From contig NZ_FZNQ01000018.1 in NCBI RefSeq assembly GCF_900188065.1, forward strand, positions 1-50,886: DNA of 50,886 nt. The letters run 5' to 3'. Numbering within the stretch: position 1 is the stretch's first letter; every line of letters starts with the position of its first letter. Made by a program: the position numbers and the translations under genes. The notes beneath the pieces were generated by a model. The model saw nothing but the letters and a program-made list of their open reading frames with translations. It was not told the DNA's origin and made no database searches. The stretch comes from Halorubrum vacuolatum. GTDB lineage: Archaea > Halobacteriota > Halobacteria > Halobacteriales > Haloferacaceae. Of the stretch, positions 1 to 50,886 are shown one piece after another.

Positions 1-544
1 GATCGTTCGGGTCAAAACACCATTGCATGGTCTATATGGTGTCCGATGCATCCAGCGTTCCGGATGACACCGAACTACCAAGGCTCACATCAGATCTCCT
101 CTTACGCCGGAGCGCAGGGGGCGAGACCCTCATGTCGGTGAATCGGCGTGGCCGATTCGGCGAAACCGGGCCGAGTTGAACGGCCCGAGTTCGCGGATGC
201 GTTCTTCGCATTACCTCCGAACCCCGTTATACACTTAAGGGCGTCGGAACGGTTTCGCCGGCCCCGGTGGCCGGGCGTCGCCCCCCACGGTGGGAGGCAC
301 CTCGCATTTGGATCGAATCCCGGGATGTACTTAATCCCGTCGAACCATCGCCGCCACGTCACGGGGTTTCACGGACCGTGGTCGATCCGCTTCCATGGGG
401 CCACCGTGGAACTCGTGGGTGGGTAGCTTCCGATATTCGTGGATCACAGCCGTAGCGCGTGGGTGAAAAAGCGTGAACGGTAGTGCGTTCGAGGACGGGT
501 CGCGTCCCTGAGTGTATCGATGGCGCCTCCGGACGGGTCGGCGG
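1..544. other. Left-end stretch with no recognised gene
   Basis: I find no convincing protein or RNA gene here. The open frames present are short, arginine-rich or antisense-like and lack the acidic composition of real haloarchaeal proteins. There is a TATA-like element near 224-235 and several short GC palindromes between 240 and 300, but no tRNA or known ncRNA signature. The stretch follows the 3' end of the leftward MC1 gene, so it may hold its terminator and the flank of a gene outside the window. Confidence 0.4.
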
Positions 545-874
545 TTATTCCTCGTCGAGGTACTCGATCCCCTGTTTCGAGACGTTTGCCTTGGTGATCG
601 AGTCGAGATCGTTGAGCCAGAAGTCGTCGTCGGTCTCGTCAACCTCCGGCGCGTCGTCCTCCCACGCCCACGCCTCGTACTCGTGAACCTTCTTCGTCCC
701 CTTCTCACGGAGTCGGATCGTCGTCCGGTCCGCCTCGTCCTCCGAGGATGCCGGGTCAAGCGTCCGGGCGGCTTTCAACGCGGCCTGTCGGGGCATGTTG
801 CCGGAGAACTCGCTCGGTTCGGACCCGTCCTCCTCGCGGAGGGCGAAATTTCGTTTACCGTCTTCACGTACCAT
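545..874 (-). CDS. Non-histone chromosomal protein MC1
   Basis: This 109-residue protein belongs to the MC1 family of small monomeric archaeal chromatin proteins that bind and sharply bend DNA. The family core is clear: RNFALREEDG near residue 8, PRQAALKAA near residue 28, TIRLREKGTKKVHEYEAW near residues 52-69, and a C-terminal LD..TKANVSKQGIEYL stretch. An acidic insert (DPASSEDEAD) around residues 40-49 fits halophilic adaptation. The start is supported by a GGAGG ribosome-binding site at 882-886, seven bases before the ATG, and a TATA box near 911-920. Its position about 10 kb from the origin, near PolD and Orc1, groups chromatin and replication functions together. Confidence 0.93.
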   Translation of the reverse strand: MVREDGKRNFALREEDGSEPSEFSGNMPRQAALKAARTLDPASSEDEADRTTIRLREKGTKKVHEYEAWAWEDDAPEVDETDDDFWLNDLDSITKANVSKQGIEYLDEE

Positions 875-881
875 GGTTTTG

Positions 882-922
882 CCTCCATGTCAATCCAACA
901 CATAATCCGTTATAAATATATC
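882..922 (-). promoter_or_regulatory. MC1 promoter and ribosome-binding site
   Basis: On the minus strand a TATA box (TATATTTATA, plus-strand 911-920) is followed by a GGAGG element at 882-886 and the MC1 ATG at 874. The spacing predicts a leadered mRNA. That is uncommon in this window, where most genes appear leaderless, and it suggests strong translation of MC1. Confidence 0.6.
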
Positions 923-1279
923 GGAGAAATGAAAGCTAACCGGGAGGTCGTTTATATACTACCCCGGAGTGGGCGTCCGGTTTTCACGGGTTTCGTCGAC
1001 CGGTTCGGTGGATCACGCCCGAAAACGACCGGCTGACGCTCGCCGATCCGGCCCGCGCGCGGGGGGTTTCTCGTCCCCAAACGGAGCGGTCGAGCGTATT
1101 CTGGAGCACATCGATCCCCAACCCATTCGGTAAAGCCGATCGGAACCGGGCGAAACCGAGCGAGATCCACCCGGATACGACACACGCCGTTCCATCGAGT
1201 CGGTCGCGACATCAGCGATGGGAACCGGTAAACAACACTTATGTACCTCCTGCGGTCAAGTTCGACCCAGATACCGGCG

Positions 1280-1483
1280 ATGGTCCGCAAGAAGAAGCTC
1301 AGCCCGAGTGGCGCCAAAGACGAGGACGGCGAATATCACAACGTCCACGTGAACCTCCACGAGGACGAACTCGCCGTCGCCGGCATGGAGATCGGCGACG
1401 AGGTGTTCGTACGGGTCCGTGACGGGAAGATCATCATCCAGAAGGCCCAGTCCGATCCCGAGGATCTGGAACACGACTTTTAA
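1280..1483 (+). CDS. Small AbrB/SpoVT-like protein
   Basis: A 67-residue protein with a basic N-terminus (MVRKKKLSPSG) followed by alternating strands, VHVNLHEDELAVAGMEIGDE then VFVRVRDGKIIIQKA. This resembles the swapped-hairpin AbrB/MazE DNA-binding fold. Such proteins are usually dimeric transcription regulators or antitoxins, but no toxin gene lies beside it. I chose the internal ATG because the frame upstream has no coding character and a TATA-like CTTATGTA at 1236-1243 fits this start. The C-terminus is acidic. Function is inferred from fold only. Confidence 0.7.
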   Translation: MVRKKKLSPSGAKDEDGEYHNVHVNLHEDELAVAGMEIGDEVFVRVRDGKIIIQKAQSDPEDLEHDF

Positions 1484-1510
1484 ACACGTCCGCGGGCCGG
1501 GGCGGAAATT

Positions 1511-1592
1511 AGCTGATAGCAGGCGCTAAGCCCCCTCCCTCAAGGAGCCGCCAACGGCGGCGAGTAGGCAGGGGTAGTTCACTACTCCGGGG
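1511..1592 (+). repeat. Solo IS200/IS605-type end (site A)
   Basis: A structured GC-rich segment downstream of the AbrB-like gene. It has a perfect CCGCC/GGCGG hairpin at 1548-1560, an outer near-palindrome pairing CCCCTCCCT with AGGCAGGGG, and a small GTAGT/ACTAC hairpin near 1575-1586. I recall closely similar sequence at the 3' ends of haloarchaeal IS1341/TnpB elements, where it forms the guide-RNA scaffold. No tnpB is present here, so this would be a solo end or orphan guide RNA. The family assignment is from memory and is only moderately secure. Confidence 0.5.
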
Positions 1593-1695
1593 TGGAGGAA
1601 TGGACGACATCGGGGTGGGCGGACGGACTACTCCGTGGTAGGCGGACGGACCGCACGTCGCCGGATTGATACACATCCGGAGCGTCGACCCGACG

Positions 1696-2751
1696 ATGAC
1701 CGTCTACGACCTGGTAAAACCGGCGCTGTTCTCGTTGCCGCCGGAGACCGCCCACGGCATGACCCACCGCCTGCTCCGTGCCGCACAGGGAACCCCCATC
1801 GAGGACCGGGTCCGGAACCGCTACGTCGTTTCGGATCCCCGATTGGCGGTGAACGCGTTCGGGCTGACGTTTCCGGGGCCGGTGGGCGTCGCCGCCGGGT
1901 TCGATAAGAACGCGGAGATCCCTCGAATGCTCGCGGCGCTCGGGTTCAGCCACGTCGAGATCGGCGGCGTTACCGCGGAAGCCCAACCGGGAAACCCCAA
2001 ACCACGGCTTTTTCGCCTCCGTGACGATCGCGCGCTCATCAACCGCATGGGCTTCAACAACCACGGAGCCGACCGGATCGGCCGGCGACTGGAATCGGAG
2101 CCCCATCCCGGGGTCCCCCTCGGCGTGAACATCGGGAAATCGAAGTCGACGCCGCTCGCGGAGGCACCCGCCGACTATCGGTACACCTACGAACGGGTGG
2201 CCAATGCTGGCGACTACTTCGTCGTCAACGTGTCGAGCCCGAACACGCCGGGGCTTCGGGAGCTCCAGAACCGCGACGCGCTCGAACGGATCATCGACGA
2301 GCTCGTCGATGCCGGCGCAAGCCCGCTCCTTATCAAGCTCTCGCCGGACCTGCCGAAGCCGGCCATCGAGGACGCGCTGGGCGTCATCGACGAGTTCGAC
2401 CTCGACGGCGTCATCGCAACGAACACGACCGTTTCACGCCCGGACACGCTGCAAAGCCCGGAGCGTGCCGAGCGGGGGGGCCTCTCCGGGGATCCGATCG
2501 AGGAGACCGCCACGGAACTCGTCCGATTCGTCGCCGAACGAACCGACGTGCCCGTGATCGGCGTCGGCGGCGTTTCGGATGCCAACGGGGCCTACGAGAA
2601 GATCCGTGCGGGCGCGTCGCTGGTCCAGCTGTACACCGGACTCGTCTACGAGGGACCGGGACTGGTCCATGACATCCACGAGGGGATACTCGACCGGCTC
2701 GACCGCGACGGATTCGATTCGGTGACCGACGCCGTCGGGGCCGATTTATAA
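1696..2751 (+). CDS. pyrD: Dihydroorotate dehydrogenase (quinone), class 2
   Basis: This 351-residue flavoprotein oxidises dihydroorotate to orotate in pyrimidine synthesis. It is recognised by VGVAAGFDKNAE (residues about 54-65), NRMGFNNHG, the active-site segment VNVSSPNTPGLR with the serine base typical of the membrane-associated class 2 enzymes, LIKLSPDL, ATNTT, and the FMN-phosphate loop VIGVGGV. Class 2 enzymes pass electrons to quinone. The ATG at 1696 was preferred over one ten codons upstream because the family begins near MTVYDLVKPALF and a TATA-like TTGATACA at 1665-1672 would give a leaderless mRNA from it. It stands alone, not in a pyr operon. Confidence 0.95.
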   Translation: MTVYDLVKPALFSLPPETAHGMTHRLLRAAQGTPIEDRVRNRYVVSDPRLAVNAFGLTFPGPVGVAAGFDKNAEIPRMLAALGFSHVEIGGVTAEAQPGNPKPRLFRLRDDRALINRMGFNNHGADRIGRRLESEPHPGVPLGVNIGKSKSTPLAEAPADYRYTYERVANAGDYFVVNVSSPNTPGLRELQNRDALERIIDELVDAGASPLLIKLSPDLPKPAIEDALGVIDEFDLDGVIATNTTVSRPDTLQSPERAERGGLSGDPIEETATELVRFVAERTDVPVIGVGGVSDANGAYEKIRAGASLVQLYTGLVYEGPGLVHDIHEGILDRLDRDGFDSVTDAVGADL

Positions 2752-2780
2752 CTAATCAACCGCAACCGCCCGAAACCGAT

Positions 2781-5408
2781 CTACGGCTCGTTCCGGACGA
2801 TAACGACCACGTCGTCGGCTTCGAGGAACGCACCCTCGCCCTGATACCGACGCTCCTTTTCGACGGTGAACTCCTCGCCGCTCAGCGTCACGTCCGCGAC
2901 GTGCAGGTCGTCGCCGTCGATCTCGTAGGCGCCCTCCGCGAGCGCACCCTCGATGGTCCCGACCTCGTTCCCGTATTTCGGGCCGACGGTCGCATAATCC
3001 AGATCGATCCCGGAGACGACGGTTTCGACCGGCGGCTCCGCGTCCGGATGGACCGTCAGATCCGAGACGTGCATCACCCCGGTGATGTCGGCTTCGAACC
3101 CGCGGACATCGGCGTACACCTCGACCGCATCGAGGTCGGCGTTGAGCGGGAGTTGGTGTTCGCTTTTATATCGGCGAAGCGCACCGACGACGGCGATTGC
3201 GGCCGCACCGCCCGCCCGATCCGCTTCAAGCCCGAGGGGCGTTGGCCAGTCGGCCAGGTGAACCGAGTCCGCTGCGTCGCCGTCGGCCCCCTCGGCGTAC
3301 ATCTCGTGCCAAAGCTCCTCGGTGACGTGTGCGAGGAGCGGCGCGAACAGTTTGAGGAACCGGCGGTGGGCGGTTCGCAGGGTGTAGGCGGCGGCGTCGT
3401 CCTCGCGCGCTTTGGCGATCTCGAGGTAGTCGTCACAGAACGTCCCCCAGAAGAACGACCGAAGCCCGTCACGAGCCTTCGAGAACTCCCGGTTTTCCAG
3501 TCTGGCCGTAACCCGTTCGATCTCGTGATCGAGTTCGGCGAGCAGCCAGCGATCGATCGCCTGCAGCTCGTCGGAGTCGGGCGCTTCCGGATACGGATCG
3601 GGTGCGAGCGACTCGACGAGTTTCGAGGCGTTCCAGAGCTTTCGTATCAGCTTCTCGCCCGCACGAAGCCCCTTCTCTTGATACGGAAGGTCGTCGCCGA
3701 TGGCGGAGCCGGCCGCCCAGTATCGCGCGGCGTCGACGGGATACTTCTCCATGACTGCGTCCGGTTCGACGACGTTCCCCTTCGATTTCGACATCTTCTC
3801 GCGGTTCTCATCGAGCACCATCCCGTTGATCATCGTCGAGTCGAACGGGACCTCCCCGGTGTGTTCATAACACTTGATCACCGTGTGGAACAGCCAGAAG
3901 GAGATGATGTCGTGCCCCTGTGGCCGGACGTCCATCGGATAGATCTCCGGCCGTTCCATGGTGAACTCCTCGGCGGCGGCGTCCCAATCCCAGCCGGCGT
4001 TGATAAGCGGCGTCAGCGACGACGTCGCCCACGTGTCGAAGACGTCGTTCTCGGGGACGAATTCCTCGCTTCCGCAATCCGGACACGCGTCGACGGGCGG
4101 GTCATCCGAGAGCGGGTCGACCGGGAGGGCCTCCTTTTCGGCGAGTATTTCGCGATCGCAGTCCGCACAGTACCACACCGGGAAGGGGATCCCAGAGGAC
4201 CGCTGTCGGGAGATGAGCCAGTCCCATTGGAGCCCCTCGACCCAGTGTTTATATCGTGTGAACATCTTCTCCGGGAACCACTCCATCTCGCGGCCGGCCT
4301 GCAGGTACTCCTCGCGCTTGTCGAGCACCTCGACGTACCACTGTTCGGTGACGAGGAACTCGACGCTCGTCCCGCACCGTTCGTGGACGTTGACGGCGTG
4401 TGAGATCGCCCGTCGGTCGGCGAGCGCGTCCGCGTCGTCGAGGTCCGCCACGATGGCCTCGCGTGCCTCGCCGGCGTGCAGTCCCTCGTATTCGTCGGCG
4501 ACCGCGGTCATGTGTGCGGACTCGTCGATAGCGACCCGAAGATCGAGGTCGTGGATCTGGTACCACTCGATGTCGTTCTGGTCCCCGAATGTACAACACA
4601 TCACGATGCCGGAGCCGGTGTCCATGTCGACACGCTCGTCGGCGAGGATGGGAACCTGGTGGCCGAAAAGCGGGATCTCCGCGTGGTTTCCGACCAGATC
4701 CTCGTTGGATTCGTCGTCCGGATGGACGAAGACGGCGACACACGCCGGAAGCAACTCGGGACGGGTGGTCGAGATGATGAACGGCTCCTCGGTCTCTGCG
4801 ACCGTGAACTCGATGTCGTGGAAGTGTGAGTCCTGCTCGTCGTCCTCGGTTTCGACCTGCGAGATGGCGGTTTCACACTCCGGACACCAGATCGCGGGGG
4901 CCTCCTCGCGATACTCACGGCCCTGTTCGTAGAGGTCGATGAACGAGAGCTGTGAGACGCGTTGGACCTCCGGCGAGATCGTCCGGTAGGTGTTGTTCCA
5001 GTCGATGGAGAGGCCGACTCCCTGCATCTTCTCGGTGAACTCCGCCTCGTACGCCTCACACACCTCCCGGCACATCCGCTGGAACTCCCGGCGCTCGAAG
5101 TCCTGATGGCGGACGTCGAGTTCGCGCTCGGCGAGCCGTTCGGAGGCGATCCCGTTGTCGTCGTAGCCGAACGGGTAGAACACCTCGCCGTCGTGCATTC
5201 GGTGGAACCTGGCGACGACGTCCTGAAGGATGGAGCCGTAGACGTGTCCCCAGTGGAGGCTGCCGGAGACGGTCGGTGGCGGGGTGTCGATGGCGAAAGC
5301 GGTGTTCGGATCGACTGGCTCGTCGGGGTAGGCGTAGGTCTCCTCGTCGACCCAGCGACGCTGCCAGTACGGCTCTGCGGCGTCGGGGTCGTACTCTCCG
5401 CTGGGCAT
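2781..5408 (-). CDS. valS: Valyl-tRNA synthetase
   Basis: This 875-residue class I aminoacyl-tRNA synthetase charges tRNA-Val. The HIGH-type motif appears in PPPTVSGSLHWGHVY near residue 45 and the KMSKS loop in ENREKMSKSKGNVVEP near residue 535. Between them lie the CP1 editing domain (TTRPELLPACVAVFVHP) and zinc-binding pairs (CPEC, CADC, CPDCG). The C-terminal part carries the anticodon-binding helical bundle (DRWLLAELDHEI). The start MPSGEYDPDAAEPYWQRRW matches the archaeal family. A longer reading frame adds a non-conserved basic extension and was rejected. A TATA-like CGTTAAGG about 30 nt upstream suggests a leaderless mRNA. Confidence 0.97.
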   Translation of the reverse strand: MPSGEYDPDAAEPYWQRRWVDEETYAYPDEPVDPNTAFAIDTPPPTVSGSLHWGHVYGSILQDVVARFHRMHDGEVFYPFGYDDNGIASERLAERELDVRHQDFERREFQRMCREVCEAYEAEFTEKMQGVGLSIDWNNTYRTISPEVQRVSQLSFIDLYEQGREYREEAPAIWCPECETAISQVETEDDEQDSHFHDIEFTVAETEEPFIISTTRPELLPACVAVFVHPDDESNEDLVGNHAEIPLFGHQVPILADERVDMDTGSGIVMCCTFGDQNDIEWYQIHDLDLRVAIDESAHMTAVADEYEGLHAGEAREAIVADLDDADALADRRAISHAVNVHERCGTSVEFLVTEQWYVEVLDKREEYLQAGREMEWFPEKMFTRYKHWVEGLQWDWLISRQRSSGIPFPVWYCADCDREILAEKEALPVDPLSDDPPVDACPDCGSEEFVPENDVFDTWATSSLTPLINAGWDWDAAAEEFTMERPEIYPMDVRPQGHDIISFWLFHTVIKCYEHTGEVPFDSTMINGMVLDENREKMSKSKGNVVEPDAVMEKYPVDAARYWAAGSAIGDDLPYQEKGLRAGEKLIRKLWNASKLVESLAPDPYPEAPDSDELQAIDRWLLAELDHEIERVTARLENREFSKARDGLRSFFWGTFCDDYLEIAKAREDDAAAYTLRTAHRRFLKLFAPLLAHVTEELWHEMYAEGADGDAADSVHLADWPTPLGLEADRAGGAAAIAVVGALRRYKSEHQLPLNADLDAVEVYADVRGFEADITGVMHVSDLTVHPDAEPPVETVVSGIDLDYATVGPKYGNEVGTIEGALAEGAYEIDGDDLHVADVTLSGEEFTVEKERRYQGEGAFLEADDVVVIVRNEP

Positions 5409-5567
5409 TATTGGATACGGCTTCCGGCGGTTCCCCCTTAACGGCCTCGGTTGTGTGGGGAAGCCGGTCGGTGATACCCAACGTTTCCAAACGGGTACCC
5501 CGTTCATTTCAAGTGGAGATCGGTTAGTGGGCAGTGGTCGCGAGGGCAGTTCGATGGATCGGACCCG

Positions 5568-7361
5568 TTACCCCCGGGAGAACTGGCGGACGGTCATCTC
5601 GAGCGTGTCGAGGTCGAGGATCGGCGCGAACCCGGCGTCGGGATCGATGTTGACGGATTTCTGGAAGTCGGTCTGTGCCTGCCAGCAGCCGGAGTTCACC
5701 GCGAGAACGTTGTGGTACTTCCGCCAGCCGAGTTTGTGGACGTGGCCGGCGTGGAAGACGTCGGGGACGTTTTCGATGACGAGGTAGTCGCGCTCCTCGG
5801 GCGCGACCCGGGTACGACCGCCGAACTGCGGCGCGACGTGGCGCTTTTTGAGCAGTTGGCACATCGCCTTCTCGGGTTCATCGTAGCTCGCCTTCTCCGC
5901 TGGAAGTTCGGCGATCACCTCATCGAGGGAGACGCCGTGGTACATCAGGATCTCCACCCCTTCGAGGCTGACCGTGGCCGGGTTCGAGACGATCCGGGCG
6001 TCGTGGACGTCCATGATCGACCGGAGTTCGTCGTTGAAGCCGGGCTGTGGCTCCGCGAGCCTGACGGCGTCGTGGTTGCCGGGGATCATGACGATCTCGG
6101 TGTCCCCCGGAACGTCCTTGAGGTGCTCGGCGAACGCCTCGTACTGATCGTAGATGTCGACGATCTCGAGCTCCTCGTCCTGGTTCGGGTAGACCCCGAC
6201 GCCCTCGACCATGTCGCCCGCGATGAGCAGGTACTCGACCGGCGCGGCCTCCGGCGTGTGTAGCCAGTCGGTAAAGCGGTTCCATGCCTCGAGCATGAAC
6301 TCGTCGCTGCCGACGTGGACGTCGGAGATGAGCGCCGCCTGCACGTGGCGGTCCGCGAGGGTCGGCCGGCGGCTGTGTGGGACGTCCGGGAAGTGAAGCG
6401 AATCGACGAAGAGGATACCCGCGTCGTCCGCGAGCGTTCCCTCGACCGCGATACACTCGTCCGTGAGGATCTCGTCGACGACGTCCGCGAGGCCCTTGTT
6501 TTTCATCACGAGCGCGGGGAAGGTTCCGGTCGTGTCCTCCAGTTCGATGAGCCAATGGCCGGATTTCGTCGAACGGACGTCGTTCACTAATCCGATCATC
6601 GCGGCGTCGCTCCCCCCCGGCATATCCGCGATCGCCGTCGCCGGTCGATGGTTGACACGGCCCCGAAGGATCTTCGAGAGCCGCTCGTATCGATCCCGGA
6701 ACGTCCGAACGAAGTCGTCGTACTCGCCGGTGCCCGTGCTCCGGCCGGTCATGTCGTTGCCGATCTCGAGCTCCCGAGCCGATGGATCCCGTCGATGTTC
6801 GGAGCGACACCGATCGGGGGAGTCACCGACGGAGTCGGCCTCCTGTTCGCTTTCGGTCCCCTGTTCACTTTCCCGCTTCGACCCCTTCGTTTCGACTGGA
6901 ATTTCCCCCGATCCATCCCCGCCGGTCTGCCCACTGTCGTCGGGTACTTTACCTCCAGTTGAAACGGAGGGGGTGTCGGTGGAGACGGAGGAGGTGTCGG
7001 TGGGGACAGAGGACGTATCGGTGGGGACAGAGGACGTATCGGTGGAGTCGGTACGAGCGCCGGGATCCGCGGGTCCGTCGTCGACATCGTCGATATCGGC
7101 GACAGTGGATTCGAAAGAAGGGGATGGATCGCCCCCTTCGGATCGCCCTTCGATCACCGATCGGACGTGATCTGCGGTGATCCGAAGGGCGTGATCCGGC
7201 GCGTGTTCCACGACGGCGTCGATGGCGTCTCCGGGTTGTTCGGCGTTCGCGAGCAACGTGACGGCCTCACGTTCCGCGTTGTATCCACGTTCGGTCAGCT
7301 CGCGAACGATCCGAACGGTTGACTCCAGCGGCACAGTACCGCGAAGGTCAGCCGGCGTCAA
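5568..7361 (-). CDS. polD1: DNA polymerase D small subunit (DP1)
   Basis: This 597-residue subunit provides the 3'-5' proofreading exonuclease of the archaeal replicative polymerase PolD and partners the large subunit DP2, which is not in this window. The calcineurin-like phosphoesterase motifs are intact: ISDVHVGSDEF (about 345-355), LLIAGDMVEG (about 378-387), MIPGNHDAV (about 425-433), YHGVSLDEV and GHVHKLGW near the C-terminus. An OB-fold region precedes them. Residues about 100-205 are an acidic Ser/Thr-rich linker that contains four copies of a seven-residue repeat (TDTSSVP type) from a 21-bp tandem repeat, and also an embedded ORB-like sequence. The subunit looks longer than usual because of this linker. 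Confidence 0.96.
   Translation of the reverse strand: MTPADLRGTVPLESTVRIVRELTERGYNAEREAVTLLANAEQPGDAIDAVVEHAPDHALRITADHVRSVIEGRSEGGDPSPSFESTVADIDDVDDGPADPGARTDSTDTSSVPTDTSSVPTDTSSVSTDTPSVSTGGKVPDDSGQTGGDGSGEIPVETKGSKRESEQGTESEQEADSVGDSPDRCRSEHRRDPSARELEIGNDMTGRSTGTGEYDDFVRTFRDRYERLSKILRGRVNHRPATAIADMPGGSDAAMIGLVNDVRSTKSGHWLIELEDTTGTFPALVMKNKGLADVVDEILTDECIAVEGTLADDAGILFVDSLHFPDVPHSRRPTLADRHVQAALISDVHVGSDEFMLEAWNRFTDWLHTPEAAPVEYLLIAGDMVEGVGVYPNQDEELEIVDIYDQYEAFAEHLKDVPGDTEIVMIPGNHDAVRLAEPQPGFNDELRSIMDVHDARIVSNPATVSLEGVEILMYHGVSLDEVIAELPAEKASYDEPEKAMCQLLKKRHVAPQFGGRTRVAPEERDYLVIENVPDVFHAGHVHKLGWRKYHNVLAVNSGCWQAQTDFQKSVNIDPDAGFAPILDLDTLEMTVRQFSRG
6880..6902 (-). promoter_or_regulatory. ORB-like sequence inside polD1
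   Basis: Read on the minus strand this is TTCCAGTCGAAACGAAGGGG plus flanking bases. It matches the ORB just upstream of the orc1 leader (10599-10621) at about 20 of 23 positions. It lies in the disordered-linker part of polD1, about 3.7 kb from that ORB, and encodes V-E-T-K-G. It could bind Orc1 or be chance in a low-complexity region. The G-string typical of the core ORBs is absent. Confidence 0.4.
6971..7054. repeat. 21-bp tandem repeat, about four copies, in polD1
   Basis: About four head-to-tail 21-bp units of the form GGTGTCGGTGGAGACGGAGG, with variants, lie inside polD1. The period is seven codons, so the reading frame is kept and the protein gains TDTSSVP/S-type repeats in its linker. 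Confidence 0.85.
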
Positions 7362-7451
7362 AGCCGTTCCGGACGCCGGCCGGGAAGCTGACCACGATCC
7401 GTGAAACCGCGACCCGGAGACTTATCAACGGAACCCGCCAAATCCGGTGCA

Positions 7452-8555
7452 ATGGACCCTGCCGATCGGTCGCCAGCGGATGACGAGGCGGCCGAGGGGA
7501 CGGACGGAACCGATCCGGATGAACGGTCCGATCGGTCGACCGCTTCTCCCGACAAGCATGAGGGCACTGCGTCTCCCGACAAGCATGAGGACACTGCGTC
7601 TCCCGACAAACATGAGGACACTACGGCGAAACCCGGACCCGACCAGCGGGCCGAACGAACGGACGTATCCGATCGAACCGACGTGGTCGCTGGGGACGAC
7701 GGTCGGGAGGAACCCACCGGGAGTAGTGACTCGGTAGAAACGATCGGGAGCGACGATCCGAAATCTTCCGAGCGTATGCCCGTCGAGCGGCGCCGCCTGT
7801 GGGAACGGTTCCGGCATGACGCTGAAGGGCCGTTGATGTGGTTCCGCGAGATGCTCTCAAGCGCGCTCATCGTGCTGCTCATCGGGCTGGTACTGTTCGG
7901 GCTGAGCGGCGTGTGGCCACCGATGGTCGCCGTGGAGTCGGGAAGCATGGAGCCGAACCTGGAGATCGGCGACCTCGTTTTCGTGACCGAACCCGGACGG
8001 TTCGCACCCGATGCCGCGGACAACGATGTCGGGGTCGTCACATATGAGGTCGGTCAAGAGGCCGATTATCGGTCGCTCGGGTCGTATGGCTCCGTGGTCA
8101 TCTTCCAACCGCCCGATCGGGTCGGATCGCCGATCATCCATCGGGCCATGTTTCACGTCGAGGAGGACGAAGACTGGTATGATCGGGCCGATGAGGAGTT
8201 CCATCAAGCCGACAACTGTTCGGAGCTTCGCAACTGTCCGGCACCCCACGACGGCTACATCACGCTCGGGGACAACAACGCCAGATACGACCAAGTGACC
8301 GGCCTAACCGAGCCCGTCAAAGCCGAGTGGGTAACGGGCGTCGCGAGGGTTCGCGCGCCGTACCTCGGCTATATCCGACTCATCGCGACCGGCCAGGTCG
8401 CGATCGGCGACCTCCTCCCCGGCAGCCTCGTCATCGATCCGGCCCTCGAACGTCCATCGCCGATCGCTCAGACCGCACCTGATCGAACCGATGCCGGCTT
8501 CGTGAGCGCTTACCAGAACGCCGTAGAAACCTGTGCAGTCAACGGGGGCGGGTGA
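7452..8555 (+). CDS. sec11: S26 signal peptidase I (Sec11-like)
   Basis: This 367-residue membrane serine protease would cut Sec signal peptides on the outer membrane face. A single membrane segment lies at about 137-155 (SALIVLLIGLVLFGLSGVW). It is followed by the catalytic serine in MVAVESGSMEPNLEIGDLV (Ser about 165), a histidine in SPIIHRAMF as expected for the archaeal/ER type that uses His rather than Lys, and the conserved YITLGDNNARYDQ box. The cytoplasmic N-terminal 120 residues are acidic and disordered, with three SPDKHE[GD]TA repeats. The ATG at 7452 is preferred because a TATA-like CTTATCA near 7420 gives a leaderless start there. An upstream ATG at 7401 is possible. Confidence 0.9.
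   Translation: MDPADRSPADDEAAEGTDGTDPDERSDRSTASPDKHEGTASPDKHEDTASPDKHEDTTAKPGPDQRAERTDVSDRTDVVAGDDGREEPTGSSDSVETIGSDDPKSSERMPVERRRLWERFRHDAEGPLMWFREMLSSALIVLLIGLVLFGLSGVWPPMVAVESGSMEPNLEIGDLVFVTEPGRFAPDAADNDVGVVTYEVGQEADYRSLGSYGSVVIFQPPDRVGSPIIHRAMFHVEEDEDWYDRADEEFHQADNCSELRNCPAPHDGYITLGDNNARYDQVTGLTEPVKAEWVTGVARVRAPYLGYIRLIATGQVAIGDLLPGSLVIDPALERPSPIAQTAPDRTDAGFVSAYQNAVETCAVNGGG
7545..7625. repeat. 27-bp tandem repeat, three copies, in sec11
   Basis: Units start at 7545, 7572 and 7599 and share TCTCCCGACAAGCATGAGG with few changes. Each encodes nine residues, SPDKHE[GD]TA, in the cytoplasmic tail of the signal peptidase. The near identity of the copies suggests recent expansion. Confidence 0.9.
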
Positions 8556-8696
8556 GGATCACGGAGGTGACGCCACGGGCGAGTATCACGGAGTCATCGA
8601 AACGGTCGATCTCGACCCGCAATCGAGAGCATTACCGTCCTGACTCTTCGTTGAATTCGCGTAGGTGAATTGAACCGAGAAGGTCGATCGACGGGA

Positions 8697-10304
8697 TTAG
8701 TTGTCGAACCGAGCCTGCACGAACGGCTGGGCGTTCTCGATGTCGCCGAGGCGAGAATCCGAGAGGAGCACGGCCTCCGTCTCCTCCACGGGAACCGAGA
8801 GCCCCATCTCCTTGGTGCGGCCGTATCGTCCCTTCGAGACGACGACCGCGTTCACGATCCCGAGCATGTCGAGTTCGCTGATGAGGTCGGTCACCCGTCG
8901 CTGGGTGAGTACGTCCGCATCGATCTCCTCACAGAGGCGTTTGTAGATGTTGAACACCTCCCCGGTGTTGATGTTGTGTACGCCGTTCTTCTCGAGGAGG
9001 ATGACCGCGAAGAGGACGATCTTGCTCTGTGTCGGAAGGGTTCGGACCACCTCGACGACGCGGTCGAGTTCGATCTTGTCCTGTGCCTGCCGGACGTGTT
9101 CCTCGCTCACCGTCTCCGCCTGTGACCGTTCCGCGAGTTCGCCTGCCGTCCGGAGGAGGTCGAGCGCGCGCCGCGCATCGCCGTGTTCCTGTGCAGCGAA
9201 GGCGGCACAGAGCGGGATCACGTCGTCGGTCAGCGCGTCCGGTTTAAACGAGATGTCAGCGCGATGTTGGAGGATGTCACGGAGCTGGTTCGCGTCATAC
9301 GGCGGGAAGACGATCTCCTCCTCGCCGAGACTGGATTTCACCCGTGGATCGAGAAAGTCGGTGAACTTGAGGTCGTTCGAGATCCCCATGATCGAGATCC
9401 GCGAGTTGGTCAACTCGGAGTTCATCCGTGAGAGGTTATAGAGGGTGTCGTCGCCGCTTTTTTCGACGAGTTTGTCGATCTCATCGAGCATGATCACGAC
9501 GACCCGTTCGTGATAATCCACCGCATCGAAAAAAGTCGAGTACACGCGGTCGGTCGGCCAGCCGGTCATCGGTACCTCCTCCATGTCCTCGGCGTCGGCC
9601 TCGAGTTCGGCGATCCGTGATGCGACCGCCTCGGCGGTGGAGAACTCGGTTCGATCGAGGACGTTGGGATCCTCAAGCGCGTTCGAGTGAAGCTCACGGT
9701 AGGTGTCGAGTCGGTCGGCGATCACCCGCTCGTTCTTCTCGATGAACTTGTTTGCGAGTTGCGCGAGGACCCGGTACTGCGTGTCGGTGACCTCGCAGTT
9801 GATATACTCGACTTCGCACGGAACGTCGTATTTCTGTGAGGTCGATTCGAGCTCCTGTGAGACGAACTTCGCCGAGGCCGTCTTTCCGGTCCCCGTCTTT
9901 CCGTATATCAGGATGTTGGAGGGCGTTTCACCGCGGAGCGCGGAGACCAGGATGGTCGCCATCTGGTTTATTTGATCGGTGCGGTGGGGAAGTTCGTGCG
10001 GGGTATATGAGGGGCGAAGTACCTCCTTGTTTTCGAAGATCGGCTCGCCGGAAAGCAAGTCATCGAAGAGCCCCTGGGTGTCACTTTCCGCCTCCAAAAC
10101 GACGTCTTCGAGATCCACTGCTGGGGAGGATCGATCGCGTGCATTACTGTGTGGATCCGCCGAGTCGTGTGAATCCGCCGAGTCGTGTGAATCCGCCGAG
10201 TCGTGTGGATCCGCAGACGTTTCCGGAGTCCCATGAGGCGGTCGTGTCTTCGATCCCTCTGCCCGTCGTTCGTCGCCCTCGTCTGTAGGTTCCGAATGGT
10301 CCAT
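8697..10304 (-). CDS. orc1: Orc1/Cdc6 replication initiator
   Basis: This 535-residue AAA+ protein recognises ORBs and loads the MCM helicase. Walker A is YGKTGTGKTAS at about 134-144, Walker B is VVIMLDEIDKLV, and sensor 1 is ISIMGISNDLKF. The initiator-specific segment LDPRVKSSLGEEEIVFPPYDANQL follows, with a C-terminal winged helix (residues about 420-535) that contacts DNA. The first 85 residues are acidic and low-complexity, with HDSADS repeats from an 18-bp tandem repeat, then a conserved-looking SGEPIFENKEVLRPSYTP. It faces away from oapABC across the origin. An in-frame ORF ends one codon before its ATG, and the ORB at 10599-10621 suggests self-regulation. Confidence 0.96.
   Translation of the reverse strand: MDHSEPTDEGDERRAEGSKTRPPHGTPETSADPHDSADSHDSADSHDSADPHSNARDRSSPAVDLEDVVLEAESDTQGLFDDLLSGEPIFENKEVLRPSYTPHELPHRTDQINQMATILVSALRGETPSNILIYGKTGTGKTASAKFVSQELESTSQKYDVPCEVEYINCEVTDTQYRVLAQLANKFIEKNERVIADRLDTYRELHSNALEDPNVLDRTEFSTAEAVASRIAELEADAEDMEEVPMTGWPTDRVYSTFFDAVDYHERVVVIMLDEIDKLVEKSGDDTLYNLSRMNSELTNSRISIMGISNDLKFTDFLDPRVKSSLGEEEIVFPPYDANQLRDILQHRADISFKPDALTDDVIPLCAAFAAQEHGDARRALDLLRTAGELAERSQAETVSEEHVRQAQDKIELDRVVEVVRTLPTQSKIVLFAVILLEKNGVHNINTGEVFNIYKRLCEEIDADVLTQRRVTDLISELDMLGIVNAVVVSKGRYGRTKEMGLSVPVEETEAVLLSDSRLGDIENAQPFVQARFDN
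10149..10218. repeat. 18-bp tandem repeat, about 3.5 copies, in orc1
   Basis: Units GTGTGAATCCGCCGAGTC start at 10149, 10167, 10185 and 10203 (the last partial). Each encodes six residues of the (H)DSADS type near the N-terminus of Orc1, so the repeat extends an acidic tail without shifting the frame. Confidence 0.9.
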
Positions 10305-10307
10305 ACT

Positions 10308-10595
10308 TTATGTGTGTGTCTTCGTCGGCCGCGCGACCGGATCCGGATCGATGGTGTCCCGATCGTAATCACCGGATGCCCCACTATTCGGTGGGGTCGA
10401 TGAGATGGAGGACCCCCCTCCTCCAGCAGCGTCCGCACGGGTCTCAGATGGGGTCATGTCGGTAGGGCCAGTTATGTCGGTAGGGCCAGTCATGTCGGTA
10501 GAATCGGATCCGCCGAGTGGATCCTCGCGGGGTGTGTGAGGTTCGTCTCCGTCGGTTTCGGACGTATCGTCCGACGACGTTGTGTGTTCGTCCAT
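10308..10595 (-). CDS. Acidic leader ORF in frame with orc1
   Basis: An open frame of 95 codons that starts MDEHTTSSDDTSETDGD and ends KTHT, then a TAA and one further codon before the orc1 ATG. It is in the same frame as orc1. Its composition (Asp, Ser, Thr, Pro, Gly, with DMTGPT repeats from an 18-bp tandem repeat) is haloarchaeal and resembles the Orc1 N-terminal tail. It could be a separate peptide co-transcribed with orc1, or a former extension of Orc1 cut off by a stop codon. An ORB lies just before its ATG. I recognise no domain. Confidence 0.45.
   Translation of the reverse strand: MDEHTTSSDDTSETDGDEPHTPREDPLGGSDSTDMTGPTDITGPTDMTPSETRADAAGGGGSSISSTPPNSGASGDYDRDTIDPDPVARPTKTHT
10455..10500. 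repeat. 18-bp tandem repeat in the orc1 leader ORF
   Basis: Units CATGTCGGTAGGGCCAGT start at 10455, 10473 and 10491 (the last partial). They encode the DMTGPT/DITGPT repeats of the leader ORF. Confidence 0.85.
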
Positions 10596-10598
10596 TGT

Positions 10599-10621
10599 GA
10601 CCCCTTTGTTTCGAGTGGAAC
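10599..10621 (-). promoter_or_regulatory. Origin recognition box 1 (next to the orc1 leader ORF)
   Basis: On the minus strand it reads TTCCACTCGAAACAAAGGGG, matching the haloarchaeal ORB core shared with the pair at 11.45 and 11.67 kb. It ends three bases before the ATG of the leader ORF, so Orc1 bound here would overlap the transcription start region of its own gene. The long G-string seen at the other two ORBs is missing. Confidence 0.85.
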
Positions 10622-10964
10622 TACATCTAAACCCGCGATCGAGGCCCGTATGAGCCATGAGGCGGCGAGATATCGCCAAGAGAGGGGAAAGATGTGTCCA
10701 ATTGATGCACTCGAAGTAGACGGTGAGGTGGCACAAAAGTGTTCCTCTCTCTAACTGAAACAACGGTGTGCCGACAGCTGGACCAACGATGTATCGAGAG
10801 GGAGAGCACCACGAATCATTCGACGAGTAGTCATCCGGGTGGAGGAACCGTTATCGTAGCTAGTCATCGGTGATCGAGGGAGCCATCTCAACGGAACTGA
10901 AGTCGACCAACGGAACCGAGGCACATCAGCAATAATCGAGGATTATCACGCTGCCGGTCGTGCG

Positions 10965-11000
10965 TGACCTCCTCCTCGCCGTAAACGGCGAGGCTTCCCA
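10965..11000 (-). repeat. Solo IS200/IS605-type end hairpin (site B)
   Basis: A perfect 8-bp stem CCTCGCCG/CGGCGAGG with a four-base loop lies at 10974-10993. On the minus strand it reads GGAAGCCTCGCCGTTTACGG and continues with GAGG and AGGAGGTCAC, the look of haloarchaeal IS1341-type ends. No transposase frame is present. The roughly 230 bases beside it (11000-11230) are rich in short palindromes on the minus strand and may be a decayed guide-RNA scaffold. Confidence 0.55.
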
Positions 11001-11282
11001 CGGCACCGCACCGCTAGGTTGGGATAGTTGCTGGTTTACGACCTGTCGGCATGACGGACCGATGGCGGGGCCACGCCGTTACTCCTATCCCGGCAGGGGA
11101 CTCGGAGGTATCTCGACCGAGACACCACAGCGGTTCGAGAGGGTATCTCGAACGTTCTGGGCCTCGGAGTCCCGATATTGTGCATTTGGCGGGGCGGGCG
11201 ATCGCCTCGGTGTACGTCATGCTACGTTACGATTTCAATTAAATATCCGCATTGTTGTTGAACCATGATTGTGTCGATGGTG

Positions 11283-11325
11283 TCGGATTCACGCCCGCCG
11301 TGAACGGCGGGATCCTCTCCTCGAA
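11283..11325 (-). repeat. Solo IS200/IS605-type end hairpin (site C)
   Basis: A perfect 7-bp stem CCCGCCG/CGGCGGG with loop TGAA lies at 11294-11311. On the minus strand it is followed by GTGAATCCGACA, nearly the same tail as site E at the right end of the window (ATGAATCCGACA), and preceded by GAGGAGAGG. It belongs to the same family as sites D and E. Confidence 0.55.
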
Positions 11326-11450
11326 AAAATAGGAACGCTGCCCGAAGTAGTCGTTGCAGCGACATCTTCTCGATATCCCTCGATAACCTGCTCTTCAACC
11401 TTCTCGATAACCAGCTTTCCTCGATGGCCCGTTTATTTCGGTACCCCCCT

Positions 11451-11471
11451 ACCCCTTTGTTTCGGGTGGAG
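11451..11471 (-). promoter_or_regulatory. Origin recognition box 2 with G-string
   Basis: The minus strand reads TCCACCCGAAACAAAGGGGT followed by AGGGGGGT. It is the inverted partner of the ORB at 11673 and has the same CCCGAAACAAAGGGGT core. Confidence 0.88.
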
Positions 11472-11672
11472 CGGCGCGGAGGAGGGGGTGGGGGGAGGCG
11501 TTTCTAATACCGGTGGTTTTATCATCTCACCAGTTGAACAGCACCCTCGGTCCTCTTGTTCAGTATATTGCATAGAGGTATTGTATGTTTTTAAGCAGGA
11601 AGCTGTTCCGAGCCGGTAATATTCTCCGCCGAGTGATCCGCTCCGAACATCCAACCCCGACAACATAGTTCT

Positions 11673-11695
11673 GGTTCCACCCGAAACAAAGGGGT
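11673..11695 (+). promoter_or_regulatory. Origin recognition box 3 with G-string
   Basis: The plus strand reads TTCCACCCGAAACAAAGGGG followed by TGGGGG. It forms the inverted pair with 11451-11471. Confidence 0.88.
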
Positions 11696-11803
11696 GGGGG
11701 CCACTACCGTGAATCAAAAATCACAGGAGAATAACTAGTAAAATATTGTAATGTTGATGGGTCTGCGACTCAACTCCAGTTTCGACCTGGCCGAATCGCG
11801 ACG

Positions 11804-11854
11804 ATCGTGACAATGAGCGTGATGGAACATCGTGACAATGAGCGTGATGGAACA
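11804..11854. repeat. 25-bp tandem repeat upstream of oapA
   Basis: ATCGTGACAATGAGCGTGAT plus five bases is repeated exactly, starting at 11804 and 11829. It is non-coding and lies between the origin core and the oapA promoter. Confidence 0.85.
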
Positions 11855-11956
11855 CCCGATGGACGTTCTAACGATGGCTCTCTTCGGCGATCTCTCTCGC
11901 TTGAAACCGTGATAACACGTCTGACGCAGTTCTTAAGTGACAGGGGCGTGGAAACG

Positions 11957-12004
11957 TATATAATCCCCCGCGCACACGCGGGGAGAACCAACATATAGTG
12001 GAGG
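11957..12004 (+). promoter_or_regulatory. oapA promoter, leader hairpin and RBS
   Basis: A TATA box (TATATAAT, 11957-11964) is followed at once by a CCCCGCG/CGCGGGG hairpin at 11966-11982. A GGAGG element at 12000-12004 lies five bases before the ATG at 12010. The RBS argues for that ATG rather than the in-frame GTG at 11998. Confidence 0.65.
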
Positions 12005-12009
12005 CCAGG

Positions 12010-12651
12010 ATGGGACTGCTTACAAATCTTAGAGACAGCATTTCACGGGTCACGGACGGACTATTCGCCGCCGATGAGCCCAAACGGATCGGGATCTACG
12101 GGCCGCCGAACGCCGGGAAGACGACCCTCGCGAATCGAATCGCACGCGACTGGACGGGCGACGCCGTCGGGCCGGAGAGTCACATCCCACACGAGACCCG
12201 TCGGGCTCGGCGGAAGGAGAACGTCGCGATCGAGCGAAACGGTCGTAAGGTCAATATCGACATCGTCGACACGCCTGGAGTTACCACCAAGGTCGATTAC
12301 AAGGAGTTCCTCGAACACGACATCGACAAGGAGGATGCGGTCCGCCGATCCCGGGAAGCCACCGAGGGCGTCGCGGAGGCGATGCACTGGCTTCGTGAGG
12401 ACGTCGACGGGGTGATCTACGTCCTCGATTCCACGACCGACCCGTTCACTCAAGTGAACACGATGCTCATCGGGATCATCGAATCACAGAACCTGCCCGT
12501 CCTCATTCTCGCGAACAAGACGGACCTCCCGGAATCGGACGTCAAGCAGATCGCCAACGCGTTCCCACAGCACGAGACGATCCCCCTGTCGGCACTGGAG
12601 GGCGAGAATATGGACGAAGTGTACACGAAAATCGCGGAGTACTTCGGATAA
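12010..12651 (+). CDS. oapA: OapA, Era-like origin-associated GTPase
   Basis: This 213-residue small GTPase has the P-loop YGPPNAGKTTLANRIA at about 30-45, switch/G2 residues around SHIPHETRRARR, G3 in DIVDTPGVTTKVDY near residue 86, and G4 in LANKTDLPESD near residue 170. It is the first gene of the oapABC operon, conserved beside the orc1-linked origin of haloarchaea, hence origin-associated protein. Its exact role is unsettled; a part in origin function or chromosome maintenance is inferred from position. It overlaps oapB by one base (TAATG), implying translational coupling. Confidence 0.9.
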   Translation: MGLLTNLRDSISRVTDGLFAADEPKRIGIYGPPNAGKTTLANRIARDWTGDAVGPESHIPHETRRARRKENVAIERNGRKVNIDIVDTPGVTTKVDYKEFLEHDIDKEDAVRRSREATEGVAEAMHWLREDVDGVIYVLDSTTDPFTQVNTMLIGIIESQNLPVLILANKTDLPESDVKQIANAFPQHETIPLSALEGENMDEVYTKIAEYFG

Positions 12652-13046
12652 TGCCGGGCGCAAAACCAGATGTCGATGGACCGGGTGACGGCGTTCGTAT
12701 CGATATGATAAGCGGGGCTCGAATGGAGGGACTCACCGGGATGGAGAAGATCCGGCTGATCCTCGATGGGGTCCGGGAGGGGAATATCGTTATCTTGGAG
12801 GAAGGGCTCTCACCGGAGGAGGAGTCCAAACTCATCGAGGTGACGATGACCGAGATCAGCCCGGACGATTTCACCGGCATCGAGATCGAGACGTATCCCA
12901 AAGCCGAGGCGACCAGCCAGAGTTTCATCGATAAACTGATCGGTCGCGAGACGACGAAGAAACTCACCGTCATCGGTCCGGCAAACCGGATCGAGACGTT
13001 ACATAAAGACGAGAACCTCATCAGCACGCTCGTCTCACACAAGTAG
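12651..13046 (+). CDS. oapB: OapB, DUF2073 origin-associated protein
   Basis: A 131-residue protein of the DUF2073 type. The central block GMEKIRLILDGVREGNIVILEEGLSPEEESKLIEVTM (about residues 29-65) and the closing KKLTVIGPANRIETLHKDENLISTLV are the conserved parts. It lies between the OapA GTPase and the OapC zinc-ribbon protein with a one-base overlap upstream and an 11-base gap downstream. The biochemical role is unknown. The fixed gene order next to the origin suggests it works with OapA. No membrane segment or catalytic motif is evident. Confidence 0.88.
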   Translation: MPGAKPDVDGPGDGVRIDMISGARMEGLTGMEKIRLILDGVREGNIVILEEGLSPEEESKLIEVTMTEISPDDFTGIEIETYPKAEATSQSFIDKLIGRETTKKLTVIGPANRIETLHKDENLISTLVSHK

Positions 13047-13057
13047 GAGCAACCTCG

Positions 13058-13954
13058 ATGCCACATCAGTGTACCTCCTGTGGGCGGACGTTTCCCGATG
13101 GCTCCAAGGAGATGCTTTCGGGCTGTCCCGACTGTGGAGGAAACAAGTTTCAGTTCAAGCCTCGAGGTCGAACCGAACCCGATGATCCCGCGGGTCGAAC
13201 CGAACCCGATGATCCCGCGGATAGATCGGGCGATCAGGACGATCAAGCGGAATCCGTGTCCACAGGACCTGTATCCCAGGAATCTACGCCCACGAAACCG
13301 AACGCGGGGGGGACTGAGTCAGACATCCCGAAGCGGAAGCAGCCCGATAACCGATCGACGGCACAACAGTCGGCTGAACGCACGGAAGCACGTTCGACCG
13401 CCTCGGGACGTTCCACCCGAAACAAGGGCGTTTCCGAAGATGTCCCTGCCCGCGAACCGGAATCCACCCCGGAAGCAACTTCCGATGCTCAAAGAGAGGA
13501 GCCCACCGCTCAGGGGACAGATCCCACTGTCCGGGAGTCCGATTCCACTGCCCGGGAGTCCGATTCCACTGCCCGGGAGTCCGATCCTTCCACCCACCGC
13601 TCAACCGACTCAGCTACCGATACGGAGCAGGTGGGGGGGAGGGAACATGAGGACACAGCTCAGGCAAGCGCCCGAACCGACGTGGTCACACCGGATGAAC
13701 TCGATCGTGCCAGCCAACCGGTTGCGACCCAGGATACCGACGATCCCGACGCCGATTCAGGGGAGCGTCCGGACATCGAGGAGTTGCGTGATGAACTGAA
13801 CGAGCAGTTCGAGAGCATCCGAATCGTGAGTCCCGGTAAGTACGAACTCAACCTGATGGAGCTGTACGATCGTCAGGAGTATATCATTTCACTGCAGGAG
13901 GACGGCAGGTACGTCATCGAAATGCCGGATGCTTGGGGTATCGACGGGGAGTAA
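13058..13954 (+). CDS. oapC: OapC, zinc-ribbon origin-associated protein
   Basis: This 298-residue protein opens with a four-cysteine zinc ribbon (CTSCGRTF then CPDCGGNKF, residues 4-31). It ends with a conserved domain of about 65 residues, PDIEELRDELNEQFESIRIV then SPGKYELNLMELYDRQEYII. Between them lie about 200 residues of acidic, repeat-built linker: two GRTEPDDPA units from a 27-bp repeat and three ESDSTAR units from a 21-bp repeat. An ORB-like sequence is embedded in the linker and encodes STRNKGV. The last codons are duplicated after the stop. It probably acts with OapA and OapB at the origin, possibly by binding DNA through the ribbon. Confidence 0.87.
   Translation: MPHQCTSCGRTFPDGSKEMLSGCPDCGGNKFQFKPRGRTEPDDPAGRTEPDDPADRSGDQDDQAESVSTGPVSQESTPTKPNAGGTESDIPKRKQPDNRSTAQQSAERTEARSTASGRSTRNKGVSEDVPAREPESTPEATSDAQREEPTAQGTDPTVRESDSTARESDSTARESDPSTHRSTDSATDTEQVGGREHEDTAQASARTDVVTPDELDRASQPVATQDTDDPDADSGERPDIEELRDELNEQFESIRIVSPGKYELNLMELYDRQEYIISLQEDGRYVIEMPDAWGIDGE
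13167..13220. repeat. 27-bp tandem repeat, two copies, in oapC
   Basis: GTCGAACCGAACCCGATGAT plus CCCGCGG is repeated exactly from 13167 and 13194. It encodes GRTEPDDPA twice. Confidence 0.9.
13410..13431 (+). promoter_or_regulatory. ORB-like sequence inside oapC
   Basis: GTTCCACCCGAAACAAGGGC followed by GT differs from ORB 3 at two of 22 positions. It lies in the linker-coding part of oapC, about 1.7 kb from the origin core, in the same orientation as ORB 3. It encodes S-T-R-N-K-G-V. The full ORB 1, translated in the frame of the orc1 leader, gives the same peptide. Confidence 0.55.
13510..13590. repeat. 21-bp tandem repeat, three to four copies, in oapC
   Basis: Units CCGGGAGTCCGATTCCACTG plus C start at 13531, 13552 and 13573, with a degenerate unit before them. 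They encode RESDSTA repeats in the linker. Confidence 0.88.
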
Positions 13955-13972
13955 GAGGGTATCGACGGGGTG
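13936..13972. repeat. 21-bp duplication spanning the oapC stop codon
   Basis: GGTATCGACGGGG occurs at 13937 and again at 13958. The TAA stop lies between the copies, so G-I-D-G is repeated in frame beyond the stop. Confidence 0.8.
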
Positions 13973-14194
13973 AGATCCTACAAAGATCACCCATCTCTAC
14001 GCATACAAATTCGTTTCCGCGTATAAACAAATCAGATATATTGCTGTTTTCGAAGAGGACACAGTTATGCGGCTCCCTGTGTTACGGGGGCGCATGTCTA
14101 CTGACCTTGGCGACGGCGCTGCCTTCGATGGTAGCGTTACCGTCCTTTGTTTCGAATCGAATTTAGGGCTTCATCCGAACTCCGGAGGATTCCG
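13955..14194. other. oapC-lysC intergenic region with weak ORB-like site
   Basis: AT-rich DNA at 14000-14060 includes a possible TATA (AGATATATTG, 14033-14042). A degenerate minus-strand ORB at 14141-14162 keeps the core CCTTTGTTTCG but matches only about 15 of 22 positions. A GGAGG at 14184-14188 is the RBS of the aspartate kinase. Confidence 0.4.
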
Positions 14195-15376
14195 ATGCGC
14201 GTAGTCGCGAAGTTCGGCGGAACCAGCCTCGGAAGCGGGGATCGGATCAACCGCGCGGCCGACTCGGTCGCGAACGCAGTCGCGGCGGGACACGAGATCG
14301 CGGTCGTCGCCAGCGCGATGGGGTCGACGACCGACGAGCTCCTTGACGACATTACTTTCGAGACGAATGAGGTGGATCGGGCCGAGATCGTCTCGATGGG
14401 TGAGCGGACGAGCGTCCGGATGCTCAAAGCGGCGCTCTCGGCTCGCGGGGTCGACGCGATATTTCTCGAACCCGGTCATCCCGATTGGCCGGTCATTACG
14501 AACGAACTCGGGGAGGTAGATATCGAGGAGACCCGACGGCGTGCCGAGGCGATCGCCGCACGGCTCGATGGAACCGTTCCGATCATCACCGGCTTCCTCG
14601 CGGAGGATTACGAGGGAACCGTCACCACGCTCGGTCGCGGGGGATCGGACACGACGGCGGTCATGCTCGGCAACTACATGGCCGCTGACGAGGTCGTGAT
14701 CGTGACTGATGTCGAAGGTGTGATGACCGGCGATCCGCGGGTCGTCGAGGGGGCACGTAACGTCGGCCGGATCACGGTTGATGAGCTCCGAAACCTCTCG
14801 TTCCGCGGAGCGGAGGTCGTCGCCCCATCGGCACTCTCATACAAGAGCAAGGATCTCGGGGTCCGTGTCGTCCACTACCAACATGGAGATCTGCTGACAG
14901 GGGGTACCCGGATCGAGGGCCAGTTCGAGAACCTGATCGACATGCGTGAGGAGCCGCTGGCGTGTCTCACCGTCGCCGGCCGGGCGATCCGCAACCGGCC
15001 TGGGATCCTCTCGGAGCTCGCAAACGCCCTCCGAAGGGAGGAAATAAACGTCGACGCCGTCGCTTCCGGGATGGATTCGGTGACGTTCTACGTCGACGTC
15101 AGCGTGGCTGAGACGGCTGAAGCCATGCTTCACGAGGCAGTCGTCGCCGACGAGACGCTCTCGTCGGTTACCGTCGACGACCCCATCGCCGTGATCCGCG
15201 TGACTGGCGGCGAGCTGCCGAACCAGCCGGGCGTCATTCAGGAAGTGATCGCTCCGCTCGCGAAAGCCGGCATCAACATCATCGATCTGATCACGTCCGC
15301 GACGTCCGTCGCGGTCTTCATCGACTGGGAGGACCGCGAGAGCGCACTCGAGATCGTTCAGGACCAGTTCGATTGA
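14195..15376 (+). CDS. lysC: Aspartate kinase
   Basis: This 393-residue enzyme phosphorylates aspartate, the first step toward lysine, threonine and methionine. The amino-acid-kinase domain begins with the family motif RVVAKFGGTSLGSGDRI and includes ITGFLAEDYEGTVTTLGRGGSDTTAVML near residues 130-157. Two ACT domains make up the C-terminal 120 residues (CLTVAGRAIRNRPGILSELA then IAVIRVTGGELPNQPGVIQE), so feedback inhibition is likely. The ATG at 14195 follows a GGAGG element by six bases and matches the family start; the upstream ATG in frame was rejected. It stands alone between the oap operon and a convergent acetyltransferase-like gene. Confidence 0.95.
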   Translation: MRVVAKFGGTSLGSGDRINRAADSVANAVAAGHEIAVVASAMGSTTDELLDDITFETNEVDRAEIVSMGERTSVRMLKAALSARGVDAIFLEPGHPDWPVITNELGEVDIEETRRRAEAIAARLDGTVPIITGFLAEDYEGTVTTLGRGGSDTTAVMLGNYMAADEVVIVTDVEGVMTGDPRVVEGARNVGRITVDELRNLSFRGAEVVAPSALSYKSKDLGVRVVHYQHGDLLTGGTRIEGQFENLIDMREEPLACLTVAGRAIRNRPGILSELANALRREEINVDAVASGMDSVTFYVDVSVAETAEAMLHEAVVADETLSSVTVDDPIAVIRVTGGELPNQPGVIQEVIAPLAKAGINIIDLITSATSVAVFIDWEDRESALEIVQDQFD

Positions 15377-15562
15377 CCGAGGCGGATATCGGGATCGCAG
15401 TGAGGAAGGGCCCTATTGCATCCCAACACGATGCCCGGTATAGACCTCAAGCAGCTCAAAGCAGTACCGATGTAGATCCCAACACGGTATCGGTATCGAG
15501 TTTCATATTCGGCGTCGTCAGTAATACTGTGTAAGCCCTAGCCACGACAGTGAGTGTCACAC

Positions 15563-15611
15563 GGGGTCAAGGAGAAAGCCCACGATCTCAGTCGTGGGAT
15601 GAATTTGACCC
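15563..15611 (+). repeat. Solo IS200/IS605-type end hairpin (site D)
   Basis: GTCAAGGAGAAAGCC is followed by a perfect CCCACGA/TCGTGGG stem (15579-15598) and ATGAATTTGACC. The flanking GGGTCAA and TTGACCC are also inverted repeats. The first 15 bases are identical to site E at 50801. It overlaps the last codons of the acetyltransferase-like gene and may also terminate both convergent genes. Confidence 0.55.
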
Positions 15612-16166
15612 GTTAGGATCGGACGTTTTCCCGTTGAGTTCGAGTCGAAACCGGGTGGTCGGTCGACCCTGAAAACGTGGCCCGTCACCGATCGAGTCGA
15701 ACCCGAGGAATTCGATCACGTCGATGCGGTTGTGTTCGTCGTTCTGAATAACCGTTTCGACGTCCATTCCTTCGTTCTGTGCGAACCGTTGTGGACTTTT
15801 GAGAAGTCGTTTCATCGCTTTCTGCGTGCCATTGAAGTCCGTCACATGCACGACTCCAGTCCGGACATCGAACGTGACGAACCCGACAATCTCATCGGAG
15901 CGGGCATCGGAATTACTCGCATCCGCATCGGATCTTTCACCCTTCGTTTCCATTCCAGGATCCTCCATGTGATCCTCCGTTTCCGATCGAGGATCATTCA
16001 TGTTATGTCCATCCACGTCAGGGTCGTTCCGACACCCTTCATCGACTCCAGTGATTGCCACACGAACGGATCGCTCGTGTATCATATCCCGTGTCGCCTC
16101 GACCGGGCGGTCGGCGAGCGATGCGAGCGCCTCCGCGTCCGATTCGAGAGCATCACGGATCTGCAT
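15588..16166 (-). CDS. GNAT-like acetyltransferase with acidic insert
   Basis: A 192-residue protein whose N-terminus (MQIRDALESDAEALASLADRP) and middle (DEIVGFVTFDVRTGVVHVTDFNGTQKAMKRLL) look like the first strands and helix of a GNAT N-acetyltransferase. The second half (VETVIQNDEHNRIDVIEFLGF) fits the later GNAT strands. A low-complexity acidic stretch of about 45 residues (HNMNDPRSETEDHMEDPGME and onward) splits the fold between two strands. The classical Q/RxxGxG/A loop is not obvious, so activity is uncertain. The ATG at 16166 fits the fold best. The final four residues are encoded within a transposon-end hairpin. Confidence 0.6.
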   Translation of the reverse strand: MQIRDALESDAEALASLADRPVEATRDMIHERSVRVAITGVDEGCRNDPDVDGHNMNDPRSETEDHMEDPGMETKGERSDADASNSDARSDEIVGFVTFDVRTGVVHVTDFNGTQKAMKRLLKSPQRFAQNEGMDVETVIQNDEHNRIDVIEFLGFDSIGDGPRFQGRPTTRFRLELNGKTSDPNGSNSSHD

Positions 16167-16317
16167 GGTTCCCGCTCTCGGCGAACTCACTTAATGATCC
16201 GGAACGAAATCGACGCGACGAAACCGGAGCGGATTAGCGTGGAATACAACAAAGATCGGTCCTGCGTGATGCCGACTTTTACGACGTCGAATTCAACGTC
16301 GGCCTCGACTGAATGGA

Positions 16318-16324
16318 TTTAAGC
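16318..16324 (+). promoter_or_regulatory. TATA box for the small membrane peptide operon
   Basis: TTTAAGC lies about 27 bases before the ATG at 16348, predicting a leaderless mRNA for the two-gene unit that follows. Confidence 0.5.
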
Positions 16325-16347
16325 GGTCGGGGGACACAGCGGCTCAT

Positions 16348-16437
16348 ATGAGCAAGGCCACCAAAATCGTCCTCGGAACGGTCGGCGTGTCAACGGTTCT
16401 TTCAGTACTCATCATCCTCTCGTACGTCTTCGGCTGA
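16348..16437 (+). CDS. 29-residue single-span membrane peptide
   Basis: The peptide has a short basic start (MSKATK) and then a hydrophobic span, IVLGTVGVSTVLSVLIILSY, ending VFG. Its TGA overlaps the next ATG (TGATG), so the two are very likely translated together. A leaderless promoter precedes it. The peptide is too short for standard gene finders, but its position, coupling and membrane-span composition support it as real. It may anchor or regulate the downstream protein. No family name is certain. Confidence 0.7.
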   Translation: MSKATKIVLGTVGVSTVLSVLIILSYVFG

Positions 16438-17306
16438 TGTTTTCCACACGAGCGCTGGATGACGACTTGGAACGGATCCGGTCGACACACGCCCCGGATT
16501 CACCGGTGCTCGATGTGGAGGCGGATTTCGAGACGCTCCCGCCGGCAGTCGCGGAGGACCTCGGGTTTTTCGTCGAGAAGCTGGCTCCCGCGACGTATCC
16601 CGCCGACTGGCTTCCCGAGGAGGTCCCGACCCTGCTCCGACGATACCGTGGTTCGGATTTTACCATCGGGCTTCCGGGGGATGGCACCGTCGTCCGGACC
16701 ACTCAGACGGTTCCGGACGCGCTTCTCGTCAAACGCCGCGCGGAGGGGACGCCCGAGGATTTCCTCGCGTTTCTGATCGCGGACCGTCTCGTCCGGGTCG
16801 GGGTCGATCCGACGCCCTCCCCGCTCGTCGCCGATGGCATCCCATCCGATCGACTGCCGGAGTCGTTCCTCCCCTTCTTCGGCCCGTTATATCGGGACCT
16901 CGACGCGGCGATCCGTGATCCGGCGCCCGGCGGGTCTTCGTCCACGTCGGTCGGGGTCGGTCCGAACGGGGTGTTTCAGATCGCGAACGCGCTCTTCGAT
17001 GCGTGGGTCGGGCTTCACACCCGGGACACGTTCTCGGAATGGCAGGGCGAGCATCCGCGGCTCTTCGAGGCGTGGATGGATGCGGGAACGAGGCTCGAAG
17101 GACGGCTCGATGACCTTCCTGGTGAAGTCGCTCGGGGTGAGACGGGATTCGCGAGCGCGACGGAGTATGCGTGTTCGGCGATCCGTCACGGGCTTGACCT
17201 GCCGGCACCCTTTTCGGCGCTCGATACGACCGCGTATCGTGATCGAGGGGCACCCTATGCGGTGAAGTGGGCGGAAAAGACGTTCGCGGCGATGGCCGAG
17301 TCGTAG
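16437..17306 (+). CDS. Haloarchaeal conserved hypothetical (DUF7089-like)
   Basis: A soluble 289-residue protein without membrane segments or known catalytic motifs. It starts MFSTRALDDDLERIRSTHAP and contains recurrent conserved-looking blocks: FFVEKLAPATYPADWLPEEV, DFTIGLPGDGTVVRTTQTVP and FQIANALFDAWVGLH. I believe it belongs to a haloarchaea-specific family labelled DUF7089, but the label is from memory. It is translationally coupled to the 29-residue membrane peptide, and the convergent neighbour is a RecA-like haloarchaeal family. Codons overlapping its stop are tandemly duplicated in the 3' region. Confidence 0.75.
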   Translation: MFSTRALDDDLERIRSTHAPDSPVLDVEADFETLPPAVAEDLGFFVEKLAPATYPADWLPEEVPTLLRRYRGSDFTIGLPGDGTVVRTTQTVPDALLVKRRAEGTPEDFLAFLIADRLVRVGVDPTPSPLVADGIPSDRLPESFLPFFGPLYRDLDAAIRDPAPGGSSSTSVGVGPNGVFQIANALFDAWVGLHTRDTFSEWQGEHPRLFEAWMDAGTRLEGRLDDLPGEVARGETGFASATEYACSAIRHGLDLPAPFSALDTTAYRDRGAPYAVKWAEKTFAAMAES

Positions 17307-17338
17307 GTCCTCTTGTGCCGAGTCGTAGGTCCTCTTGG
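17295..17338. repeat. 22-bp duplication spanning a stop codon
   Basis: GCCGAGTCGTAGGTCCTCTT plus two bases occurs at 17295 and 17317. The first copy contains the TAG stop of the 16437-17306 gene. Confidence 0.85.
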
Positions 17339-17378
17339 GTTCGGCGACTTATCCAAAGCCAAAGTCAGTCCTTCGAGG

Positions 17379-17966
17379 TCACTCCATACGAACTTCGACG
17401 CTCACGGTCCCGTCGTCGTCGAGGTGGATGACGCCGTCGAAGAGGTCGCTGAACCGGTCGAGGGTTGCGACCTCGTGGACCTCCTCGGAGAGATGAAAGA
17501 TCCCGACCGCGTCGTGTTCTTTGAGCAGCTCGAGGATCTCCGAGGCGGCGTTATATACCGCATCGTCGTCGGCGTAGTAGGCCATCTCGGTCAACGAGTC
17601 GACGGAAACCCGCCGTTTCCCCTCGCTCTCCTCTAAAAACCGCGCGACACGGTCGACGACGCCGTCGAGGTCATCGGGCGCGGAGACGTAATAGACGTCA
17701 TCGGCGGACCGACGTGAGTAGCCACGCTCGACGGAGAGGGTGTCAAGGATCGTCGCCTTCGTCTCGTCGACGTCGTAGTACTCGATCTTCTGTTCGACCT
17801 CCCGGGCGGTCGTGCGGGTGGAGACGACGAGGAACGCATCCGTGTCGGTCTTCAGGAAGTCGGTGTCGATCCGATCCGTCTCGCCGATGCTTGGGTGGAC
17901 GAGGAGGAGGCCGGTGCCCCCGGGGATCGTCTCCGGTCCGTTCTCGATGGCGAGCGTGTAGTCCAT
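17379..17966 (-). CDS. RecA/KaiC-like protein lacking a P-loop (DUF7090-like)
   Basis: A 195-residue haloarchaeal protein with the strand-helix layout of RecA/RAD55-type domains. LLLVHPSIGETDRID sits where Walker A would be but has no GKT/S. The body contains TDAFLVVSTRTTAREVEQKI, RRVSVDSLTEMAYY and AVGIFHLSEEVHEVATLDRFSDLFDGVIHL, the last resembling the end of KaiC-like ATPases. It probably does not hydrolyse ATP. It converges on the DUF7089-like gene and is divergent from a methyltransferase. A TATA-like CGTTAAG about 28 bases upstream suggests a leaderless mRNA. Confidence 0.7.
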   Translation of the reverse strand: MDYTLAIENGPETIPGGTGLLLVHPSIGETDRIDTDFLKTDTDAFLVVSTRTTAREVEQKIEYYDVDETKATILDTLSVERGYSRRSADDVYYVSAPDDLDGVVDRVARFLEESEGKRRVSVDSLTEMAYYADDDAVYNAASEILELLKEHDAVGIFHLSEEVHEVATLDRFSDLFDGVIHLDDDGTVSVEVRME

Positions 17967-18096
17967 ACAGGCGGGACCGGCCGGATCGACTTAACGCTGC
18001 GGGGAATCCGCGAACGGAACCGCCCCTAATTGCGGATGAAAATACCACCACTTCGCTCCCGATCCGGTTTTCACCCACCTCCACGTGTGTCGTCCC

Positions 18097-18774
18097 ATGA
18101 GCGTTCGCGAGGAGTTCGACGCGTGGGCGACGGCGGGGAAGGACCGTGGGATGGAGGATCGACACTGGCACACCGCGAAACACGTTCTCGCTCGGATGCC
18201 GGTCGAGGCGGGCGAGACGGTCGTCGACCTCGGCACGGGATCGGGGTATGCGCTTCGGGCGCTTCGCGAACGGGGGATCGGCCGCGGCTACGGGCTCGAC
18301 GGCGCGCCGGAGATGGCTCGAAACGCGCGACGCTACACGGACGATCCGGCGATCGGGTTTCTCGTCGGCGACTTCGACTCGCTTCCCTTCGCCGAGAACT
18401 CCGTCGATCACGTCTTCAGCATGGAAGCGTTCTACTACGCGGCCGACCCACACAACACGCTTCGGGAGGTCCGCCGGATCCTGCGACCTGGGGGGACCTT
18501 TTATTGTGCGGTGAACTACTTCGCCGAGAGCGAGTCGACCCATGCGTGGCAGGAAAACATCTCCGTTGAGATGACGCTCTGGGACCGCCCGACGTATCGC
18601 GAGGCGTTCCGTGACGCCGGGCTGTACGTCGCCGAACAGGACACGGTTCCCGACCGCGAGATCGAGATCCCGCCTGCGGAGGCGTTCCCGACCGACGACT
18701 GGGAGAGCCGCGAGGCGATGGTTGACCGGTATCGCACGTGGGGAACGCTGCTTACGGTCGGCGTCGCGCCGTAG
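18097..18774 (+). CDS. Class I SAM-dependent methyltransferase
   Basis: A 225-residue protein of the Methyltransf_11 type. Motif I is ETVVDLGTGSGYALRALRERG (about 38-58), the acidic motif II is YGLDGAPEMARNARR, motif post-I is FLVGDFDSLPFAENSVDHVFSMEAFYY, and LREVRRILRPGGTFYCAVNYF is the usual motif III strand. The C-terminal AEQDTVPDREIEIPPAEAFP is variable and gives no substrate. The ATG at 18097 begins MSVREEFDAWATAGKD, typical of the family. The substrate could be a small molecule such as a quinone or lipid; context does not decide. Confidence 0.85.
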   Translation: MSVREEFDAWATAGKDRGMEDRHWHTAKHVLARMPVEAGETVVDLGTGSGYALRALRERGIGRGYGLDGAPEMARNARRYTDDPAIGFLVGDFDSLPFAENSVDHVFSMEAFYYAADPHNTLREVRRILRPGGTFYCAVNYFAESESTHAWQENISVEMTLWDRPTYREAFRDAGLYVAEQDTVPDREIEIPPAEAFPTDDWESREAMVDRYRTWGTLLTVGVAP

Positions 18775-18854
18775 CGTTTGGGATCCGATCGACGCGTCGG
18801 CGTTCGGTTTATCAATGCGGTTGCGGATGACGCCCTCCAACGTCGGCCGTGTGT

Positions 18855-18958
18855 CGCCTCACACCTCCCCAGCCTCGCCACGGCTGGCGGTCCCGCCAGC
18901 CGTGGGCTCCCTCGCGCGCTCGCCTCGCGCCCCCTAGGCGCTCGGCGGCGCGCGCCGA
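18855..18958 (+). repeat. Palindromic dispersed repeat, copy 1
   Basis: CCTCCCCAGCCTCGCCACGG then a long stem (GCCACGGCTGGCG/CGCCAGCCGTGGGC with a four-base loop) then CTCCCTCGCGC and a GC-rich tail with GGCGCTCGG. A second copy in reverse orientation lies at 26590-26690. It fills the gap between two convergent genes and may act as a terminator. It has no coding potential. Confidence 0.8.
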
Positions 18959-19044
18959 CTACTTTTACGCGGATCATTTCGCTTGGTAGGTTCGGTCGCG
19001 GTCTTGGTCGTGGAGTTTCGGTCGTGCAGCCGTCCACCCGCGCA

Positions 19045-19767
19045 TCAGCCGTCGAGATGGCGGCCGGTGAGCAGGATCGCCGCCGAGCAGACGAGCGCGA
19101 CCGCGAGCACGTGGCCGACGACCGCACCGAGCAGCAGGAGGTCGTTGAGGAGGAACGGGACGAGCACCAGTTGCAGGACCGAGAAGCCGATGTTCTCGGC
19201 GTCGATCCGCCGCGCACTCGCGGCATCGGCCGGCGAGAGGTCGACGTGGACCGCCCGCCACAGCGCGACCACCGCGCTCCACCACGACGTGCCGATCCGG
19301 TAACAGAGGTCCCAGAGGACGAGCAACGAGAGATAGACGACCGCGATCGGCGGATCGACGCCGAAGAGTCGGTCGAGGAGCGTCCCGTCCCACACGAACA
19401 GGTACGTGACGAGCGCGATGAACGCGAGCACCCCCAACACGATCTCGATGCTCGACCCGAACAGGAGCCGTTTGTGCGCCGGCGGGGTCGAGAGCCGACG
19501 ATTCCCCTCGCCGAGGCGATGCATCTCGACGCTCCCCGCCGCCGCGACGAGGACCGCAACCGTGCCCGCGAGGATCGCGTTCGTGAGCCCGTAGTAGACG
19601 CCGAGCACGAGCACCCCAGTCTGAAAGATCGCGATCTGGATCGCGACCGCCGCGGTTCGGGAGATGTCGAGTCCAGGGATCCCCCCGACGAGGCTCTCGT
19701 ACACCCAGGTCTGTCCGAACTCCGTGGGCCTCCCCCGGCCCGGATGATCGACCCCTCCGTCGCTCAT
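19045..19767 (-). CDS. Polytopic membrane protein, unknown function
   Basis: A 240-residue membrane protein with about six hydrophobic spans, including AVAIQIAIFQTGVLVLGVYY near residue 40, AILAGTVAVLVAAAGSV, IVLGVLAFIALVTYLFVW, PPIAVVYLSLLVLWDLCYRIG and two closing spans (LVLVPFLLNDLLLLGAVVGH, VLAVALVCSAAILL). The N-terminal 30 residues (FGQTWVYESLVGGIPGLDIS) precede the first span. Its ATG overlaps the stop of the upstream NAD-binding gene (ATGA), so the two are co-translated. No transporter or enzyme motif is visible. It looks like a haloarchaea-specific DUF family. Confidence 0.8.
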   Translation of the reverse strand: MSDGGVDHPGRGRPTEFGQTWVYESLVGGIPGLDISRTAAVAIQIAIFQTGVLVLGVYYGLTNAILAGTVAVLVAAAGSVEMHRLGEGNRRLSTPPAHKRLLFGSSIEIVLGVLAFIALVTYLFVWDGTLLDRLFGVDPPIAVVYLSLLVLWDLCYRIGTSWWSAVVALWRAVHVDLSPADAASARRIDAENIGFSVLQLVLVPFLLNDLLLLGAVVGHVLAVALVCSAAILLTGRHLDG

Positions 19768-20672
19768 TCCTCGGACCCCTCCTCGGCGAGCGCCCGCTTG
19801 ACCGCCAGATCGAAGGGGGTGCGATCGATATCGACGATCGAGGTGATGGCGTCGTCCCTGACGATGACGGTGTTTCGGAGCCCCTCGACGAGCGCACCGG
19901 CGAGATAGGGATCGACGTCGGTGACGAGCCGTAGCCACATCGCGGAGAGGCCGGGGCTCAACACCGGAACCCGAACGATCCGAAGGCCGTGACCGAGTTG
20001 GCTCCGGGTGCGACGGAGGATCTCCGCGTAGGTCAACACGTCCGGGCCGCCGATCTCGTAGGTGTTCCCCGCCGTCTCGGGCGCGTCAAGGACCCCGGCG
20101 AGGTAGTTCACCACGTCTCCGATCGCGATCGGTTGACAGAGCGTGTCGACCCACTTCGGCGTGACCATGATCGGAAGTCGGTCGGCGAGCCCGCGGATCA
20201 CCTCGAAGCTCGCGCTGCCCGCACCGATGATGATCGCCGCCCGAAGCGTCGTGAGGTCGTAGCTGCCCGCCGTCAGGATCCGCTCGATCTCCCGACGCGA
20301 GCGGAGATGCTCGGAGAGTTCATCGCGATCCTCCCCCAGCCCGCCGAGATAGACGACCCGAGCGGTTCCGGCCGCGGCGGCCGCTTCGGCGAAATGCTCC
20401 GCACATCGCCGATCCCGCTCCTCGTATCCCGGGCCGCCGTCCATCGAGTGAACGAGATAGTAGGCCGCCTCGACCGGCTCCCCGTCGACCGTGAACGCGG
20501 GCGGAAGCGAGGCCGGATCGAGGAGGTCGCCCTCGACGACGTGGACGCCATCGGGGCCATCGTAGCTGCTGGCGTCACGAACCAACGCGACCACGTCGTG
20601 GCCGCGGGCACGGAGCGCCGGGACGAGCAGGCTCCCGACGAAGCCGGTCGCGCCGGTAACGAGAACGCGCAT
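19764..20672 (-). CDS. NAD(P)-binding atypical SDR / NmrA-like protein
   Basis: A 302-residue Rossmann-fold protein. The dinucleotide motif MRVLVTGATGFVGSLLVPAL is at the very N-terminus, with VVEGDLLDPASLPPAF (strand with Asp) and VVYLGGLGEDRDELSEHLRSR further on. The strictly conserved YxxxK of classical SDRs is not evident, which points to the NDUFA9/NmrA/YbjT type used as oxidoreductases or assembly factors. GNTYEIGGPDVLTYAEILRR is the common C-terminal signature of this group. The four-base overlap with the membrane-protein gene downstream suggests they act together, perhaps at the membrane. Confidence 0.85.
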   Translation of the reverse strand: MRVLVTGATGFVGSLLVPALRARGHDVVALVRDASSYDGPDGVHVVEGDLLDPASLPPAFTVDGEPVEAAYYLVHSMDGGPGYEERDRRCAEHFAEAAAAAGTARVVYLGGLGEDRDELSEHLRSRREIERILTAGSYDLTTLRAAIIIGAGSASFEVIRGLADRLPIMVTPKWVDTLCQPIAIGDVVNYLAGVLDAPETAGNTYEIGGPDVLTYAEILRRTRSQLGHGLRIVRVPVLSPGLSAMWLRLVTDVDPYLAGALVEGLRNTVIVRDDAITSIVDIDRTPFDLAVKRALAEEGSEE

Positions 20673-20694
20673 GGAGACCCGACGTTCGCCAGAG

Positions 20695-20705
20695 GCATAA
20701 GTAGC
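20695..20705. promoter_or_regulatory. Shared AT core between divergent genes
   Basis: GCATAAGTAGC is the only AT-rich element in the 51-base gap. It lies about 24-28 bases from both the leftward ATG (20672) and the rightward ATG (20724), so one TATA-like core may serve both leaderless genes. Confidence 0.45.
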
Positions 20706-20723
20706 GACCACGAGCACCCGGAT

Positions 20724-21632
20724 ATGAACCCCCACGAGTTCGAGGCAGTCCGCGGCGTCGCGGATCTCTACGTTCACGACACCGGTATGTTCGACACCGC
20801 CGGATACGGATCGGTGTACGTCTACGATACCCCGAATCCAGCCGTGATCGACACCGGAACCGGCGCGAACGTCGACGCGCTCGTCGACACGCTCGATTCC
20901 CTCGGGATCGAGCGGTCCGATCTCGCGTGGATCCTTCCGACCCACGCCCACCTCGACCACGCGGGCGGGGCCGGGCATCTCGCGGACCGCTATCCGCACG
21001 CGACCGTCCGGGTCCACGAGTATGGGGTCAGACACCTCGTCGATCCGGACGCGCTCGTCGCCGGCACGAAGGCGGCCGTCGAGGAGCAGTGGGCCTACTA
21101 CGCGACGCCCGAACCGATCCCTGAGGGACGGATCGATGGGCTCGCCGACGGCGATCGGATCGACCTCGGTGACCGCGAGCTGGTCGTCCACGAAGCGCCC
21201 GGCCACGCCCCGCATCACACGGTCTTTCACGTCCCAGACGACGACGTCGTCTTCACCGCCGATGCGACCGGGATCTACGTGCCGAGCGTCGACGAGGTAC
21301 GGGTGACGTCGCCGCCGCCGCAGTTCGACCTCGATCGCTGTCTCGCCGATATGGAGCTGGTCGCCGACCTCGACCCCGACACGCTCTGTTTCGGTCATTT
21401 CGGCCCCCGCTCGTATGACCGTGCTCTCATCGAGTCGGCCAAGCGGGCGTACGTCGAGTGGATCGAGGCGGTGCGGGCGAAGCGGGCCGAACTCGAGGAC
21501 GACACGGCGGTCGTGGATCACTTCGAGGAGGCGAGCGCCGACGTCGACTACTGGAATCCGGAGCGCGCGCGGGCCGAGGCGAGCCTCAATACCCGTGGCG
21601 CGTTGACGTTCTTGGACTCGCACGAGGACTAA
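20724..21632 (+). CDS. MBL-fold metallo-hydrolase
   Basis: A 302-residue metallo-beta-lactamase-fold protein. The metal-binding motif is ILPTHAHLDHAGGAGHLA at about 71-88, with a second histidine region in VVHEAPGHAPHHTVFHVPD, the Asp ligand in VVFTADATGIYVP, and a late FGHFGP histidine. The N-terminal half of the fold is VADLYVHDTGMFDTAGYGSV then AVIDTGTGANVD. The C-terminal helices (SAKRAYVEWIEAVRAKRAEL) resemble hydrolases of the glyoxalase II/RNase Z-like superfamily that act on small thioesters or lactones. The substrate is not predictable. The ATG at 20724 fits a leaderless start. Confidence 0.88.
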   Translation: MNPHEFEAVRGVADLYVHDTGMFDTAGYGSVYVYDTPNPAVIDTGTGANVDALVDTLDSLGIERSDLAWILPTHAHLDHAGGAGHLADRYPHATVRVHEYGVRHLVDPDALVAGTKAAVEEQWAYYATPEPIPEGRIDGLADGDRIDLGDRELVVHEAPGHAPHHTVFHVPDDDVVFTADATGIYVPSVDEVRVTSPPPQFDLDRCLADMELVADLDPDTLCFGHFGPRSYDRALIESAKRAYVEWIEAVRAKRAELEDDTAVVDHFEEASADVDYWNPERARAEASLNTRGALTFLDSHED

Positions 21633-21636
21633 TGGT

Positions 21637-21726
21637 GCCACACGGACTGACGTTCGCTCTCCGGACTGACCGCGCCACACGGACTGACGTTCGCTCTCCG
21701 GACTGACGTTCGCTGTCCGGACCGAC
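21637..21726. repeat. 37-bp tandem repeat downstream of the MBL gene
   Basis: GCCACACGGACTGACGTTCG and its continuation recur at 21637 and 21674, followed by a partial third copy of the ACTGACGTTCGCT block. The sequence is non-coding. Confidence 0.85.
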
Positions 21727-21785
21727 GCCGGCGCGGTGGAGCCGGAAACCTCCTAAACCCCCGACGACGTAGTGTGGCACAACAG

Positions 21786-22391
21786 ATGGGTATCTTCGAG
21801 ACGATCCGGGCAGTGCTCGGGACGAACGCGGAGGCCGACGCCACCCGCGATGCCGATCCGGAGGACCTGTTCGGGATGTCAACTGCATACATGACCATGC
21901 AGGCCGACCTCGGATACGACCACTGCGGGGAGGCCGCGCTCTGTTTTTCCGGGGTGGACAGCACGCGATTCGACGAGGCGGTCGAGACGGTCGAGGCGAT
22001 CCTGGAGGCCGGCGAGATCGAGACCGGGACCGGCTTCCATCGCTATGAGGACGACCACGGCTACCAGTGGTTCGTTCTGGAGGATGACGACCCCGAGGAC
22101 CTCGTGACGAGCATCCACTTCGCGGCCGACCAGTTCATCGAGGAGGGGTTCGGCTCGCGGCTGCTCGCGGCCGTCTTCGGGTTCGAGGACGCCGACGGCC
22201 CCGCCTACTGGATCTACTCGTTCCGTCGCGGTGCCTACTACCCGTTTGCGCCGGCCGGTGGACACGAACGAAACCAGCGCGTGGAGTTCAAACTGCAGGC
22301 CGTCCTCGACGGTGAACTCGGGATCGAGTCGGACGAGTCCTACTGGTACCCGTTGTGGCCCGACGGACCCGGGAAGCACCCGTGGGAGTGA
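21786..22391 (+). CDS. PspA-associated protein PspAB-like
   Basis: A soluble 201-residue haloarchaeal protein starting MGIFETIRAVLGTNAEADAT, with DLFGMSTAYMTMQADLGYDH, VVLEDDDPEDLVTSIHFAAD-like blocks and a closing ESYWYPLWPDGPGKHPWE. It resembles the protein annotated in haloarchaea as PspA-associated PspAB, thought to be linked to the phage-shock/PspA membrane stress system. No pspA gene is in this window. An in-frame GTG four codons upstream is possible, but the family begins at MG.F.TI. Identification is from recall of the N-terminus. Confidence 0.7.
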   Translation: MGIFETIRAVLGTNAEADATRDADPEDLFGMSTAYMTMQADLGYDHCGEAALCFSGVDSTRFDEAVETVEAILEAGEIETGTGFHRYEDDHGYQWFVLEDDDPEDLVTSIHFAADQFIEEGFGSRLLAAVFGFEDADGPAYWIYSFRRGAYYPFAPAGGHERNQRVEFKLQAVLDGELGIESDESYWYPLWPDGPGKHPWE

Positions 22392-22403
22392 GTCATCGAC
22401 GGA

Positions 22404-22471
22404 GCATGGGGGACGACAGCCATCCACGAAGCACGGGGGACGACAGCCATCCACGAAGCACGGGGGACGAC
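22404..22471. repeat. 27-bp tandem repeat between genes
   Basis: GCACGGGGGACGACAGCCAT plus seven bases starts at 22404 (one variant base), 22431 and 22458 (partial). It fills the gap before the next GTG start. A 25-codon frame (MGDDSHPRST repeated) runs through it but is probably incidental. Confidence 0.85.
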
Positions 22472-22473
22472 AC

Positions 22474-23055
22474 GTGGCACTGACCGAGGAGACCGGACGG
22501 AACGCCCCGAAAAAGCGGCTGCTCCGGGCGGTCGCCGCACAGGCGGCCGTGTTGACCGGGGCGGTCCATCTCCTGTGGGCGTGGCCGCGGCTCGGTGCGT
22601 CGGACCCGCGACCGTACGTCTTCGTGCTTGTCGGGCTGTTCGTCGTTCTGATCGCGGCCGCGACGTTGAAAGCCGACGAGTACCGTCGGATCTACGCGCT
22701 CGGCGCCGGGACGCTCGGAACCCTCCTCGTCGGCTATCTCGGTTGGTACGGAGCGAGCACCCCGGCGGTGTTGGCGACGGACCCGCTCGCGATCGTCGCG
22801 AAGATCGCTGAGGTCGTCGGGATCGTCGCGTTCGCCGCGCTTTATAAGCTCTCGCCGCCGACCGCCGTCGTCATCGAGCGACGGAAACAGCGCGGTGAAA
22901 CCGTCTTCATGCCGGACCCGGTGAAGGAGGCACGGAAGGCGAATTCGAACGGTGATGCACATGAAGCTGAACCCGAAGACGGCGAGAACCGGGATGGGGA
23001 TGACGGCGCGGATCGGAACGGGAAGGGAAGCCGGGATGGGGGATCGAAACCGTGA
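22474..23055 (+). CDS. Four-span membrane protein with acidic tail
   Basis: A 193-residue protein beginning at a GTG (MALTEETGRNAPKKRLLRAV). It has about four hydrophobic spans: AVAAQAAVLTGAVHLLWAW, PYVFVLVGLFVVLIAAATL, YALGAGTLGTLLVGYLGWY and IVAKIAEVVGIVAFAALYKL. It ends in an acidic tail rich in Asp, Gly, Asn and Glu (EAEPEDGENRDGDDG). The stop overlaps the next start as GTGA. No ATG in this frame fits, so GTG is the best start. It is likely a haloarchaeal DUF membrane family; function unknown. Confidence 0.75.
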   Translation: MALTEETGRNAPKKRLLRAVAAQAAVLTGAVHLLWAWPRLGASDPRPYVFVLVGLFVVLIAAATLKADEYRRIYALGAGTLGTLLVGYLGWYGASTPAVLATDPLAIVAKIAEVVGIVAFAALYKLSPPTAVVIERRKQRGETVFMPDPVKEARKANSNGDAHEAEPEDGENRDGDDGADRNGKGSRDGGSKP

Positions 23056-23684
23056 GCGACATGTATCGAACGGTGGCGGAACGGGCGACGGCGACCTTCG
23101 AGGTACGGGGCTCGGAGTTCCTCGGTCACGTCACGCCCGCCGACGGGATCGCGGAGGCCGAGGCGTTCATCGAGTCGGTACGTGAGACCTACGCCGATGC
23201 GACCCACAACGTCCCCGCCTATCGGGTTCCGGCCGGCGAGCCGTCCGACCGAACGCCCGGGGACGACGTGATGTTGCGTGAGTACAGTTCCGATGACGGC
23301 GAGCCCAGCGGGTCGGCCGGGAAACCCGCACTTAACGTCCTCACCGGACGGGACGTGCGAAACGTCGCGGTCGTGGTCACCCGGTATTATGGCGGGACGA
23401 ACCTGGGGGTCGGCGGGCTCGTTAGCGCGTATTCGCGGGCCGTGAAGGACGCGCTCGATGCGGCCGGCGTCGTCGAGGAGCGACCGCATCGTCGCCTCGG
23501 CGTGACCGTCGAGTACGACGACTCCGGCACGGTTCGGAGCGTGATCGAGTCCGCCGGCGTGGAGTTCGAGGCGACCTACGACGAACGGGTCCAATTCGAC
23601 CTGCGGGTCCCCCTCGTGGAGGTCGAGGAGGTGATCGACCGGCTCAACAGCGCGACGAGCGGACGCGTCGAGATCGAACGGTGA
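23052..23684 (+). CDS. YigZ/IMPACT (UPF0029) family protein
   Basis: A 210-residue protein of the YigZ/IMPACT family. The N-terminal Impact domain shows GSEFLGHVTPADGIAEAEAF, THNVPAYRV and the signature EYSSDDGEPSGSAGKPALNVL followed by VVVTRYYGGTNLGVGGLVSAYSRAVKDAL. The C-terminal half is the smaller DUF1949-type ferredoxin-like domain (VTVEYDDSGTVRSVIESAGV). Eukaryotic IMPACT regulates Gcn2; the prokaryotic role is unclear, perhaps linked to ribosomes. The GTG start overlaps the upstream stop; an ATG three codons later is the alternative. Confidence 0.9.
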   Translation: MSDMYRTVAERATATFEVRGSEFLGHVTPADGIAEAEAFIESVRETYADATHNVPAYRVPAGEPSDRTPGDDVMLREYSSDDGEPSGSAGKPALNVLTGRDVRNVAVVVTRYYGGTNLGVGGLVSAYSRAVKDALDAAGVVEERPHRRLGVTVEYDDSGTVRSVIESAGVEFEATYDERVQFDLRVPLVEVEEVIDRLNSATSGRVEIER

Positions 23685-23829
23685 CCCGTCGTCTCGCCGC
23701 CGACTTCCGGGACGGCATTCGTGGATGAACCGCTTCCCGGCACACCGTTCGATCGACACACCGTGTTGCCACACCGACCGATCGACTATCATCCATCGGC
23801 CGTCCAATTATAAACCGGCGACCGATCGC

Positions 23830-25131
23830 TTATTCGGTCGCTGCCTCGATGGCAGCCTCCAAGTCGGCAACGATGTCGGCGGGATCCTCGATGCCGACGG
23901 AGATCCGGACCAGATCGCCCGTGGCGCCGGCGGCCTCCCGTTCTTCCTCGGTGAGCTGCTGGTGGGTCGTGGAGGCGGGGTGGATGACGAGCGTCTTCGC
24001 GTCACCGACGTTGGCGAGAAGCGAGGCGAGTTCGGTGTTTTCGACGGTCGCCTTCGCGGCCTCGAAGCCGGCCTCCAATCCGAAGGTGATCATGCCGCCG
24101 TAGCCGCCGTCGAGGTACTCGGTCGCCTCCTCGTGCGTCTCGTGACTTTCGAGACCGGGGTAGTTCACCCAGGCGACGTCGTCGTGTGATTCGAGGTACT
24201 CGGCGACGACGAGCGCGTTCTCACAGTGGCGCTCCATCCGCAGCGGGAGCGACCCGACCTGTTGGAGGGTGTTCCACGCGTCGAAGGGTGCCTGTTGATT
24301 GCCCAGATCACGAAGCCCGCGGGTGACCGCCGCGAAGGTGAACGCGGCGTCGCCGAACGCCTCCGCGAAGTTGATCCCGTGGTAGGCGGGATTCTCTGTG
24401 GCGACCTCCGGGAACTTCTCGGGATACTCGGCCCACGGGAAGGAGCCCCCGTCGACGAGCACGCCGCCGATGGTGGTGCCGTTACCCGTGAGCCACTTCG
24501 TCGTCGACTCCCAGACGAGGTCCGCGCCGTGTTCGAGCGGCCGACAGAGGTACGGCGTCGCGAACGTATTGTCGACGAACAGCGGGACGCCATGGTCGTG
24601 TGCGATGTTCGCGATCCGCTCGATGTCGGGCGTGACGAGCGCCGGATTGCCGATCGTTTCGAGGTGGACGTACGCGGTGTCCTCGTCGATCGCCTCCTCG
24701 TACCCGTCGTAATCGAGCGGGTCGACGAACCGGGTGGTGATGCCACGCCGCTCGACGGAGTGGGTAAGATACGTGTAGGTGCCGCCGTAGAGCGCCGAGG
24801 AGGTGACGATGTTGTCGCCGGCGGACGCGAGGATGAACGTCGCCAGGTCGAGCGCGGCCATCCCCGAGGAGGTGGCGACGGCGCCGACGCCGCCCTCGAG
24901 CGAGGCGAGCCGCTCCTCCAGAACGGCGTTCGTCGGGTTCATGATCCGCGAGTAGACGTTTCCGGCCTCCTCCAAGCCGAACAGCCGCGCGGCGTGATCG
25001 GCGTCGTCGAACACGTAGGAGGTCGTCTGGTAGATCGGCGTCGCCCGGGCGCCGGTCGTCGGGTCGGGGGTGGCGCCCGCGTGAACGCTACGGGTACGGA
25101 ACCGGTGAGGGGTGTCGTCGTCTTCGCTCAT
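23830..25131 (-). CDS. metY: O-acetylhomoserine sulfhydrylase
   Basis: A 433-residue PLP enzyme of the Cys/Met-metabolism family, which makes homocysteine from O-acetylhomoserine and sulfide. Diagnostic parts are RTRSVHAGATPDPTTGARATPIYQTTSYVF at the N-terminus, YSRIMNPTNAVLEERLASLEGG, VFVDNTFATPYLCRPLEHGAD-like PLP contacts, and the Schiff-base lysine in WESTTKWLTGNGT. The 430-residue length favours MetY over the shorter cystathionine lyases. The start MSEDDDTPHRFRTRSVHAG was preferred, since a TATA-like CTTTATC about 27-30 bases upstream predicts a leaderless mRNA. A longer frame adds 14 hydrophobic residues and is less likely. No metX is adjacent. Confidence 0.92.
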   Translation of the reverse strand: MSEDDDTPHRFRTRSVHAGATPDPTTGARATPIYQTTSYVFDDADHAARLFGLEEAGNVYSRIMNPTNAVLEERLASLEGGVGAVATSSGMAALDLATFILASAGDNIVTSSALYGGTYTYLTHSVERRGITTRFVDPLDYDGYEEAIDEDTAYVHLETIGNPALVTPDIERIANIAHDHGVPLFVDNTFATPYLCRPLEHGADLVWESTTKWLTGNGTTIGGVLVDGGSFPWAEYPEKFPEVATENPAYHGINFAEAFGDAAFTFAAVTRGLRDLGNQQAPFDAWNTLQQVGSLPLRMERHCENALVVAEYLESHDDVAWVNYPGLESHETHEEATEYLDGGYGGMITFGLEAGFEAAKATVENTELASLLANVGDAKTLVIHPASTTHQQLTEEEREAAGATGDLVRISVGIEDPADIVADLEAAIEAATE

Positions 25132-25229
25132 GTATCCACATGCGACCGGGACGCTGATAAAGCCGGCAGGCACGGACGGAATCTACCGCTACCGTGGGTC
25201 GAAGCGGGGATGGCGGCGGACGCGGTGGA

Positions 25230-25754
25230 TTAGACGGCGTCGTAGTCGACGACCGGCCGATCGACGTCGATATCGAGATCGGCGAGCGCCGCCGTCGCCG
25301 CCGTGATCGGGGCCGGGTCGGCGCGGTCATGTGGGTCGGCGGTCGCGGACGCGAACCGAACGGTCCAGTCCGAACCGAGGACGACCGTTGCCCGGCGGGG
25401 AATCTTCGAGTGTGCCTCCCATTCGTCGGCGAGCAGGTCGTACGAATCGGCGACCCCACCGTGGAAATCGGAGACGATCGGAAACGGAAGGTCATACCGG
25501 TCGGCGTACGCGAAACCGGCAAACAAGGAGTCGCCCGTGACCGCGACGACGGCGACGTCCGCGTGATCCGCCCAGCCAGCGTCGCGAATCGCGAGGAGCT
25601 CCGCCGTTGGGGCGGGTACGAACGTCGCCGGCGCGAACGCGAGGACGACCGCCCGATGCCGCTCGACGAGCCGGAACAGTTCCACCTCGACCGCCGTCCC
25701 GTCGGAGACGGCGGGGGCGATGAAATCGGGGGCCGTCATGCCGCGTTCGATCAT
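25230..25754 (-). CDS. Peroxiredoxin-like protein without cysteine
   Basis: A 174-residue AhpC/TSA-fold protein: GMTAPDFIAPAVSDGTAVEV opening, AVVLAFAPATFVPAPTAELL, VAVVAVTGDSLFAGFAYADRYDLPFPIVSDF, and a RATVVLGSDWTVRFAS closing strand. True peroxiredoxins have the peroxidatic Cys in PxxxTxxC; here the position reads TFVPAPT and the whole protein has no cysteine. It therefore cannot reduce peroxide by the normal mechanism and may be a chaperone-like or regulatory relative. A CTTTTATC TATA-like element about 25 bases upstream supports the ATG. Confidence 0.85.
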   Translation of the reverse strand: MIERGMTAPDFIAPAVSDGTAVEVELFRLVERHRAVVLAFAPATFVPAPTAELLAIRDAGWADHADVAVVAVTGDSLFAGFAYADRYDLPFPIVSDFHGGVADSYDLLADEWEAHSKIPRRATVVLGSDWTVRFASATADPHDRADPAPITAATAALADLDIDVDRPVVDYDAV

Positions 25755-25897
25755 GGTCGTGGCTTCGCGGCGGGACCGATAAAAGGGCGGGCTCCGGCTC
25801 GGGGCGTCACCGGATAGACCCCGCCGACGGAGGTGAGCCTATCAATCCAGAAAAACGGGCTAGAAGACACTTAAGCGATGACGACGTACCCCCGAAT

Positions 25898-26428
25898 ATG
25901 GAATCGATCGCGGCGACGTTGCTCACGCTCGTCGAGAGCTACGGCGTCGTCGTCCTGCTGGCCGTGTTCATCCTTGAGGGGGCGCTCGTCGGGAAGTTGA
26001 TCCCGACGCGAACCCTCTTCGTCGCGGTCGTGATCGCGGTGGGCTCGGACGCCCTTGCGTTCCTTCCCGTCGTCGCAGCCGCCGTCGTCGGGGCGACGAT
26101 CGGTCAGTGTCTGCTCTTCGTCTCCATCCGCCGGTATGGGATCGACCCGACGGAGGTGGACCTCATCCCCGTCACCGAGGAGCGGATCGATGGGGCCGAT
26201 CGCTGGTTCGACCGCTGGGGATTGCCGGCCGTCGCGATGACGAACGCGCTGCCGGGCGTTCGCGGGTGGCTCGCGCTGCCGACGGCGACATCGTCGGTGT
26301 CGACGTCGCGGTTCGCCGTCGCCTCGTTGACCGGGACGGCGGCGTACGCGGGCGGCCTCGTCGCGCTCGCGGTGCTCCTCGACGGGGCGATCACCACGCT
26401 CGCCGGCGGGGCGCTCGCGTTCGCGTAG
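25898..26428 (+). CDS. DedA/SNARE-associated-type membrane protein
   Basis: A 176-residue membrane protein with the VTT/DedA layout: an N-terminal re-entrant stretch (LVESYGVVVLLAVFILEGALVGKLIPTRT), two spans around VVIAVGSDALAFLPVVAAAV and GATIGQCLLFVSIRRYG, and the conserved WFDRWGLPAVAMTNALPGVRGWLALPTA block with the arginine of the family's GRFIPGVR-like motif. DedA proteins are proposed lipid scramblases or transporters. A TATA-like CTTAAG lies at 25870-25876, about 25 bases before the ATG, so the gene is probably leaderless. Confidence 0.8.
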   Translation: MESIAATLLTLVESYGVVVLLAVFILEGALVGKLIPTRTLFVAVVIAVGSDALAFLPVVAAAVVGATIGQCLLFVSIRRYGIDPTEVDLIPVTEERIDGADRWFDRWGLPAVAMTNALPGVRGWLALPTATSSVSTSRFAVASLTGTAAYAGGLVALAVLLDGAITTLAGGALAFA

Positions 26429-26803
26429 ATGAGGGTCACACGGGATACACGGGAGCCAAACGGTGCCGTTCAGCGCCGGTGAAATCCTCGAATGGAGCCG
26501 GGCCAAGCGATCGCGAATCCGATCGGTCGCTTATAAACCCCACCAACCGGGTGGCGAGAGCACTTATATACGATCCATGGCGGTCGGCGCGCTCCGGTGA
26601 GCGCCCGAAGGGCGCGAAACCGAGCGCGAGGGAGCCCACGGCTGGCGTCAGCGCCAGCCGTGGCGAGGCTGGGGAGGCCTGAGGCTGCGGTGGGGTGTGG
26701 ATACGGTGCGGTGCGAGTGCGGTGCGAGTGCGGCGGTGCGAGTGCGGCGACGATGTTCGATCCTCGCACCTCGCTCGTCGCTCCACCGAACAGGGCTCGC
26801 CGA
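26429..26803. other. Intergenic region with palindromic repeat and G-rich tandem repeat
   Basis: No gene was found. It contains the reverse copy of the palindromic dispersed repeat (26590-26690) and, at 26700-26755, a run of GTGCGAGTGCGG-type units. The 12-mer GGTGCGAGTGCG recurs several times. The small antisense frames are shadows of this low-complexity DNA. Confidence 0.6.
26590..26690 (-). repeat. Palindromic dispersed repeat, copy 2 (reverse)
   Basis: The reverse complement reads CCTCCCCAGCCTCGCCACGG, then a GGCTGGCG/CGCCAGCC stem with a four-base loop, GTGGGCTCCCTCGCGC, and a tail ending GGGCGCTCAC. It matches copy 1 at 18855-18958 through the stem and CTCCCTCGCGC, then diverges. The conserved stem with a varied loop suggests selection or recent spread. 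Confidence 0.8.
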
Positions 26804-28642
26804 TCACAACACCGTCCCGTGTTTCTTTTCGGGAAGGTCCTTCCTGACATCCTCATAGAACTCGAACCGTGCCGCGAGCTCGGCACGCAGCGTCGAGGGG
26901 GGCACGATCTCGTCGATGACGACCTCGCTCGCCATCCGATGCACGTCGATGTCGCGGCGATACTCCTCGCGGAGCCGCGCCTCGGTCTCGGCGCGCTCGT
27001 CGGGGTCGTCGATCGCGGCGAGCTTCCGGGCGTACACGGCGTTTATTGCCGCTTCAGGGCCCATGATCCCGATCTCCCCGGAGGGTAACGCGATCGTGGA
27101 TTCGGGGTCATAGGCGGGCCCGCCCATCGCGTAGATCCCCGCCCCGTACGCCTTGCGGACGACGACGGTCTGTTTCGGGACCGTCGCCGAGGAGGTCGCG
27201 TAGATCAGCTTTTTGCCCTGTTCGAGGATGCCGTCCCGTTCGACCTGTGAGCCCGCCATGAACCCCGGTGTATCACAGAGGTATAACAGGGGGATCTCGT
27301 AGGCGTCACAGGTCCAGATGAACTCCGCGGCCTTCTCGGCGGCATCGGGGAAGATGGCTCCCGAACGTTCGGTCGGCTGGTTGGCGACGACCCCGACCGA
27401 GCGCCCGTCGATCCGACAGAATGCGGTGACGATCTCGGGGCCGTAGTCGGGTTTCAACTCGAGAACGGACTCGGCATCGGCGATCCGATCGAGGAGGTCG
27501 TGGACGTCGTACGGGCGGTTCGGCGCGTCAGGGATCAGTTCGTCGATCCCAGCCGGCGGACGTTTCGGCGGTGTGGACTCCGCACGGGGCGGTTTCTCAC
27601 CTGCTTTGTCCGGGAGGTAGCCGATCAGCGTCGCGACGAGTTCGCGGGCGTGCTCCTCGTCGCGGGCGACGAGGTCGGCGGAACCGGAGTGTTCGGCGTG
27701 GATCTGCGGGCCCCCGAGGTCCTCCATCGAGATCTCCTCGCCGGTGACCATTTCGACCATCCGCGGGGAGGCGATCGCCATCGCGGACATCCCCTCGACC
27801 ATGACGGTGAAATCAGCGAAGACGGGGGTGTAGGCCGCGCCGGCGATACAGGGGCCGTAGAGGACACAGATCTGCGGGACCGCCCCCGAGAGCATCGAGT
27901 GGTTGTAGTAGTACTTCCCGATCCCCTCGCGGTTGGCAAAGAAGCCGCTCTGCTGGTCGATGCGTCCGCCGGAGGAGTCCATCAGATAGAGGACGGGCCG
28001 GCCGGTCTTCAGCGCGCGCTGTTGCATCCGGAGGAACTTCTCGACGCCGCGGGCGGCCATCGAGCCCGCCTTCACCGTGAAGTCGTTGGCCATGAAATGG
28101 ACGTCACGACCCTCGAAGGTCGCCGCACCCGTGAGGAGGCCGTCGGCCGGAAGGCGGTCCCCCTCCTCGTATTCGTCGCCGTCGGGTGCATCCGGGTGCC
28201 AGTCGTCGAAGGCGGCGAACTTTCCGTCCTCGAACCGGACGCTCTCGGGAAGGCCCCGACCGGTATCTCCGCCCGGCGGATCGCCGCTGTCGGCCGAAGC
28301 ATCTCGGCCGGCCGGGTCCCCGCGCGTGCCGTCGGGGCCGCCGAACCAGAGCTCGAGCCGGTCGCGGACGAACAGCTTGCCCTGTTCGGCAAGGCGCTCG
28401 CGGTAGCGCGCCGGACCACCTCGACGGATGTCCTCGATCTCCGCCCGGAGGTCGCGCTCGCGGTCGGTCGGCCCGAGGTCGTCCGCGATGGGATACTCGA
28501 CCGCGGGTGGATCGGCGCGTGCGGCGGGTTCGTCGTCGTCACCGACGTGGACGGCGACGGCGACACCGAGGTGGTCGGCGAGCGACCGGGCGATCGCCTC
28601 GGCCTCCTCCGCCGTCGCCGCCGGACCGACGTGGACCTTCAT
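26804..28642 (-). CDS. Acyl-CoA carboxylase carboxyltransferase subunit
   Basis: A 612-residue crotonase-fold carboxyltransferase (propionyl/acetyl/methylmalonyl-CoA type). Recognised by LYLMDSSGGRIDQQSGFF, PQICVLYGPCIAGAAYTPVF, LYLCDTPGFMAGSQVERDGILEQGK, and KAYGAGIYAMGGPAYDPESTIALPSGEIGIMGPEAAIN. The first 70-80 residues (MKVHVGPAATAEEAEAIARS and beyond) and an acidic glycine-rich insert after WFGGPDGTRG are extra compared with the usual 510-530-residue enzyme. No biotin carboxylase or carrier gene lies next to it, so it would work with a distant partner. The ATG at 28642 was chosen because the extended frame upstream has no family similarity. Confidence 0.88.
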   Translation of the reverse strand: MKVHVGPAATAEEAEAIARSLADHLGVAVAVHVGDDDEPAARADPPAVEYPIADDLGPTDRERDLRAEIEDIRRGGPARYRERLAEQGKLFVRDRLELWFGGPDGTRGDPAGRDASADSGDPPGGDTGRGLPESVRFEDGKFAAFDDWHPDAPDGDEYEEGDRLPADGLLTGAATFEGRDVHFMANDFTVKAGSMAARGVEKFLRMQQRALKTGRPVLYLMDSSGGRIDQQSGFFANREGIGKYYYNHSMLSGAVPQICVLYGPCIAGAAYTPVFADFTVMVEGMSAMAIASPRMVEMVTGEEISMEDLGGPQIHAEHSGSADLVARDEEHARELVATLIGYLPDKAGEKPPRAESTPPKRPPAGIDELIPDAPNRPYDVHDLLDRIADAESVLELKPDYGPEIVTAFCRIDGRSVGVVANQPTERSGAIFPDAAEKAAEFIWTCDAYEIPLLYLCDTPGFMAGSQVERDGILEQGKKLIYATSSATVPKQTVVVRKAYGAGIYAMGGPAYDPESTIALPSGEIGIMGPEAAINAVYARKLAAIDDPDERAETEARLREEYRRDIDVHRMASEVVIDEIVPPSTLRAELAARFEFYEDVRKDLPEKKHGTVL

Positions 28643-28944
28643 ATCCGGGAGATCCGTGGAGGATCCTAAACAGTTTTCCATGCGGGATCGGGACGGCCCC
28701 CGAAGCGACGGATCCGAGAGGGGCGACCGGTGCCGAGGATCGGGGAGTCACGAGGGTTTCGCCCCAAGTCCACCGGATGTGTACGATATGTCGATCGAGC
28801 AGTCGAATGTGTACGGTATGTCGATCGGCCAGTAAAGATATATACGTATGTGTGATACGTCGGCCATGAATCGGTTGAGAAGTGAACATACACGCCGTCA
28901 GGAGGGGACGAGCGGGGACGGCCGATGAGAACGGCACGGCAGGG
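28643..28944. other. Promoter region of the surface-protein/ABC operon
   Basis: It contains a 30-bp tandem duplication (starts 28777 and 28807; GTGTACGATATGTCGATCG and a close copy), then a TATA box (GATATATACG, about 28837-28846). A 20-codon ORF (ATG 28866) ends just before the main start and could be an upstream ORF. No other gene is seen. Confidence 0.5.
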
Positions 28945-30534
28945 ATGAGCCGAACGCTCCTCCTCGGCGTCTGTCTCGCGGTGTTGTGTATCGCGGCGGC
29001 GACGGGGATGAGCGTCGCCCAGGACGAGGTCCAGTTCGTGCGCGGGGAGCCCGACCTCGACGTGTACGTCCCCGACGCAACGCTCACGCCCGGAACCACG
29101 ACGGAGTTCACAGTACAAATCGCCAATGACGGGGAGGTTCGTGCCGGAGCCGTCGCACAGCGGGAACGGGTAACGACGGCCCGAGCCGTCACGGTGGAGG
29201 TGAGGGAGCGCCGGAGCCCGCTTACCGTCGAAACACGACGGCAGTCGATCGGCTCCGTCCCCGACGGGGAGATGCGTGAGGTCCCGATCACCGTCACCGT
29301 CCCGGAGGATGCCGAACCGGGCGAGTACTCGCTCGACGTGCGGCTTCGATATTCACATACCTTCCAATACTCGCCACGTGGCGGCGTTACACAGGAGCGA
29401 ACGCGGACCACCACGGAACGAATCGACGTGACGATCGATGACAGCCCGCGGTTTGATCTGCGGACCGTCGACAGCGACGTCCAAGCCGGCGACTCCGGAA
29501 CGGTCGTGACGGCGGTGACAAACGTCGGGGGCGAGCCTGCACGCGATATCACGGTCGATCTCGAATCGGTCAGCGACGACGTCACCCTCGGGCAGACGGG
29601 ACGGAACGCCGCCCGGATCGACCGGCTCGATGCGGGCGAGAACGCGACCCTCAGCTACGACGTGACCGTCCGGGCCGACGCATCGATCCGCAACCTCACC
29701 CTCGACGGTGCGGTCCGATTCACCGATGCCGACGGCATTCAGGGGACCCAAGACGGGCTGTCGGTCGGACTGCTCCCGGAGGCCGAACAGGCGTTCGCAC
29801 TCTCCGTGGACGAATCAACGCTCCGGGTCGGTGAGGCCGGAACCCTCCACGGAACGGTTCGAAACGATGGCCCCGCCGACGTACACAACGTGGTCCTCGA
29901 TCTCGGTGAGGCCCAGTTCGAACCGCGGAGCGCCACGTACGCGATCGGTGACCTCGCGTCCGGAGAGTCGGCCGACTTCCGGTTCCGAGGAACGGTCCCG
30001 ACCGAAGCCGACGCGGTTCCACAGCGGTTCGATCTGACGACACGATACCGAACGACTGCCAACAACGATCGCACGGCAGACGACGCGATCCACGTTCCGG
30101 TCGCCGAGCGTCGGGACGCGGTCGTGGTGACGGCCACCGAGACGGAGTTCGTCGCGGGTGAGGAGGGCGTCCTCGAACTGGCGGTGACGAATCAGCGGGA
30201 CATCGACATCCGGGACGTGCGGCTCCGGCTCACCGCGGAGGAGCCCGTCTCGAGCGAGTTTCGCACGACGGTGATCACCTCGCTCCAGCCCGGAGCGACC
30301 GATCGCGTCGCGTTCGACCTCGAGATCGATAGCGACGCCCCACGGAGTCAGTTCCCGGTGACGGTGGATGTCGACTACCTCGATCACGAGAACGAGCAGA
30401 ACACCGCTCGATCGTCGACGGTCGCGGTCGTCGTCACGGAGACCGATCGCGACGACCTCCCGGTTGAGCTGGTTATCTTCGGGGTGTTGGTGATCCTCGT
30501 CGCCGCCGGCGGCTGGTGGTTCTATGCGAGGTGA
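28945..30534 (+). CDS. Secreted CARDB/NEW3-type surface protein with C-terminal anchor
   Basis: A 529-residue protein with a Sec signal peptide (MSRTLLLGVCLAVLCIAAATGMSVAQ), several immunoglobulin-like CARDB/NEW3 repeats (for example LTPGTTTEFTVQIANDGEVR, QAGDSGTVVTAVTNVGGEPA, RVGEAGTLHGTVRNDGPADV and VAGEEGVLELAVTNQRDIDI) and a C-terminal membrane anchor (ELVIFGVLVILVAAGGWWFY-AR). It faces outward and resembles COG1361-type S-layer-like proteins. It heads an operon with an ABC ATPase and permease, so it may be the extracellular partner or product handled by that exporter. The start at the signal peptide was chosen; an in-frame GTG at 28882 adds 21 polar residues. Confidence 0.85.
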   Translation: MSRTLLLGVCLAVLCIAAATGMSVAQDEVQFVRGEPDLDVYVPDATLTPGTTTEFTVQIANDGEVRAGAVAQRERVTTARAVTVEVRERRSPLTVETRRQSIGSVPDGEMREVPITVTVPEDAEPGEYSLDVRLRYSHTFQYSPRGGVTQERTRTTTERIDVTIDDSPRFDLRTVDSDVQAGDSGTVVTAVTNVGGEPARDITVDLESVSDDVTLGQTGRNAARIDRLDAGENATLSYDVTVRADASIRNLTLDGAVRFTDADGIQGTQDGLSVGLLPEAEQAFALSVDESTLRVGEAGTLHGTVRNDGPADVHNVVLDLGEAQFEPRSATYAIGDLASGESADFRFRGTVPTEADAVPQRFDLTTRYRTTANNDRTADDAIHVPVAERRDAVVVTATETEFVAGEEGVLELAVTNQRDIDIRDVRLRLTAEEPVSSEFRTTVITSLQPGATDRVAFDLEIDSDAPRSQFPVTVDVDYLDHENEQNTARSSTVAVVVTETDRDDLPVELVIFGVLVILVAAGGWWFYAR

Positions 30535-30543
30535 GCGCTGACG

Positions 30544-31458
30544 ATGGCGCCGATCGAGGTCACGGAGCTGACGAAGGAGTACGGGGACGTGCGGGCGAAC
30601 GACGCCGTGACGTTCAGCGTAAAACCGGGGGAGGTGTTCGGCTTTCTCGGCCCCAACGGGGCCGGAAAGTCGACGACGATCCGGATGCTGCTCGGGTTGC
30701 TCACGCCGACTGCGGGAACGGCGACCGTCCTCGGCGCGGACATCCACGACGAGTCGGCGTTGATCGACGCGAAACGGCGGATCGGCTACCTCCCGGCGCA
30801 CCTCGGATTTCCCCCGACTGCCACGGGTGAAGCGGTGCTCGAATACCATGCATCGATGAAAGGGGACGAACGCCTCGACGAGCTGCTCGATATCTTTACT
30901 CCGCCCATCGAACGACCGATCCGGGAGTATTCGACGGGAAACAAGCGCATGCTCGGGCTGATTCAGGCGTTTATGCACGATCCCGACCTGGTGATCATGG
31001 ACGAGCCGACGTCCGGGCTCGACCCGCTCAAACAGGAGGAGTTTAACGGGTTTATTAGGGCCGAACGGGACCGCGGAATGACGGTGTTCCTCTCCTCACA
31101 CGTGCTTAGCGAGGTGCGACGCGTCTGTGACCGTGTCGGGATCATTCGGGGTGGTGAACTCGTCGAACTCGAAGACATCGAGACGCTCCTTCGTCAGGGG
31201 GGAAAACGGGTGCGGGTCACGACGACGGACGACACCGGCGCGCTCCTTTCGACGCTCGATGGGGTGGTCGATGTGCAACCGTTCCCGGATGGCGTGCAGT
31301 TCATCTATACCGGCGAGTACAACGCGCTGCTCCGGACGCTTGCCCGCCACGACGTCCGCGAGATCGATATCGGCGAGCCGCCGCTCGAGGACGTTTTTAT
31401 CCACTACTACGGGCAGGAGGACACGTCGTCCGAATCGGGGACCGGATCCGATGCTTGA
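30544..31458 (+). CDS. ABC transporter ATP-binding protein
   Basis: A 304-residue ABC-2-type ATPase. Walker A is GPNGAGKSTTIRMLLGL near residue 37, the signature is YSTGNKRMLGLIQAF near residue 125, Walker B with the catalytic Glu is LVIMDEPTSGLDPL, and the H-loop is SSHVLSEVRR. The signature is the ABC-2 exporter variant with GN rather than GGQ. The C-terminal domain (KRVRVTTTDDTGALLSTLDG) is typical of the NatA/YhcG type. It overlaps the permease by eight bases and follows the surface protein by nine bases. Confidence 0.95.
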   Translation: MAPIEVTELTKEYGDVRANDAVTFSVKPGEVFGFLGPNGAGKSTTIRMLLGLLTPTAGTATVLGADIHDESALIDAKRRIGYLPAHLGFPPTATGEAVLEYHASMKGDERLDELLDIFTPPIERPIREYSTGNKRMLGLIQAFMHDPDLVIMDEPTSGLDPLKQEEFNGFIRAERDRGMTVFLSSHVLSEVRRVCDRVGIIRGGELVELEDIETLLRQGGKRVRVTTTDDTGALLSTLDGVVDVQPFPDGVQFIYTGEYNALLRTLARHDVREIDIGEPPLEDVFIHYYGQEDTSSESGTGSDA

Positions 31459-32236
31459 AACCGCCCGATACGAGGCCGGCCGTCGGGTGCGGGGATCGGT
31501 GGTGCTCTCGATCGCGGTCAGCTGTTATTCGGGGTTTATCATCTGGTACTTCACCGTCCTGGAGGGGGTCGCGATCGAGGACGTCTTCGAGGATCTCCCG
31601 CCCGCACTCCTCGAGGCGTTCGGGGTCCAAGACCTCGCGACGATCGAGGGCTTTCTCGGCGCACAGATCTACAATTTCGTGTGGCTGCTCGGGTTGGGGT
31701 TGTATTTCGCCTACGTCGCGGGGGGAACGATCGCCAACGACATCGAAAGCGAACGGATGGACCTCCTGCTCTCGTTTCCGATCTCCCGATCACGGCTCAT
31801 CGCCGAGAAGTGTCTCTCCCTGTTCGTGCCGTTGGTCGTCGTGAACGTCGTCGTCGGGACCGTCATCTACCTCTTTGCCTCGTTCGTCGGGGAGTCGATC
31901 GATCCCCTCCATCTCCTGTTGGTTCACCTCCTGTCGCTCCCGTACCTGTTGGTCTGTGTGGGGATCGGACTGGTTTGTTCGGTCGTCGCCGATCGGGCGG
32001 CGATCGCGGAGCGGGCGGCCGTCGGCGTCGTGTTCGTGTTGTATCTCGTGGAATCGGTCGTCGGCGGGGCGGACGAGTACGACTGGATCCAGTATTTCAG
32101 CCCGACACACTACTACGAGCCGACGCCGCTGCTTATCGACGGGACCTACGACCTGATCGACAGCGGGATCCTGCTCGTCTCGTTCGTCGGCCTCCTGCTT
32201 CTCAGCCAGATCCTCTTTCATCGACGGGACATCTGA
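31451..32236 (+). CDS. ABC-2-type transporter permease
   Basis: A 261-residue polytopic permease with about six spans: VVLSIAVSCYSGFIIWYFTVL near the start, FVWLLGLGLYFAYVAGGTIAN, LSLFVPLVVVNVVVGTVIYLFA, LLVHLLSLPYLLVCVGIGLVCS, AVGVVFVLYLVESVV, and LLVSFVGLLLLSQILFHRRD at the end. The cytosolic loop IESERMDLLLSFPISRSRLIAEK is the standard ABC-2 coupling segment. It forms the membrane pore with the preceding ATPase and possibly exports or positions the CARDB protein or a peptide. The substrate is unknown. Confidence 0.92.
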   Translation: MLETARYEAGRRVRGSVVLSIAVSCYSGFIIWYFTVLEGVAIEDVFEDLPPALLEAFGVQDLATIEGFLGAQIYNFVWLLGLGLYFAYVAGGTIANDIESERMDLLLSFPISRSRLIAEKCLSLFVPLVVVNVVVGTVIYLFASFVGESIDPLHLLLVHLLSLPYLLVCVGIGLVCSVVADRAAIAERAAVGVVFVLYLVESVVGGADEYDWIQYFSPTHYYEPTPLLIDGTYDLIDSGILLVSFVGLLLLSQILFHRRDI

Positions 32237-32326
32237 AACACGATTACCGTCGGGTAACCTATGCCGTATCTTCAAACTCACCTACTGGTATATTGGCGTT
32301 TAAGCGGAACGAGAGCATGAGAGACA

Positions 32327-32797
32327 ATGTCATCCGAGAGCACGGCTTCCGGGGAGTCGAGAGACGGGGACACGATCGAGGGGAACGGGATGGATGGAGA
32401 CGAAGCCGACGTTGCGGGAGAGACAACGACCGAGAGCGATACGGGATTGGCGTCGAACGTCGCGGGTGCGCTCACGTATCTCCTCGGACCGATCACGGGG
32501 ATCCTGTTCTACATCATCGAGACGGAAGATCGGTTCGTTCGCTTCCACGCGGCCCAGAGCATCGTGGTGTTCGGCGGATTGTTTGCGCTCTCGATCGTGT
32601 TTACGGTCGTGGGGGCCGTACTCGCCGCGGTCCCAGTTATCGGCTGGGTGGTCGGGATCGTATTAGGGCTCGTCAGCCTGCTGCTCGCGCCGATCGGGCT
32701 GGTTCTCTGGTTGCTACTCATGTACAAGGCGTACGTCGGCGAGGAGTACGCGCTGCCCGTCGTCGGAGGCGTTGTCGAGAACAACATGATGAATTGA
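32327..32797 (+). CDS. DUF4870 / TIC20-like membrane protein
   Basis: A 156-residue protein with an acidic N-terminal 40 residues and then the DUF4870 pattern: SNVAGALTYLLGPITGILFYI, the conserved RFVRFHAAQSIVVFGG, and two further spans (IVFTVVGAVLAAVPVIGWVV, LLLAPIGLVLWLLLMYKAY). The family is common in archaea and bacteria; the role is not established. A TTTAAG about 27 bases before the ATG (32299-32305) makes a leaderless start likely. The nearby ABC operon ends 90 bases upstream and is separate. Confidence 0.85.
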   Translation: MSSESTASGESRDGDTIEGNGMDGDEADVAGETTTESDTGLASNVAGALTYLLGPITGILFYIIETEDRFVRFHAAQSIVVFGGLFALSIVFTVVGAVLAAVPVIGWVVGIVLGLVSLLLAPIGLVLWLLLMYKAYVGEEYALPVVGGVVENNMMN

Positions 32798-32824
32798 ACG
32801 GCGATAGCGACCAACCGACGGCCC

Positions 32825-33751
32825 TCAGTCGTCCGCGAGCGACGTCTCAAGCCGGTCGACGAGTTCCGTGTTCCCGACGTATAGCGGGACGCGGTCGTGA
32901 AGTCCCTCCGCGTCGATCTCGAGGATCCGCGAGGCTCCGTCGGAGGCGGCACCGCCCGCCTGTTCGATCACGTACGCGATGGGGTTCGCCTCGAAGAGGA
33001 GCCGAAGCTTGCCGTCCGGGGCATCACGCAGCGCGGGATACGCGAAGATCCCGCCGTAGGTGAGCACCTGATTGACGTCGCCGACCATCGACCCGCCGTA
33101 CCGGAGTTTGAGCTCGTCCTCGATCTCACGGACGTACTCTCTGAAGGGATCGGTCCAGTCGGGGACCCGTCCGCCGAACCCGTAGACGGTCGGCTCCGCT
33201 GGCAGTTCGAGGTCGGGAACGACGACCGACCGGGTGACGCCGTGTTCGGCGTCCGGATCGGGCTCGACGACCTCCTCACGAACCCCATCCCCGTCCGCGA
33301 TCACCGCCGTCGTGATCGGGCCGAAGAGGACGTAGCCGGCCGCGACGAGGTGCTGCCCCGAGGCGGGAAGCGGCGCGTCATAGATCCCGACGACGGTCCC
33401 CATCACGTTGTTCGATCGAAGGTTCGAGGAGCCGTCGAGGGGGTCGACGGCGACCGCGTAGGCGTCCTCGGAGACGTCCTCGCCGGCGTCGAGCGCCTCC
33501 TGTCGCTCCTCGCTGACGTAGGATCCGACGCCCTCGACGGCCGAGAGCGCCTCCGCGAGCAGCTCGTCGGCGTAGAGGTCGCCCGCCATCACCGTCTCGC
33601 CGGAGGGATTTTCCGCCGCGTCGCTCTCGACGCGACGGTGGGGCAACTCGGCACGGATCGTCGGCGCCGTCGCCGCGATCGCATCGAAGATCGCCTCGAC
33701 GACGGGATCGGAGCCGGGGGAAACGGCGTCGTCGCGTGCGGTGGGAGCCAT
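32825..33751 (-). CDS. fbp: Fructose-1,6-bisphosphatase, class I
   Basis: A 308-residue gluconeogenic phosphatase. The catalytic metal motif is VDPLDGSSNLRSNNVMGTVVGIYD at about 100-124, with the glutamate-rich AVEGVGSYVSEERQEAL before it, and later GGIFAYPALRDAPDGKLRLLFEANPIAYVIEQAGG. It cleaves fructose-1,6-bisphosphate to fructose-6-phosphate. It overlaps the aldolase start-to-stop (ATGA), so the two steps of gluconeogenesis are translated from one mRNA. The ATG start is fixed by that overlap. Confidence 0.93.
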   Translation of the reverse strand: MAPTARDDAVSPGSDPVVEAIFDAIAATAPTIRAELPHRRVESDAAENPSGETVMAGDLYADELLAEALSAVEGVGSYVSEERQEALDAGEDVSEDAYAVAVDPLDGSSNLRSNNVMGTVVGIYDAPLPASGQHLVAAGYVLFGPITTAVIADGDGVREEVVEPDPDAEHGVTRSVVVPDLELPAEPTVYGFGGRVPDWTDPFREYVREIEDELKLRYGGSMVGDVNQVLTYGGIFAYPALRDAPDGKLRLLFEANPIAYVIEQAGGAASDGASRILEIDAEGLHDRVPLYVGNTELVDRLETSLADD

Positions 33752-34554
33752 CAGTTCGCGGCCTCCGCAAGCGCGAGCGCCTCGTCGGCCGTGGCGCCCT
33801 CGAAGACGACCGCCTCCAGGGCATCGAGGATCTCCGTCGGGTTTTCACGCTGGAAGACGTTGCGGCCGACCGCGAGCCCGTCGGCGCCGGCGTCCATGGC
33901 GGCCTCGACCATCTCCAGGAACGCGGCATCGTCCGTCTTCGACCCGCCGGACATGACGACCTTCGAGCGCGCCGCCATCTCGACGGCGTGTGCCATCGCC
34001 TTCATCGACCCCGGATACTTCACCTTCGTGACGTCCGCGCCGAGCTCCAGGCCGAGCCGCGTCGCGTAGGCGATCGTGTCGGCCGCGGTGTCGTTTTTCA
34101 CGCCCTGTCCACGCGGATACGACCACATGACGACCCCCATGTCGTGCTCGCGAGCGCCCTCCTGCACCTCGCGGAACTCCTCGGCCATCTCGACCTCGTG
34201 GTTCGATCCGCCGTAGAGGGTAAATCCGACGGCGGACGCGCCGAGATCCTTCGCGTACTCGGGCGTGCAGTTGATCGGCGAGTCCGGCTCGCCCATCCAG
34301 AGGTTCGACGTGCCGTTCATCTTCAAAAGGAGGTTCACGTCGTCGGCGTAGTCCGGGTAGTACGCCTCCGCGATCCCCTTCTGGACGGCGACCGCCGTCA
34401 CCGCGTCGTGGGTCCCGAGCTCGAAGATGGCCTCCGGGTCGGCGGTCTCCGGGTTCGGTTCGAAATCGACCGGCCCGTGTTCCAAGCCGTGATCATACGC
34501 CAGGATGAGGATCTTTCCGTCCCGCGCAATGGAGTCGGCGGCGTGTGGGAGCAT
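33751..34554 (-). CDS. Class I fructose-bisphosphate aldolase (archaeal DhnA type)
   Basis: A 267-residue archaeal class I aldolase. GKILILAYDHGLEHGPVDF is the N-terminal signature, followed by VNLLLKMNGTSNLWMGEPDSPINC and the DVTKVKYPGSMKAMA block carrying the Schiff-base lysine in the VKYPG motif, and the C-terminal phosphate region KVVMSGGSKTDDAAFLEMVEAAMDAGADGLAVGRN. It acts with FBPase, encoded next to it with an ATGA overlap. 2-amino-3,7-dideoxy-heptulosonate synthase is a close relative, so the alternative is an aromatic-pathway ADH synthase, but pairing with fbp favours FBP aldolase. A TTTTTATCG element about 26 bases upstream suggests leaderless transcription. Confidence 0.85.
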   Translation of the reverse strand: MLPHAADSIARDGKILILAYDHGLEHGPVDFEPNPETADPEAIFELGTHDAVTAVAVQKGIAEAYYPDYADDVNLLLKMNGTSNLWMGEPDSPINCTPEYAKDLGASAVGFTLYGGSNHEVEMAEEFREVQEGAREHDMGVVMWSYPRGQGVKNDTAADTIAYATRLGLELGADVTKVKYPGSMKAMAHAVEMAARSKVVMSGGSKTDDAAFLEMVEAAMDAGADGLAVGRNVFQRENPTEILDALEAVVFEGATADEALALAEAAN

Positions 34555-34722
34555 CGTGTGTATAACCAGTTACATCGATAAAAAGGGCTGTGGTCAGCGG
34601 AGGGATGGCTCGTCGGCTGACGGGCCGGAAGCACGGGCGAGCGCCACCGTTGGGCCGTCTCCCACCAATCGAGTACTACGGCAGTAGTTAATCATCCGCG
34701 ATTGAATCGGGGGTGGGCCGGA

Positions 34723-35433
34723 TCACTCGTAGGCATCCCGAGCCGCCGCATGCCAGCGTTCGACGCGTTCGCGATCGAGACCGAGTACGTCGGCGACGTG
34801 CTCGTAATCCGCGGTGGCGAGACTCTTGACGGAGATGATACCGGCCTCCGCGAGCAGGGCTTCGGCCCCCGCGTCACCGGTCTCCTCACCGGTGTCGTCC
34901 GCAACCGCCGGAAGCGTCGAGATCGGGGTCGGTTTCGATCGCTCCCGCCACGCGGCCTCCGCGGCGAGCGGATCGCCGCTCCCGTCGGCCGTCGCCGCGG
35001 CAGAGCCGCTCCCCGAGGTGACCGAATCGTCGGTCGTCGCATCGTCCCGTTTCGCAGGGACGGAGTCCTTCGGGGAGTCTCCAGGTCGCTCCGTCGCCGT
35101 CTCCCAGTCGCCGGCGCTCGCGGCGACCCACGCCGCCTCGGCTCGGCCCAGACCGCGGACCTGCGTCGAGCGCCGGTCGAGCCCCTCGCCCGCCTCGAAG
35201 GACCACGAGAGCGAGTGCTCACGGCGGATCTTCGCGGCGACGCCGGGGTTCACCCCCGCATCGACGAGCTGTCGGTAGGAGACCCGTTTGCTTCGGATAT
35301 CGGCCGCCGACAACGACGAGGCCGAGAGGGTTTCGGCCGTCGCCTCGCCGACCCAACGCAGGCTGATCGCTGCGGGCTCGTCGGACCCAGCGACGGAGTC
35401 CTCGGGGGACTCGTCCGCGTCGGCGTCTGCCAT
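34723..35433 (-). CDS. Helix-hairpin-helix protein with split HhH blocks
   Basis: A 236-residue acidic protein. The N-terminal half (LRWVGEATAETLSASSLSAA, YRQLVDAGVNPGVAAKIRRE, QVRGLGRAEAAWV) and C-terminal end (ALLAEAGIISVKSLATADYE, VADVLGLDRERVERWHAAARDA) resemble helix-hairpin-helix units that bind DNA nonspecifically. A disordered Ser/Thr/Asp segment of about 60 residues separates them. Haloarchaeal HhH proteins of this sort are often annotated DUF7409. A DNA-binding or scaffold role is inferred. Confidence 0.75.
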   Translation of the reverse strand: MADADADESPEDSVAGSDEPAAISLRWVGEATAETLSASSLSAADIRSKRVSYRQLVDAGVNPGVAAKIRREHSLSWSFEAGEGLDRRSTQVRGLGRAEAAWVAASAGDWETATERPGDSPKDSVPAKRDDATTDDSVTSGSGSAAATADGSGDPLAAEAAWRERSKPTPISTLPAVADDTGEETGDAGAEALLAEAGIISVKSLATADYEHVADVLGLDRERVERWHAAARDAYE

Positions 35434-35580
35434 CGCTTCTCACCTGAACGAAACACGGAGCGGATACAAGAACGTTCCCCCGCCGGTTCTCGACCGTGAG
35501 TGTCGATCGCGCCGTCACGCGACGGCAGCGAAAGCGTCCCTTCCGCAAGGTTTACGCGCTCGCCCTCGCCAGCGGTTCGC

Positions 35581-36438
35581 ATGCGCGAGCTTTCGGAGAT
35601 CGACGTCGTCGGTGTCGTCGGCGCGGGGACGATGGGGAACGGGATCGCCACGGCCGCGGCCGCCGCCGGCTACGAGGTCGTCATCCGCGACATCGAGCAG
35701 GCGTACGTCGACCGCGGCCTCGCGGCCGTCGAGGACAGCCTCGATCGGCTCGCCGGGAGCGACCGGCTGGCGGAGGACCCGGAGACGGTTCGCGAGCGGG
35801 TACGCGGGACGACCGAGTTGTCCGACCTCGCGGACGCCGACCTGGTGATCGAGGCCATCGTCGAGGACCTCGACGTGAAACGTGAGGTGTTCGCCGAGTT
35901 GGACGCGATCGTCGCCGACGGCGTCGTCCTCGCGAGCAACACCTCGACGCTCTCGATCACGACCATCGCCGCCGCGACCGACCGCGCGAGCGACGTGGTC
36001 GGGATCCACTTTATGAACCCCGTCCCGGTGATGAAGGGGGTCGAGATCGTCGTCGGCGAACGGACCCACGAGGCGGTCGTCGCGCTCGCACACGCGTTCG
36101 CGGCGGATCTCGGCAAGGAGACGTGGGAGTCCGACGATAAGCCCGGCTTCGTCACCAACCGGATCCTCATGCCGTGGATCAACGAGGGCGTTCGCGCCTA
36201 CGACGAGGGCGTCGCGACGAAAGCCGACATCGACCGCGGGATGAAACTCGGCACCAACGTCCCGATGGGGCCGCTCGAACTCGCCGATCACATCGGGCTC
36301 GACGTGGTGCTCCACGCCAGCGAGACGCTGCACGCGGAACTCGGCGACCGATACACGCCCGCCTACCTCCTGAAACGAAAGGTGGAGGCGGGTGATCTGG
36401 GCAAAAAGACCGGACGGGGATTTTACGAGTACGACTAG
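35581..36438 (+). CDS. 3-hydroxyacyl-CoA dehydrogenase
   Basis: A 285-residue NAD-dependent dehydrogenase of beta-oxidation or the butyryl-CoA pathway. The Rossmann motif is VVGVVGAGTMGNGIATAAAAAG (residues about 8-30), the catalytic segment is GIHFMNPVPVMKGVEIVVG with the His-Glu pair, and the C-terminal domain opens with DKPGFVTNRILMPWINEGVRAYDEGV. The length fits the short single-domain form (about 280-290). It starts at ATG 35581 by family similarity. Its last codons and stop are part of a 27-bp repeat that continues past the stop. Confidence 0.93.
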   Translation: MRELSEIDVVGVVGAGTMGNGIATAAAAAGYEVVIRDIEQAYVDRGLAAVEDSLDRLAGSDRLAEDPETVRERVRGTTELSDLADADLVIEAIVEDLDVKREVFAELDAIVADGVVLASNTSTLSITTIAAATDRASDVVGIHFMNPVPVMKGVEIVVGERTHEAVVALAHAFAADLGKETWESDDKPGFVTNRILMPWINEGVRAYDEGVATKADIDRGMKLGTNVPMGPLELADHIGLDVVLHASETLHAELGDRYTPAYLLKRKVEAGDLGKKTGRGFYEYD

Positions 36439-36500
36439 GCTGTATTCAATTACGAGGGTGACGAGGCCGTGTTCAATTACGCGTACGACGAGGCCGTGTT
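36431..36500. repeat. 27-bp tandem repeat spanning the dehydrogenase stop
   Basis: In the gene's frame the sequence reads YD-stop-AVFNYE, then GDEAVFNYA, then YDEAVFT. The first repeat's third codon is TAG (the stop); the next two copies have GAG there. So the stop sits inside repeat 1, and a one-base change would let translation run through three repeats. Confidence 0.85.
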
Positions 36501-36796
36501 CACAGCGTCTCCACCCACGCCCGCGCCAGCGTCGCGACGATCACACAGATGACGACGCCGAGCACACCCGTAACCATGGAGGCCGCGAGGGTGCCGACGA
36601 TCACCGCCGCACCGCCGCCGTACTGGCGATTGCGGATCGCGGTGGCATCGGGTTCCTCCGGGTCGTCCGGCTTTGTGGTAGCGTTCCCGCGGGACATCGT
36701 TCCGTCGAGCCGGATCGCCCGCCGCGGGGCGGCGACGCTCACGACGCCGTAGGCGACGATGGCGGCGAAGACGAACGTTAACGCGAGCGCTTGCAC
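36500..36796 (-). CDS. Small two-span membrane protein
   Basis: A 98-residue protein with a hydrophobic N-terminal span (ALALTFVFAAIVAYGVVSVAA), a polar middle with Arg/Asp/Glu (RGNATTKPDDPEEPDATAIR) and a second span (AAVIVGTLAASMVTGVLGVVICVIVATLA). It converges with the dehydrogenase and diverges from the TPR protein. No known domain is visible. The composition and two clear spans support it as real. Confidence 0.7.
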   Translation of the reverse strand: MQALALTFVFAAIVAYGVVSVAAPRRAIRLDGTMSRGNATTKPDDPEEPDATAIRNRQYGGGAAVIVGTLAASMVTGVLGVVICVIVATLARAWVETL

Positions 36797-36858
36797 GTCG
36801 TCCCCGAGTCGCCGCGCCGACGTAACCCTTACCCACCGTGACCGCCAACCCGGGGTAT

Positions 36859-37677
36859 ATGACTGATGAGCGGGAGGAACGTCGACACGAGTTCTCCGCC
36901 GGGCAGGGGGTCGACGCCGGCTACGACGAGTTCACGCTGGATCCGCCGGAGCTATCGGTCGACCCGACGACGGTCGATCCGGTCGACTCGCGGGTCCTCA
37001 CCGATCTCCTGGACGAGCGAAACGTCGGATCGGACGCCGTCGACGTCGATCAACTGCTGGAGGTCGGCTTAGAATACATGGGGATAAACCGGTTCGAGGA
37101 GGCGACCGAGACGTTCGAGCGGGCCGCCCGATTCGCCGAGGAGGACTCACTCGACGCACAGGAGGCGTGGACGAACAAGGGGGTCGCCCACGCCGAGTTG
37201 GGCGAGTACGACGAGGCGATCGGCGCCTACGAGGAGGCGCTCCGGATCGACGACGACTCCGAACACGCCGCGACCGCGGAGACCAACCTGGCGTACGCCC
37301 TCTGGGAGTTCGGGCGACACGAGCAGGCGCTCGAACACGCCGAGCGCGCCGTCGAGATCGACCCCCGGTTCGCACAGGCGTGGTACAACCGCGGCTTCTT
37401 CCTGATCGAGCGGGGGCTCGCGGAGGACGCCGTCAGCTGCTTCGACAACGCGCTTCGACTCGGGTTCCGGAACGCCGAGGTGTTGGAGGAGAAAGCGCGC
37501 GCATTGGAGGAGATGGGCGAACACGAGCAGGCCGAGGCGGTCGCGGAACGCGCCGAACAGGAGCGCCGCGAGCAGGAGGCGGCACTGGTGAACGAGCATG
37601 CAGGAGGTGCGAGCGGATCGGGAGCCGCCGCCCCGCCGGAGCGCGAGCTGCAGGGGGAGGGCCCCGAGGGCTTTTAA
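36859..37677 (+). CDS. Tetratricopeptide repeat protein
   Basis: A 272-residue protein. After an acidic N-terminus it carries about four TPR units: VGLEYMGINRFEEATETFERAA, NKGVAHAELGEYDEAIGAYEEALRIDD, NLAYALWEFGRHEQALEHAERAVEIDP and AWYNRGFFLIERGLAEDAVSCFDNALRLG, then a charged coiled-coil-like tail. TPRs bind other proteins. The next gene (DUF424) starts three bases after its stop, so they form an operon. The ATG at 36859 was preferred over one at 36838 because a TATA-like element near 36825 gives that spacing. Confidence 0.88.
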   Translation: MTDEREERRHEFSAGQGVDAGYDEFTLDPPELSVDPTTVDPVDSRVLTDLLDERNVGSDAVDVDQLLEVGLEYMGINRFEEATETFERAARFAEEDSLDAQEAWTNKGVAHAELGEYDEAIGAYEEALRIDDDSEHAATAETNLAYALWEFGRHEQALEHAERAVEIDPRFAQAWYNRGFFLIERGLAEDAVSCFDNALRLGFRNAEVLEEKARALEEMGEHEQAEAVAERAEQERREQEAALVNEHAGGASGSGAAAPPERELQGEGPEGF

Positions 37678-37680
37678 CTC

Positions 37681-37980
37681 ATGTTGCTTCGCGAGCGCGA
37701 GACGAAGGAGGGGCTTCTCGTCTCCGTCTGTGACCCCGACTGTCTCGGCGAGACGTTCGAGAACGGCCGGGCGAGCATCACCGTCTCCGAGTCGTTTTAT
37801 GCGGGTGAGGACGCCGTCGAGGCGACCCCCGAGGAGGTCGTCGCCGGATTGCAGCGCGCACAGGTGGCGAATATCGTCGGCGAGGAGGCGGTCGGTGTCG
37901 CCGTCGACGCCGGGCTCGTCGATGAGGAGACGGTCCTTGAATTCGGCGAGACGCGACATGCACAGTTGCTCTGGCTCTAG
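37681..37980 (+). CDS. DUF424 family protein
   Basis: A 99-residue archaeal protein of the DUF424 family. It has RERETKEGLLVSVCDPDCLGETFENG, ITVSESFYAG (the conserved strand-turn of the family), VAGLQRAQVANIVGEEAVGVAVDAGLV and FGETRHAQLLWL. The family is widespread in archaea and often sits near translation genes; no enzyme activity is established. It follows the TPR gene with a three-base gap. Confidence 0.85.
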   Translation: MLLRERETKEGLLVSVCDPDCLGETFENGRASITVSESFYAGEDAVEATPEEVVAGLQRAQVANIVGEEAVGVAVDAGLVDEETVLEFGETRHAQLLWL

Positions 37981-38315
37981 GTTGGGATCCTCGATCACCG
38001 ACGTCACGTAACGCTTTTATACGACGTGCGGACTCGTATGAGGTAATGAGCGCGTGGACTCGTCGCGTCGCCGCCCTTTTCCGAGAGCGACGAGTCGTTC
38101 GAGCGCGACGAGTCGTCCGACCGCGACGGGATTCCGGCGCGGCGCGACGACGGCCCCTTTCGGGCCACTAACACATCCCTCGTCGCGTTCGCGCCGTTTC
38201 GTCCCGCAGAGTCATCACGCCGTCCGGACCCCCGGGCGGAGAGCGCCCGCCCCGCGATTTTATTACAAATACGAAACCGCTGAATTTAATACCGTGACCC
38301 TGTTTTACTCCGATA
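37981..38315. other. Intergenic region upstream of argG
   Basis: No secure gene. A TATA-like CTTTTATACG (38013-38022) is followed by an ATG at 38046 that opens a 41-codon arginine-rich frame. Another frame is acidic but lacks a start. The DNA holds a CGACGAGTCGT repeat near 38085-38115. The right end is AT-rich and carries the argG promoter, with TTTAAT at 38285-38290, about 27 bases before the argG ATG. Confidence 0.5.
38285..38290 (+). promoter_or_regulatory. argG TATA box (leaderless start)
   Basis: TTTAAT lies about 28 bases before the argG ATG at 38316, which predicts transcription starting at or near the start codon. Confidence 0.6.
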
Positions 38316-39551
38316 ATGGCGAAAGCAGCACTCGCGTTCAGCGGGGGACTTGATACGACCGTCTGCGTGCCGATCTTGAAAGAGGAGTACGGCTACGACG
38401 AGGTCATCGGCGTCAACGTCGACGTCGGCCAGCCGACCGAGGAGTTCGACGAGGCCGAGGAGACCGCGGAGGCGCTGGGGCTCGAACTCCACGTCGTCGA
38501 CGCCAAAGCGGAGTTCGCGGACCTCTGTTTCGACGCGGTGAAGGCGAACGCGACGTATCAGGGCTATCCGCTCGGAACCGCGCTCGCCCGCCCGGTGATC
38601 GCCGAGGCGATCCTCGGGGTCGCAAAGGAGGAGAACTGTGACGCGGTCGCGCACGGCTGTACGGGGAAGGGCAACGACCAGCTCCGCTTCGAGACGGTCT
38701 GGCGCGGCTCCGACCTCGAAGTGATCGCGCCCGTCCGCGAACTCGGACTCACCCGCGAGTGGGAGATCGAGTACGCCGCGGAGAAGGACCTGCCCGTCGA
38801 GACGGGCGACGGCGGCGTCTGGTCGATCGACGAGAACATCTGGTCACGCGCGGTCGAGGGCGGGAAACTCGAGAACCCGAACTACGTCCCCCCGGAGGAC
38901 ATTTATAAATGGACCGCCGAGCCGTCCGGCGAGACGACCATCGAGATCACCTTCGAGGCGGGCGTTCCCGTCGCCGTCGACGGCGAGGAGATGGACCCCG
39001 TCCCGCTCATTCAGCATCTCAACGAGTACGCGGGCGAGTACGGCGTCGGCCGCACGGACGTGATGGAGGACCGCATGCTCGGGCTGAAGGTTCGCGAAAA
39101 CTACGAACACCCGGCCGCGACGGTCCTGCTCACCGCCCACGGCGCCTTGGAAGACCTCGTGCTCACGAAGAACGAGCGCTCGTTTAAGAAGGGGATCGAA
39201 CAGGAGTGGGCCGAGAAGGCCTATCAAGGGCTCGTCTTCGCGCCCCTCGTCGACGCGCTGGACGCGTTCATCGACGAGACGCAGGACGTCGTGACGGGGA
39301 CGGCGACCGTGAGCGTCGCCGGCGGCAACTGCCGCGTCGTCGCCCGCGACTCCGCGTATGCGGTCTACTCCGAGGAGATGGCCTCGTTCAACACCGCGGA
39401 CGTCGCCGGCATCGCCCAGGACGACGCGACCGGCGTCGCGAAGTACCACGGCCTGCAGGAGCGTCTCGCGAACTCCGTAAAGGCGGGCGTCTCGAAGCCC
39501 GAGTTGGCGACGGACGGCAGCGGGAACGAAGCCGACGACGCCCAGGACTAA
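38316..39551 (+). CDS. argG: Argininosuccinate synthase
   Basis: A 411-residue enzyme joining citrulline and aspartate with ATP. The PP-loop is ALAFSGGLDTTVCVPIL (residues about 5-21), with AHGCTGKGNDQLRFET for the aspartate/AMP region and LPVETGDGGVWSIDENIWSRAVEGG further on. The C-terminal tail ends in an acidic disordered EADDAQD. It starts the arginine gene block and is followed by argH after a four-base gap. The start is fixed by the leaderless promoter. Confidence 0.96.
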   Translation: MAKAALAFSGGLDTTVCVPILKEEYGYDEVIGVNVDVGQPTEEFDEAEETAEALGLELHVVDAKAEFADLCFDAVKANATYQGYPLGTALARPVIAEAILGVAKEENCDAVAHGCTGKGNDQLRFETVWRGSDLEVIAPVRELGLTREWEIEYAAEKDLPVETGDGGVWSIDENIWSRAVEGGKLENPNYVPPEDIYKWTAEPSGETTIEITFEAGVPVAVDGEEMDPVPLIQHLNEYAGEYGVGRTDVMEDRMLGLKVRENYEHPAATVLLTAHGALEDLVLTKNERSFKKGIEQEWAEKAYQGLVFAPLVDALDAFIDETQDVVTGTATVSVAGGNCRVVARDSAYAVYSEEMASFNTADVAGIAQDDATGVAKYHGLQERLANSVKAGVSKPELATDGSGNEADDAQD

Positions 39552-39555
39552 GACG

Positions 39556-41028
39556 ATGACCGGCGACGACCCCGAGACGGCGATCCGACGCGACCGCTTC
39601 AGCGGCGGTCCGGCCCGCGGGTTCCTGTCGAGCCTCGCGGCCGACGCGGCGATCTTCGAGGCCGACCTCGCGGTCGACCGCGCCCACGTGGTGATGCTCG
39701 CGGAGCAGGGGATCATCGAGGAGGACGTCGCCGGCGAGATCCTCGCGGCCCTCGCGGACGTGGAGGCAGCGGGACACGACGCCTTACCCGACGGCGAGGA
39801 CGTTCACGAGGCGATCGAGACGGCCGTGATCGAGCGCGTCGGCCCCGACGGCGGGCGGATGCACACGGCCCGCTCGCGCAACGACGAGGTCGCCGCCTGT
39901 ATCCGCTACCGGCTCCGCGAGGACGTGTTGGCGGCGATCGAGGCGACGATCGCGCTGCGCGAGTCGCTTTCGGCGGTCGCCGCCGAGCACGTCGAGACGC
40001 TCATGCCGGGATACACCCATCTCCAGCCGGCCCAGCCGACGACGGTCGGGCATTACCTCGCCTCCTACGAGGGAGCGATCGCCCGCGACACGGGGCGGCT
40101 GTTCGACGCGTATGACCGCATCAACCGGTCGCCGCTCGGGGCGGCCGCGTTCGCGGGGACACCGTTTGAGATCGATCGAGACCGGACGGCCGAGCTGCTC
40201 GGGTTCGACGGGACGGTCCGCAACTCGATGGACGCCTCCTCCGCGCGCGACTTCCTCGCGGAGACGGCGAACGCGTTCGCGACGCTCGCGACGACGCTCT
40301 CGGGGCTCGCGGAGGACCTGATCCTCTTCGCGAACAAGGGGTATCTGGATCTGTCGGACGACTACGCCTCGACCTCCTCGATCATGCCCCAGAAGAAGAA
40401 CCCCGACACGCTGGAGCTGACCCGTGGGGTCGCCGGCGACGCGATCGGGGAGGCGACGGGGACGCTGAGCCTCTTAAAAGGGCTTCCCCGGGCGTACAAC
40501 CGTGACCTCCAGCGCGCTCACGCGGGCGTGTTCGAGATCGCGGACGACGTGACGGAGGCGACGGGGATCGCCGCCGGCGCGCTCGCGACGGCGACGTGGA
40601 ACGTCGAGGCGCTCGCGACGGCTGCCGGCGAGGGCTTTTCGACGGCGACGGGTGTCGCCGACCTGCTCGCGATGGCGGGGCTGCCCTTCCGAACGGCACA
40701 CGAGATCGTCGCCGCGGCGGCCCCCACGATCGAGGACGGGATGGAGCCGGCGGCGGCGGCCGCGATCATCGACGAGGCCGCACGTGAGGTCCTGGACGAG
40801 CCGCTCGCGTCGTACGTGGATCCCGCCGACGTCGAGGCGGCACTCGATCCGGCCGCGAGCGTCGCGGAGCGGGACTCCGCCGGCGGACCAGCGCCGGTAG
40901 CCGTCGAGGCGGCGCTGTCGGATGCGACGGAGACGCGTATGGCGGACGCGGAGGCACTCACGAACCGCCGTGAGGCGCTTGCGTCGGCCGGGAAACTGCG
41001 TGAATCGGCGGTGGCCGACCGTGTGTGA
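39556..41028 (+). CDS. argH: Argininosuccinate lyase
   Basis: A 490-residue lyase cleaving argininosuccinate to arginine and fumarate. Catalytic blocks are GGRMHTARSRNDEVAACIRYRLRE, MPGYTHLQPAQPTTVGHYLASY, and the mobile-loop signature STSSIMPQKKNPDTLELTRG near residue 275. Residues about 390-490 are alanine-rich. It follows argG with a four-base gap and is the last step of the pathway. A separate promoter starts the rest of the pathway downstream. Confidence 0.96.
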   Translation: MTGDDPETAIRRDRFSGGPARGFLSSLAADAAIFEADLAVDRAHVVMLAEQGIIEEDVAGEILAALADVEAAGHDALPDGEDVHEAIETAVIERVGPDGGRMHTARSRNDEVAACIRYRLREDVLAAIEATIALRESLSAVAAEHVETLMPGYTHLQPAQPTTVGHYLASYEGAIARDTGRLFDAYDRINRSPLGAAAFAGTPFEIDRDRTAELLGFDGTVRNSMDASSARDFLAETANAFATLATTLSGLAEDLILFANKGYLDLSDDYASTSSIMPQKKNPDTLELTRGVAGDAIGEATGTLSLLKGLPRAYNRDLQRAHAGVFEIADDVTEATGIAAGALATATWNVEALATAAGEGFSTATGVADLLAMAGLPFRTAHEIVAAAAPTIEDGMEPAAAAAIIDEAAREVLDEPLASYVDPADVEAALDPAASVAERDSAGGPAPVAVEAALSDATETRMADAEALTNRREALASAGKLRESAVADRV

Positions 41029-41184
41029 GGGATGCCGATGAAACAATGATACGAAATCAGACATACTGACACGCAATATTTGCTTTCAGACGCATATGGG
41101 GCCGTTAAAGGCATTTTTAGTACATGACTGTTTTAATATATTTTCGATGCTTTTATACGCATGTAGGTACGAGTGGCGAGTACA
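41029..41184. promoter_or_regulatory. argH-argW spacer with argW promoter
   Basis: A T-rich stretch, TTTTTAG and TTTTAATATATTTT (41115-41145), is followed by a TATA box (TTTTATACG, 41151-41159). The distance to the argW ATG (41185) gives a leaderless or nearly leaderless mRNA. The T-tracts after argH may also terminate the argGH transcript. Confidence 0.6.
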
Positions 41185-41373
41185 ATGACGAACGACACCG
41201 ATGCGCTGATCGCGGAGGACCCCATTACGGGCGAGGAGATCGAGCTGCCGGCCGACGTCGAGGTCGGCGAGATCATCGACAGCCCCGTCACGGGCGCGGA
41301 GCTCGAGGTCATCTCGCTCGATCCCGTCGTGTTGGAGGAGGCACCCGAACTCGAGGAGGACTGGGGCGAGTAG
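41185..41373 (+). CDS. argW: Amino-acid carrier protein ArgW/LysW, cysteine-less
   Basis: A 62-residue acidic carrier that holds the alpha-amino group of glutamate on its C-terminal Glu during arginine synthesis. The diagnostic C-terminus is EDWGE, with the body DPITGEEIELPADVEVGEIID then SPVTGAELEVISLDPVVLEEAPELEE. Typical LysW/ArgW has cysteines in a small zinc finger at CPxC and CxxC; here DPIT and SPVT replace them and no cysteine is left. It begins the argW-X-C-B-D-E-F block. GTG at 41173 is an alternative start, but the TATA spacing favours ATG. Confidence 0.88.
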   Translation: MTNDTDALIAEDPITGEEIELPADVEVGEIIDSPVTGAELEVISLDPVVLEEAPELEEDWGE

Positions 41374-41428
41374 ATGACGACGACGGGCACGGAGTGGTGC
41401 GAATGAACCCCGCATTGGAGCCACAGCG

Positions 41429-42313
41429 ATGAAGGTCGGGATCCTCTACTCGCGGATCCGCCGCGACGAGAAGCTGCTGCTCGCGGAGCTCCGGGAGCGC
41501 GGCCACGAGGTCGAGAAGATCGACGTCCGGAAGGCCCGGTTCGGGCTGGAGGGAACGACGGCGGCCGTCGAGGACCTCGACATCGTCGTCGACCGCTGTC
41601 TGGCGACGAGCCGCTCGCTCTACGCGACGGAGTTCCTCGCGTCCTACGGCGTGCCCGTGGTGAACGGCCCGGAGACGGCCACGATATGTGCCGACAAGGT
41701 GAAGAACTCGCTGGCGCTCGCGGACGCTGGGCTCCCGACGCCGAGGACCGAGGTCGCGTTCACGACGGACGCCGCCCTCGAGATCATCGAGGCGTTCGGC
41801 TACCCATGCGTGCTCAAGCCCGTCGTCGGGTCATGGGGCCGGCTGATGGCGAAGATCGACTCCCGGAACGCCGCGGAGGCGATCCTCGAACACAAAGCGA
41901 CGCTCGGTCACTACCAACACAAGATTTTCTACGTCCAGGAGTTCGTCGAGAAACCCGGCCGCGACATCCGCGTCCTCGCCGTCGACGGCGAGCCGATCGC
42001 CGCGATGACGCGCACGTCGGACCACTGGTTGACGAACGCCGCGAAGGGCGGGAAGACCGCGGAGTTCGAGATCACGGATGACGTTCGCGAGCTGGTCGAG
42101 CGCGCCTCCGAGGCGGTCGGCGGCGGCCTTCTCGGGATCGACCTCATGGAGATCGGTGGCGCGGACTCGGGCAGCTACACGATCCACGAGGTGAACCACA
42201 CCGTCGAATTTAAGGCGCTGAACGATTCGGTGGCGACGGACGTGCCGGCCGCGGTCGTCGACTGGCTGGAGGCGGTCGCTGAAGAACACACGACGGAGGC
42301 GACGAACGCATGA
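41429..42313 (+). CDS. argX: Glutamate-ArgW ligase (LysX/ArgX)
   Basis: A 294-residue ATP-grasp ligase that attaches glutamate to the C-terminus of ArgW. It shows VGILYSRIRRDEKLLLAELR, VVNGPETATICADKVKNSLALADAGLPTPRTEVAF (ATP-grasp binding strand), YPCVLKPVVGSWGRLMAKID and DLMEIGGADSGSYTIHEVNHTVEFKAL near the substrate site. The absence of a separate lysine-pathway set and the argF/G/H context suggest glutamate as substrate, though the enzyme could also accept alpha-aminoadipate. The start follows argW by 55 bases; its stop overlaps argC by four bases (ATGA). Confidence 0.92.
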   Translation: MKVGILYSRIRRDEKLLLAELRERGHEVEKIDVRKARFGLEGTTAAVEDLDIVVDRCLATSRSLYATEFLASYGVPVVNGPETATICADKVKNSLALADAGLPTPRTEVAFTTDAALEIIEAFGYPCVLKPVVGSWGRLMAKIDSRNAAEAILEHKATLGHYQHKIFYVQEFVEKPGRDIRVLAVDGEPIAAMTRTSDHWLTNAAKGGKTAEFEITDDVRELVERASEAVGGGLLGIDLMEIGGADSGSYTIHEVNHTVEFKALNDSVATDVPAAVVDWLEAVAEEHTTEATNA

Positions 42314-43389
42314 GCGACAACGCGAAAGCGGACGGAGGGACGAGCGACGACACCTACACGGCGAGCGTCGTGGGTGGAACCGGCTTTACCGGCGGCGAGC
42401 TGCTTCGGTTGCTCGCCGGCCACCCGAACTTCGAGGTCGTGCAGGCGACCTCCCGCTCGAACGTGAACAAAACGGTCGGTCGGACACACCCGAACCTGCG
42501 CGATCTGGACCTGCGCTTTTCCGACCCCGACGACCTCGAATCCGTCGACGTGCTCTTTGCGGCGACGCCACACGGCGTCTCGATGGAGGCGATAGATGAG
42601 TTTTTCGAGGCCGCGGACACGGTCGTCGACCTCTCTGCTGACTTCCGGCTCCCGGACGCGGCGGGATACGACGAATGGTACGACGGCCACGTCTCGCCGG
42701 AATACCTCGACCGCGCCGAATACGCGCTCCCGGAGCTCAACGGCGAGAACCTTCCGGGGGCCGAGCTGATCGCCGGCGGCGGCTGTAACGCGACCGCGAC
42801 GATCCTCGGGTTGAAACCCCTCGTCGACGAGGGCGTCCTCGGCCCCGAAACGGGCGAGGTCGTCGTCGACGTGAAGGTCGGCTCCTCCGAAGGTGGGGCC
42901 GGCGGCGGTGCGGCCTCCTCACACCCGGAGCGCTCGGGCGTCGTCCGACCCTACGCGCCGACCGGCCACAGGCACGAAGCGGAGATCGAAGCCTACCTCG
43001 GGCTCTCCGTCTCCTTCACCGTCCACGCGGTCGACATGGTCCGTGGCGCGAGCGCGACCTGTCACGTCTTCCCCGAGGAACCCGTCTCGAAACGGGACCT
43101 CTGGGGCGCATACCGTGGAGCCTACGCCGAGGAACCGTTCATGCGGATCGTCTCCGGCGGCGGTGGCGTCTATCGCTACCCCGAGCCGAAGGCAGTTGCC
43201 GGCACGAACTACGGCGAGGTCGGCTTCGAACTCGACCCCGGCAACCGCCGGATCGTCGTCTTCTCGGCCATCGACAACATGATGAAGGGATCGGCCGGGC
43301 AGGCCGTTCACGCGACCAACCTCGCGCTCGGGTTGCCCGAGACGGCCGGCCTTGAATTCGGCGGGCTTCACCCGGTGGGGTCGCCATGA
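42310..43389 (+). CDS. argC: ArgW-glutamyl-phosphate reductase
   Basis: A 359-residue NADPH-dependent semialdehyde dehydrogenase (ArgC/LysY). Rossmann motif SVVGGTGFTGGELLRLLAGHP near residue 18; the catalytic cysteine in IAGGGCNATATILGLKP at about 158; VDVKVGSSEGGAGGGAASSHPER; and a closing SAIDNMMKGSAGQAVHATNLALG with the family's NDNL-like helix. It reduces the phosphorylated glutamyl carrier. It overlaps argX and argB by four bases each, so the operon is translationally coupled. Confidence 0.94.
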   Translation: MSDNAKADGGTSDDTYTASVVGGTGFTGGELLRLLAGHPNFEVVQATSRSNVNKTVGRTHPNLRDLDLRFSDPDDLESVDVLFAATPHGVSMEAIDEFFEAADTVVDLSADFRLPDAAGYDEWYDGHVSPEYLDRAEYALPELNGENLPGAELIAGGGCNATATILGLKPLVDEGVLGPETGEVVVDVKVGSSEGGAGGGAASSHPERSGVVRPYAPTGHRHEAEIEAYLGLSVSFTVHAVDMVRGASATCHVFPEEPVSKRDLWGAYRGAYAEEPFMRIVSGGGGVYRYPEPKAVAGTNYGEVGFELDPGNRRIVVFSAIDNMMKGSAGQAVHATNLALGLPETAGLEFGGLHPVGSP

Positions 43390-44330
43390 GCGGAGCGAAC
43401 GGCGGCAGCGACGCGGATTCCCCACCCGTCGTCGTGAAAATCGGCGGCGCGAAGGCGGTCGATCCGGCCGGCGCGATCGGCGACGTCGCCGACCTCGTCG
43501 CCGACGGGCGGCACGTCGTGGTCGTTCACGGCGGCTCGACCGTCGTCGACGAGACGATCACGCGGCTCGGGATGGAGCCGGAGTACGTCGAATCGGCCTC
43601 CGGCGTCACCGGCCGCTTTACCGACGCCGAGACGATGGAGGCGTTCACGATGGCGATGGCCGGCAAACTCAACACCGAGTTGACCGCGCTGTTCCGGTCG
43701 GCGGGCGTCGACGCGGTCGGGCTGAGCGGCGTCGACGGCGGCCTGCTCTCGGGCCCGCGGAAGTCGGCCGTTCGCGTCGTCGAGAACGGCAAAAAGAAGA
43801 TCCGCCGTGGGGAACACTCCGGGCGGATCGAATCGGTGAACGCCGACCTCCTCGACGGATTGTTGGCCGACGGCTACACGCCGGTCTGCTCGCCGCCGAT
43901 GGCGGGCGAGGAGTCCGATGACACGATCACGCCAGTCAATACGGACGCGGACCGGGCGGCGGCGGCGGTTGCCGGCGCGCTCGACGCCGAACTCGTGTTG
44001 TTGACCGACGTCGCCGGGGTCTATGCCGACCCCGACGATCCGGAGACGGTGATCGATTCCGCGGCGACGCCAGCGGGGTTTGAATCAGTGAAATCGGCCG
44101 CGGAAGGCTTCATGGGCAAGAAGGTGATGGCCGCACGGGAGGCGCTAACGGAGGGCGCACCCCGCGTTATCGTCGCCGACGCCAACGTGGAGAACCCGAT
44201 CGTCTCCGCGCTCGACGGCACGGGAACGACCATCGAGCGTGCTGCCGTGGTGGAGGACGGAGCGAGTGGAGCGGACGGAGAAAATGGAGCGGACGAGAAT
44301 GCCGAAGCGAAGGCGGAGGTGGACGGATGA
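43386..44330 (+). CDS. argB: ArgW-glutamate kinase
   Basis: A 314-residue amino-acid kinase (LysZ/ArgB). PVVVKIGGAKAVDPAGAIGD is the nucleotide/substrate loop, then VVVHGGSTVVDETITRLG and TPVNTDADRAAAAVAGAL-like glycine-rich blocks (ITPVNTDADRAAAAVAG near residue 180). It phosphorylates the gamma-carboxyl of carrier-bound glutamate. The C-terminal 30 residues (GASGADGENGADENAEAKAE) are an acidic extension. It overlaps argC and argD by four bases. Confidence 0.94.
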   Translation: MSGANGGSDADSPPVVVKIGGAKAVDPAGAIGDVADLVADGRHVVVVHGGSTVVDETITRLGMEPEYVESASGVTGRFTDAETMEAFTMAMAGKLNTELTALFRSAGVDAVGLSGVDGGLLSGPRKSAVRVVENGKKKIRRGEHSGRIESVNADLLDGLLADGYTPVCSPPMAGEESDDTITPVNTDADRAAAAVAGALDAELVLLTDVAGVYADPDDPETVIDSAATPAGFESVKSAAEGFMGKKVMAAREALTEGAPRVIVADANVENPIVSALDGTGTTIERAAVVEDGASGADGENGADENAEAKAEVDG

Positions 44331-45454
44331 GCGGCTTCGTCTTCTCCGAGAAGCCGATCGAGATCGTCAGCGGCGACGGCGTCTATCTGACCGATACGAA
44401 CGGGAACGACTACCTCGATTTCGGCGCGAGCTACGCGTGCACGCCGGTCGGCCACTGTCATCCGGAGGTCGTCGACGCGGCGACGAGCCAGCTGGAGGAG
44501 CTGATCTACGTACAGGCCTCCTATCCACACGCCGCACGCACGGCACTCTATGAGCAGCTGGCCGAAACCGGCCCGGTCGACATCGATCACGTCTGGCTCT
44601 GTAACTCCGGCACGGAGGCGAACGAGGCGGCGTTGAAGTTCGCGCGGTCCGCGACGGGCCGTGAGAAGATCATCGCCACGACGCAGGGCTTCCACGGCCG
44701 GACGATGGGCGCGCTGGCGACTACCTGGAAACGGAAGTATAAAAAGGACTTCGAGCCACTCGCCGGCGGTGTGGAGTTCGTCCCCTACGGCGACGCCGAG
44801 GCGATGCGCGAGGCCATTGACGAGGAGACCGCCGCCGTGATCCTCGAACCGTTGCAGGGGGAAGGGGGGATCAACCCGGTTCCGACCGAGTACCTCCAGA
44901 CGGTCCGCGTCGCGACCGCGACGAACGGCGCGGCGATGATCCTCGATGAGATCCAGACCGGGCTCGGACGGACCGGGTCGATGTGGGCGGCGGAGACCCA
45001 CAACGTGGTCCCGGACATCCTCACGACCGCGAAGGGACTCGGGAGCGGCCTCCCGATCGGGGCGACGCTCTGTCGCGGCTGGATCGCGGAGAGCGCCGGC
45101 GACCATGGATCGACGTTCTCCGGCGGCCCCGTCGTCTCGGCGGCGGCGGGCGCGACCCTCGACGTGATCGAACGCGAGGGCCTCGCTACGAACGCCGCCA
45201 AAGTCGGCGCGTACCTCCGCGAGGAAGCGGAGCGTCGGCTCGGCGACGACATCCGTGAGGTTCGCGGATCCGGCTTGATGATCGGCATCGAGGTGAAGCG
45301 CGGATCGAATCGGCTGTTGCGCGACCTCGCGCTTACTCACGGAATCCTCGCGCTGCCGGCCGGTCGGACAGTCCTGCGGCTGTTGCCGCCGCTCACGGTC
45401 ACCCACGAGCACGCCGACGAGGTCCTCGATGCGATCGAGGAGGTGATCGGATGA
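44327..45454 (+). CDS. argD: ArgW-ornithine aminotransferase
   Basis: A 375-residue class III PLP aminotransferase (LysJ/ArgD). Substrate and PLP contacts include LWLCNSGTEANEAALKFARSATG-like sequence (VWLCNSGTEANEAALKFARS), TQGFHGRTMGALATTWKRKYKK, ILDEIQTGLGRTGSMWA, and the Schiff-base lysine in DILTTAKGLGSGLPIGATL. It turns the carrier-bound semialdehyde into the ornithine form. The length is at the short end of the family. It overlaps both neighbours by four bases. Confidence 0.94.
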   Translation: MSGFVFSEKPIEIVSGDGVYLTDTNGNDYLDFGASYACTPVGHCHPEVVDAATSQLEELIYVQASYPHAARTALYEQLAETGPVDIDHVWLCNSGTEANEAALKFARSATGREKIIATTQGFHGRTMGALATTWKRKYKKDFEPLAGGVEFVPYGDAEAMREAIDEETAAVILEPLQGEGGINPVPTEYLQTVRVATATNGAAMILDEIQTGLGRTGSMWAAETHNVVPDILTTAKGLGSGLPIGATLCRGWIAESAGDHGSTFSGGPVVSAAAGATLDVIEREGLATNAAKVGAYLREEAERRLGDDIREVRGSGLMIGIEVKRGSNRLLRDLALTHGILALPAGRTVLRLLPPLTVTHEHADEVLDAIEEVIG

Positions 45455-46674
45455 CCGCCGCACCCGAGGGAACCAGTCAGTCGGATGATGTCGACGGCAC
45501 GACCGGCGACGAAGCCGCCGACAATGTGGAAGATTCGGTCGGCCGCGGCGTGACGGACGTCCTCGCCGGCGGCGGCTATCCCAAAGCCTGTGACACGGCG
45601 GGGCGGAAGCTCCTGTACGACCTCGTCTCGATCCCCTCACCCTCCGGTGAGGAGACGGCCGCGGCCGAGCGGCTGGTCGACTTCTTCGAGGTGAACGGTC
45701 GGGAGGCGTGGATCGACGACGCCGGCAACGTTCGCGCGCCCGCGAACGACGCCGTCCTGCTCACCTCGCACATCGACACCGTTCCCGGTGACATCCCGGT
45801 TGAGGTTCGTCCAGCACCCCCGGAGGGTGAGATCGAGGGGACGACTGGGGTTAGGGTCGGCGAGCCCGGCGAACCCGTCCTGTGGGGCCGTGGCTCCGTC
45901 GACGCGACCGGGCCGCTGGCCGCGTTGGCGGTCGCCGCGGTGAAGACCGGAACCTCGTTCGCGGGCGTCGTCCGAGAGGAAGTGGACTCGGGCGGAGCGC
46001 GGCATCTGATCGCCGACCGCGACGCACCGAAGGCCGTTATAAACGGCGAGCCGTCAGGCTGGACGGGGATCACCCTCGGATATCGTGGCCTGCTCGAAGG
46101 AACGTACGTGAACACGAGCGAATCAGGCCACTCCTCCCGCCCCGAGCCGAACGCGATCCAGCACGCGATCGACTGGTGGCACGGGGTTGAAGAGACGTTC
46201 ACGCCGGCCGATCCGGACACGGCGGTCTTCGATCAGGTGACGACGAAGCCCATCTCGATCGACGGCGGGTTGAGCGACGATGGCCTCGCGGTGGAGACGA
46301 CGATGGAGGTCCAACTTCGCGTCCCGCCCTCCCGACCCGTCGACGAGATCCACGAACTCGCCGAAGCGGAACTCACGACGGGGTCGGTCCACTGGGGCGA
46401 CCCGATGCCGCCCGTGATGGAGAGTCCGCGTACGGACCTCGCGCGCGCATTCCGCGTCGCGATCCGTCGTGAGGGCGGCGACGTCCGCTTGCTCCGGAAG
46501 ACCGGGACGAGCGACATGAACCTCTTTGCAGCGGCGTGGGACTGCCCGATGGTCACCTACGGACCCGGAAACTCCGAACTGGATCACGCGCCCGATGAAC
46601 GGCTCCCGCTGTCGGATCTCGACCACGCGATCGCGGTGCTGACCGATGTCTGCATGACGCGGCTGGAGGACTGA
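45451..46674 (+). CDS. argE: ArgW-ornithine hydrolase (M20 type)
   Basis: A 407-residue M20 metallopeptidase (LysK/ArgE) that frees ornithine from the carrier. Zinc-site blocks are VLLTSHIDTVPGDIPV (residues about 106-121) and PVLWGRGSVDATGPLAALAVAAV. The Glu-Glu catalytic region is VVREEVDSGGARHLIADRD, and DLARAFRVAIRREGG and MVTYGPGNSELDHAPDER are the later family segments. The first 50 residues are an acidic extension. argF begins six bases after its stop. Confidence 0.92.
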   Translation: MTAAPEGTSQSDDVDGTTGDEAADNVEDSVGRGVTDVLAGGGYPKACDTAGRKLLYDLVSIPSPSGEETAAAERLVDFFEVNGREAWIDDAGNVRAPANDAVLLTSHIDTVPGDIPVEVRPAPPEGEIEGTTGVRVGEPGEPVLWGRGSVDATGPLAALAVAAVKTGTSFAGVVREEVDSGGARHLIADRDAPKAVINGEPSGWTGITLGYRGLLEGTYVNTSESGHSSRPEPNAIQHAIDWWHGVEETFTPADPDTAVFDQVTTKPISIDGGLSDDGLAVETTMEVQLRVPPSRPVDEIHELAEAELTTGSVHWGDPMPPVMESPRTDLARAFRVAIRREGGDVRLLRKTGTSDMNLFAAAWDCPMVTYGPGNSELDHAPDERLPLSDLDHAIAVLTDVCMTRLED

Positions 46675-46680
46675 GAGATA

Positions 46681-47580
46681 ATGGCACTCGAAACCGACGA
46701 CTTCCTCGATATCGACGACGTAACGCCCGCGGAACTCGATGCGTTGCTCTCGCGTGCCGCCGCGATGAAAGCCGGCACGGACGACCCACGATTGACGGAC
46801 GCGACGCTCGGGATGATCTTCGAGAAGCCGTCGACGCGGACACGGGTCTCCTTCGAGACGGGAATGACCCGCCTCGGCGGCCACGCGATGTTTCTCGGCC
46901 CCGACGACATCCAACTCGGACACGGCGAGCCGCTCAGGGACACCGGCCGGGTGTTGGGCCGCTACGTCGACGTGGTGATGGCACGGCTGTTCGATCACGC
47001 CGACGCGGAGACGCTCGCCGAGTACGCTGACTGTCCGGTAATAAATGGACTCACCGACGACGCACATCCCTGTCAGACCCTCGCCGACCTGCTCACCATC
47101 CGTGAGACGGTCGGCGAGGACGCACACGTCGCGTGGATCGGCGACGGGAACAACGTCGGCCAATCGTTCGTCGTCGGTGCGGCGATGGCCGGGATCGACG
47201 TTTCGGTCGCCACGCCCGCGGAGTACGGGATGGACCCGAGCGTGTTCGAGCGTGCGGCCGCCTTCGGGGTGGAGATCGAGCCGACGACCGATCCGGAAGC
47301 CGCCATCGAGGGCGCGGACATCATCTACACCGACGTCTGGGTCTCGATGGGACAGGAGGATCAGCGCGCTGAGAAACTCTCGGCCTTCGAGGGCTTTCAG
47401 GTGAATCGCGAGTTGCTCTCCGGGACGGACGCGAAGGTGATGCACTGTCTGCCCGCCCATCGTGGCGAGGAGATCACCGACGACGTGATGGAGTCGGACC
47501 GCGTGCTCGTCTGGGATCAGGCCGAAAACCGGATGCACGCACAGAACGCGCTGCTCGTCGAGTTGCTCGGGGACACGTAG
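46681..47580 (+). CDS. argF: Ornithine carbamoyltransferase
   Basis: A 299-residue enzyme forming citrulline from ornithine and carbamoyl phosphate. The carbamoyl-phosphate site is FEKPSTRTRVSFETGM at about 44-59. The ornithine site has NGLTDDAHPCQTLADLLTI, YTDVWVSMGQED is the middle strand, and KVMHCLPAHRGEEITDDVME is the catalytic cysteine region. It is the last gene of the arginine operon; a T7 run follows it as a likely terminator. The start is fixed by the preceding stop six bases upstream. Confidence 0.96.
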   Translation: MALETDDFLDIDDVTPAELDALLSRAAAMKAGTDDPRLTDATLGMIFEKPSTRTRVSFETGMTRLGGHAMFLGPDDIQLGHGEPLRDTGRVLGRYVDVVMARLFDHADAETLAEYADCPVINGLTDDAHPCQTLADLLTIRETVGEDAHVAWIGDGNNVGQSFVVGAAMAGIDVSVATPAEYGMDPSVFERAAAFGVEIEPTTDPEAAIEGADIIYTDVWVSMGQEDQRAEKLSAFEGFQVNRELLSGTDAKVMHCLPAHRGEEITDDVMESDRVLVWDQAENRMHAQNALLVELLGDT

Positions 47581-47586
47581 GCGACG

Positions 47587-47593
47587 TTTTTTT
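47587..47593 (+). terminator. T-run terminator after argF
   Basis: Seven consecutive T residues follow the argF stop by six bases, a typical archaeal intrinsic termination signal for the argW-argF transcript. Confidence 0.55.
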
Positions 47594-47637
47594 GACGGGT
47601 CGTGGCCACAGATCGTCGAGTGCGACAGACGTGACCG

Positions 47638-48165
47638 TCAGGGCAGTCGCTCCGCGTGTTCGACGACGACGCGCCCGAGCGTCTCCGTTCGTCGCCTGAG
47701 GTCCTCGTCGGTGATGTCGCCGTCGCTCACGACACTGGAGGCACCACGAATGCCGACCTCGTGTGGGACGACCCACGCGTGAACGTTCCGGAAGGTGGAC
47801 CGAAGGTGTTCGAGCGCCGCCCCGTAGGACCCCCCGCCGGCGGTCACGAGGAGGCCGACGGCGGTGTACTCGTACTCGTCCGAGCCACAGAAGTCGTGGA
47901 AGTTCTTGAACGTCGACGAGAAGGAGCCACGGTACACCGGCGACCCGGCGAGCACGCCATCGGCCTCGCGAACGATCCGTTTCAGGCGCTCGCTGTCGCC
48001 CTGTTCGTCCACATCGGGATGATAGAGCGGGAGGTCGACGGTCCCGAGGTCGATCAACTCGGTGTCGGCGCCGGCGTCCTCGGCGGCCGCGAGCGCGACG
48101 TGGAGCGCTGTCCGTGTCGTACTGGTGTCTCGGCGACTGCCGGAGATCGCGACGATTCGAACCAT
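47638..48165 (-). CDS. NADPH-dependent FMN reductase
   Basis: A 175-residue flavodoxin-fold reductase. The phosphate loop is AISGSRRDTSTTRTALHVAL at about 6-25, followed by LAGSPVYRGSFSSTFKNFHDFCG, TAGGGSYGAALEHLRSTFRN and GDITDEDLRRRTETLG. It probably reduces FMN or quinones with NADPH. The ATG at 48165 was preferred because the longer frame upstream lacks family similarity. It stands alone between the arginine operon and mdh. Confidence 0.9.
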   Translation of the reverse strand: MVRIVAISGSRRDTSTTRTALHVALAAAEDAGADTELIDLGTVDLPLYHPDVDEQGDSERLKRIVREADGVLAGSPVYRGSFSSTFKNFHDFCGSDEYEYTAVGLLVTAGGGSYGAALEHLRSTFRNVHAWVVPHEVGIRGASSVVSDGDITDEDLRRRTETLGRVVVEHAERLP

Positions 48166-48471
48166 GGCCGGTCTCCGTGACGTGCGTGGAAAAACGATCT
48201 GAGATTGCCTGGCGATATCTATCGGTTGAGTGGCGAACAGGCGGCACATCCCGTTTTCCACGCCGGCGTGCCGCACATCCGCCGTGACCGACGTGGAGCC
48301 GTCGTCAACGCATGGGTGGTTTGGCCTCGGTATCGTATATAAGAGATCGGCAGGGAGAAGACGCTTGAACGTCGTGTACGACGGCGTCGTCGGTGGGGAG
48401 GGAACGTGAATTAAAAGCAGGCCAACGCGTCCGTCAGTCGCGATCTTTTCGTACTAGGCGATCTTCCCGCA
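48166..48471. other. Spacer between FMN reductase and mdh with an orphan TATA
   Basis: No protein gene was found. A strong TATA-like TATCGTATATAAGAG lies at 48331-48345 on the plus strand (also readable on the minus strand as CTTATATACG). The downstream 48360-48400 segment has a GTCGTGTACGAC-type hairpin. It may drive a small RNA running toward and antisense to the 3' end of mdh. The right end (48439-48490) holds an 18-bp repeat that runs into the mdh stop. Confidence 0.45.
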
Positions 48472-48490
48472 CTAGGCGATCTTCTCGTAC
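48439..48490. repeat. 18-bp repeat spanning the mdh stop codon, three copies
   Basis: Read on the minus strand the mdh C-terminus is YEKIA-stop, followed in frame by CGKIA-stop and YEKIA, then ordinary sequence. The unit GCGATCTTCTCGTACTAG is present three times with few changes. The stop codon itself lies in the repeat unit. Confidence 0.88.
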
Positions 48491-49386
48491 TGTTCGGAGA
48501 GCTTCTCGGCCGCCGCATCGAGCAGGTCGGCTTCGTAGTCGTCGAGGTCCCACTCGATCACTTCTTCGACGCCGTTGGAGCCGAGTTTGGCGGGGACGCC
48601 GATGGCGGTATCGTCGTAGCCGTACTCGCCGTCGAGCACGACGGAGCAGGGAAGCACCTCGCCGGTGTCGTTTACGATCGCCTCGACGGTGTGGGCGACG
48701 CCCGTGGCGGGCCCCCACTGGGTGGCCCCCTTTCGGCTGATAACGTCCATCGCGGACTCCGTGAGGTCGTCGAGGATCTCCGCTTTTTCGTCCGCATCGA
48801 ACGTGGGGTCACGACCGTTCACGCGAACTTTCGAGAAGACCGGCGCCTGTGCGTCGCCGTGTTCACCGAGGATCGTCGCCTCAACGTTTCGGACGGGGGC
48901 GTCGAAGCGCTCGGAGAGGACGTAGCGGAAGCGCGCGGAGTCGAGGCGGCCGCCGAAGCCGACGACCTGATACCGGTCGCGATCGCCCGCCTCGTAGAGG
49001 TGTCGGTTGAGCAGGTCAACCGGGTTCGAGGTGGTGACGGTGATGAAATCGTCGTTATACTCGGCCAGTTGGGAGCCGATATCCTCCATGATCGGCGCGT
49101 TGTCGCCGGCGAGATCGATCCGCGTCTGTCCCTCCTGGCGGGGGATTCCCGCCGTGATCACGACGACATCGGAGCCGGCGGTGTCGGCGTACTCGCCCTG
49201 CCTGACGGTCGTGTTCGAGTCGTACGCGACCCCGTGGTTCGTGTCGGCCGCTTGGCCGATCGTCGTCTCCCGCTGGTCGGGAATGTCGACGAAGACGAGT
49301 TCGTCCACGACGTCACGCAGTGCGAGGTTGTAGCCGGCCGCGGCACCGACGGTGCCCGCGGCGCCGACGACGCTAACTTTCGTCAT
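48472..49386 (-). CDS. mdh: Malate dehydrogenase (LDH-like, halophilic)
   Basis: A 304-residue NAD-dependent enzyme of the lactate/malate dehydrogenase family, and the classic haloarchaeal MDH length. The dinucleotide motif is [22 protein letters not shown] at about 4-25, followed by [19 protein letters not shown] with the substrate Arg, [33 protein letters not shown] and the catalytic histidine in [18 protein letters not shown]. The Arg in the RQEGQTR segment favours malate. The C-terminus is tandemly repeated past the stop. A TTTACT element about 26-30 bases upstream suggests a leaderless start. Confidence 0.96.
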
Positions 49387-49547
49387 ACAACGTGAACACC
49401 CGGCCGGCCGCCGAGTAAACGTTTCGAAACGCGGAGTGTCATGTCCGTTCGTCGGTGTGTGGGTCCGTCGTTCGTCGAACCTGTATCGTCGAAACGATCG
49501 CCGCACGTCGCGAAACGCATAACTGCGGCCGCCGCCGACCGAAAACC

Positions 49548-50141
49548 GTGCCGACGTTCCGCTATCCGTGTCCCGATTGCCGGACGACAAACAGCCTCCA
49601 CGATGCGGATTGTGAATTCGAGGGGGTGAGCTGGCCGACCATCGAGAACGCGTACACGGATCTGCTTGCGGTTCTCACGCGCCGGTCCGACGGCCTCACG
49701 GAATCGGCGCTCAGGTCGGCGGTACATGGCGAGTGGGGCGGGATTCATAAGGCAGCTCTCGGTGCGTTAGAGCGTGAACAGCGGATCGCGCGCGAGGACG
49801 ACGTCCTCCGGCTGTTGACCGCGGCGGAGTTCAAAGAGCTCATCTCCGAGCCGACACGCGAGCCGATGCGAACCGTCTACACACATGGCTCCGTTCCCGG
49901 CTGTCACGACAACGCCGTCTTCGCGATGATCGCGTGGTACGAGATGGTCGGGCTCTCCTGGCCCGAGACGAAAGAGAACGTGATCGAGTGGCTCCGGGAC
50001 TCCGGCGCGTGGGATCGCGGCGGGTTCGAGGAGTCGAGCCCGGAGGAACTCGTCGAGCGAAAACGACACGTCTACGAGCAGGGATACGGCTGGAAGGAGA
50101 AGGGACAGGCCGCAAAGCGGGTTATCGAGCGGCATCGGTGA
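49548..50141 (+). CDS. Zinc-ribbon and helical conserved hypothetical
   Basis: A 197-residue protein starting at GTG ([22 protein letters not shown]). The CPDC and a further Cys form a likely zinc ribbon at residues about 8-22. The middle ([20 protein letters not shown] then [31 protein letters not shown]) looks like a winged-helix unit. The C-terminal half has [40 protein letters not shown] and a [18 protein letters not shown] end, with WPETKENV conserved in style. No enzyme is recognised. Nucleic-acid binding is plausible. The GTG was chosen because no ATG fits and the upstream frame is basic and non-family. Confidence 0.8.
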
Positions 50142-50163
50142 CGGATCCCGCGCGACAGTGACG

Positions 50164-50215
50164 AGGAGTTTTGACGGCGGCGAGGGTCCCGGGCGGAGAC
50201 GGCGAGAGTCCCGGC
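50164..50215. repeat. 22-bp tandem repeat upstream of the sensor gene
   Basis: GGCGGCGAGGGTCCCGGGCG and the related GACGGCGAGAGTCCCGGCGG sit head to tail between two rightward genes. The sequence is non-coding and the two copies have diverged slightly. Confidence 0.6.
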
Positions 50216-50273
50216 GGAAGCAGCGACGACTGCACGACAGGTTTAGAACGCCAAGCATCATTATCAGCCACGT

Positions 50274-50837
50274 ATGCTTCCGGTCCCCGTCCCGCCGTGG
50301 CCCGTGCTCGGATCGCTTGCGGGCGGGGTGGGTGCGGTATGGCTCGCATGGACGATTCGGCAGTACCGCGGCAAGCCGGGCGTTGATTGGTTCCTACTCG
50401 TCTTCGCTGCGCAGGCGCTCTGGTGTTTCGCGTATGGCACCGGACTGCTCGTAACCGATCCGCTTCTCCGAAAGGTACTCGAAGGCGCGACGTGGCTCGG
50501 CATCATCTGGACGGGGATCGCGTTCCTCGGCTTCGCCCTGGAGTACACCGGTCGAGGGGAGGTGATCCGAAGCCGGCTCTTCGTTGGGAGCGTCGGCTTC
50601 GGCCTGCTCTCGACAGCATTGCTCGTGACGAATCCGGCACATGGGGCCTTCTGGACCGGATTTACCCACGATCCCATCTTCGGGGTTGCCACCGTCTCGT
50701 ACGCATTCGGTCCGTGGGCGTATGTGGTCGTCGCCGTGGGGAGCGTGTTAGTCGCCAGCGCGGTGTTTCTGCTCGTCGATACGTTGCTCAGTTACGGAGA
50801 GTCAAGGAGAAAGCCTCGCCGTTCACGGCGGGGATGA
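50274..50837 (+). pseudogene. Truncated 7TM histidine-kinase sensor
   Basis: The frame encodes the N-terminal membrane sensor of a haloarchaeal histidine kinase (N-terminal 7TM type): about five or six spans in 180 residues, including PVLGSLAGGVGAVWLAWTIR, WFLLVFAAQALWCFAYGTGL, WLGIIWTGIAFLGFALEYTG and SYAFGPWAYVVVAVGSVLVA. After LLVDTLLSYGE the frame enters an IS200/IS605-type end (SRRKPRRSRRG then stop). The kinase PAS/HisKA/ATPase parts are missing, at least to the window end. It is either a broken gene or one interrupted by an element whose body lies outside the window. Confidence 0.75.
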
Positions 50838-50850
50838 ATCCGACAAAAAC
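50798..50850 (+). repeat. IS200/IS605-type end hairpin interrupting the sensor gene (site E)
   Basis: GTCAAGGAGAAAGCC (identical to site D) precedes a CCTCGCCG/CGGCGGGG hairpin at 50814-50833 with loop TTCA. The tail ATGAATCCGACA is nearly the same as at site C. It starts after TTACGGA, and TTAC-like target sites are typical of this superfamily. The rest of any element would lie beyond the window. Confidence 0.6.
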
Positions 50851-50886
50851 ATACGCAAACCACCGGTCGATAGCACGGCAGGATAT

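Follow-up and report, generated by a model that had tools for sequence, protein, structure and literature searches.

Upstream of orc1 in the 50,886-nt stretch of Halorubrum vacuolatum DNA analysed here (the window), a 95-codon leader ORF ends one codon before the Orc1 start, which raises the question of whether it represents a gene of its own, a regulatory leader, or a piece of Orc1 itself. The window spans the Halorubrum locus with oriC1 and orc1, and the closest named matches of its orc1 gene are from this genus. A preliminary description had reported a frame of 95 codons in the same frame as orc1, followed by TAA and then AGT before the Orc1 ATG. We confirmed these coordinates; all four elements, i.e. 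the leader ATG, the TAA, the AGT, and the Orc1 ATG, share one frame on the minus strand (Table 1). The likeness it had noted between an acidic, repeat-built leader and the Orc1 N-terminus was also found, as both are acidic and both contain in-frame tandem repeats of 18 nt. The neighbouring ORFs at 7401-8555 and 13058-13954 bear acidic, low-complexity stretches of short repeats too (SPDKHEDTA, ARESDST), so that tail-like repeats are not peculiar to Orc1 in this genome.

The open frame by itself is unremarkable, since about 10% of dinucleotide-preserving shuffles are also open over the length of the leader. The codon statistics are weak, with the frame claimed for the leader still the top-scoring of the six, because the whole tail has a lower third-position G+C content than the core (0.59 versus 0.81 in the window). 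Length alone would leave room for a chance open frame, an explanation that is ruled out by homology with relatives. It is this comparison of sequences, not the open frame, from which the putative leader derives its significance.

Table 1. Positions and properties of features in the orc1 region of the window
Feature	Positions	Strand	Remarks
Orc1, 535 aa	8697..10304	-	ATG at 10304-10302, a former internal Met; NCBIfam NF001625 and TIGR02928 above cut-off
Repeats in remaining Orc1 tail	10149..10217	-	18-nt units (DSADSH), tandem, in frame
50-nt block around the stop	10270..10319	-	38/50 identical to T1Sed10_15, ungapped, same frame; above all 150 codon shuffles
Spacer AGT	10305..10307	-	3 nt from leader stop to Orc1 start
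Leader stop TAA	10308..10310	-	CAA (Gln) in the closest relative
Leader ORF	10308..10595	-	95 codons + TAA, ATG at 10595; detached N-terminal half of the Orc1 tail; congeners start homologously (MDEGEHT..)
Leader repeats	10453..10506	-	three 18-nt units (TGPTDI/M), tandem, in frame
Start-proximal ORB GTTCCACTCGAAACAAAGGGGT	10600..10621	-	exact consensus; in front of the ancestral Orc1 start; 4-nt gap to the leader ATG
Conserved element TGCATCAATTGGAC	10696..10709	-	coincides with the predicted transcription start; leader ATG ~114 nt further downstream
Predicted orc1 TATA-like box ACTTTTGT	10733..10740	-	in an aligned promoter block; prediction from conservation alone
oriC1 core	11451..11695		inverted ORBs 11451-11472 (-) and 11674-11695 (+) flanking an A+T-richer stretch

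For comparison, we analysed 51 other Halorubrum genomes. In every one, Orc1 starts at the ATG adjacent to the ORB, typically with MDEGEHT..., and the frame is open to the conserved core. The intact tails have lengths of 105-242 residues and together comprise 7,618 codons without a single stop; the sole in-tail stop among the 52 Halorubrum genomes is the one TAA of the window. A frame similar to the leader is thus present in close relatives, and the stop is absent from all 51. Among the possibilities raised in the preliminary description, these results, together with the CAA found in place of TAA in the nearest relative, bear out a recently lost N-terminal extension. They speak against a regulatory leader peptide conserved as such, because the leader is fused to Orc1 in all 51 congeners and forms a separate ORF in no other Halorubrum.

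The Halorubrum Orc1 tail is rich in Asp, Ser, Thr, Gly, and Pro, in congeners essentially without Cys, Trp, and Tyr, and highly variable in length. The tail of the window has the same bias towards Asp, Ser, Thr, Gly, and Pro and is devoid of Cys and Trp. An AlphaFold2 model of the intact relative, weak overall (mean pLDDT 57.8, pTM 0.34), has pLDDT values <50 for residues 1-235, and the best-scoring stretches of solved relatives are all within the AAA+ and winged-helix part. The tail is long, of low complexity, acidic, and probably unfolded. Two near-identical Halorubrum tails (L028 and L027) differ by about 60 residues via expansion of a TATGSETAAGSE repeat.

Among the relatives, the Halorubrum MAG T1Sed10_15 (G071, i.e. 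L076/L120) is closest to the window, with an Orc1 that is 93% identical. Its junction codons are GAA ACA CAC ACA CAA GGC ATG GAC, compared with AAG ACA CAC ACA TAA AGT ATG GAC in the window, and the corresponding residues are E-T-H-T-Q-G-M-D-D-P-Q-P-T-D-D and K-T-H-T-stop-S-M-D-H-S-E-P-T-D-E, respectively. With this relative as a stand-in for the ancestor, a single C-to-T change turned CAA (Gln) into TAA two codons before a Met already inside the tail, and the start of Orc1 moved to this pre-existing internal Met. Only a few congeners have an internal Met anywhere in the tail. Single-base changes could create a stop at 56 positions in the T1Sed10_15 tail, and just one of these, the change seen in the window, is followed by an in-frame ATG within 9 nt. 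A stop at the sole position permitting a nearby restart agrees with a mutation made tolerable by the ability of translation to restart. The Orc1 of the window retains 88 of the ~184 tail residues and thus has a longer tail than many other haloarchaeal genera, in which 44-54 residues are found.

The regions upstream of orc1 contain a TATA-like box, whose consensus is GAGAGnAACACTTTTGTaCC in Halorubrum (38 sequences) and ttTaata in other haloarchaea (46 sequences). An element at the predicted transcription start has the consensus TGcATCAACTGGAC in the upstream regions of the same 38 and 46 sequences. No TATA-like motif was detected in the 60 nt before the internal Orc1 ATG, and no SD-like motif precedes it. 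The conservation suggests that transcription would still proceed from the old promoter upstream of the ORB and yield one mRNA. A transcription start of any haloarchaeal orc1 was not found in the literature searched. The 14-nt element itself (TGCATCAAYTGGAC; 10696-10709 of the window, minus strand) is near-invariant across haloarchaeal genera, follows the orc1 TATA-like box at a distance of ~27 nt, is better conserved than that box, and occupies the same place in most haloarchaeal orc1 loci. Its reverse complement, GTCCAGTTGATGCA, looks like half an ORB.

We consider it probable that the tail was split by the nonsense change and that the restart at Orc1 is coupled to translation of the leader, with one upstream promoter serving both. 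Ribosomes would complete the 95 codons of the leader, terminate at TAA, and reinitiate at the Orc1 ATG 3 nt further on (termination-reinitiation, TeRe); Orc1 synthesis would be coupled to leader translation, and the leader peptide would probably be a by-product without a fold of its own. Comparison at the sequence level demonstrated that leader and Orc1 tail share an origin, that the stop is a nonsense change with respect to T1Sed10_15, and that the internal Met is present in both; it also showed the spacing of +3 nt and the recurrence described below. Translational coupling, which was not among the options of the preliminary description, fits these features best.

In Haloferax volcanii, reinitiation works at such short distances, is ~60% lower at 13 nt, and has disappeared at ~22 nt (PMC10666635); an SD motif is helpful, not essential (PMC6728339). 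The junction of the window, at +3 nt, has the spacing of TeRe pairs and lies within the limits of PMC10666635. Like the TeRe gene pairs of H. volcanii (PMC6728339, PMC10666635), the window has two ORFs in the same direction, the distance from stop to start falls in the range of -4 to +3 nt, no promoter-like motif is recognizable before the downstream ORF, and an SD motif would not be essential. Unlike in these pairs, the upstream ORF is not a separate gene but the N-terminus cut from the downstream protein, and the coupling is a predicted one. The coupling that we infer would place the locus in a known kind, i.e. gene splits with translational coupling, of which the Orc1 tail form was not found described in the literature searched.

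Direct initiation at the internal ATG on a leadered mRNA, independent of leader translation, would also yield Orc1. De novo initiation on leadered mRNAs rarely involves an SD motif in haloarchaea (PMC6728339), so that this mode is compatible with the missing motif. We nevertheless regard it as unlikely, because the internal ATG is located some 400 nt into the predicted mRNA and because, in the native Haloferax pairs tested, the downstream gene was untranslated when the upstream gene was blocked (PMC6728339).

The survey also covered 49 loci from other genera, together with 116 that were retrieved in genus- and order-wide searches; the two sets partly overlap. The order ORB-ATG-Orc1 is open nearly everywhere, and two lineages besides the window have a split; the three splits come from ~200 partly overlapping loci, a subset of haloarchaea. 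Two Haloquadratum-type species, represented by the Haloquadratum MAG LUM.47 (L097) and a related genome, G088 (L141), have a 66-codon leader that begins ~5 nt after the ORB, and the junction consists of TGA, one codon, and the ATG GAT of Orc1 (TGA-NNN-ATG). In G092 (L155), a frameshift follows the ATG that is homologous to the Orc1 start of the relative G090 (L154), and the TGA of the resulting 43-codon leader overlaps the Orc1 ATG as ATGA; the Met used as the Orc1 start is already inside the tail of G090. The distances from stop to restart are +3 nt in the window, +3 nt in the Haloquadratum-type genomes, and -4 nt in G092. All of these loci share an ORF near the ORB and a stop within -4 to +3 nt of the Orc1 ATG. 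The two other lineages differ from the window in their TGA stops, in the frameshift that breaks the frame of G092, and in leaders (66 aa and 43 aa) that are unrelated in sequence and less acidic. Other candidates were rejected. The in-frame stops flagged in G132, G396, G325, and G402 precede the real start, and from the ATG next to the ORB these four frames are open; L236 was an artefact of a GTG beside an upstream ORB-like site; and L138, the only match of the stop-region pattern in viral contigs, is an unrelated A+T-rich contig.

The splits in three lineages, and the persistence of the 66-codon leader in two Haloquadratum-type species without an indel or extra stop, could indicate that selection now maintains a detached tail, either as a small protein in its own right or as a translated element that regulates the dose of Orc1. 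The Haloquadratum-type leaders of L097 and L141 differ by ~6 amino-acid-changing and 3 silent changes, compared with 6 and 32 in the Orc1 core, so the constraint on this leader looks weak. The leader of the window has no match in NCBIfam. A selected leader peptide is therefore quite improbable in our estimation.

That the TAA is a base-call or assembly error, and that the tail of the species is intact, is very unlikely. The stop rests on a single assembly of one strain, a draft of 72 contigs, and is unique among the 52 Halorubrum genomes; yet a random error is hard to square with the sole position of 56 that allows a restart within 9 nt, and comparable splits are present in the two Haloquadratum-type genomes and in G092. 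The least probable explanation, also raised in the preliminary description, is that the TAA is read through part of the time to yield a short and an extended Orc1: the frame is open through the whole tail past the stop, and an Orc1 extended in this way would be similar to that of all congeners, but the other splits have TGA (L097, L141) or a frameshift (G092), which readthrough cannot restore, the adjacent downstream ATG would be superfluous, we know of no recoding of UAA in archaea, and the conservation of the same stop and context in relatives that is characteristic of programmed readthrough was not found, the stop being absent from the 51 congeners.

The nonsense split of the tail is a genuine event in the evolution of a highly important gene, and suggests that a replication initiator can lose a large part of its long N-terminal tail in nature with survival of the gene. 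The loci represent natural cases of an ORF split exactly where ribosomes can restart, and restarts at -4 to +3 nt in three lineages provide support from natural evolution for the short-distance rule known from measurements in Haloferax. Comparison of split with intact alleles would permit direct tests of what the Orc1 tail does and of how translational coupling affects initiator dose. One speculative extension is that the disordered tail of haloarchaeal Orc1 tends to be split off repeatedly as a translated leader, that reinitiation at the split sets the amount of initiator, and that translation of the leader would thereby control the dose for oriC1 firing.

Like the Orc1/Cdc6 proteins of haloarchaeal oriC1 (NF001625; PMC3528665, PMC3936714), the protein of the window is encoded by the same gene at the same site by inverted ORBs and has an intact AAA+ and winged-helix core; it differs in the interruption of its tail by a nonsense codon and in the shift of its start to an internal Met. 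The window contains five ORB matches of a quality not expected by chance, compared with none in 100 shuffles. In all 52 Halorubrum genomes, counting the window, an ORB is located 3-8 nt before an in-frame ATG; in 42 of 49 loci of other haloarchaea, an ORB is at most 40 nt from the first ATG. The start-proximal ORB has the exact consensus in the window and in the closest relative; it is degenerate in other Halorubrum, mostly as CTGAAACAGGGGGGT or CTGAAACGGAGGGGT.

The preliminary description had located this ORB three bases before the leader and had proposed direct autoregulation by Orc1 bound over the leader start. The adjacency holds, but the gap is 4 nt and the two do not overlap (10600-10621 versus an ATG at 10595). 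The predicted transcription start is ~90 nt upstream of this ORB, which therefore does not lie over the predicted promoter. If the promoter prediction is right, bound Orc1 would be a roadblock and would not cover the promoter, and autoregulation via the conserved start-proximal ORB is putative.

Two more ORB-like sites with two mismatches each to the search pattern are present beyond the origin core, at 6881-6902 (minus strand) and at 13410-13431 (plus strand), the latter within the ORF at 13058-13954. Between the origin and a GTPase-like gene at 11998, a perfect 25-nt tandem duplication of ATCGTGACAATGAGCGTGATGGAAC occupies positions 11804-11853.
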